In this document: positions 1 through 35,299 of the stretch, one piece after another | How the letters are laid out: the number at the start of each line of letters is the position of its first letter | Numbering within the stretch: position 1 is the first letter of the stretch | Assembly: GCA_947459875.1 (NCBI GenBank) | Contig: CANHFG010000016.1 | Span: 1-35,299, forward strand | Source of the DNA: Ignavibacteria bacterium | Lineage (GTDB): Bacteria; Bacteroidota; Ignavibacteria; Kapaibacteriales; Kapaibacteriaceae | Reading direction: 5' to 3' | DNA length: 35,299 nucleotides | Notes under the pieces: generated by a model | The model's database searches: none | The model's input: the letters and a program-made list of their open reading frames with translations, nothing else | Told to the model about the DNA's origin: nothing | Made by a program: the position numbers and the translations under genes

Positions 1-1128
1 ATCCTCGAGGGGTCGATCGAGCAGCCCCTTGACCTTCTCTTCGGACCGAAGATCAAGGCGGGATTTCAGCGTGGCACGGGTACATCGATCAACCCCGAGG
101 ACCTGACAACAACCACCGGCGAGGCATCGGTGGGAGTTAGCATGCCACTGCTGCAGGGCATCTTCACCGATGCCCGGCGAAACCAGCTTCGGAAAGCAGA
201 GCTTCGTCCTGACTTTGCCGTTGCACAGCAGAAACTTGAACGCAATGCCCTTCTTCGCTCGGCAGCGCTACGTTTTCTTGACTGGAGTGAATCGTATGAA
301 CTCGTCAGCGTTGCCGATACACTCCTGAAGCTAGCACGGCTGCGTCAGGATTTCATCATCCGCCGATCGCTCAGTGGTGAGTCAGCCCTGATCGACTCTA
401 CCGAGGCTGCTCAGGAGGTGCGACGCCGGGAAGGCGAACGTCTTCGCATGTTGCGGATGGCCGAACAGCTGGGTGTGGACGTCAAGGGGCTTGTCTTTTC
501 CGACAACGGAATACTGATCCCGGATCCATTCGACGCACCAAGTTTGCTCTCAGGGCGCGTCGACTCGCTGCGATCGGCCGAAACGGCCATCAATGTGGCC
601 TTTGCAGCGCGCCCGGAACTGCGTCGCGTAGAGTTGAATCTTCAAACGGCACGCCTCGACTCGTCACTCGCTCGCGAGTTTATGCGTCCAAACCTTGAGT
701 TTGATGCCGGCGTAGTGGCCTATAACGCCGGGCAGCCGTCAGCATTGGATTACAAGGTCGGTCTGCGTGTACAGCAGCCGTTGCTCTTCCGGCAGGCATC
801 GGCCGGTGTGCAGACCACGTCGGTTGCGGTCGACCGTGCCGAGTTTGCTCTCCTGCTAACTCGCCGCGTTGTAGAGGTCGACGTACGAAACTCTCTGATC
901 GCCATCGATCGTTCACTCGAACGTCTGGTCATCGCCCAGGAAGAAGTCCGGCTGGCCCGGATCATGGTCAACGCCGAGCAGCAGCGGTTCACCGCCGGCG
1001 ACGCTTCGCTCTTGACGCTGAACCTCCGTGAACGGTTTTATGGCGAGGCACTTCAGCGGCTTGTCTCGGCCAAGGCCGACGTCGAGCGCGCCAACATGAA
1101 CCTTCTGTGGGCGATGGGTATTATCTGA
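1..1128 (+). CDS. TolC-family outer membrane efflux protein, 5'-truncated
   Basis: The reading frame is open from the first base of the window to the TGA at 1126-1128, so the N-terminus lies outside. The 375 visible residues have the features of TolC/OprM-type channel proteins: long alpha-helical stretches rich in R, E, L and A (roughly residues 60-150 and 230-375), duplicated halves, and a C-terminal segment reading AGDASLLTLNLRERFYGEAL then ANMNLLWAMG, which is characteristic of the last helical hairpin of the family. Such proteins form the trimeric outer-membrane and periplasmic exit duct of type I secretion or RND/ABC efflux pumps. The partner pump and adaptor genes would be upstream and are not visible. 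An internal GTG at 130 could act as a start, but homologous-looking sequence continues before it. The substrate cannot be inferred. Confidence 0.8.
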   Translation: MLEGSIEQPLDLLFGPKIKAGFQRGTGTSINPEDLTTTTGEASVGVSMPLLQGIFTDARRNQLRKAELRPDFAVAQQKLERNALLRSAALRFLDWSESYELVSVADTLLKLARLRQDFIIRRSLSGESALIDSTEAAQEVRRREGERLRMLRMAEQLGVDVKGLVFSDNGILIPDPFDAPSLLSGRVDSLRSAETAINVAFAARPELRRVELNLQTARLDSSLAREFMRPNLEFDAGVVAYNAGQPSALDYKVGLRVQQPLLFRQASAGVQTTSVAVDRAEFALLLTRRVVEVDVRNSLIAIDRSLERLVIAQEEVRLARIMVNAEQQRFTAGDASLLTLNLRERFYGEALQRLVSAKADVERANMNLLWAMGII

Positions 1129-1134
1129 TTGGCG

Positions 1135-1142
1135 TATCTTTG
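1135..1142 (+). promoter_or_regulatory. Bacteroidota-type -7 element upstream of etfBA
   Basis: TATCTTTG is an exact match to the TAnnTTTG -7 consensus known for Bacteroidota sigma factors. It lies in the gap between the TolC-like stop and the etfB start, 53 bases before the ATG. The same octamer occurs before the tRNA gene at 3551. No convincing -33 TTTG is visible at the usual spacing. Confidence 0.6.
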
Positions 1143-1195
1143 CAGCCCCTTTCAGCGATTTTTCAGAACGAATCACACCACTTACACGACCAATT

Positions 1196-1942
1196 ATGAA
1201 CATTCTCGTGTGCATCAGCCAGGTTCCTGACACGACCACGAAGGTGGCCGTCGGAGCCGATGGCACATCGATCAATCCGGCTGGCGTGAAGTTCATTCTC
1301 AATCCGTACGATGAGTTCGCGATCGAGGAGGGACTTCGCCTGCGTGAAAAACATGGCGGCTCGGTTACGGCCGTCAGCGTCGGACCGGACTCCGTAAAGG
1401 AAGTCCTCCGCACGGCCCTTGCCATGGGCGTCGATACAGCGATCCACATCAAGGACGATCTGCGTGCAGACTCCTTCACGGTTGCAAGCTCGATCGCTGA
1501 GCTCGCAAAGGAGACATCTCCGGAACTCGTGATCTTCGGACGTCAGTCGATCGACTTCGATTCATTTGCACTTCCGTCGATGGTGGCCGAGCTCTTGGGC
1601 TGGGCCGACATTCCAATGGTCTCGGCACTTACCGTTGAGGGATCGAACATCACCGCCGAGAGTGACATCGAAGGTGGCAAGAACAGCGTCTCGTGTGCCC
1701 TGCCATGTGTGATCAGCGCACAGAAGGGGCTGAATGATCCGCGCTACCCCAAGCTACCGGACATCATGAAAGCCAAGTCCAAGCCTATTGCCGAGCGCGC
1801 GGCATCGTCGGCGCAGCCACGCGTTGCCACAACGTCGATGACGCTGCCGGTTTCCAAGCGTTTGAACAAGGTTCTTGGTGACTCCGATGCCGACGTCCAG
1901 GAACTGGTCCGTCTCCTCCACGAAGAAGCAAAGGTGATCTGA
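1196..1942 (+). CDS. etfB: Electron transfer flavoprotein beta subunit
   Basis: The 248-residue product begins MNILVCISQVPDTTTKV and contains NPYDEFAIEEGLRLRE at about residues 37-52, both typical of the AMP-binding beta subunit of electron transfer flavoprotein. ETF is a soluble heterodimer that accepts electrons from acyl-CoA and other dehydrogenases and passes them to ETF:quinone oxidoreductase. Length fits the family (about 250 residues). The ATG is preceded by an A/T-rich stretch without a strong Shine-Dalgarno sequence, and a TATCTTTG promoter element lies 53 bases upstream. The etfA gene starts 3 bases after the stop, so the two are co-transcribed. There is no sign of disruption. Confidence 0.95.
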   Translation: MNILVCISQVPDTTTKVAVGADGTSINPAGVKFILNPYDEFAIEEGLRLREKHGGSVTAVSVGPDSVKEVLRTALAMGVDTAIHIKDDLRADSFTVASSIAELAKETSPELVIFGRQSIDFDSFALPSMVAELLGWADIPMVSALTVEGSNITAESDIEGGKNSVSCALPCVISAQKGLNDPRYPKLPDIMKAKSKPIAERAASSAQPRVATTSMTLPVSKRLNKVLGDSDADVQELVRLLHEEAKVI

Positions 1943-1945
1943 CAT

Positions 1946-2914
1946 ATGAGCATTCTCGTCGTTCTCGAATCACAGGCCGATGGCCTGAAGCGTACCAGTT
2001 GTGAGGCCATCACGGCAGCGGTTGACGTTGCCGGTGGCGCAGCTGTTACGGGCATCATCTTCAACGGATCGCAGCAACACCTTGCCATGGCCGGAGCGTA
2101 TGGACTGACAACCGTCCTGAATGTCTCCGGTGACGAATGGTCCGCGCATCCATCGGCTCGCATGGCCGCGGCGATCTCCGAGGCAGCGACCAAGGTGGGT
2201 GCAACGCTGGTGCTGTTCGGGGCCAATTCCACGGGCAAGAACATTGCCCCACGCGTAGCGGTGCGCCTGTCGGCCGGCTTCCTGCCCGACTGTGTGGCGC
2301 TGCATGGCTCGGCTTCGGCTATCGAAGCAACACGTCCCGTATACGCCGGCAAGGCACTGGTCAACGTCAAGTCCACAACCTCGACAACCGTCGCCACGTT
2401 GCGGCCTAACCTCTTCACGGCAAAGAACGTCGGAGGCAGTGCCGCTGCATCGGAGGCATTCGCGCCCTCTCAAACATCCTCGCTTCCATCACTGCAGGTG
2501 ACCAACGTCACGCGCAATGAAGGGCAGCTTGATGTTTCCGAGGCCGACATCATCGTCTCCGGTGGACGTGGTCTGAAGGGGCCTGAGCACTTCAACCTCG
2601 TTGAGAATCTTGCCAAGAGTCTGGGTGCGGCCGTCGGCGCATCCCGCGCCGTGGTCGACGCCGGATGGCGTCCGCACCGTGAGCAGGTCGGACAGACGGG
2701 CAAAACCGTCAGTCCTACCGTGTACGTTGCTTGCGGCATCAGCGGCGCCGTTCAGCATCTGGCCGGCATGTCTTCGAGCAAGATTATTGTCGCAATCAAC
2801 AAAGACAAGGATGCTCCTATCTTTAGCGTTGCCGACTATGGCATCGTGGGCGATGTGTTCGAAGTTCTGCCACGACTGACCACAGCGATCTCTGCCGTAA
2901 CAGGTAAGAACTAA
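1946..2914 (+). CDS. etfA: Electron transfer flavoprotein alpha subunit
   Basis: The 322-residue product is the FAD-binding alpha subunit of ETF. The C-terminal half carries the conserved FAD domain: VSGGRGLKGPEHF near residue 205, an SRAVVDAGW segment near residue 235, and the stretch from VYVACGISGAVQHLAGM through the KIIVAINKDKDAPIF and VADYGIVGDVFEVLP segments at about 258-308. It starts 3 bases after etfB and forms the expected beta-alpha order. Together they supply the electron carrier for acyl-CoA dehydrogenases. Length is normal, and no promoter of its own is seen. Confidence 0.95.
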   Translation: MSILVVLESQADGLKRTSCEAITAAVDVAGGAAVTGIIFNGSQQHLAMAGAYGLTTVLNVSGDEWSAHPSARMAAAISEAATKVGATLVLFGANSTGKNIAPRVAVRLSAGFLPDCVALHGSASAIEATRPVYAGKALVNVKSTTSTTVATLRPNLFTAKNVGGSAAASEAFAPSQTSSLPSLQVTNVTRNEGQLDVSEADIIVSGGRGLKGPEHFNLVENLAKSLGAAVGASRAVVDAGWRPHREQVGQTGKTVSPTVYVACGISGAVQHLAGMSSSKIIVAINKDKDAPIFSVADYGIVGDVFEVLPRLTTAISAVTGKN

Positions 2915-2927
2915 GGAACTCGAGTTG

Positions 2928-3527
2928 ATGGGCAAGGTACACGTCGACATACTAGGCCTCTCGGTCAATCCCAACTCGCAACGGGCGTATGCTCTTCTGC
3001 TGCGGGAGATCGACGGTGAGCGGCGTCTGCCGATCGTCATCGGAGAGCCAGAAGCGCAGGCCATTGCAAACGAACTCGAGGGTGTGCGTCCGCAGCGCCC
3101 CATGACGCATGACCTGCTCAAGAACGTCATCGACGCTCTCGGCGCACAGGTGCGCGAGGTGGTCATCACGGCGATCAAGGACGGCACGTTCTACGCGTCG
3201 ATCTTCTTCGAGTACTCGGATCTCGAGGTCGACGCACGTCCAAGCGACGCGATCGCCCTAGCCGTGCGATGCCAGGTGCCAATGTATGTTGATGATTCGA
3301 TCATGGAAGAAGCCTCGATCCACGCCGACGAGATCCGCGAGGTTGAGGAGGGGGCTTCTGACGATGAATCGGCACCGGAGCAGCTTCCTGCTCCCGCCCC
3401 ATCGGCCGAGCCACTGACGCTGCGTCAGCGCCTCGAACAGGAACTTGATCAAGCCATCAAAGTTGAAGACTATGAAACGGCGGCCCGCATCCGCGACGAA
3501 TTGGGCCGTCTGCAGAACCCACTTTGA
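2928..3527 (+). CDS. Bifunctional nuclease (BFN/DUF151) domain protein with C-terminal UVR motif
   Basis: Residues 1-130 match the BFN/DUF151 fold: a KVHVDILGLS opening, RRLPIVIGEPEAQAIANEL, RPMTHDLLKN, and DARPSDAIALAVRCQVPMYV near residue 105. The family founder is a plant protein with DNase/RNase activity; the role of bacterial members is poorly defined. An acidic, proline-rich linker (about 130-160) leads to a C-terminal UVR motif (about 166-196, QELDQAIKVEDYETAARIRD), the short helical hairpin also found in UvrB and McsA. The ATG at 2928 is preferred over the TTG directly before it, because an AAGGA lies 10 bases upstream. It follows etfA by 13 bases and is probably in the same transcript. 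Confidence 0.85.
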   Translation: MGKVHVDILGLSVNPNSQRAYALLLREIDGERRLPIVIGEPEAQAIANELEGVRPQRPMTHDLLKNVIDALGAQVREVVITAIKDGTFYASIFFEYSDLEVDARPSDAIALAVRCQVPMYVDDSIMEEASIHADEIREVEEGASDDESAPEQLPAPAPSAEPLTLRQRLEQELDQAIKVEDYETAARIRDELGRLQNPL

Positions 3528-3550
3528 GTTCTGTTTCTTGTGCGGATTTG

Positions 3551-3558
3551 TATCTTTG
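3551..3558 (+). promoter_or_regulatory. -7 promoter element of the tRNA gene
   Basis: TATCTTTG matches the Bacteroidota -7 consensus exactly and sits 16 bases before the mature tRNA 5' end. This gives the tRNA a short leader and its own promoter rather than dependence on the upstream operon. Confidence 0.6.
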
Positions 3559-3574
3559 CGTCCCTTCAAAAGGC

Positions 3575-3648
3575 GCCGGAGTAGCTCAGGTGGTTAGAGC
3601 AACGGAATCATAATCCGTGTGTCGGGGGTTCAAGTCCCTCCTCCGGTA
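3575..3648 (+). tRNA. tRNA with CAU anticodon (elongator Met, or lysidine-type Ile2)
   Basis: A complete cloverleaf can be drawn. The acceptor stem GCCGGAG pairs with CTCCGGT (first pair G-U), with A73 discriminator. The D stem is GCTC/GAGC, the anticodon stem is ACGGA/TCCGT with loop ATCATAA giving anticodon CAU, and the T stem is GGGGG/CCCTC around TTCAAGT. The anticodon stem lacks the three consecutive G-C pairs of initiator tRNA, and the first acceptor pair is formed, so it is not tRNA-fMet. CAU may be elongator Met or, if C34 is modified to lysidine, Ile2; the sequence alone does not decide. The 3' CCA is not encoded, as is usual in Bacteroidota. Confidence 0.93.
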
Positions 3649-3653
3649 CTCTC

Positions 3654-3684
3654 AACAGCGAAGCCCATAGCTTCGCTGTTTTTT
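3654..3684 (+). terminator. Rho-independent terminator after the tRNA
   Basis: AACAGCGAAG and CTTCGCTGTT form a perfect 10-bp stem around a 7-base loop, followed directly by TTTT. It lies 5 bases after the tRNA 3' end and closes its transcription unit. Confidence 0.85.
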
Positions 3685-3788
3685 GTTAGATCATGTTTAC
3701 GTCCCTATCGAGAGCCTCCCGGGAAGCTGGCGAGCCACACTTGGTTCTAATATCTTCCCCATATCACCGGTATGCAGTAACGTAACAT

Positions 3789-3796
3789 TACTTTCG
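3789..3796 (+). promoter_or_regulatory. Possible -7 element for the Cys-rich/T9SS gene pair
   Basis: TACTTTCG fits the TAnnTTyG pattern seen repeatedly in this window and lies 57 bases before the ATG at 3854. The rest of the gap between the tRNA terminator and this gene (3685-3853) shows no other recognisable element. Confidence 0.35.
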
Positions 3797-3853
3797 CAGT
3801 TGTTTGTGCGTGGTTAAAGAAACGTGCGTTTAGCAGTATTGGAGCTATTGGTC

Positions 3854-4564
3854 ATGAGGAGTATTCGCAATATCATCGTCTCTATAGCCGTGGTTTTTCT
3901 GAGTTTCCATTCAGCATACACACAATGTGTCGGTCCACCGAATCAGTGTGGCAATCAGACGCCAATCCAGTGTGAATGCGTTGGTACGGAATACGAGTTT
4001 AAGGTTTGCCATGCTGGCACAGAGTACGTTGCAAACGTCTGGATGTGCACTCAACAGGCGGTACCTCCGACACCTCTCGACAACCCCTGTACTGTTCCTC
4101 CCAACGAATGCGCATTTCCGATAAACTCCATTACATGGGTAAAGAAGATCTGCGTTCCTCAGGAGCTCAAGGATCAAAATCTCACTGCGGTCTATCAGGC
4201 GATTATCCGTGGAACAGACCTATGCTGCTTCAACTTCATCGGCGCGACCATCCCCGCCTGTAATACCGGAACACGCTGCTCCGATCTAGCAAACGCAGGA
4301 ATTTACTGTCACATCTTGGCGCTACCCAAGTGCTTATCAAAGAATTACAGCACCGGATGTTATACGGCTTGCGACAATGGTGAAAACTGCGCAAATCACT
4401 GCTTTATCGAGCGCAGGTACTGCAAAGAAACACCCACAAGCTGCTGTAGCTTCCTTCGATCGGTTTGCGAAGGCGCTAGTAATCCACCATGTACTGGTGG
4501 TTCATGCAATGTGTTTTTTAATGACTGCTGCAATCTTGGAGGCGGAAAATGCTGTTCAAAGTAA
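3854..4564 (+). CDS. Secreted cysteine-rich protein of unknown function
   Basis: I do not recognise a family. The 236-residue product begins with a signal peptide (MRSIRNIIVSIAVVFLSFHS, cleavage probably near AYTQ). The mature part of about 210 residues holds 29 cysteines, including five CC pairs (DLCCF, TSCCS, NDCCN and GKCCS among them), with spacing like disulfide-knotted extracellular proteins. The ATG at 3854 is chosen over an in-frame GTG 30 bases upstream, because GGAG lies 9 bases before it and the signal peptide begins there. The last 16 bases overlap the next gene, whose GGAGG ribosome site lies inside this coding sequence, implying translational coupling. Codon use is less GC-biased than in housekeeping neighbours, suggesting an accessory gene. 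The product is likely periplasmic or extracellular and may act with the downstream T9SS protein. Confidence 0.75.
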   Translation: MRSIRNIIVSIAVVFLSFHSAYTQCVGPPNQCGNQTPIQCECVGTEYEFKVCHAGTEYVANVWMCTQQAVPPTPLDNPCTVPPNECAFPINSITWVKKICVPQELKDQNLTAVYQAIIRGTDLCCFNFIGATIPACNTGTRCSDLANAGIYCHILALPKCLSKNYSTGCYTACDNGENCANHCFIERRYCKETPTSCCSFLRSVCEGASNPPCTGGSCNVFFNDCCNLGGGKCCSK

Positions 4565-6996
4565 AGTACTGTATCACTTATCTGCTGGTGTGTATTCACT
4601 TCCTCAGCTCCGATTCCGCGTTTGCACAGGGCCGTGAGCCAGATCTGTGGTGGACTGCTGTGACGCCGAGAACGGTGTTTCATCATCCTCTATGGGGTTA
4701 CGTTTCATTATTCGAATTCAATGGCCTTTACGGTGGACAAACACTGTCCGATATGAAGCCAATGCTTTCAGCGGAAAGCATGGATCGAATCAAGGCTTTG
4801 CCAAACATGGCTATTCTCCGCAGCGGTGTTTGGGTAGTAGGGGGAGGGACACCTCCGCGGGAAACACCGGGCAGTATTTTTCGGTTCACACCAGGAAAGG
4901 CACCCGAACTGCTCTCCGGTGCCGACCTGGATTCATCGATCATACTTGGGGGCGGCATCGACTTCGGAGTTGTGTGTCGGTCCTATGAGCCAGATGGTTT
5001 TGCTCTCAGTCGTCTGTATTCGACGAATAGTGGCGCAAGCTGGTTCTACGGCGAGTGGCCAGACTCGATGGAATCAGGAACATGGGGATTCGTCAATCGA
5101 CTCCCTGATCTGGGGTTCGTCGCCCTTTATGAGCGAGACACGACCTGGCATCGACTGGAGCTGCCTTCGAAACGGTGGCTGAAAACGCAGAAGATACCAG
5201 CATCCTGCCGGGAGCTCACCCCATTGCGCAACGGCTCCGCCGTCGCAGTTGTTCAGACGAGACCCGACATTTATACGGGGGTCGCAGTGCGACCAAGCGG
5301 CTCTCAAGAGTGGTCCATCCATCGGGACGTTCGCATACGCAACAGGAAGGATTCCCTGCGTCCAATCTGGCGTCTGCGACAGGAACGAGAGCCCGTGTTT
5401 CATGTGATCAATGATTCACTCGCAGCAATGGCACTGGATAGCGGGATCATCGTGTTTTCTGATGGTCGGGATGTGTGGTCAGTAAAAATGGATATCCCGA
5501 AACAACTGCGATTTGTTGGCAAGTCTGGTTCTTCTATCAGTGTTGTCGACGAAACGATGTACATGAGTTACAGCGACGGCCGAAGCTCTTCAACCGTGAC
5601 CTATCATGTTCCGTCAGGTACGACGAAGACACTTTCACGACTCCCCCGGATGCAGAAGGCCAACGACGTGATCATCGGCTTTGGCTCGAACAGTCTGCGC
5701 ATCTATCAGCCTGAGGAAGATCTTCAGCGTCCAATTCTCAGAGCACGTGGTGAAGGGGGCGAACCGATTTACCCATTTTCCTTCTCATCACTGGCGCCAC
5801 ACGTGGGGTCGATATATACTCACAATCAAAACGGAGAGGTTCTGGCGATAAGCTCCCGCGACAGGTCCGTACAGTTTGCCTCGTGGCTTCCCACCGATTC
5901 ACCTACGACATCCCGTGCGCAACACGAGATTGGCTTTCAACCATGTGTGTCAACTCCCGCCGGACTTATGCTCATCGGAAGCCGTGGACTTCGCCGCGTT
6001 GATGGTCGCGTAACGACGAACCTGCGAACCGACAGCACATCCTTTGTCTACGCAACCAATGACAGGACATTTCTGAGTGGTTATCGGAGTCTGGTCACGT
6101 CGGTCGACTCCGGCGTGACATGGAAGAGTGTACCAGGTCCGTTCGACAGCGCGAGTGCAAAGCCGGCGATCTCGTCATGCATTGTCAATGGACAGACAAT
6201 GATCGTTGCCTACCGTGGCTATGACGTGGAAACAGACGGAGTGCCTGACGGATTCGTCCCAGGCGGACTGCATCGGTCGATTGATGGCGGGTCTACTTGG
6301 GAGTCGTTGCCGCTACCTGTGCCGGCTCGCTGGGTCGAGTCATTACACAGATCCGAGTCCGGGTACTTGTGGTGCTGGGCCATCGATCAGTATCTCGAGA
6401 GGTCGGGAACGAGTTCGAAGTTCCGCTATAACACCGGAACTATTCTTCGTTCCTTAGACGATGGGAAGTCGTGGCAGGTCGTACACTCAGAGCTCGGTTC
6501 GCAAAAGCTTAAGGATCTGGCTCCCTGGAGCATCAGCTCACTCGGTGGTCGAGTTGCCGTTAACAGTGACGAGGCGATGCTGCTGACAGACGACGGCGGA
6601 AGTACATGGAAAACGTTTGACGATATTCCACTCGGAACGCCGATCAATGGATCGGTCATCGATACCGCAGGACAGATCTGGGCTGCAACAAACAAGGGCA
6701 TATACGTTCTTGATGCAACGACAAGTGTCAATTCTGATTTGCTGAACAACACTTCGTCGATGGAGCCGCACGTCTGGCCTAACCCGACTGACGGCTCATT
6801 CACCATAAAATGGAATACCCATCAACAGGGCAACCCTCCGGCAGTGATCGACGTCGTCGATAACCTTGGCCAGAGCGTCACGTATGCAAGCAACCAGAAC
6901 AGCATCTCGTTGTTCAGTGCGTCAGCTGGGATCTATTACGTGTGGTGGCGCGCTGGATCCTCTGCCGGAGCGATTCCCGTGATGGTTCGTAAGTAG
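4549..6996 (+). CDS. T9SS-sorted secreted protein with Asp-box (BNR) beta-propeller repeats
   Basis: The 815-residue product has a signal peptide (about residues 1-27, ending SAFAQ) and a long beta-rich body. Sialidase-type Asp boxes of the S-x-D-x-G-x-x-W kind recur near residues 158 (NSGASW), 519 (VDSGVTW), 577 (IDGGSTW), 636 (LDDGKSW) and 680 (DDGGSTW), which suggests a propeller. From about residue 741 a type A T9SS sorting domain follows (VWPNPTDGSFTIKW, later IYYVWWRAG, ending IPVMVRK). It would therefore cross the outer membrane by type IX secretion and be surface-anchored or released. The gene overlaps the Cys-rich gene by 16 bases and is preceded by GGAGG 6 bases upstream. Asp boxes are structural and do not identify a ligand or an enzyme activity. 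Confidence 0.85.
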   Translation: MLFKVKYCITYLLVCIHFLSSDSAFAQGREPDLWWTAVTPRTVFHHPLWGYVSLFEFNGLYGGQTLSDMKPMLSAESMDRIKALPNMAILRSGVWVVGGGTPPRETPGSIFRFTPGKAPELLSGADLDSSIILGGGIDFGVVCRSYEPDGFALSRLYSTNSGASWFYGEWPDSMESGTWGFVNRLPDLGFVALYERDTTWHRLELPSKRWLKTQKIPASCRELTPLRNGSAVAVVQTRPDIYTGVAVRPSGSQEWSIHRDVRIRNRKDSLRPIWRLRQEREPVFHVINDSLAAMALDSGIIVFSDGRDVWSVKMDIPKQLRFVGKSGSSISVVDETMYMSYSDGRSSSTVTYHVPSGTTKTLSRLPRMQKANDVIIGFGSNSLRIYQPEEDLQRPILRARGEGGEPIYPFSFSSLAPHVGSIYTHNQNGEVLAISSRDRSVQFASWLPTDSPTTSRAQHEIGFQPCVSTPAGLMLIGSRGLRRVDGRVTTNLRTDSTSFVYATNDRTFLSGYRSLVTSVDSGVTWKSVPGPFDSASAKPAISSCIVNGQTMIVAYRGYDVETDGVPDGFVPGGLHRSIDGGSTWESLPLPVPARWVESLHRSESGYLWCWAIDQYLERSGTSSKFRYNTGTILRSLDDGKSWQVVHSELGSQKLKDLAPWSISSLGGRVAVNSDEAMLLTDDGGSTWKTFDDIPLGTPINGSVIDTAGQIWAATNKGIYVLDATTSVNSDLLNNTSSMEPHVWPNPTDGSFTIKWNTHQQGNPPAVIDVVDNLGQSVTYASNQNSISLFSASAGIYYVWWRAGSSAGAIPVMVRK

Positions 6997-7011
6997 CACT
7001 GGGATGACTGG

Positions 7012-7165
7012 GAACCCCGCAGCCAAGACGGCCGATCGGCAGAGCCTTCCGTTACGCCGTATGTCTTTAGGATTACCTAGTGGCCTATCCGTGAATTGGC
7101 CACCTCGAGATCGACAACAACCGGATGGAGAATGCCATCAGACCTTTCGGTGCTCGGTTGGATAC
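7012..7165 (+). pseudogene. Remnant of an IS66-family transposase (TnpC C-terminal part)
   Basis: Read in the frame starting at bases divisible by three, this stretch gives PIGRAFRYAVCL, a stop (7068), DYLVAYP, a stop (7092), then IGHLEIDNNRMENAIRPF. This closely follows the conserved IS66 TnpC region 'P-IG-AL-YAL----L--YL-DG-LEIDNN--E-AIRPF'. Two in-frame stops, missing N-terminal sequence and loss of homology after IRPF show a dead fragment of perhaps 50 codons. No terminal inverted repeats or other IS66 genes are visible nearby. It abuts the decayed sorting-domain remnant on the other strand, so an IS insertion or deletion may have removed the rest of that gene. Confidence 0.8.
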
Positions 7166-7177
7166 AGATTTAATGCC

Positions 7178-7384
7178 TCACTCCTGCACCATCACCTTAC
7201 ACCACTCACTGCCACCCGCATGTGACACGACTAATTGATAGAACCCGGTACGAGGTGTTCCACAGAAACACTGAACTCCTGACGCGTAGTTGTTTGGATG
7301 ATCGAACCCGACAGATCAGATATCAGCTGACCGTAGACGTTAACAAGGGTGAAAAGCTTCACACGACCCATCTGATCGATCATT
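7178..7384 (-). pseudogene. Frameshifted T9SS C-terminal sorting domain remnant
   Basis: On the minus strand from 7384, the frame begins with an ATG overlapping the stop of the methyltransferase gene and reads MGRVKLFTLVNVYGQLISDL, then TRQEFSVSVEHLVPG, then hits a stop. A shift of one base at the PG continues as FYQLVVSHAGGSEW and KVMVQE up to a TGA at 7178-7180. This reconstructs the end of a type A T9SS sorting domain ('VYDLLGQL ... FSVSVEHLPPGxYQLVV ... K-VVQ'). The parent protein is gone: upstream lies the intact methyltransferase gene. A 50-codon ORF could still be translated by coupling, but the frameshift and truncation argue for a pseudogene. Confidence 0.7.
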
Positions 7385-7916
7385 CACTGGTATGTGGACC
7401 ACTCATCAGCAGCTGGCTAACCGCCCGCTCTTCGGCCGGTATCCGTATTCGCGTGAGAATGAGGTAGTTGAGTGTCGTAGCAATGATCGCCGTGAGATAT
7501 GCCCCGACAAAGAGAGGAATGACGAAGAACTCAATGAGCACGATAATGTAGTTCGGGTGAGAAACATACCTGAAGGGGCCTGCGGTGACTCTCTCTGCAC
7601 CCGGTACGATGATAATGCGCGTATTCCATGCCGGCCCCAGTGTGGCAATCGTCCAGTAGCGCATAACCTGGGCTACAGTGATCACCCCGACAAAGAGCCA
7701 CCAGGGCTGCAGCAGTGCACCACCTCGCAGTACATGCTCGATGATCCATGCGATGAACCACGAAACGTGAAGCGCTACGATCAGCGGGTAATGAGAAGCC
7801 CCATATTCACGTCCCCCACGCGCAAAGGCTAGCCGAGCATTGCGCTTGGCATGAACAAGCTCGGCAAGACGCTGCACAATGAGAAGGACGAGCAGAACAA
7901 CGGCGGCAACGTGCAT
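7380..7916 (-). CDS. Isoprenylcysteine carboxyl methyltransferase-like membrane protein (BpsB/YpbQ type)
   Basis: The 178-residue product has an N-terminal membrane helix (VAAVVLLVLLIVQRLAEL), three or four more hydrophobic segments, and the ICMT signature: WNTRIIIVPGAERVTAGPFR then YVSHPNYIIV with the invariant RYVxHPNY. It resembles Bacillus BpsB/YpbQ, encoded next to a type III polyketide synthase and reported to methylate its alkylpyrone products. Here too it directly follows a type III PKS: the start at 7916 is two bases after the PKS stop, which excludes the longer upstream-extended frame. A methyl transfer from S-adenosylmethionine onto a hydroxyl of the polyketide lipid in the inner membrane is the likely reaction. 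It is the last gene of the operon. Confidence 0.85.
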   Translation of the reverse strand: MHVAAVVLLVLLIVQRLAELVHAKRNARLAFARGGREYGASHYPLIVALHVSWFIAWIIEHVLRGGALLQPWWLFVGVITVAQVMRYWTIATLGPAWNTRIIIVPGAERVTAGPFRYVSHPNYIIVLIEFFVIPLFVGAYLTAIIATTLNYLILTRIRIPAEERAVSQLLMSGPHTSE

Positions 7917-7918
7917 GG

Positions 7919-8965
7919 TCACTCTACAGAGTTGCGAAGCAGAACGAGCTCGGAGCTGAAGCCCGGTCCGAGCGCAGCCATCAGCGAATATGGCGGCCGC
8001 GTAGTATTGGACCGCAACCATTGCTCGAGTACGAAAAGGACGCTAGCGCTTGACATGTTTCCAAAGTCGCGCAGAACCGTGCGTGCGATGTCGAAGGTCT
8101 CGGCCGGCAGCCCCGTGGCCTGGGAATAGGCCTCGAGGACCTTCGAGCCCCCTGGGTGCGCGATCACATCACGCACCTCATGACGTTCTATGCCCCAGAC
8201 TTCACATGCTGCCTGTAGGACGTCAGGAATGTGTTCACGAACGAACGACGGAATGTCGCGCGAGAACCTTACGGCAAGCCCGTCATCTGTCACATCCCAG
8301 CCCATGATGTCATGCGTGTCGGGAAACAGCGTGCTGTGACTGTCGATGATCTGCGGGCCACCCCCTTCCCCACCAACGAGCACGGCAGCGGCTCCGTCAC
8401 CAAAGATCGAGCTGGCCACGATATTGGACTTGCGCGTGTCGGACTGACGAAAGGTTACGCTGCAGATCTCGACGGCTACCATAAGGACCGGCACGCCGCC
8501 AAGACCGCGAGAAAGCTCGGCCGCTCGCGCCAGACCAGCCACGCCGCCGGCACAGCCGAGACCGAAGATCGGCAAGCGTTTTGTGGAGGCCGGCAATCCC
8601 AACCGCTGTATCAATGACGCATCAAGAGACGGCGTCATGACGCCCGTGGAGCTGACCACAACGATGGCACGCACCGCGTCCAGGTGCTCTGCAGCAGCAG
8701 CCCTGGCCGCATTCTCCGCAAGCTCGAGCGCTGACTCGGCAAATACCGCATTGGACTCACCAAAGCCATGATCACGCTCATACCATTCCGGCGGACGCAC
8801 GAAGTAGCGTGTGTGGATGTGGTCGTGTTCAAAGACGCGTAGCAGACGCTCAAGGTCCGTTACGCGATGGCCGAACACACGCTCGACGATCGTGCGTACG
8901 ATCGACTGGTCGACAACATGCCGTGGAACAGCCGTTGCGACGTTCATTATCCGGATGGTGCTCAT
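7919..8965 (-). CDS. Type III polyketide synthase (chalcone/stilbene synthase family)
   Basis: The 348-residue product is a homodimeric ketosynthase-fold enzyme that extends an acyl-CoA starter with malonyl-CoA. The catalytic triad is visible: Cys138 in [15 protein letters not shown], His270 in [10 protein letters not shown] and Asn303 in [17 protein letters not shown]. The C-terminal [13 protein letters not shown] is the family GxGPG-type motif. Length is normal. The gene's ATG overlaps the nitroreductase stop as ATGA, and the methyltransferase follows after 2 bases. Context with a long-chain acyl-CoA synthetase suggests fatty acyl starters and an alkylpyrone or alkylresorcinol product, as for BpsA or ArsB/ArsC; the cyclisation mode cannot be read from sequence. 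Confidence 0.93.
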
Positions 8966-9762
8966 GGCTGCGGTGCGTCCGGATCGATCTCCGGATGTTC
9001 ACAGGTGTTGCGGAAGACAAGCTGTGAAAGCCGCTTGCGATGAGCGCTGCTCCAGTCGATACGCGGACGCTGACGATCCGGTGGAAGATATCCCAGGCGG
9101 TAGACCGCCATCAGTTCCATATCGTCCGGAACCTTCATGATCTGTTTCAGCTCGTCCCATGCCTCGGGGATCTCCATCGGCGTGGAGACAAACTGAATAC
9201 CCATGCCGAGCTCGGTGGTCATCAGCCAGATGTGCTCGATGGCCATACCAAGCGAGAGCGTGCAGTAGAACCCGCTGAGCTCTCCCGGACGGTACTCGTC
9301 CTTGCTCAGAAGTGCAGCCAGCAGTAGCGGACTTCCTTCGATCAGCTTGCGGTTGTCCTCTCCCAGCATCTTTGCCACGCCGAGCTTGGACAGAACGTTC
9401 ATGACGCTGTCAGAAAAGACCTGCTTGATAAAGGGGCGAAGCGCAAGAGGCATCTGATCGATGAAGATCCCGTCCCGCCGCTCGTCCATCTCCTTTTCAC
9501 TGAAACGGAAGTACTTCCGGTAGCGCGTAAAGAATGTGCCTCCTTCGATCAGCTGCGTCATCGTGCGACCACCGATCTCGGCAATACGCGTGCGGATCGC
9601 AGGGTCATCAACGAGCACAAAGCGCCACGGCTGCGAGTTGAAATGACTCGGAGCACGCTCAGCGGCTTGGATGAGCATGTGCTGATGCTCGAGGCTTACA
9701 GGGCGCGTATCAAAAGCACCGTTAGTTGTCTTGCGCGACTGGATCGCCTCCCAAAGTGTCAT
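8962..9762 (-). CDS. Nitroreductase-family flavoprotein
   Basis: The 266-residue product begins with the FMN-binding pattern of the family ([20 protein letters not shown], then [20 protein letters not shown]), and has [20 protein letters not shown] and [11 protein letters not shown] near the C-terminus. Members are FMN-dependent NAD(P)H oxidoreductases that reduce nitro groups, quinones, enones or flavins. It is somewhat longer than the usual 200-220 residues because of an insertion around residues 75-135 ([20 protein letters not shown] and the following helices). Its start overlaps the acyl-CoA synthetase stop by four bases, and its stop overlaps the PKS start by four. In this setting it may reduce a polyketide intermediate or an unsaturated acyl starter; this role is inference. 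Confidence 0.88.
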
Positions 9763-11555
9763 TCGCCCTGCTCGTAAAGTGAGTCGACAATGTCGGAGTA
9801 ACGCTCAAGCACCGCTTTTCGTTTGACCTTCAACGTTGGCGTCAGCATGCCGTTTTCCACGCTAAACGGTTCGGGAATGATGGCAAAGCGGCGTACACGT
9901 TCGTATTTCGAAAGATCTCTCTGAAGCCTGTTTATTTCTTTCTCCACAGTAGATCGCAATGTAGGGTTGCCGACCAGTTCTTCCCACGGAGTCGGCTGAA
10001 CGGCATTCTTTTCGGCCCATGCCTTGGCGGCTTCCTTGTCGAGCACCAGCAGCGCCGTGCAGTACTCACGTGCGTCACCGACGAGCATCACCTGGTCAAC
10101 AAACGGGCACTGCGCGATGAGGGCTTCGATCGGCTGCGGAGCAATGTTCTTTCCTCCTGAGGAGACCAGCAGATGCTTCTTACGGTCGGTGATTCGCAGA
10201 TGACCCTTGCTGCTGAACTCGCCGATATCGCCCGTATGCAGCCATCCTTCCGCGTCGATCGTCTTGGCTGTCTCTTCCTCATTACGCCAGTATCCGCGCA
10301 TGATGTTGGGACCGCGCGCAAGGATCTCACCATCATCGGCGATCTTCACCTCTACACCCGGAATCGGGGTACCAACGGTGCCAAGGGCGATATCCTCCAG
10401 GCGATGCACACTGATGACCGGCGAGGATTCCGTAAGACCATAACCCTCGACGATCTTGATGCCGAAGACCTGGAAAAAGCGGCCGATCTCAGGGTTTAGT
10501 GCAGCACCACCGGAGACGAAAAAGCGAAGACGTCCGCCAAAACGGTCGCGAATTTTTGAAAACACAAGCTTGTCAGCAATGGCATGTTGCAGCGCAAGCA
10601 CCGGACCGCCCTTGCCGTCAAGCTTTGCCTCGCCCACCGAGTAGGCCCAGCGGAAGATTTTCTGCTTGATCGGCTTATCCTTCTCAACGGTTGAGAGAAT
10701 CCGCAGGCGGATACGTTCAAAGAGCCTCGGCACCGACGTCATCATCGTTGGCCGCACCTGACGCATGAGTTCGGCCACGGTATCGATGGACTCGGCAATG
10801 GTCAGCGAGCCCCCTACCGAAAACGCAAGGTAGAAGCCTGCCATGCGTTCGAAGATGTGGCAAAGGGGCAGGTACGACACGAGCGAGTCAGTGTCGTAGA
10901 GCGTGATGACTGTTTGGGACGAAAGAACATTTGAAGCCAGATTGTGATGCGTCAGCATCACACCTTTAGGATTTCCGGTGGTGCCGCTGGTATAGATCAG
11001 CGTAAGCAGGTCATCGGGCTTGATCTGCGACATCGAGGAGAGATACAGATCGCGGCGGTGATTGGGTGTTGTCGACTGTTCTGCGCTGGCCATGACCGAG
11101 GCCATTGTAAGCACGCGATCATCATCACACTCGACGTCGTTCATCGTTATGATGTGCCGAAGCATCGGCAGGTCATCCCAGACCTGACGCAGCTTGTTGA
11201 GCTGCATCTGGTTCGAGACGATCACGCACACGGCATCACAGTCATGATAGATGTACTGCAGCTGCTTCGGCGTCAGCGTCGGGAACACCGGCACGTCAAT
11301 GATTCCCAAGCCCACCATGGCAAAGTCGCTGATGAACCACTCTGTTCGGTTTTCGCTGATGATCCCGACGCGATCACCCTTGCGGATGCCGAGTGCGTGC
11401 AGGCCCGCGGAAAGCAGTTCTACGCTCAGACGCAGCTGATCGTAGGTGATGGACTTCCATTCGCCGGAAATCCGCTCGGTGTATGGAAACTTATCCGTGC
11501 GCCCTACATAGCGATCACAGACCTGCGTGAACATCTCGGGTATTGTCGTGAACAT
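9759..11555 (-). CDS. Long-chain acyl-CoA synthetase (AMP-forming)
   Basis: The 598-residue product belongs to the adenylate-forming superfamily, FadD/FAA type. Visible motifs are the P-loop [14 protein letters not shown] at about 188-201, [23 protein letters not shown], and [20 protein letters not shown], with the C-terminal lysine region near [11 protein letters not shown]. It activates fatty acids to acyl-AMP and then acyl-CoA. The ATG at 11555 has a GGGGAAGGA ribosome site about 8 bases upstream. It is the first gene of a four-gene set with 4-base overlaps, so its product may supply starters to the type III PKS. A general role in fatty-acid uptake is also possible. The upstream barrel gene is on the same strand, 44 bases away, and could be co-transcribed. 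Confidence 0.92.
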
Positions 11556-11599
11556 GGCCCTATCCTTCCCCAGAAAGATTGTTGTTCGGAAATATGCAA

Positions 11600-13519
11600 C
11601 TAGTCGGTGAAAGACCAGTCAACACTTAGGCGGAAAACACGAGATAACTCCGGCGCGTTTAGGACCGTATACCAGCGATTACCAAGAATATTCTCATACG
11701 ATGCGCGCAGGCTGGCATTACCAATCTGTGCAGTGATGTAGGCCGAGAATCCGTCGAGCTGTGAGGGGGCTTGCCCAGCCCCCTGCCGGAATGACCACAC
11801 CAAAGGCTCATAGGACGGCAGCGTAGAGGCCGGCAGCCATGCACCGTTGAGGCCGATTCGTACGCTATTGGACGGTGTGCGGAATACGTAGGCCAGATCA
11901 AGGTCGAGCATGGCAAAGGACCACGTCTCGGACGCTCCGGTAGCGGTCGTTTGTTCTGCGCGCAGGCGCGGACGCAGCTCGAACACCCCCCAGGAGAAAA
12001 GCCCGCTTGCAGATGCTCCCGCAATGCGGCGATCGCTGCCTGTGGTAAAGCCCACGACAGCGCTGGTAGCGCCGGGAACTGTATTGATCGGATCGGATAT
12101 GCCACGATAGTATGCGCGCACGTTCAGAGCTCCGCTGCGTGCTGCCAGCTCAGCCACAGCCAGCGTATGACGCTCGGGTGTGGAGACAGCCATGCGTTGC
12201 ACGGCCGTTGGGTCTTGCTCGGCCATCGACAGATCGAGACGCAAAACGTAACTCCGCAGATCAACCGTCGCTCCCCCACCGGCCGACAGGCGCATGCCAT
12301 CGCTTGCCGAGGCAACACGTGCCGCGACGCGCAGTGTTAACGAGCTCAGGTGGTACTCCGCGTGCAGAAAGGCACTGGGAAAAAGATCATCAACGCGGAC
12401 CGAGCGCGAGGTCGCGTCAAAGCTCCGCAACTCAAGATGCGACCCCACACGCAGTCGCAACAGCCCGAAGCGCTGATCGAGCCGAGCCAGAAAGCCAGCG
12501 TGCCTGCCACTACCATGCACAAGGCCCGAGGTGTCATCAATGGACGTTCTAAGGGCCGATCCCTGCAATCGATGAAGGAGCTGAGCGCCGGCATAGCCCT
12601 GAAGCGTAAGCTGGCTGGTAGAGTCCGGCGCCAGAAGACGGCCATAGGTGAGCGTCACATCATGTCGCCGGGTTTCATCTTCCAGCGAAAGCGTGTCATC
12701 ATAACGTACACGGTTGAGCTGTTCGATCGATGCTTCATCGGCCGTGCGATCGAGTCCGCCCCATACCTGCGTTGATGCCGTTGCAAGACCATAACGCACA
12801 AGCAGCGACTGCCGCTGATCGATTGTCCAGCGCGCCTGCAGATCCAGGTTCCAAAGCCCGAAATCCGTTCGCTGGTAACGTCCGCGTGCACCCGAACGGC
12901 GCACGCTTGCGGCTATGTTCCACCCGGGAGCAATATTCTGGGAAAACGTCACGCTTGCCGCGATCAGATCACCCGCCCCCTGATGATACCACATGCTCAT
13001 GAAAGGTGTTGCCGTATTGAACAGCGATGACTGCGCATTGAGCATCGTTAGCGTGGTCGTCGGGGCAAGACCAATGGCATCGCTACCGTAAAGAAACTCG
13101 ATGCGTTCAAGCGTGGTAAGGGGCTGCTGCAGAAGGTGAAACTGGCCCGACCAGAGATCATGCATCGGACGACCATCAGAGCCCATGGAAAGATGCTGCG
13201 AGCCCCCTCCGAGCACGGAGAGCGCATCGTACTGCCCGAACCCGCCGTTGCGAAGGGGCACGAAGGACGTCAGCCGCCGCAGGACATCAGCCAGACTTTC
13301 ATACTGTACGGTCCGTATTCGCTGCTTTGTAAGGTCCTCGGCCGGTATGCCTGACGAGGTGTCCAGCAGCGTTCCCAGGGTCCGATCAGGCAAGCGCAAC
13401 GTATCAGACGCGGACTGTCCGGATGACGTCGCTAGTATCAGCACAAGCCCCACCAACGAACAACACCAGGGACGAACTCGTCGTCCCTGGTGCTGCAATG
13501 TCGGCCTTAAAGTCTTCAT
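11600..13519 (-). CDS. TonB-dependent-receptor-like outer membrane beta-barrel protein
   Basis: The 639-residue product has an N-terminal signal peptide (hydrophobic LVGLVLILATSSGQSA), a region resembling a TonB-receptor plug (YESLADVLRRLTSFVPLRNG through LERIEFLYGSDAIGL, about residues 50-130), and then alternating amphipathic strands to the end. It finishes FRLSVDWSFT, with an aromatic near the C-terminus as expected for BamA substrates. No TonB box is obvious, and the barrel is shorter than in typical receptors, so it may be a receptor relative with altered function. I take the ATG at 13519; an in-frame GTG 15 bases upstream is less likely. A perfect 12-bp hairpin lies in codons 9-19, raising the possibility of a later start. 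It follows gyrA by 33 bases and precedes the polyketide operon, and might transport its substrate or product. Confidence 0.75.
   Translation of the reverse strand: MKTLRPTLQHQGRRVRPWCCSLVGLVLILATSSGQSASDTLRLPDRTLGTLLDTSSGIPAEDLTKQRIRTVQYESLADVLRRLTSFVPLRNGGFGQYDALSVLGGGSQHLSMGSDGRPMHDLWSGQFHLLQQPLTTLERIEFLYGSDAIGLAPTTTLTMLNAQSSLFNTATPFMSMWYHQGAGDLIAASVTFSQNIAPGWNIAASVRRSGARGRYQRTDFGLWNLDLQARWTIDQRQSLLVRYGLATASTQVWGGLDRTADEASIEQLNRVRYDDTLSLEDETRRHDVTLTYGRLLAPDSTSQLTLQGYAGAQLLHRLQGSALRTSIDDTSGLVHGSGRHAGFLARLDQRFGLLRLRVGSHLELRSFDATSRSVRVDDLFPSAFLHAEYHLSSLTLRVAARVASASDGMRLSAGGGATVDLRSYVLRLDLSMAEQDPTAVQRMAVSTPERHTLAVAELAARSGALNVRAYYRGISDPINTVPGATSAVVGFTTGSDRRIAGASASGLFSWGVFELRPRLRAEQTTATGASETWSFAMLDLDLAYVFRTPSNSVRIGLNGAWLPASTLPSYEPLVWSFRQGAGQAPSQLDGFSAYITAQIGNASLRASYENILGNRWYTVLNAPELSRVFRLSVDWSFTD
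13464..13492 (-). repeat. Perfect 12-bp inverted repeat at the start of the barrel gene
   Basis: CACCAGGGACGA and its exact complement flank a 5-base loop. In the minus-strand transcript the hairpin lies 61 bases after the gyrA stop and about 28 bases after the barrel-gene ATG, followed by TTGTTCGTTGG, which is only moderately U-rich. It may be a gyrA terminator or attenuator overlapping the next gene, or a translation-control hairpin. Confidence 0.6.
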
Positions 13520-13552
13520 CGTCGTTTCACCCACCCGTGCGGGCGATAGTGA

Positions 13553-16039
13553 TCATGACTCGTCGCCTGCCGGGCCTTCCTCACCGGCACCTTCATCGGT
13601 TGCTGCGTCTTCGTCGCGGCTGACCGTTGTGATGTCGGCAATTCCGTCACCCTCTTCAAGGCGGATGAGCTTGACGCCCTGGGCGTTACGACCCAGCTGG
13701 CGTACGTCCTTGACCGGCTGGCGGATAAGAATGCCATTTGTGGTGATCACCACGAGGTCTTCGCTGTCGCTAACCTCCAGAACGGCACAGATATTTCCGG
13801 TCTTTTCCGTCATATTCATGGCGATGACGCCCTTGGCACCGCGCTTGGTCTTGCGGAAGTCCTCAACCAGCGTACGCTTTCCAACGCCCCTTTCGCCCAC
13901 GATGATCACCTGCGCATCGGCGCGGCGCACGGCCGTGAGCGAGATCACATGATGACCCTCGAGCAGGGCAATGCCCCGCACGCCGGCGGCTGCACGGCCC
14001 ATGGGTCGGACGTCCGACTCGTGGAAACGGACCGCAAGTCCATTCGAAGCGCCGATGAGGATCTCCATAGTACCGTCGGTCAGGCGAGCACCGATCAGGC
14101 GGTCATCATCATCAAGGTTTACGGCGATGATGCCATTCGAGCGCACGTTCGCGAAGTCCTTGAGCGCGGTCTTCTTGACGGTACCGTTGCGCGTGGCCAT
14201 GAAGATGAAGACGTCGTCTTTGTCAAAGTCCGTCACTGACAGATATGCCGTTACCTTCTCATCGGCCTGCTTCTGGATGACGTTGGCAAGCGAACGCCCC
14301 TTGGCCGTGCGCGATCCTTCCGGAATGTCATAAACCTTCTGACGGTAGACGCGCCCACGATCGGTGAAGAACAGCATGTAGTGGTGCGTCGAGGCACGGA
14401 ACACGTGCTCTACCCAATCATCATCGTAGGTGCCCGAGCCGGACACGCCACGTCCGCCGCGATGCTGACGTCGGTAATTCGTAACGGCCGTCCGCTTGAT
14501 GAAGCCGTTGTGCGATATCGATACGATCACCTCTTCATTGGCGATCATATCCTCCAGCGTAAAGTCCTTGGCATCATAGACGATCTGTGTGCGGCGCTCA
14601 TCACCATACTTGGCCGACAGCTCGCGCAGTTCCGTCGAAATGATCTGCATCTGAAGTTCCTTGCTGGCAAGCACCGAGCGTAACTGTTCGATGGTCTTGA
14701 TCAGTTCGGCATACTCATTCTGGATCTTCTCGCGTTCAAGTCCCGTAAGACGCTGAAGGCGCATGTCCAGAATGGCTTTTGCCTGGATCTCCGAAAGTCC
14801 AAAACGCTCCTGAAGCCGCGAGGAAGCCGTTGGCACGTCCTTTGACTCCTTGATGGTCTTGATCACCGCATCGATGTTGTCGAGCGCGATGATGAATCCC
14901 TCCAAGATGTGCGCGCGTTTTTCCGCTGCATCAAGGTCAAACTGCGTCCGTCGGACGACTACCTCGTTGCGGTGCTTGAGGAACTCTTCCATGAGTTCCT
15001 TCAGCGTCAGAATACGCGGACGTCCGTTAACAAGCGCAAGCATGATCACACCGAAGGTGACCTGCATCTGCGTGTGCTTGTAGAGATTGTTCAGCACCAC
15101 CATCGGGGTCGCATCGCGCTTGAGCTCGATGACAATGCGCAGACCATCGCGGTCTGACTCGTCACGGATATCGGAAATGTCCTCCAGCGACTTGGCTTTG
15201 ACCAGATCGGCGATCTTTTCGATCAGACCTGCCTTGGACACCTGATACGGCAACTCGGAAACAACGATCGATTCCCGCCCCTGCTTGTTGGTTTCAATGC
15301 TGGCCTTGGAGCGCACGAGGATCTTTCCACGACCGGTGGTGTAGGCACTACGAACACCCTCGTATCCGTAGATGATGCCGCCCGTTGGAAAGTCCGGCGC
15401 TGTGACGTGCTTGATCAGCTCCTGATTGGTGATCTCCGGTTCGGCGATCAGCGCCAGAATGCCGGACACAACTTCGCGGAGATTGTGCGGCGGAATGTTC
15501 GTGGCCATGCCCACGGCAATACCGTTAGCACCGTTGACCAGCAGCGTTGGCAGAACGGCTGGAAGGACCGATGGTTCTTCCAGCGAATCGTCAAAGTTTG
15601 GACGGAAGTTGACCGTGTTCTTGTCGATATCCCGCATGATCTCCATGGCCAGTCCGGCCATGCGCGTCTCGGTGTATCGCATAGCTGCCGGCGAGTCACC
15701 GTCGATCGAGCCGAAGTTCCCCTGCCCATCGACAAGCGTATAGCGCATCGACCATGTCTGAGCGAGTCGGACCATCGCATCGTACACGGCAGAGTCTCCG
15801 TGCGGGTGGTACTTACCAAGCACCTCACCGACGATACGTGCACTTTTCTTGTACGGTCGGTTGGGCATCATGCCCAGCTCGTACATCGCATACAGAATTC
15901 GGCGGTGCACCGGTTTCATGCCATCACGCACATCAGGAAGTGCCCGCGAAACGATGACCGACATCGAATAATCGAGGTACGAATCACGCATCTCGTCCTC
16001 CATGAGGACGGTCATGATCCGTTCATTCAAAAGTGCCAT
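13553..16039 (-). CDS. gyrA: DNA gyrase subunit A
   Basis: The 828-residue product is the breakage-reunion subunit of gyrase, which with GyrB introduces negative supercoils using ATP. The active-site tyrosine is Tyr122 in [10 protein letters not shown]. The quinolone-resistance region reads [10 protein letters not shown] with Ser83 and Asp87, numbered as in E. coli, so the usual target residues are unaltered. The C-terminal domain has a GyrA box variant, QHRGGRG (near residue 523), which supports gyrase rather than topoisomerase IV, and ends in an acidic tail. The ATG has AAGGGG just upstream, and a TACCTTTG promoter element lies 34 bases before it. Length is normal. The next gene on the strand begins 33 bases after the stop. 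Confidence 0.97.
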
Positions 16040-16073
16040 ATCCCCTTAGAAAAATAGCGGTTTGCGAATGACG

Positions 16074-16081
16074 CAAAGGTA
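16074..16081 (-). promoter_or_regulatory. -7 promoter element of gyrA
   Basis: Read on the minus strand this is TACCTTTG, an exact TAnnTTTG match, 34 bases before the gyrA ATG and between the PorU-like gene and gyrA. Confidence 0.55.
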
Positions 16082-16102
16082 CGAAAACAGGGACTTCGCA
16101 AG

Positions 16103-16116
16103 GGGCTGAAAAGCCC
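16103..16116 (-). terminator. Weak hairpin after the PorU-like gene
   Basis: GGGCT and AGCCC form a 5-bp stem with a 4-base loop a few bases after the stop codon. There is no clear U-tract (CCTTGCG follows), so termination here is uncertain. Confidence 0.25.
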
Positions 16117-16121
16117 GTCAA

Positions 16122-19100
16122 CTAAGGCGTTACGACCAGTTTTTTGGTCAGTGTGGATAATGTTTTCCCGCCTTCATCGAAAAGCTCGGCGACCACGGTA
16201 TACATGCCCGTTTCGAGTGTGTTTTCGCCGGTACCTAGCGTGGTTCGATAGCTTCCTGTCGATACCCCAAGCGTCGAGGTAGAGATGCGCCTACCATGCA
16301 GGTCATAGGCCGACACGCGAAGTAGAGACATACCGTCAGGAACGGCAAGATCGACACTCACGCCCGCCATCCCGCTCGACGATGGATTTGGAAAGACGTT
16401 AAGGTCGATGATCGATGCCGACGTTGGAAGAAAGAGCGACACCTCCGAAGTATCGGGATTCCCCGATGCATCCCGCGCCCGGATGATGACAAGGTTCTCC
16501 CCTGTCTCCATCGGAAACCTAAACGACAACAGCGCCCGCGCATCCGTAACTCCGGGCAACATCTCTGCAAGCTTTTGCGTGCCCATAAATTGCCAGTCTT
16601 CCACCGAACCGGGCCGCACGCGTATGCCGTTAACAAACACGATGACATTATCCGGCGATTCGACCGCGAGCTTGGAATTATCTCTCAGCAGAATATCAAA
16701 ACGCGGATAGTTCGACACAGCCGCGCCACTGGCACGAGGCGCGCCGTCGGCCGAAAGCTCGATCGTGGGAGCGGTATTGTCTTCTACGACGATTCCAGAT
16801 CCAACAGCTCGAGTGAACACCGGGTAGCGCATGGGCTGATCAGGCGGTTCATCGACGACCAGCTCGAGCGCAAGCTCACGGGAAACGGACTCTGTGGCAA
16901 GAGCCGAGCGGACCGATGCACGGGCATCGGGCCCGACGTTCAGGAGCGCTCGACTGGTGGCAAGAACATTACCGGATGTGTCTCGCACGACGATCTGCAT
17001 GGGCACGGAGACCGAGTCCGGATCGAAGCGGGCATTGATGACTTCGGCCTCAATGACCATCGTATCTCCGCGCAGCACGGCACCGGAACGGGATCCAATG
17101 CTCCTGGCAAACACCTGCGGACGCTGCGCAAAGAATAGATCGGCCTGCGTGAATGAGGGAAGAGGCAAGGCGCTGCTTGCGCGCATGTCCACCGACAGCA
17201 GATCGTACTGAAATCCGTCCTCCGGCTGCCAACGGCCCGAGACGGCAATGGTGTCCACAAGCCCCTTGCCGTCTCGACGCGCAAGACGCAGGCTCACTTC
17301 CTCAATATCCGGGAGTTGAATTCCCTTCCATTTGCGCACGAATGGCGTCGTTACGGGCACCCTTAAGGAATCCCACGTAAATGGCACGTCGGCGGTGGCA
17401 ACCACGACAGATCCGGCCGGCGCGAGACGTTCAACAGCTGTCAGTCTCCGATAGCTGCGAGAGCCAATGAAAGCAAACGATGAGGAGGCCGAGAGTGAAT
17501 CAGCCCTTATGGACCCGAAGGCTTTGAGCAGATCCTTGAATTCGTTCAACAACCCGTCGCGCTGAAATCGAGTAAATGACTCATCACAGGCAGCGATGGC
17601 GATGATCTCCTCGTCGCGCACCGAGTCGCGCAAAAACGTGATGCATTCGCGGGCATATCCATCGTGTCCGGATTCGATCGGAGAGCCGGATGGCGAAGTG
17701 TCATAGCGACGAACAGCCCTTGGCAACGAGTCAAAGACCGAGAACACCATGATGTTCAGTCCCTGACGGAACGAGTTCTCCAGTAGCAGGCTATCGCGCA
17801 GTCGAAACGACATGTACGGCTCACGCACCGGATCACTTGTAGGCCTACCGGCCGACCGCACCGCCAGCGGAACGGCACGAACCGGCAGAATGATCGACTG
17901 CCTCAGGCTGTCGTAGGCACCCTGCGGCGCTGAAGAGCGAAGCTCTTCACCACTGAGGCGATGATGAGTGACATCCGTGCGCTGACGTGTGAACTGCACT
18001 GGCTGCCATTGCACTGATACGGCCATCTCTGGGCTGGAAGGCGCCGACCATGCACCGATCCAGTACGTTCTTGAAGTGTCTGGTCGGGTTGAACCCGGCA
18101 TCGTCCAATCGCAGAGAGCAGTTCCTGTTACCCGACGCAGGTCGGTAGCCGACGAGCGCGCGATCCACGAACTTGTGTCGCGCGACGCGCAGAGGGCAAC
18201 GTTCACATTGACCGTGCTGGTCCGGGTCGATAGCACGTCGATGATGCGCACCGTGAGTGAGTCGGCGTTGACCACGCGCCGCGCCTCGGGCTCGAGGATC
18301 AGCAGCGATGGCTTTGCGACGTCCAGCGCGAGCGTCACCGTGTTGTTTTCGGGTCTGTCCAGAAGGCGTCCATCGGGATCGACCGTCAGGACGATCTCAT
18401 TGCGTCCCGCCTTACCGACGATCGGCACAAGGAATCGTACAGTCGAACGGCGGCAGAGCCCATCACTGATAGCCTCAATCAGAGTGTCGGTAACTCCTTC
18501 GTGCGTTCGTAGCAGCCGCACATCGACCGAGTTTCTCGTACCGACTCCCTCACTCCAGATCTCGGCATCGACCATCAGCACGCTATCGGTCTCAACAATC
18601 GGATTGCCGGCGCGCGCCGTCGAGAGGAGCACCGCCTGGCGTGGAAGTGAGACTTCAACAGCCGTATCAATGCGTATGCGCGTAAAGGGGTCGCCGAGGA
18701 CACAAAACTGATACGTGGCATTGTTACCGAAGGTCGTATTCAGCAGCGCCATCGAACGCTTTGCTTCATAGGTAAGCTCCCCGACAGCGCGCCTCTTCGA
18801 CGATGCAAGTACTTCGTGAATTCGATAAAGAAGAAAATCCGCCGTCGATACATACTGCAGACCGGTCGTTCCGATGGCTGCGGCCACACCCTTCTTGGGT
18901 TCAAGGAGGTATTTGGCATTCTCACACGTAGTCGACGGGCTCGCATATCCACCCGTCAGACACGAGAACGTCGCAAGCACAGGGTAGCGTCCTTCATTCG
19001 TTAGCTGACCAACGGTCCAATCCTCGATATCAAACGATTCGGTTCCGCCGTGTCCAAAGAAATTGATCAGCGACACACCGTCATTGATATGCGAGCGGAT

Positions 19101-21839
19101 CACGCGGCCCGGCTGCTCGACAAACTCCTTGCACACGACAAGCGTGTCGATGCACAGGGGCGGAGCGGTAAAGTCCACACCGCTGCCAAACTCATCGCGC
19201 AGCATGCGACCAAAGATGTCGCAGAAACTTTCTTCAGGCTTGCCCCCTCCGGCATAGAGAAACTTCCGTTGGTTTGGCGTCCAGGCTGCAGTGTCCGCCG
19301 TAATGATCTTATCGATCAGCACGCTCAGTTCGGCGCTTGTCAGGGCCGGCAAGCGCGTGACAATAAGCTCCGGTGTGATGAGGTCGTTTTCATCATCGAG
19401 CAGGCCGTACCAGAAATCCGACACCGGACGACCGTAGGACGGAATCTGATCGGGGCGGCGGGCGTCCACGTTACTGGCCTTGACGGCAACACGCTGATCC
19501 CAGCTGGCATTGCCGATGAGCACGCAGTACTTCGGCTTACGCTCAAGCGAACGCTGCCAGGCATCTTTCAGAAATGCCCTGATGGCCTGCGGTGTGTGAC
19601 GTCCAGCATCGTACGCCTCAAAAATGGTCTCAACGTCGACCATGCGAATGCGGACATTGCTCTGCGTCTGACGATACTGGGCCCATCGCTGCGCCTCAGC
19701 GAGAAGATCGCGGTGAACGATTGCGATCACGTCCGCCCCCTTGCTCCAGTCTTCGCGGCTCAAGAAGGCATTGGTTGCGCGTCGAACACGGGCCTGCTCG
19801 ATACCTTCGCCACTGCCAACAAACAGAGCATGAGCTCCGGCAGGCATCGATATGCTTGCCACACCCGATGAACCAATGGGGGCTTCGTACTCGGCAACGT
19901 GATGCCGCACCGACGAGACCATGCCGGACGAACCGATGCAACTGGCTATCCAACCCCTGGGGTACGCTCCGGGAACAATGGTCACACCTCTGCCCTGCAA
20001 GGCCTGGACAACGAGTTCGTCTGTTTCGCCCGTGACGTTGACAACGATAAGGGGCTCCTGCCGGTCGGCACGATCGATGGTCTGAGCCAGAGAGCGTGCA
20101 TCCCGAATGCGCTGAATCTCCAGACGATCCGGCAGGCGCAGCCGTCGGATGACGGCATAGCTGGTCACACTGTCGTCGCTGACGAAGCTCTCACCAATCG
20201 CGGCGGATACATGATAACGTCCGGTCTGAACATCCACCGGACGACTGGCATTTCGATAGAGCCATGCACCGGCGCGAATCACGTTCGAGCGTTGTGTGGA
20301 CCTGCCCAGGATGATCTCATCCGAGAGGCTATCAATGACAAGACAGGTTGTGTCCGGAAGATTCGACAGATGCAGGTCGACGTTGCCAGCAAGATTTAGC
20401 CGCCCGGCAAGCCGTCCCTGTTGGAGAATGCTCGCCCCTTTTCCCGAAACTTCCACACCGTCAACCAGAACAAGACTCACCCAGCTTGCTGAATCAAGAC
20501 GGTCAGGAAATCCTGTTGCCTGCACGAAGAGATCCGATGTGACAGGCGGAAAATCTGCCGATCGGGCAGTATCGCGCACCAAATGTCTACCGTAGCCATC
20601 GACCTCGATGCGACGAGAACGATCTGCCCCGGGAAGGACCACGTCGAATGCATGATCTGGGTCATAGAGCTTTGATTCGAGCGTCGTAACGATGTCCGAC
20701 AGAACTTCTACATCGGCTCCAGGAGCGGCGATAAACGACACGGGATAATGACCAGCCTGCCGGATGCGGGCGTTCAGCGTAGACCAGTAGAAGCCCTCGA
20801 GCGCAGCTCGAGGAGTGAAGAGCTTTCCGTGATCATCATCGATCCCGTTGCCCGGATGGAAGTACCCCGTGTCGAGCTCGTAGCGAACGTGCATGTCAAG
20901 CCAGCGGACAGCAGAATCCACGCCGGGGCTTTGGGCTTCACGCCTGCGCAGCCGCTGCGGCGGCTGACCGGTTAGAGTTCCCGTGAGGTAAAAAATCGAC
21001 GTTGTATCATACTCATCCAGAAACGCCGTGTCGCCCGATGGTCTGCGTCCGAGAAAGAAGATCGCATCGGCCGATGTCAACGTGGAGGATCCATCAACAT
21101 CATCGATGTAGATCGGTTGCTGACGTCCCCGCCAGAAAAGTCCGATCGAATCCAGAGATCCAAACACTCCAAGCGGCAGAACATCCGCGGCCGTGATCTT
21201 TGCGATGCCATCACGTGAGGTTTCGATTCGTACAAAATCCCTTGCCTGGTGATACCACACGGCGGGATCTGTTCCACCGTGAGCGGCTTCTGCCTGCTTC
21301 AGGGGGCGGATCATGGATGCTACGTCCCAGGTCGCATTGACCACATCAGGCCCCACGGGCGGCTGCAGCGATGGTCCGTCAGCGACGGGTCCGTCGGCGC
21401 TGAGCGATACGTCGAACCCTGAGAGCCGACCACCTGCACTGGCGGAATGTCCAAGCACATCGATCTCAATATGCACCATCGGCCGGCCACCATACGAGCC
21501 GGCAGGTATCACCGTGATGAATGGACGCAGCGAGGCCGGCGTGCAGCCGGCGATCGTGACGTTCCGGGTCGAGGGCACATACGCCCCATAAACCAGAACC
21601 GTCTTCGATGAATCACGGACGCTTCGGCTGGCCTTGGGATGCCGCAGAGACAAGCGTGCGCCTCTGTCCCCGACGCGGATGGCCTCGGCAAGCCCCTGCT
21701 CGGTGATTCGTATCCGGCGCGCTGCTTCGCCCCCTTGCAGCAAAGCGGGCAAGATTGAAACAGCGACAAGTATGGATAGAAATATCTGCATAAGCCAAGA
21801 GCGCCGTGATACAGTCGAGTGTACCACGGCGCTCTTCAT
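16122..21839 (-). CDS. porU: Giant PorU-like C25 (gingipain-family) cysteine protease with T9SS sorting domain
   Basis: The product is about 1905 residues. A signal peptide (n-region with RR, then LMQIFLSILVAVSILPALL) is followed by a PorU-type N-terminal region (WYHQARDFVRIETSRDGIAK, then IGLFWRGRQQPIYIDDVDGS and SADAIFFLGRR). The C25 catalytic domain (roughly residues 680-1080) has the His motif INFFGHGGTESFD and the Cys motif VLATFSCLTGGYASP. Long beta-sandwich, CARDB-like segments come next, then a FlgD/T9SS-type end (LNVFPNPSSSGMAGVSVDL ... KKLVVTP). PorU is the T9SS sortase that removes sorting domains and attaches cargo to A-LPS; P. gingivalis PorU is about 1158 residues, so this is far larger. 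It could instead be a surface protease. The ATG at 21839 gives a good signal peptide; 21791 is an alternative that avoids the hairpin. Confidence 0.82.
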   Translation of the reverse strand: MKSAVVHSTVSRRSWLMQIFLSILVAVSILPALLQGGEAARRIRITEQGLAEAIRVGDRGARLSLRHPKASRSVRDSSKTVLVYGAYVPSTRNVTIAGCTPASLRPFITVIPAGSYGGRPMVHIEIDVLGHSASAGGRLSGFDVSLSADGPVADGPSLQPPVGPDVVNATWDVASMIRPLKQAEAAHGGTDPAVWYHQARDFVRIETSRDGIAKITAADVLPLGVFGSLDSIGLFWRGRQQPIYIDDVDGSSTLTSADAIFFLGRRPSGDTAFLDEYDTTSIFYLTGTLTGQPPQRLRRREAQSPGVDSAVRWLDMHVRYELDTGYFHPGNGIDDDHGKLFTPRAALEGFYWSTLNARIRQAGHYPVSFIAAPGADVEVLSDIVTTLESKLYDPDHAFDVVLPGADRSRRIEVDGYGRHLVRDTARSADFPPVTSDLFVQATGFPDRLDSASWVSLVLVDGVEVSGKGASILQQGRLAGRLNLAGNVDLHLSNLPDTTCLVIDSLSDEIILGRSTQRSNVIRAGAWLYRNASRPVDVQTGRYHVSAAIGESFVSDDSVTSYAVIRRLRLPDRLEIQRIRDARSLAQTIDRADRQEPLIVVNVTGETDELVVQALQGRGVTIVPGAYPRGWIASCIGSSGMVSSVRHHVAEYEAPIGSSGVASISMPAGAHALFVGSGEGIEQARVRRATNAFLSREDWSKGADVIAIVHRDLLAEAQRWAQYRQTQSNVRIRMVDVETIFEAYDAGRHTPQAIRAFLKDAWQRSLERKPKYCVLIGNASWDQRVAVKASNVDARRPDQIPSYGRPVSDFWYGLLDDENDLITPELIVTRLPALTSAELSVLIDKIITADTAAWTPNQRKFLYAGGGKPEESFCDIFGRMLRDEFGSGVDFTAPPLCIDTLVVCKEFVEQPGRVIRSHINDGVSLINFFGHGGTESFDIEDWTVGQLTNEGRYPVLATFSCLTGGYASPSTTCENAKYLLEPKKGVAAAIGTTGLQYVSTADFLLYRIHEVLASSKRRAVGELTYEAKRSMALLNTTFGNNATYQFCVLGDPFTRIRIDTAVEVSLPRQAVLLSTARAGNPIVETDSVLMVDAEIWSEGVGTRNSVDVRLLRTHEGVTDTLIEAISDGLCRRSTVRFLVPIVGKAGRNEIVLTVDPDGRLLDRPENNTVTLALDVAKPSLLILEPEARRVVNADSLTVRIIDVLSTRTSTVNVNVALCASRDTSSWIARSSATDLRRVTGTALCDWTMPGSTRPDTSRTYWIGAWSAPSSPEMAVSVQWQPVQFTRQRTDVTHHRLSGEELRSSAPQGAYDSLRQSIILPVRAVPLAVRSAGRPTSDPVREPYMSFRLRDSLLLENSFRQGLNIMVFSVFDSLPRAVRRYDTSPSGSPIESGHDGYARECITFLRDSVRDEEIIAIAACDESFTRFQRDGLLNEFKDLLKAFGSIRADSLSASSSFAFIGSRSYRRLTAVERLAPAGSVVVATADVPFTWDSLRVPVTTPFVRKWKGIQLPDIEEVSLRLARRDGKGLVDTIAVSGRWQPEDGFQYDLLSVDMRASSALPLPSFTQADLFFAQRPQVFARSIGSRSGAVLRGDTMVIEAEVINARFDPDSVSVPMQIVVRDTSGNVLATSRALLNVGPDARASVRSALATESVSRELALELVVDEPPDQPMRYPVFTRAVGSGIVVEDNTAPTIELSADGAPRASGAAVSNYPRFDILLRDNSKLAVESPDNVIVFVNGIRVRPGSVEDWQFMGTQKLAEMLPGVTDARALLSFRFPMETGENLVIIRARDASGNPDTSEVSLFLPTSASIIDLNVFPNPSSSGMAGVSVDLAVPDGMSLLRVSAYDLHGRRISTSTLGVSTGSYRTTLGTGENTLETGMYTVVAELFDEGGKTLSTLTKKLVVTP
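21797..21836 (-). repeat. 16-bp hairpin flush with the PorU-like start codon
   Basis: Sixteen-base arms surround an 8-base loop. In the minus-strand RNA they pair completely (AAGAGCGCCGUGGUAC with GUAUCACGGCGCUCUU, one pair being G-U). The stem starts immediately after the AUG at 21839 and 34 bases after the stop of the upstream gene. No U-tract follows (GGCTTATG), so it is either a poor terminator or a structure controlling translation of the protease. Confidence 0.65.
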
Positions 21840-21870
21840 TGTTTCGTGTGACGACCGACCGTTTTTCCGA

Positions 21871-23250
21871 TCAGCCGTTGTTCTTAGGCGTCGGAAACGC
21901 CTCGCGCATGGCAACGATGATCTTCTCGGCTACCTTGTCGGAGACAACGCGCTTGACGTTGTCATCGCTGGCAAGAGCTTCGGCAATAGCCAATTCAACC
22001 TTCTTCTTGATGATCTCCGAAGTTTCACCCACCAGCGCGCTGGCCATCGAGTGCATGTCCTCGGAAACATCCTTCATCGTCTCCAACTGACTCTTGCTGG
22101 CGTCTTCCATCTTCTTCATCAGCTTGTCCATCCGCTCTTCGCCTTCTGTGTACACAAGACCAAAGGCCAGCAGGGCAAGAAGGGCACCTTCAAGAGAAAT
22201 AGCAGCCAGGATCAGCGACGGCTTGGTTGCCGGAATGAACTTCAGACCGCGGATACCGATGATAACGATCAGGATGGCGGCCCCGAAGTAGGCAAGTCCA
22301 GTGACGTTGTTCGAATACTTTTCCGTGAAGTGGTGCGCCATGTAAAGACGCAGGCCACCGAAGAGCTTGGCGCGGTTGCGGGACCATTCGATACCGGCCG
22401 TTGCGTCAAGAATCTCCTTGACCACAAAGTCGGAGAAATACTCATTGATACGGATGAAAAGAGCTTCTCTGCGGAATTCTGACAGAGCCACATCGGGCGT
22501 GAAGATCTCATCGAAGCGGATCAACCGACGACCACGGGCCTTGGCTTCTTCCTCAGACTCCTGCGTCGTGCGGTCCCAGATGACCTTGAACGATGCACGA
22601 ACATCCTTGTGCTCGAGTTGGTCGAGATCACGCTCTGGCATCACCAGCAACTCGACGATCTCATCCGGGAAGCCCGACTGAAGACGGATCTTCGTCTTCG
22701 TGTGATGGATCTCGCGTTCGACCTTCTGCGCCATGAAGCCAATGCTGCTAGGAAAGAAGAACGTAATGAAAATGGCAAACGTGAACCCGATCGCCAGCGA
22801 CAGAACGATAAAGCCGATCGGCGGCTCGATGATGATCGAGTTTTCGCCAAGGCCGCCTTCTCCTGTCGCGCGCAGAACCCATGTTCCATGCTCCTTCAAG
22901 TACCCGTCACGTTCGACAGTACGATGAGCGCCCGTTTCGAAGTCGAACACGTACTCGGACTTGATCATCTTCTTGAGCCCCTCGGCGGCAGCCTTTGTCT
23001 GACGCTCCCCTGGCGCCATTGCAGAGGCATCCTTCGTCATGAGGGTTTTTACGCCCGGGATCACGAAGTCGAACTTTTCGCCGCTCTTTTCGGACACCTC
23101 AGGTGCGAAAAGATTCGACACGGCCATCTGAACCGCGGTCGGAATGACGAATAGATAGAAAACTGCGGCGATTGCCGCGGTAAGTGCCAAAAGCACCGCC
23201 GTGTGTTGAAACCCAGCTTTTGGAACTGCTGCATGTCCTCCTGCTGTCAT
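21871..23250 (-). CDS. Unrecognised four-helix inner membrane protein with C-terminal coiled region
   Basis: I do not recognise a family. The 459-residue product has hydrophobic segments near residues 17-42 (VLLALTAAIAAVFYLFVIPT), 125-155 (IGFIVLSLAIGFTFAIFITF), about 310-330 (YFGAAILIVIIGI) and 340-365 (LAAISLEGALLALLAFGLVY). Between the second and third lies a charged cytoplasm-like domain (VEREIHHTKTKIRLQSGFPD onward), and the last 90 residues are charged, probably coiled coil (ERMDKLMKKMEDASKSQLET). The start at 23250 is chosen because AGGAG lies 5 bases upstream; longer frames run into the divergent promoter region. It precedes the PorU-like gene by 31 bases on the same strand. The layout recalls MotA/TolQ-type proteins only superficially. 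Confidence 0.7.
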   Translation of the reverse strand: MTAGGHAAVPKAGFQHTAVLLALTAAIAAVFYLFVIPTAVQMAVSNLFAPEVSEKSGEKFDFVIPGVKTLMTKDASAMAPGERQTKAAAEGLKKMIKSEYVFDFETGAHRTVERDGYLKEHGTWVLRATGEGGLGENSIIIEPPIGFIVLSLAIGFTFAIFITFFFPSSIGFMAQKVEREIHHTKTKIRLQSGFPDEIVELLVMPERDLDQLEHKDVRASFKVIWDRTTQESEEEAKARGRRLIRFDEIFTPDVALSEFRREALFIRINEYFSDFVVKEILDATAGIEWSRNRAKLFGGLRLYMAHHFTEKYSNNVTGLAYFGAAILIVIIGIRGLKFIPATKPSLILAAISLEGALLALLAFGLVYTEGEERMDKLMKKMEDASKSQLETMKDVSEDMHSMASALVGETSEIIKKKVELAIAEALASDDNVKRVVSDKVAEKIIVAMREAFPTPKNNG

Positions 23251-23304
23251 CGCCACTCCTGTCGACATTGATGGTAACGCAATTACTCCCCCTAGCGAGA
23301 AGCC

Positions 23305-23328
23305 GTGCCCAATATACGAAATGGGCAC
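23305..23328. repeat. 7-bp inverted repeat in the divergent intergenic region
   Basis: GTGCCCA and TGGGCAC flank 10 bases. The left half overlaps a TATATTGG sequence (minus strand, 23316-23309) that resembles a -7 element for the membrane-protein gene. It may be an operator, but a 7-bp repeat could be chance. Confidence 0.3.
23309..23316 (-). promoter_or_regulatory. Candidate -7 element of the membrane-protein gene
   Basis: TATATTGG on the minus strand differs from TAnnTTTG at one defined base and lies 58 bases before the chosen ATG at 23250. Confidence 0.3.
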
Positions 23329-23394
23329 CCTTGTCATAACGTTGGCAAGCGAACTTTCATGTGACCCACCGAACAGAGGTCGACGCGCAGTCCG

Positions 23395-23402
23395 TATTTT
23401 CG
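23395..23402 (+). promoter_or_regulatory. -7 element directly before the lysine transaminase gene
   Basis: TATTTTCG lies only 5 bases before the ATG at 23408, with no Shine-Dalgarno sequence. The same octamer precedes nuoE at the same distance, suggesting a leaderless transcript. Confidence 0.5.
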
Positions 23403-23407
23403 CGGTC

Positions 23408-24745
23408 ATGAAATCCTACTCACCACGCTTCGACATCGCCCCTGCGGACGTTCTCACCACCCTGCGGGACTACATCCTGGTTGACGGATTCGACCATGTG
23501 ATCGACCTTGACAACAGCCATGGGGCTTGGATGGTCGAGGCACGGTCGCAACGTCCATACCTGGATTTCTTCACCTGCATTGCCTCAATGCCCATCGGGA
23601 TGAACCACCCGAAGATGGTCGACCCGGCCTTCGTGGAGTTCATTGGTAAGGCTGCACTGAACAAGCCGTCGAACTCGGACATCTACACGACGCACATGGC
23701 CACGTTCGTGAAGACATTCTTCGAGCTTGCCCTGCCAAAGCACTTCCGCTATGCCTTCTTCATTGACGGTGGAACTCTGGCCGTAGAGAACGCCATCAAA
23801 ACTGCCATGGACTGGAAGGTCCGTCGGAACTTTTCCAAGGGGTATACCAGCGACCGCGGACATCAGATCATCCACTTCCAGAGGGCATTCCACGGCAGGT
23901 CCGGCTATTGTATGTCTCTGACCAATACCGATCCGACGAAGGTTGCCCACTGGCCTCAATGGAAGTGGCCGCGCATTGCTCCGCCGATGCTTTCCTTCCC
24001 GGTCACCGATGACGTGCTGGCCGATGTGCGCCGCCGCGAAGATGAGGCCGTCGCAGCCATCAAGCAGGCATTCATTGATAACAAGGACGACATCGCCGCG
24101 ATCATTGTCGAACCGATCCAGGGTGAAGGGGGCGACAACCACTTCCGCCCCGAGTTCCTGCGTCGCCTCAGGGAACTATGTGATGAGAATGAAGCCCTGC
24201 TCATCTTCGATGAAGTGCAGACGGGTGTCGGTATCTGCGGCCACTGGTGGGCCCACATGGGGCTTGGTGTCGAACCTGATATCATGTCCTTCGGAAAGAA
24301 GATGCAGGTCTGCGGTATCGTGGTGGGGCCACGCATTGACGATGTGCCGGACAACGTGTTTCACACCTCCAGCCGGATCAATTCCACCTGGGGCGGGTCA
24401 CTGGTTGACATGGTGCGGGCAACAAAGTATCTCGAGATCATCGACGAGGAGAACCTGGTGCAGAACGCTGCAGATGTCGGCGTGTATCTGCGTCAGCAGC
24501 TGGGTGGCTTGCGCGACCAAGTCGGTCACGACCGAATGTCGAACATCCGAGGAATGGGGCTTTTCTGCGCCTTCGACCTTCCATCGAAAGACGAACGCAA
24601 TGTCTTCCTCAAAACCGCCTATGACAATGGCCTGCTTCTGGTCGGCAGTGGCGATAGGTCCGTACGGTTCCGTCCGCCCCTTAATCTCACCCGCGAACTC
24701 GTCGATACGGGTGTGGACATCATCGGCTCGTGCATGGGCCGCTGA
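23408..24745 (+). CDS. lat: L-lysine 6-transaminase
   Basis: The 445-residue product is a class III PLP aminotransferase that moves the epsilon-amino group of lysine to 2-oxoglutarate, giving alpha-aminoadipate semialdehyde, the first step of aminoadipate-type lysine catabolism. The family-specific sequence is clear: TCIASMPIGMNHPKM near 57-70, FIDGGTLAVENAIK near 118-131, IIVEPIQGEGGDNHF near 232-246, LLIFDEVQTGVG near 264-275, and the PLP lysine at 297 or 298 in SFGKKMQVCG. SSRINSTWGGSLVDM is typical of Lat rather than of ornithine or GABA transaminases. The ATG at 23408 is preferred to an in-frame GTG 87 bases upstream, which lies before the promoter element. It converges with nrnA, the stops being 4 bases apart. 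A semialdehyde dehydrogenase is not in the window. Confidence 0.93.
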   Translation: MKSYSPRFDIAPADVLTTLRDYILVDGFDHVIDLDNSHGAWMVEARSQRPYLDFFTCIASMPIGMNHPKMVDPAFVEFIGKAALNKPSNSDIYTTHMATFVKTFFELALPKHFRYAFFIDGGTLAVENAIKTAMDWKVRRNFSKGYTSDRGHQIIHFQRAFHGRSGYCMSLTNTDPTKVAHWPQWKWPRIAPPMLSFPVTDDVLADVRRREDEAVAAIKQAFIDNKDDIAAIIVEPIQGEGGDNHFRPEFLRRLRELCDENEALLIFDEVQTGVGICGHWWAHMGLGVEPDIMSFGKKMQVCGIVVGPRIDDVPDNVFHTSSRINSTWGGSLVDMVRATKYLEIIDEENLVQNAADVGVYLRQQLGGLRDQVGHDRMSNIRGMGLFCAFDLPSKDERNVFLKTAYDNGLLLVGSGDRSVRFRPPLNLTRELVDTGVDIIGSCMGR

Positions 24746-24749
24746 TGTC

Positions 24750-25751
24750 TCAGGCGGCGAAGAGTGCCTCTGCTGATGCCGTGACCTGCGAGACAACCTC
24801 TTCATACGGACGCTGACGCACGCGGGCTCCTGCAGCATGCACGTGTCCGCCACCCCCGAGCGTGGCCGCAAGGTCACGAACGAAAACGTCCCCCTTTGAC
24901 CGGAACGAGCATTTGATCTCTCCGTCGACCTCGACGAAGAGAATTCCCATCTGCACGCCGGCGATGCTGAGGGTATGGTGCACAAAACCCTCGACATCAT
25001 CAACGCTGCATCCCGTATCAAGCAGGTCCTGACGGCGCACGGCCATCGTGCAGAGCCGCCCATCAGCTCGCAATGTGAGTGAGGCGAGTGCCGTACCGAG
25101 CAGTTTTGTGCGGCCGAATGAGCTCTGGTTCATTACCTCGTCGAAACACACTACGGGGTCAGCCCCCTTCTCGACGAGATCGGCAACAAGACGAAAGACC
25201 CCTTCGGTCGTGCGCGGGAATCGAAATGAACCGGTATCGGTCATGATGCCCGTGTAGATACACGTGGCTATCTCGGGGCTAATGTCCGAGGGATCGCCGC
25301 CGGTGAACAGCAGCTGCCCGATCATCGCGCACGTTGAGCATGCGGAGGTGTCGATATGGGCAATGTGAGCGAAGTCCTGCGGATGCGTGTGGTGATCGAT
25401 ATTGATGATCCTGGCCGTCGACGCTGCAATACGCTGTCCCAGCTCGCCAAGGCGCGTTAGCGTGTTCAGGTCGAGTACGACGATCACCTCTGCCGTGTCG
25501 ATCAGCTGCATGCTAGCCGGACTGAACGTCAGCATCGACGAGGCTCCCGGCATCCAGCGCAGATTCGCCGGGGCCGCGTTGGGAAGAACCACATACGCAT
25601 CAATGCCCTTGCCGCGAAGCCAGTGCCAGAGCCCAAGCGATGACCCAATGGCGTCTCCGTCGGGATTGACATGGGTGGTGATTACGACCCTTCGGACACC
25701 GGAAAGGGCCGAGATGATCGATGAGGAGATGGTCGATAGATCGTTGTTCAT
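24750..25751 (-). CDS. nrnA: DHH/DHHA1 phosphoesterase, NrnA type (oligoribonuclease / pAp phosphatase)
   Basis: The 333-residue product has DHH motifs VVITTHVNPDGDAIGSSL near residues 21-38, VIVVLDLNTLTRLG and NIDHHTHPQDFAH, and the DHHA1 end with GGGGHVHAAGARV. NrnA enzymes degrade 2-5 nucleotide RNA fragments and, in many bacteria, dephosphorylate 3'-phosphoadenosine-5'-phosphate. They use two Mn2+ ions held by the His/Asp residues above. Length fits (310-340). The ATG at 25751 is chosen over a longer frame that would run through the divergent PASTA gene promoter. It diverges from the PASTA gene with 25 bases between the starts and converges with lat. Confidence 0.88.
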   Translation of the reverse strand: MNNDLSTISSSIISALSGVRRVVITTHVNPDGDAIGSSLGLWHWLRGKGIDAYVVLPNAAPANLRWMPGASSMLTFSPASMQLIDTAEVIVVLDLNTLTRLGELGQRIAASTARIINIDHHTHPQDFAHIAHIDTSACSTCAMIGQLLFTGGDPSDISPEIATCIYTGIMTDTGSFRFPRTTEGVFRLVADLVEKGADPVVCFDEVMNQSSFGRTKLLGTALASLTLRADGRLCTMAVRRQDLLDTGCSVDDVEGFVHHTLSIAGVQMGILFVEVDGEIKCSFRSKGDVFVRDLAATLGGGGHVHAAGARVRQRPYEEVVSQVTASAEALFAA

Positions 25752-25761
25752 GAGGTCTGGA

Positions 25762-25769
25762 TATCTTCG
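25762..25769 (+). promoter_or_regulatory. -7 element directly before the PASTA gene
   Basis: TATCTTCG lies 7 bases before the ATG at 25777. It fits the TAnnTTCG variant found before lat, hpnD and nuoE. Confidence 0.45.
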
Positions 25770-25776
25770 CAGGCAT

Positions 25777-26493
25777 ATGTGGACGTGGCGCAAGATAGGA
25801 ATCGCAGCAGGCGTGATCGGCTCGGCCATCATCCTCATGCTGCTGATCGTTGATCAGCTGGCCTTACCGTGGATCGTCTCCACGGCAGACACAGTGCGTG
25901 TGCCCTCGGTGATCGGTCAGAAGGTCGAACGCGCCGACTATGTTCTCAAAGACCTCGGCTTGCAGGTCAAGGATATCCGCTATCAGCACAGCGCCGAGGT
26001 ACCATCAGGCGTCGTGATGTCGCAGCTTCCAGCCGACGGCTCGATCGTCAAGCAGGGTCGGCGTGTGTACCTCACAGTAAGCAAGGGGCTCGAAGCTGTG
26101 ACGATGCCCAACCTCATCGGCATGAGCCTCGGCGAGGCACGCCGAGCCCTGGCACGCAGCGGGCTTCAGCTGGGCGCAGTTTCGTCGACCATCAGCGCCG
26201 AATACGAGCCGGAGAAGATCGCCTGGCAATCCGTGGCCGCCGGCACCCCGGTTGCAGCCGATGCTTCCGTAAACGTAAGCGTCTCTCAGGGAGCATCACT
26301 TCGAATGCCCTACCTTGTTGGTCTGAATATCGACGAGGCGCGATCGGCGTTGTCGGAGCTCGGGCTGGAGATAACCACCATCAATGAGCGTCCCACAAAG
26401 GCCTTCACTGCAGGGACGATCATTGCCCAGGAGCCCCCTGCCGACAGTTCCGTGGGAGGATCCACGGTGGTCAGCGTCACTCTGGCACGTTAA
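25777..26493 (+). CDS. Membrane-anchored protein with three PASTA domains, no kinase domain
   Basis: The 238-residue product has a short cytoplasmic N-terminus (MWTWRK), one transmembrane helix (about 7-30, IGIAAGVIGSAIILMLLIVD), and three consecutive PASTA domains. These begin at VRVPSVIGQKVERADYVLKD, VTMPNLIGMSLGEARRALAR and LRMPYLVGLNIDEARSALSE, and end VYLTVSKG, VNVSVSQG and VSVTLAR. PASTA domains bind peptidoglycan or muropeptides and usually sit on Ser/Thr kinases or class B PBPs; here they stand alone, so a wall-sensing or scaffold role in the periplasm is likely. The ATG at 25777 replaces a far longer frame reading through the antisense nrnA gene. The 3' end overlaps the convergent Rieske gene by 17 bases. 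Confidence 0.88.
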   Translation: MWTWRKIGIAAGVIGSAIILMLLIVDQLALPWIVSTADTVRVPSVIGQKVERADYVLKDLGLQVKDIRYQHSAEVPSGVVMSQLPADGSIVKQGRRVYLTVSKGLEAVTMPNLIGMSLGEARRALARSGLQLGAVSSTISAEYEPEKIAWQSVAAGTPVAADASVNVSVSQGASLRMPYLVGLNIDEARSALSELGLEITTINERPTKAFTAGTIIAQEPPADSSVGGSTVVSVTLAR

Positions 26494-26827
26494 CCCAAAC
26501 CTGTCCGCCGCGCTCTATCACGTCGTATGTGCGAAGTCCGGCCTGCCCCGTTACGTTTGCGCCCGTACAGAGATCGAATCTCCATGCGTGCAGAGGACAT
26601 GACACGGTGCCATCGGCAACGAAGCCGTCAAAGATGCGGGCTTCACGTTTATGCGGACACACATTAGTGACGCATCGCACCCGGCCCTCAACGCGGAACA
26701 GTGCAAGGTCGTGCTCAATGTCGATCTCCACGCGATATCCACGTCGCTCGACAACATCAACAGACCTGCAAACAAGCACATAACGGCGCCCATCGGCATG
26801 CATCTCCTGCACATTGGTCAGCGGCAC
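26477..26827 (-). CDS. Rieske [2Fe-2S] ferredoxin-like protein
   Basis: The 116-residue product has both Rieske boxes: Cys57 and His59 in NVCPHKRE, and Cys77 and His80 in VSCPLHAWRFD, spaced as in NirD-like and dioxygenase ferredoxins. These residues bind a 2Fe-2S cluster with two Cys and two His ligands. It is a soluble single-domain protein without signal peptide. Its start overlaps the 3' end of the metallo-beta-lactamase-fold gene by 10 bases; an ATG at codon 9 is an alternative. The 3' end overlaps the PASTA gene. It may donate electrons to an oxygenase or reductase encoded elsewhere; no partner is visible. Confidence 0.88.
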   Translation of the reverse strand: MPLTNVQEMHADGRRYVLVCRSVDVVERRGYRVEIDIEHDLALFRVEGRVRCVTNVCPHKREARIFDGFVADGTVSCPLHAWRFDLCTGANVTGQAGLRTYDVIERGGQVWVNVPE

Positions 26828-27675
26828 AGCACGAGCTCCTGACCCAGCGCGACTCCCCTGTCGGTTCGCACGATGCGTGCCGCATCACGCAGCGCGTCGT
26901 GCTCAAACACCACGATCCATTGCTCGTCGATCATGCGCGGCAGTAGGCGCTTCTTCTCGTCGATCGTCGTTAGCGGAAAGTTGTCGTACGCCATACCATA
27001 GGGCACGCTGATGTGCGCCGAGGTCGGCATGAGGTCGGCCGGAAAGAACAACGTCGTCTGTCCGTCGCTCAGGCGCACGGTCTGCATTGACTGCGTGTGT
27101 CCATGCACACACTCAAGGTGCAGTCCCGGGAAGAGCTCGCCATCTCCGTCGATAATGTTCATGTGGCCCGATCCGACAAGGGGCTCGAACATCTCCGGGA
27201 TGAACGACGCACGATCTTTCTCGGTTGCCGCGCGGGCCCAGTCGAGCTGCCGCTTCTGCACGTGGTAGGCAGCATTCGGAAACCGTGGCTCTCCGGTTTC
27301 GAGCATGGCACCTCCTACGTGGTCAAAGTGCAGGTGCGTGAGCACCACGTCGGTAATCTCCGAGGCCTGCACTCCTGCGCGTGCAAGTGATCCGGAGATG
27401 GAATGGTCGTCGAAACTGATGTTGTAGATCTCGCGCAGTTTGGGACTCATCCATGGGCAGTTGCCTGTGTCGATCAGGATCGTCCGCCCAAGGGCGCGCA
27501 CCAGAAGAACCTTAGCGGCCATCGGTATGCGATTGCGTTCGTCGGCCAGGGCATAGGCCCGCTCCCAGAGCGTCTTGGGGACAACACCGAACATCGCGCC
27601 GCCATCGAGACCAAATCGACAGGTCTCCAGAAGCGAGACGGAAAAGGGGCCAAACTCTAACTCTTGGTGGTTCAT
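26818..27675 (-). CDS. Metallo-beta-lactamase-fold hydrolase (AHL-lactonase-like)
   Basis: The 285-residue product has the metal-binding motif THLHFDH (His114, His116, Asp118, His119) with further ligands in VHGHTQSM (His after the second box), FPADLMP (bridging Asp) and VFEHDA. The preceding TILIDTGNCPW and the overall order resemble the lactonase/quorum-quenching and related hydrolase branch of the superfamily. Substrate cannot be assigned from sequence. The ATG at 27675 is chosen because the longer frame reads into the divergent promoter region. A TAACTTTG -7 element lies about 50 bases upstream. It is followed by and overlaps the Rieske gene. Confidence 0.85.
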   Translation of the reverse strand: MNHQELEFGPFSVSLLETCRFGLDGGAMFGVVPKTLWERAYALADERNRIPMAAKVLLVRALGRTILIDTGNCPWMSPKLREIYNISFDDHSISGSLARAGVQASEITDVVLTHLHFDHVGGAMLETGEPRFPNAAYHVQKRQLDWARAATEKDRASFIPEMFEPLVGSGHMNIIDGDGELFPGLHLECVHGHTQSMQTVRLSDGQTTLFFPADLMPTSAHISVPYGMAYDNFPLTTIDEKKRLLPRMIDEQWIVVFEHDALRDAARIVRTDRGVALGQELVLCR

Positions 27676-27725
27676 GGGGATAAATCTTTCGAGAGGAGAA
27701 CGCTGTAACGCGCCCGTTTTCACGT

Positions 27726-27733
27726 CAAAGTTA
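27726..27733 (-). promoter_or_regulatory. -7 element of the hydrolase/Rieske pair
   Basis: Read on the minus strand this is TAACTTTG, an exact TAnnTTTG match, about 50 bases before the ATG at 27675. Confidence 0.5.
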
Positions 27734-27767
27734 CGGCCAAACCCACCATTGAATCGCCCCTTGACCG

Positions 27768-27775
27768 TATATTTG
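27768..27775 (+). promoter_or_regulatory. -7 element of the prolyl isomerase gene
   Basis: TATATTTG is an exact match, 78 bases before the ATG at 27854. The transcript should start near 27780, right at the base of the adjoining hairpin. Confidence 0.55.
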
Positions 27776-27781
27776 GGGCTT

Positions 27782-27816
27782 ATGCGTTCGGAACGTCCCG
27801 AAGACTCCGAACGCAT
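27782..27816 (+). repeat. 11-bp inverted repeat at the predicted mRNA 5' end
   Basis: ATGCGTTCGGA and TCCGAACGCAT are perfect complements around a 13-base loop, followed by TTTCATTGTG. The position, immediately after a -7 element, predicts a 5'-terminal stem-loop in the isomerase mRNA; a transcription attenuator is the alternative. Confidence 0.5.
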
Positions 27817-27853
27817 TTCATTGTGTCATTCTCACGACGGAGGAGTACCCACT

Positions 27854-30007
27854 ATGGGTGCCATAACACGTTTTCGGCAGATCAGCCCGTATTTCCTTGC
27901 TGTCATCGCCACCCTTTTCATCGTCTTCATGGTCGTGCAGGATTCCAGCTGTACGAGCATCAGAAACAACAGGCCTTCGGCAGAGACCATGGCAGCCGCC
28001 ACGGTCAACGGGGAGGTTATCACGGTGGCTGATTTCGAGGCACGCGTCAAGGAAACCATCGAAAACCAGCGGCAGCAGAATCCCAATCAGGAGATCGATG
28101 ACGAGGTGATCCGTCAGCAGATCTTTGATGAGATGATCAACGAGGTCCTGCGGCGACAGCAGGCCGAAAAGCTCGGCATCGTTGTCACTCCGCAGCAGAT
28201 CATTGATATGCTTGTGACCAATCCGCCTCAGCAGTTCCAGTTCGGCAAGGACAGTCTGGGCAACTTTGACCCACGCATGCAGTGGACACTGGTGACGCAG
28301 CCGGAATCTGTCAAGGAACTGCTTGAGCGCAACGGTCTAACTCTTGAGCGCTGGAAAGGCATTCTGCTGCAGACAGAAGACTACCTCCGGATGCAGCTTC
28401 TTCAGCAGGCTCTGGCATCGACTCTTGGAGCCGTTTCCAGCACACCATCGGTGGCGGCAGCAAAGCAGGACTTTGTGCGGGAGAATTCATCTGCCGACAT
28501 TGAGTTCGTCGCCCTGAGCACCAACCGTGTTGCCGATACTGAAGTCAAGGTCAGCGACGCCGACGTGGCTGACTACTACGAGAAGAACAAGCAGTTCTAC
28601 CCGCAGCGCGCGGCACGCTCGATCAAGTATCTGGTGTTCCCGCAGATCCCGTCGAAGGACGATACGCTGAATGCACAGAAGAAGTCCATGCGCTTGACAT
28701 CTACCCTTGCGCAGGCCGCTACGCCCGAAGCACGCGATTCGGTCTTCAGCCAGGGTATGAGCGATATGCGCGGCACACAATCGGAGTACACAACGGTAAA
28801 CGAGCTCGACCCGAACGTTGCGACAGCTCTCAGCACGCTTGCTTCCCGTGAGGTCTTCGGACCTCTGAACATTCCGGGCGGCATCGCGTTTTACCGACTT
28901 GACGATCGACGCGAAGGTGTCAACCCCGTGGCTCGCGCCTCGCACATTCTGATCTCTTTCGATGGCATGTCCAAGGACTCTGCCAAGGCGCAGGCTACGT
29001 CGATCATGGCTCGCGTGAAAAAGGGCGAAGACTTCGCAGAACTTGCCCGCACCTTCTCAAAGGACCCCGGATCGGCCCAGCAGGGCGGAGATCTGAACTA
29101 CTTCGGTAAGGGGCGCATGGTTGCCGCCTTCGACAGCGCCGTTTTCAACTCATCGGTCGGTGCGATCGTTGGCCCGGTGGAAACGCAATTCGGCTATCAC
29201 ATCATTAAGGTCACCGAGAAGACCTCGGTCGAGTACAAGTATTCGACGATCACGCTCAAGACCTCCATCTCCTCGGCCACCAAGCGCGCAGTTGCCGCCG
29301 CTGCCCAGGAGGCCCTGACGGCCATCACCAACGGTGAGACCATCGAATCGGTGGGTGCGAAGTACAAGAACAAGTTCTTTGCCGTTGTGCAGCAGTCGCC
29401 GATGTTCCGCCGCGAGACGCCAATTCTTCAGTCATACGAGATCACGGCATGGGCGTTCGAGAACGAGGCCGGCGCGGCGATCCGTCGCGACGTCAAGTAC
29501 TACGGAACGGTCATCGCCCAGGTGGCGGACGTTCGTGAACCCGGCGTGATGCCGCTTCAGGATGTGCGCGAGCGTATCGTGCGCGTGCTCACTGAGCGCG
29601 CCAAGCTGGCAAAGCTCGAAGCACAGGCCAAGCAGGTTGCTGCATCGGCTGCAACGTCCGGTTTGTCGGCTGCGCGCGGTGGTGATTCATCGATCCCCTA
29701 CCAGACGCAGGTCGGTCTTCGCAATAATGGCATGATCACCGGCTTTGGTGGCGAGTACATGGTCACGGCCAAGGCCTTCAGCCTTCCGGTCGGTCAGGTC
29801 AGCGGTCCGATCAAGGGCGAGCGCGGATGGTTTGTCATCAAGGTTCTTAATCGTACGGACGCTGATCTGACAGTATTCAACAAGGATATTCCAACGCAGC
29901 TTCAGGGTGCATCGGCACGGCTTCGTGGTTCGGCCTTCGGAACCTGGTTCCAGAAGGTGCGTGAGAATGCTGAGATCGTCGACAAGCGTTTCAGCGCACG
30001 CAGCTGA
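27854..30007 (+). CDS. Membrane-anchored peptidylprolyl isomerase (PpiD/SurA-like)
   Basis: The 717-residue product has one N-terminal membrane helix (about 14-32, PYFLAVIATLFIVFMVV), then a SurA/PpiD-type N-terminal chaperone region (VNGEVITVADFEARVKETIE, and DEMINEVLRRQQAEKLGIVV). A parvulin domain follows at about 358-455 (ARASHILISFDG, DFAELARTFSKDPGSAQQGG, DLNYFGKGRMV and FGYHIIKVTEKT). A second, degenerate rotamase-like unit may lie near 620-685 (FSLPVGQVSGPIKGERGWF). It would help fold outer-membrane and secreted proteins in the periplasm. The ATG at 27854 has GGAGGAG about 8 bases upstream, which fixes the start well downstream of the longest open frame. A terminator follows. Confidence 0.88.
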   Translation: MGAITRFRQISPYFLAVIATLFIVFMVVQDSSCTSIRNNRPSAETMAAATVNGEVITVADFEARVKETIENQRQQNPNQEIDDEVIRQQIFDEMINEVLRRQQAEKLGIVVTPQQIIDMLVTNPPQQFQFGKDSLGNFDPRMQWTLVTQPESVKELLERNGLTLERWKGILLQTEDYLRMQLLQQALASTLGAVSSTPSVAAAKQDFVRENSSADIEFVALSTNRVADTEVKVSDADVADYYEKNKQFYPQRAARSIKYLVFPQIPSKDDTLNAQKKSMRLTSTLAQAATPEARDSVFSQGMSDMRGTQSEYTTVNELDPNVATALSTLASREVFGPLNIPGGIAFYRLDDRREGVNPVARASHILISFDGMSKDSAKAQATSIMARVKKGEDFAELARTFSKDPGSAQQGGDLNYFGKGRMVAAFDSAVFNSSVGAIVGPVETQFGYHIIKVTEKTSVEYKYSTITLKTSISSATKRAVAAAAQEALTAITNGETIESVGAKYKNKFFAVVQQSPMFRRETPILQSYEITAWAFENEAGAAIRRDVKYYGTVIAQVADVREPGVMPLQDVRERIVRVLTERAKLAKLEAQAKQVAASAATSGLSAARGGDSSIPYQTQVGLRNNGMITGFGGEYMVTAKAFSLPVGQVSGPIKGERGWFVIKVLNRTDADLTVFNKDIPTQLQGASARLRGSAFGTWFQKVRENAEIVDKRFSARS

Positions 30008-30033
30008 CGCCCCCTGATCAACGATGAACATCC

Positions 30034-30072
30034 ACGACCCCATGTCAGCCTGATATGGGGTCGTTTCGTTTT
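30034..30072 (+). terminator. Rho-independent terminator after the prolyl isomerase gene
   Basis: ACGACCCCAT and ATGGGGTCGT form a perfect 10-bp stem around an 11-base loop, followed by TTCGTTTT. The hpnC ATG is only 5 bases further on. Confidence 0.8.
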
Positions 30073-30077
30073 ACGAC

Positions 30078-30902
30078 ATGACCACTGAAGCCGCATACCA
30101 GATCTGCCTGCGGATCGCCCGCAAACACTACGAGAACTTCCCTGTTGCCTCGTGGCTGGTTCCATCCAATCTGCGCCAGCCGATAGCGGCTATCTATGCC
30201 TTTGCCCGTCGTGCCGACGACGTGGCCGACGAAGGTGATGCCGACGCTACAAGCCGACAGCAGATACTGTCGACATTCCGTCAGAGGCTGCGCAAGCCCC
30301 TTGCCGATGACGCGGTGGATGTGGCACTGGCTGATACGATCGCCAGATTCGATCTTCCTTTGAGCGTTTTCGACCGGCTTCTTGATGCCTTCGTCGACGA
30401 TACGGGACATCGGGCATTTACGACATGGCAACAGGTTATGGCCTACTGTTCCAACTCGGCCGATCCTGTTGGAGAACTTCTTCTTCGTCTCGATCACGCA
30501 CCGAATACACCGTCAGAGTCGGCGATATCCGCCAGTAATGCCGTCTGCACGGCCTTGCAGGTCACCAATTTTCTACAGGACGCGGCAGCCGATCGGGCAA
30601 GGGGCAGGCAGTATCTCCCGCTCGATGACGCCGAGATCATCCGCCGAACCTATGCGCTGTATGAACACGGCTGTGCCACACTTGGCAGCATACGCTCGCG
30701 CAGGCTGCGCTGGGAGGTTGCCATGACCATTGCCGGCGGAGTGACGATGCTGGACCTGTGTGCCAGGCGTGCCGATCCGGCTGAACGCCCCGCGCTCGGG
30801 TTGCGGCATGCTTGGCATGTGCTGCGCCGACTTACCCACGTGATGCGCCACAAGCCCCTTGTCATGCAAAGCATCTCACGTCGTCACGGATCGAACTCGT
30901 AA
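30078..30902 (+). CDS. hpnC: Squalene/phytoene synthase family protein, HpnC type
   Basis: The 274-residue product has both Asp-rich prenyl-diphosphate/Mg2+ sites: FARRADDVADE at about 42-52, and VTNFLQDAAADRARGRQYLP near 160-180. Paired with a second such gene in the order C then D, it fits HpnC, which converts presqualene diphosphate to hydroxysqualene in the three-enzyme HpnCDE route. HpnE is not in the window. A single-copy carotenoid role (phytoene synthase) is the alternative, but the tandem pair favours squalene. The ATG lies 5 bases after a terminator U-tract and has no clear ribosome site. hpnD starts 9 bases after the stop. Confidence 0.83.
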   Translation: MTTEAAYQICLRIARKHYENFPVASWLVPSNLRQPIAAIYAFARRADDVADEGDADATSRQQILSTFRQRLRKPLADDAVDVALADTIARFDLPLSVFDRLLDAFVDDTGHRAFTTWQQVMAYCSNSADPVGELLLRLDHAPNTPSESAISASNAVCTALQVTNFLQDAAADRARGRQYLPLDDAEIIRRTYALYEHGCATLGSIRSRRLRWEVAMTIAGGVTMLDLCARRADPAERPALGLRHAWHVLRRLTHVMRHKPLVMQSISRRHGSNS

Positions 30903-30907
30903 CTTCG
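30900..30907 (+). promoter_or_regulatory. -7 element overlapping the hpnC stop, before hpnD
   Basis: TAACTTCG begins with the TAA stop of hpnC and ends 4 bases before the hpnD ATG. It fits the TAnnTTCG variant and could give hpnD a separate leaderless transcript. Confidence 0.4.
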
Positions 30908-30911
30908 TCCC

Positions 30912-31802
30912 ATGTCGAAGCACGTCTTCTCCGACACCGAAGACGCGCTGGCGTTTTCTACAAACGGCAGCACGTCGTTCCATTACTCCTTTGGCTTTCT
31001 TCCAAAGGAGGAGCGCGCGGCTATAAAGACCATCTATGCTTTTGCTCGGCGTATCGACGACATTGTTGATGAGAACCCATCACAGGAAGAAGCCGTCATC
31101 GATGAAAAACGTCAGCGTCTCTCATGGTGGAGATCTCAGATCGAAGGTATCTATGCCGCATCAAAAGACGTGTCATCATCGGTCGACCCCTTGCGTAGTG
31201 TCATCAACCGCTATAAGATTCCCAAGCAGTATCTGCAGACCATCATCGATGGATGTGAGAGGGATCTTGTTCAGCGGCGCTACGAGACCTTTGCCGATTT
31301 AAAGCGCTACTGTTACTCGGTTGCTTCGGTCGTGGGCCTCATCTCCATCGAGATCTTTGGCTATCGTCACGAGTCAACGCGTCAGTACGCCATCAACCTT
31401 GGTTATGCACTGCAGCTGACCAATATCCTGCGCGACGTCAAGTCCGACTTTGACCGCGGGTTTGTGTACATCCCAAAAGAAGATCTCGTGCGATTCCGCT
31501 ACACGGAGGATGATCTTCGCAACCAGGTCTACGATGAGAGGTTCATCAACCTCATGGAGTTCCAGGCCAAACGTGCCCGCGAGTACTATCACCAGGCACG
31601 GGCGCTGCTGCGTCCGGACGAACGCATGACCATGGTAGCGGCTCAGATCATGGATGCGATCTACTACCGGCTTCTGGAGAAGATCGAACTCAACGACTAT
31701 CGCATCTTCAACCGGCGCATCAGCGTCAGTACGGTGCATAAGGTCATCACCGCCCTGCGCATCTGGCTTGGTGCAAAGTTGTTCGTCAAGCGACTTCGAT
31801 AA
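30912..31802 (+). CDS. hpnD: Presqualene diphosphate synthase, HpnD type
   Basis: The 296-residue product has the two Asp-rich motifs FARRIDDIVDE at about 44-54 and LQLTNILRDVKSDFDRGFVY near 160-180, followed by IPKEDL, which is typical of HpnD and bacterial phytoene/squalene synthases. HpnD joins two farnesyl diphosphates head-to-head to presqualene diphosphate, the substrate of HpnC. Length is typical. The gene lies 9 bases after hpnC and ends 23 bases before nuoE. It leads to squalene and hence possibly hopanoids or sterol-like lipids; no cyclase is in the window. Confidence 0.87.
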   Translation: MSKHVFSDTEDALAFSTNGSTSFHYSFGFLPKEERAAIKTIYAFARRIDDIVDENPSQEEAVIDEKRQRLSWWRSQIEGIYAASKDVSSSVDPLRSVINRYKIPKQYLQTIIDGCERDLVQRRYETFADLKRYCYSVASVVGLISIEIFGYRHESTRQYAINLGYALQLTNILRDVKSDFDRGFVYIPKEDLVRFRYTEDDLRNQVYDERFINLMEFQAKRAREYYHQARALLRPDERMTMVAAQIMDAIYYRLLEKIELNDYRIFNRRISVSTVHKVITALRIWLGAKLFVKRLR

Positions 31803-31812
31803 ACAAAATCTG

Positions 31813-31820
31813 TATTTTCG
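31813..31820 (+). promoter_or_regulatory. -7 element directly before nuoE
   Basis: TATTTTCG lies 5 bases before the ATG at 31826, exactly as for lat, and no Shine-Dalgarno sequence is present. Confidence 0.5.
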
Positions 31821-31825
31821 TGCCC

Positions 31826-32299
31826 ATGACTACGACATTCACTTCCGAAGAGCTTTCCAGCATCTCATCGCTGAAGGCAAAGTATCCTGAACCCAAGGCC
31901 GCCATCATGCCCGTCCTATGGATGGCGCAGAAGAAATGGGGCTGGCTCTCAGAAGACGTCATGAAAGAGGTCGCCCGCGTGATGGAGCTTCCCTACGCCC
32001 ATGTACTTGGTGTAGCGTCGTTCTACACCATGTACTTCAAGAAGCCCATGGGTAAGCATCACATCCAGGTCTGCACGAACGTCTCGTGCATGCTCCGTGG
32101 TGGCGAGCAGCTGTACCGTCATGCCAAACAGCGGCTTGGCATCGGACATAATCAAGCAACCGACGACGGTGTGTTTTCTCTCGAAGAGGTCGAGTGCATG
32201 GGCGCTTGCGGTGGTGCTCCGATGATCGCCATCAATGAGACGTTTTACGAGAACACCTCAACGGCGCAGCTTGACTCGCTGATCGATTCCTGCCGCTGA
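31826..32299 (+). CDS. nuoE: NADH-quinone oxidoreductase subunit E (2Fe-2S, thioredoxin-like)
   Basis: The 157-residue product matches the 24-kDa subunit of complex I and related NADH-dependent hydrogenases. The N-terminal helical part reads AAIMPVLWMAQKKWGWLSED and ASFYTMYFKKPMGKHHIQVC. The 2Fe-2S ligands are in CTNVSCMLRGG and in VECMGACGGAPMIAIN, giving the C-x4-C ... C-x3-C pattern. The ATG at 31826 is chosen over the GTG at 31820, which lies inside the promoter element. The usual partner nuoF does not follow: the next gene is convergent, and a terminator lies 44 bases after the stop, so nuoE is a single-gene unit or belongs to a scattered complex I set. Confidence 0.92.
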   Translation: MTTTFTSEELSSISSLKAKYPEPKAAIMPVLWMAQKKWGWLSEDVMKEVARVMELPYAHVLGVASFYTMYFKKPMGKHHIQVCTNVSCMLRGGEQLYRHAKQRLGIGHNQATDDGVFSLEEVECMGACGGAPMIAINETFYENTSTAQLDSLIDSCR

Positions 32300-32309
32300 G
32301 TTCTCTGCC

Positions 32310-32897
32310 TCAGCCGAGGACTTTCCGAAATGTCAGATTCACACGCGGCCCAACGGGCCGCGTTTCTTTTTTTATACCATGCAGCCAGTGATGCTGCGTT
32401 GCGCCGCGCATGACAAGAATGCTCGAATCCGTCAGCGCCAGTTCCACTGCCGGCACATCGCGCCGAGTGCGATGCTTCATCACAAAGCGACGCGTTGCGC
32501 CAAAGCTCATCGATACGATTACCGGGTTGATCCCGAGCTCCGGTTCGTCATCAGCGTGCATTCCCATGCTGTCTGATCCGTCGCGGTAGTAGTTCGCTAG
32601 CACGCTGTTAAACGATGCCCCCGCAAGGCGGCAGGCATCCTGCCGCAGACGCTCCAGCAGCGGCGTCCAGGTGAGCCCCGTAAATGTTCTGCGGGAATAC
32701 GTGTAGCGCACTCCTTCGTCGGCATAAAACGCGATCAGTCTTGGCTGCAGCATGGTCCGACCGAACATCGTGATCGTTTCCGAGCGCCACTGAAGTGTGG
32801 ATTGCAGTTCCTGAAGATGGCTCTCCGACCACAGGGCATGCTCGTGAGAGGCAAAAAAATCGATTTCGAGGTCGGGTATTGTAGAATGCTTCGACAT
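32310..32897 (-). CDS. AlkB-like 2-oxoglutarate/Fe(II) dioxygenase
   Basis: The 195-residue product has the iron facial triad His114 and Asp116 (GMHADDEPELG) and His173 (HHWLHGI), plus the 2-oxoglutarate arginines in GPRVNLTFR (Arg185, Arg191), all in AlkB order. NPVIVSMSFGATRRFVMKHR is the characteristic strand pair. AlkB enzymes remove methyl groups from alkylated DNA or RNA bases oxidatively. The ATG at 32897 is preferred over one 18 bases upstream. It diverges from the self-cleaving regulator gene with 39 bases between, and its start codon overlaps a copy of the ACATTTTGTA operator core, so it is probably damage-regulated. Its last codons contain the nuoE terminator. Confidence 0.92.
   Translation of the reverse strand: MSKHSTIPDLEIDFFASHEHALWSESHLQELQSTLQWRSETITMFGRTMLQPRLIAFYADEGVRYTYSRRTFTGLTWTPLLERLRQDACRLAGASFNSVLANYYRDGSDSMGMHADDEPELGINPVIVSMSFGATRRFVMKHRTRRDVPAVELALTDSSILVMRGATQHHWLHGIKKETRPVGPRVNLTFRKVLG
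32343..32373 (+). terminator. nuoE terminator embedded in the alkB-like coding sequence
   Basis: ACGCGGCCC and GGGCCGCGT form a perfect 9-bp GC-rich stem around a 3-base loop, followed by TTCTTTTTTT on the plus strand. It lies 44 bases after the nuoE stop but inside the 3' end of the convergent dioxygenase gene, where it encodes part of its C-terminal arginine strand. Confidence 0.9.
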
Positions 32898-32903
32898 TTT
32901 GTA
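32894..32903. promoter_or_regulatory. Candidate operator half-copy between the dioxygenase and regulator genes
   Basis: ACATTTTGTA is identical to the central ten bases of the 33740-33760 palindrome. It overlaps the dioxygenase start codon and lies 34 bases before the regulator ATG, as expected for an autoregulatory site. The outer arms of the palindrome are not conserved. Confidence 0.45.
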
Positions 32904-32936
32904 AGTTATCCCCAATCACGCCTTGGGAATACCGCC

Positions 32937-33704
32937 ATGAACACACGCGCACAGCTCGGCATCCGCCACCGTCAGGTTCGAGAATCGATCCTGAAGCTCA
33001 ATGTTCAAGAATACGCCAAAATCATCGACGTCCGCGTGCCGACGGTCTACTCCTGGGAATCGGGCCGCACGGCCGTGCCGCAGCACGTTCTGGCCATGCT
33101 CGAGTCGCGCTACGGGATCTCATCGGGCTGGCTGCTAACCGGTTCCGGATCGCCCCTTATCCAGACGCGGCAGGAAATGTCGGAAGGGGGCGAACCAAAG
33201 CGTTCGATCATGCAACAGCTGGAGGATCACGTGTCACACATCCGCGAACTCATCGAAGAACTCAAGCGTCACTCACCCCAGGTTGTGGCCCCTGTACGTC
33301 GGAAGAAGTCCGACCGCGGCCCGCGCATTCCCATGCTTGCCCTGGGCGTCAGCGCAGGCCTTCCGACGGCTTCGGACGACACCATCGAACGTGAGATCGA
33401 TCTGGCCGACATGCTGCTGGAACACCCCGAGAGCACCTATTTCATCCGGGTTGTCGGTGACTCCATGACCGATGCCGGCATCAGTGACGGAGATACGCTG
33501 ATCGTCGACTGCGCCCTGCAGCCGCGCTCGGGACAGATCGTCATTGCCAAGGTGTACGGCGAACTCACCGTCAAGCGCTACATCATGTCCGACGGTCAGC
33601 CCCTTCTGCGGGCCGAAAATCGTCGCTACAAGGACATCGCCATCACGGCTGACATGGACTTCAGCATCGTCGGCGTGGTGCGTAACTGTATCAAACAGCT
33701 CTAA
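32937..33704 (+). CDS. XRE-HTH / UmuD-LexA-like S24 self-cleaving regulator
   Basis: The 255-residue product joins an N-terminal XRE helix-turn-helix (about 10-70, KLNVQEYAKIIDVRVPTVYS then WESGRTAVPQ), a short coiled segment (89-111), and an S24 peptidase domain. Cleavage site Ala140-Gly141 in GVSAGLPTA, nucleophile Ser176 in VVGDSMTDAG and Lys213 in GELTVKRYI are all present; the Ser-Lys spacing of 37 equals that of LexA and UmuD. The peptidase half, VSAGLPTASDDTIEREIDLA onward, looks more like UmuD than LexA. RecA filaments would trigger self-cleavage after DNA damage and relieve repression. The ATG at 32937 has GGGAA upstream. It sits directly before the mutasome-like operon, whose promoter carries a perfect palindrome. 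Confidence 0.88.
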   Translation: MNTRAQLGIRHRQVRESILKLNVQEYAKIIDVRVPTVYSWESGRTAVPQHVLAMLESRYGISSGWLLTGSGSPLIQTRQEMSEGGEPKRSIMQQLEDHVSHIRELIEELKRHSPQVVAPVRRKKSDRGPRIPMLALGVSAGLPTASDDTIEREIDLADMLLEHPESTYFIRVVGDSMTDAGISDGDTLIVDCALQPRSGQIVIAKVYGELTVKRYIMSDGQPLLRAENRRYKDIAITADMDFSIVGVVRNCIKQL

Positions 33705-33739
33705 GCCCCCTCTCTATTTATCCCGACATATTGCATAGG

Positions 33740-33760
33740 GATTATACATTTTGTATAATC
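33740..33760 (+). promoter_or_regulatory. 21-bp palindromic operator before the ImuB-like operon
   Basis: The arms GATTATACA and TGTATAATC are exact complements around the 3-base spacer TTT. The element ends 4 bases before the ATG at 33765 and covers the likely -7 region (TATAATCG at 33754-33761). It is probably the binding site of the S24 regulator encoded just upstream. Confidence 0.7.
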
Positions 33761-33764
33761 GCTT

Positions 33765-34736
33765 ATGCTTCTCTGTCTGCTTCTTGACCGCGCATCCGAT
33801 GCGGTTTTCGACACTCTGCTCGATGCGGTTCACGCCTGCACGCCGCTGATCTCCGTGCCTGTACGCGGACGCATCTTCTGCGGTCGTGACGACATGCGGG
33901 GTCTTCACGAGGTGGTGCGCACCTTCGGGTGCCGAGCTGCGATGGCCCCGCGGCGCAGCGACGCCCTCTTGCGTGCCTGTGCAAGCGTCGCGCCCGGCAG
34001 GATCGACGCCTTTGATCATGCCGATGATGTAGCAACCACCGTGCTGAGCATGATCCCCGAGCTGGGTCTGAGTGCAGACGATGTCGAGCGTCTTCGGCTG
34101 TTCGGACTCGATAGTATCGGACGGCTTCGTACGCTTCAGGAACGGCATCTGCAGTTACAGTTTGGAGCGCGCGCGGCCGCACTCTACAGAATGCTGCACG
34201 AGACGGAAACCACTCCGCTGCCGATGTATGTGCCGGCACCGCAGGTGATCGTGACCGAGCATTTCGACGATACCATCCGCGAGCCCGGCATCATTCTCGA
34301 CACAGCACAGCGCTGTACGGCGCGGGCTGCACTGCAGCTGGGCACGCGTCAGGCCTGGCGCATCGAGGTTGGTGTGCTCGACGTTGCAGAGCGTATCGTG
34401 CAGGTGCGAGTGCGCATCCTACGTCAGGGGGCAACGCTGCTGCGTACGCTCTGGGTGCACGTGCAGGCGCTATGTCGCGAGCTCCTGCATGCCGACCAAT
34501 ACTGGCGTGGCATCCGGCTTCGGATGGCCTCTCTGCGTCAGGCCGAGGGTCAGCAGATGGACCTCTTCGGCACCGAGATCAGCCGCACCGAGCTGCTCGA
34601 ACAGATGCGTCCGCGCTACGGCGGCGTACTCAAGCAGATCGAGATCCTTGATCCGTGGACGCTGATACCTGAGCGTCATGCCAGGATCGTGCCGATCAGG
34701 CCGGCCGAAGCGGCACAGGACGGAGATCAAGCATGA
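33765..34736 (+). CDS. Shortened ImuB-like Y-family polymerase homologue with beta-clamp motif
   Basis: The 323-residue product resembles the later half of ImuB, the inactive Y-family protein of mutasomes. After a first beta strand (MLLCLLLDR) it jumps to a helix and strand corresponding to the palm's second half (LLDAVHACTPLISV), then a thumb-like segment (DDVERLRLFGLDSIGRLRTL) and a little-finger-like domain. ImuB proteins are usually about 450-550 residues, so the fingers and most palm residues, including the catalytic acidic pair, appear missing. Residues 264-268 read QMDLF, close to the clamp-binding consensus QL(S/D)LF. It likely acts as a scaffold between the clamp and DnaE2. It overlaps the next gene as ATGA. 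I am moderately sure of the family because of context. Confidence 0.68.
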   Translation: MLLCLLLDRASDAVFDTLLDAVHACTPLISVPVRGRIFCGRDDMRGLHEVVRTFGCRAAMAPRRSDALLRACASVAPGRIDAFDHADDVATTVLSMIPELGLSADDVERLRLFGLDSIGRLRTLQERHLQLQFGARAAALYRMLHETETTPLPMYVPAPQVIVTEHFDDTIREPGIILDTAQRCTARAALQLGTRQAWRIEVGVLDVAERIVQVRVRILRQGATLLRTLWVHVQALCRELLHADQYWRGIRLRMASLRQAEGQQMDLFGTEISRTELLEQMRPRYGGVLKQIEILDPWTLIPERHARIVPIRPAEAAQDGDQA

Positions 34737-34969
34737 AGTTTCTGCTCGAACCGATCGATGTCGCCCAGCGCAATGGCCTGCCGACGATCATCTGCTGGCG
34801 AGGGGGCGCGTATGACGTCGAGCAGGTGCTCGATCGCTGGTCGGCCCGTGGCCCGTGGTGGGGCAGCGACGAGCAGCGGCGGTATCTGCTGCTGATCACC
34901 ACCAGCGGTGTGATGGAGATCTTCCACAGCAGCATCAGCGGCTGGATGCTCTCACGCATCTTCGATTAA
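34733..34969 (+). CDS. Small DUF6504-like protein of mutasome operons
   Basis: The 78-residue product (MKFLLEPIDVAQRNGLPTII, WRGGAYDVEQVLDRWSARGP, WWGSDEQRRYLLLITTSGVM and a WMLSRIFD end) follows the pattern of DUF6504 proteins, which lie between imuB and dnaE2 in other bacteria: a basic W-x-G start, V-x-x-V-L-D-x-W, WW and a W-x-L-x-R-x-x-D end. Its function is unknown to me. Its start overlaps the ImuB-like stop by four bases, and dnaE2 begins 6 bases after its stop, so expression is coupled. The family assignment is by pattern memory and should be checked. Confidence 0.65.
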   Translation: MKFLLEPIDVAQRNGLPTIICWRGGAYDVEQVLDRWSARGPWWGSDEQRRYLLLITTSGVMEIFHSSISGWMLSRIFD

Positions 34970-34975
34970 CGGCAC

Positions 34976-35299
34976 ATGTTCGGTTCCCTGCATACACGGT
35001 CACATTTCTCGTTTCTCGACGCGGGCTCATGCGTCGAGCAGCTTGTCGAAGTTGCCCATGCGCTGGGTCACGATGCACTGGCCATAACGGATCTGCACGG
35101 CGTCTACGCTGCCGTACGGCACCAGCGTGCATGCCGCCGCGTCGGCATCAAACCGCTTACAGGCATGGACCTGCAACTGCTCATGCCTGATGCATCTGTG
35201 CTGGATCTGAGCCTGCTGGCACGCAATGCCGAAGGCTACCGCAAGATCTGTCGCCTCAGCAGTCATATCCACGAATGCGGCATCATCGCACTAGAGCAC
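34976..35299 (+). CDS. dnaE2: Error-prone DNA polymerase III alpha subunit (DnaE2), 3'-truncated by window end
   Basis: The frame from the ATG at 34976 is open to the last base (108 codons). It encodes the start of a PHP domain: SLHTRSHFSFLDAGSCVEQL, VEVAHALGHDALAITDLHGV, ACRRVGIKPLTGMDLQLL, as in C-family polymerases. Two PHP metal-site motifs deviate: LH-T-R-SHFSFL has Arg where His is usual, and TDLHG replaces TDHDG, so the PHP metal site may be impaired. The position after ImuB-like and DUF6504-like genes and behind an S24-regulated promoter identifies it as DnaE2 rather than the replicative DnaE. It performs mutagenic translesion synthesis after DNA damage. Confidence 0.82.
   Translation, partial: MFGSLHTRSHFSFLDAGSCVEQLVEVAHALGHDALAITDLHGVYAAVRHQRACRRVGIKPLTGMDLQLLMPDASVLDLSLLARNAEGYRKICRLSSHIHECGIIALEH

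Follow-up and report, generated by a model that had tools for sequence, protein, structure and literature searches.

Gene organization of the locus

The window analysed in the present study, a stretch of 35,299 nucleotides, is the entire contig CANHFG010000016.1 (G000:C16) of a 2.4 Mb genome that is 99% complete (G000), the nearest named relatives of which are Candidatus Kapaibacterium and Ignavibacteria MAGs. The final 3 kb of the window carry, in order, a divergent alkB-like gene, a gene for an XRE-UmuD fusion protein (xre), an ImuB-like gene, a DUF6504 gene and the start of dnaE2, all five being found where the original prediction had placed them. The alkB-like gene (32310-32897, minus strand) encodes a 2OG-Fe(II) oxygenase (PF13532, 5e-35), the N-terminus of which is kept in relatives after the ATG at 32897, the list of open reading frames giving instead a TTG start at 32915. 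The xre gene (32937-33704, plus strand) encodes a predicted fusion repressor of 255 amino acids, and it is followed on the same strand by the gene of a reduced, inactive Y-family polymerase of the ImuB-like kind (iPolY; 33765-34736), by the DUF6504 gene (34733-34969; PF20114, 1.9e-7) and by the 5' part of dnaE2 (34976-35299; PHP domain, error-prone DnaE profile), which is truncated where the contig, and with it the window, stops. A defence-system profile search gave no match. Elsewhere in the window, upstream of nuoE, stands a pair of adjacent phytoene/squalene-synthase-like genes (30078-31802), which by eye resemble HpnC/HpnD.

Identity of the regulator

According to Pfam, XRE-UmuD is composed of an HTH_3 domain (residues 12-66; 32970-33134; 7e-6) and a Peptidase_S24 domain (residues 138-248; 1.8e-28), and the winged-helix DNA-binding domain of LexA was not found among its Pfam domains, HTH_3 being there instead. 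The S24 part passed the NCBIfam UmuD subfamily NF007621 (125.9 bits versus a cut-off of 110; 7e-37), and the LexA equivalog TIGR00498, aligning to the S24 part only, was failed (78.9 bits versus 110.95; 4e-22). The same ranking was obtained when the family profile was compared with the PDB (UmuD, 2e-30; LexA, 4e-20; CI, 3e-4), and the best PDB sequence match of the N-terminal half was the 434 repressor. In the AlphaFold model, a helical linker connects an HTH domain of five helices with an S24 fold, for which Foldseek ranked E. coli UmuD' first, with 1ay9 and 1umu as the best fold matches. Finally, in a tree of S24 domains from which the phage repressors had been dropped (a branch of 5 changes per column in the first tree) and which took in no confirmed member of the Bacteroidetes non-canonical LexA family, all 22 XRE-UmuD rows formed one clade (100/99) inside the UmuD group, and this group was separated from LexA at 99/95 support. 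On the strength of the profile, PDB, fold and tree results, the protein begins with an XRE/CI-type HTH (residues 1-70) and ends in an S24 peptidase (residues 128-255) that is of UmuD type, not LexA. The UmuD-like peptidase half of the original prediction is thus borne out, not least by the phylogeny against UmuD and LexA that had been proposed along with it.

All autocleavage residues had also been claimed to be present, and so they are: the predicted cleavage site Ala140-Gly141 (33354-33359) and the catalytic Ser176 (33462-33464) and Lys213 (33573-33575) are invariant among 22 relatives, even in the diverged copy of G017. This bears on the idea that XRE-UmuD is a repressor answering another signal, such as stress, alkylation or a co-repressor, with no cleavage via RecA. 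Cleavage of XRE-UmuD is a prediction, and heat shock is among the signals to which HdiR reportedly responds (PMC8565304); nevertheless, neither the cleavage site nor the dyad varies anywhere in the family and the targets would be mutagenic polymerases, and we regard such a signal as rather improbable.

Predicted operators and regulon

The original prediction had suspected operators in two stretches of the locus, and palindromes were recovered in both. Operator 1 (putative), GACATTTTGTA, lies between alkB and xre (32893-32903), so placed that the alkB ATG falls inside it, and its counterpart sits 41-50 nt upstream of xre across the genus. Operator 2 (putative) is a perfect 21-bp palindrome, GATTATACATTTTGTATAATC (33740-33760), with 4 nt between its end and the ImuB-like ATG; 0 such palindromes were expected in shuffles, and it is conserved at the ImuB-like promoter in the genus. 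When the core TACA-N3-TGTA was searched as [GT]AC[AG]-N3-[TC]GTA within at most 100 nt upstream of xre, it was present in 18 of the 22 promoters, versus 0.31 expected from shuffles. In most cases the palindrome at the xre promoter extends into the presumed -10 element, as judged by reading the sequence, and it occurs in tandem double copies in four relatives. Outside the genus, most family members have an operator at one promoter only.

With an extended pattern, we found 48 sites in 20 genomes versus 17 hits for the reversed-pattern control. By our own count, 34 of the 48 lie at promoters of xre, ImuB-like, PolY or detached dnaE2 genes, and the remaining 14 do not exceed the 17 control hits. 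Since some of the recovered sites had gone into building this pattern, finding them again at xre and ImuB-like genes is not independent evidence. The sites at detached dnaE2 genes played no part in building it, and those at PolY genes had first come to light with the shorter core pattern. In G006 and G002, where genes are inserted between DUF6504 and dnaE2, an operator stands 22 and about 85 nt, respectively, before the detached dnaE2 start. The core palindrome likewise stands 13 nt before the start of an unlinked Y-family polymerase gene beside feoB in G003, G005, G006 and G007, and 20 nt before that of the corresponding gene in G013. In a single case (G017), Arg replaces the otherwise invariant recognition-helix Tyr38, and the promoter palindromes differ as well, reading GATACGTACGTATC and GATACATATGTATC. 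These patterns support a putative operator of its own for XRE-UmuD at xre/alkB and another at the ImuB-like gene.

The source genome contains only two extended-pattern sites, both at the XRE-UmuD locus. The regulon would be small and dedicated, because sites elsewhere occur only at chance frequency. A global SOS regulon was rejected, the off-target operator hits being at control level and no site lying upstream of recA. As no operator was found in the recA promoters examined, an amplification loop through RecA would be absent.

LexA and RecA in the genome

An S24 profile search of the contigs of the source genome detected no LexA, the only other S24-like match being a signal peptidase below the cut-off. 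Across the 11 genus members the LexA profile gave a single match per genome (E-values of 1e-21 to 6e-24), and among the matches listed the positions are those of the S24 half of XRE-UmuD. The apparent absence of LexA in the source genome is thus strong, though not absolute, since the assembly is 99% complete. A recA gene is present. Moreover, none of the consensus sites of LexA, non-canonical LexA, UmuDAb or Ada was found at the XRE-UmuD and ImuB-like promoters, CTAA-N5-TTAG and GGA-N5-TCC included. The LexA part of the predicted LexA-independent circuit is supported by these searches, and the canonical LexA sites that would have spoken against it are not seen at these genes in any consensus tried.

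Mutasome genes and alkB

The ImuB-like protein is matched by no Pfam profile, and in NCBIfam it matches Pol IV only weakly. It folds, however, as a Y-family polymerase (AlphaFold pLDDT of 86; Foldseek to Pol IV/Dpo4, 1.6e-13), from which, in the genus, about 65 N-terminal palm/fingers residues are missing in the alignment with sister genera, and its last features are a QMDLF clamp-type motif and a RecA-NT-like tail, with no ImuB-C behind them. The ImuB-like gene of the original prediction hence holds as to position and Y-family fold, with the reservation that the N-terminal palm/fingers part has been lost and that ImuB-C is separate, in DUF6504. That DUF6504 is a standalone ImuB-C fits its size and context, which agree with the descriptions in PMC3765255 and PMC12926913. 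No PF00817 hit was obtained in the source genome, and no imuA was found in the operon neighbourhood. In relatives, dnaE2 is full-length (1038-1092 aa). The DnaE2X-type mutasome consists of iPolY, ImuB-C and DnaE2, together with RecA (PMC12926913); the locus holds the iPolY, standalone ImuB-C and DnaE2 set, and its DnaE2X type is assigned from this gene set.

Alkylation repair and mutagenic synthesis had been predicted to share one locus, which is true here and does not extend to a conserved feature: alkB adjoins the locus in only five of the 11 genus members (G000, G001, G006, G008 and G009), so that we consider it a local extra.

A separate Y-family polymerase, roughly 405 aa long, is conserved among the relatives (L077-L095) and in most cases encoded beside feoB. 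Its tail is RecA-NT-like, reading NASIDAINHKYGKNTLYVG, to be compared with LAIEQIEKQFGKGSIMRL of RecA. Its gene was rejected as a candidate UmuC, since it scores as Pol IV-like.

Distribution among relatives

Each of the 11 genus genomes carries XRE-UmuD, as does most of the family (Candidatus Kapaibacterium), and the order XRE-UmuD, ImuB-like, DUF6504, DnaE2 recurs with minor breaks over the same range. The family members without XRE-UmuD (G011 and G022, the latter only 80% complete) are also without iPolY. When 84,980 species were scanned in a pattern-limited search, nearly full-length matches came only from the Kapabacteria lineage, allowing for oddly labelled MAGs. In G044, from another family of the order, XRE-UmuD and an iPolY/ImuB-C/DnaE2 operon (L250 and L251) are situated at the ends of two contigs, 48 nt from the contig end in the case of the operon gene, and the orientations would fit a single operon broken by assembly. 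In family f9, XRE-UmuD occurs on its own, unaccompanied by iPolY (checked in G030 and G064); UmuDC was considered as its target there and dismissed, no operator site being found.

Could a phage-type repressor merely have landed near polymerase genes? The CI-type HTH invites the thought. The operon and its operators are nevertheless kept across the family, phage neighbours are absent, the phage matches consist of UmuD halves and of repressors sharing 22-24% identity, and the S24 half is UmuD rather than CI; we give this origin hardly any credence.

Outside the genus, at least six of the eight family members (G011-G013, G015-G017, G020 and G021) possess a separate short UmuD-like protein of about 140 aa (L104-L111), with a PCG cleavage-like site, GDSM and K. 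It is encoded close to nuoJ-nuoK and to a lipoprotein gene, and UmuC is not among its neighbours.

Discussion

We propose that XRE-UmuD is a LexA-like local repressor, that is, a damage-cleaved switch of the iPolY/ImuB-C/DnaE2 mutasome, and we hold this to be the probable function of the protein. In this proposal, the CI-type HTH would bind the TACA-N3-TGTA sites overlapping its own promoter, the divergent alkB promoter where present and, in the genus, the ImuB-like promoter; because the sites overlap promoters, the mutasome would be kept off. RecA filaments on damaged DNA would then prompt the UmuD-type S24 domain to cleave itself between Ala140 and Gly141, whereupon the HTH would be released and the mutasome genes expressed, together with AlkB here and the unlinked Y-family polymerase in some relatives. 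DNA binding, RecA-stimulated cleavage and induction by damage are expected by analogy with UmuDAb, HdiR and LexA.

One extension of this scheme is a bifunctional switch, in which the cleaved UmuD'-like fragment (residues 141-255) would also join a polymerase complex, either iPolY/DnaE2 or the unlinked PolY. XRE-UmuD departs from the short, UmuC-paired UmuD in having 255 aa with an HTH and no UmuC among its neighbours. The fragment has the length of UmuD', mean identity is higher in the S24 half (82%) than in the HTH (63%), the N-terminal arm of the S24 half, which is conserved at 84%, corresponds to the one entering UmuC in Pol V, no other UmuD was found in the genus, and XRE-UmuD co-occurs with iPolY in the family. 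On the other hand, the S24 conservation could stem from RecA and self-cleavage contacts, the genus has no UmuC partner, the f9 relative does without iPolY, and UmuDAb, the nearest functional precedent, gives no UmuD function in E. coli (PMC4807011). Overall, this second role seems to us unlikely, if slightly less so than a signal other than RecA-stimulated cleavage.

With respect to the known systems, a UmuD-derived repressor had been called unusual in the original prediction, which is overstated, as precedent exists in UmuDAb of Acinetobacter (PMC4807011); HdiR and non-canonical LexA are further precedents for S24 SOS repressors. UmuDAb likewise has a DNA-binding part added at the N-terminus of a UmuD-type S24 domain, stands in for LexA and represses error-prone polymerase genes through palindromes, as proposed here for XRE-UmuD (PMC4807011). 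It differs in having a weak LexA-like HTH, in working with DdrR and in controlling umuDC (PMC4807011), whereas XRE-UmuD would act through a CI/XRE HTH and TACA-N3-TGTA sites on an iPolY/ImuB-C/DnaE2 operon. The non-canonical LexA of Bacteroidetes, an SOS repressor in the wider phylum, similarly combines a CI-type HTH with S24, but it belongs to its own S24 clade and serves large regulons through CTAA-N5-TTAG or GGA-N5-TCC sites (PMC8565304), the S24 half of XRE-UmuD lying with UmuD in our tree and its regulon being putatively tiny. HdiR and the phage CI repressors share the XRE HTH plus S24 layout, and HdiR controls umuC genes, yet their S24 half clusters with phage repressors, not with UmuD (PMC8565304). 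A survey of Bacteroidetes found no UmuD with a DNA-binding domain (PMC8565304), and among the papers that we searched none treated UmuD together with Kapabacteria.

As for the operon, its iPolY, ImuB-C and DnaE2 genes without ImuA resemble the DnaE2X-type mutasome (PMC12926913; Kyrpidia type, PMC6511836), operons of which often carry lexA; here, the XRE-UmuD fusion takes that place and the genus has a still more reduced iPolY. It recalls the lexA-imuA-imuB-dnaE2 cassette too, in that a repressor gene is followed by ImuB-like and DnaE2 genes, but it is without lexA and imuA, and its ImuB is split in two. The mutasome arrangement has thus been described already, and what is new is the regulator, a CI-HTH/UmuD fusion that would control it.

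The system suggests that an S24 autopeptidase was recruited once more, apparently independently, as a damage repressor, by the joining of UmuD to a phage-type HTH, in LexA-less members of a poorly studied class. It also offers a small and fully spelled-out candidate regulon, in which regulator, site and targets can be named, and natural experiments within the sequences themselves, namely the operator at the split-off dnaE2 and the operator that changed along with the recognition helix. The locus also makes it testable whether a UmuD-type repressor doubles as a polymerase subunit after cleavage; should that be true, derepression and mutasome assembly would be coupled in a single proteolytic step.
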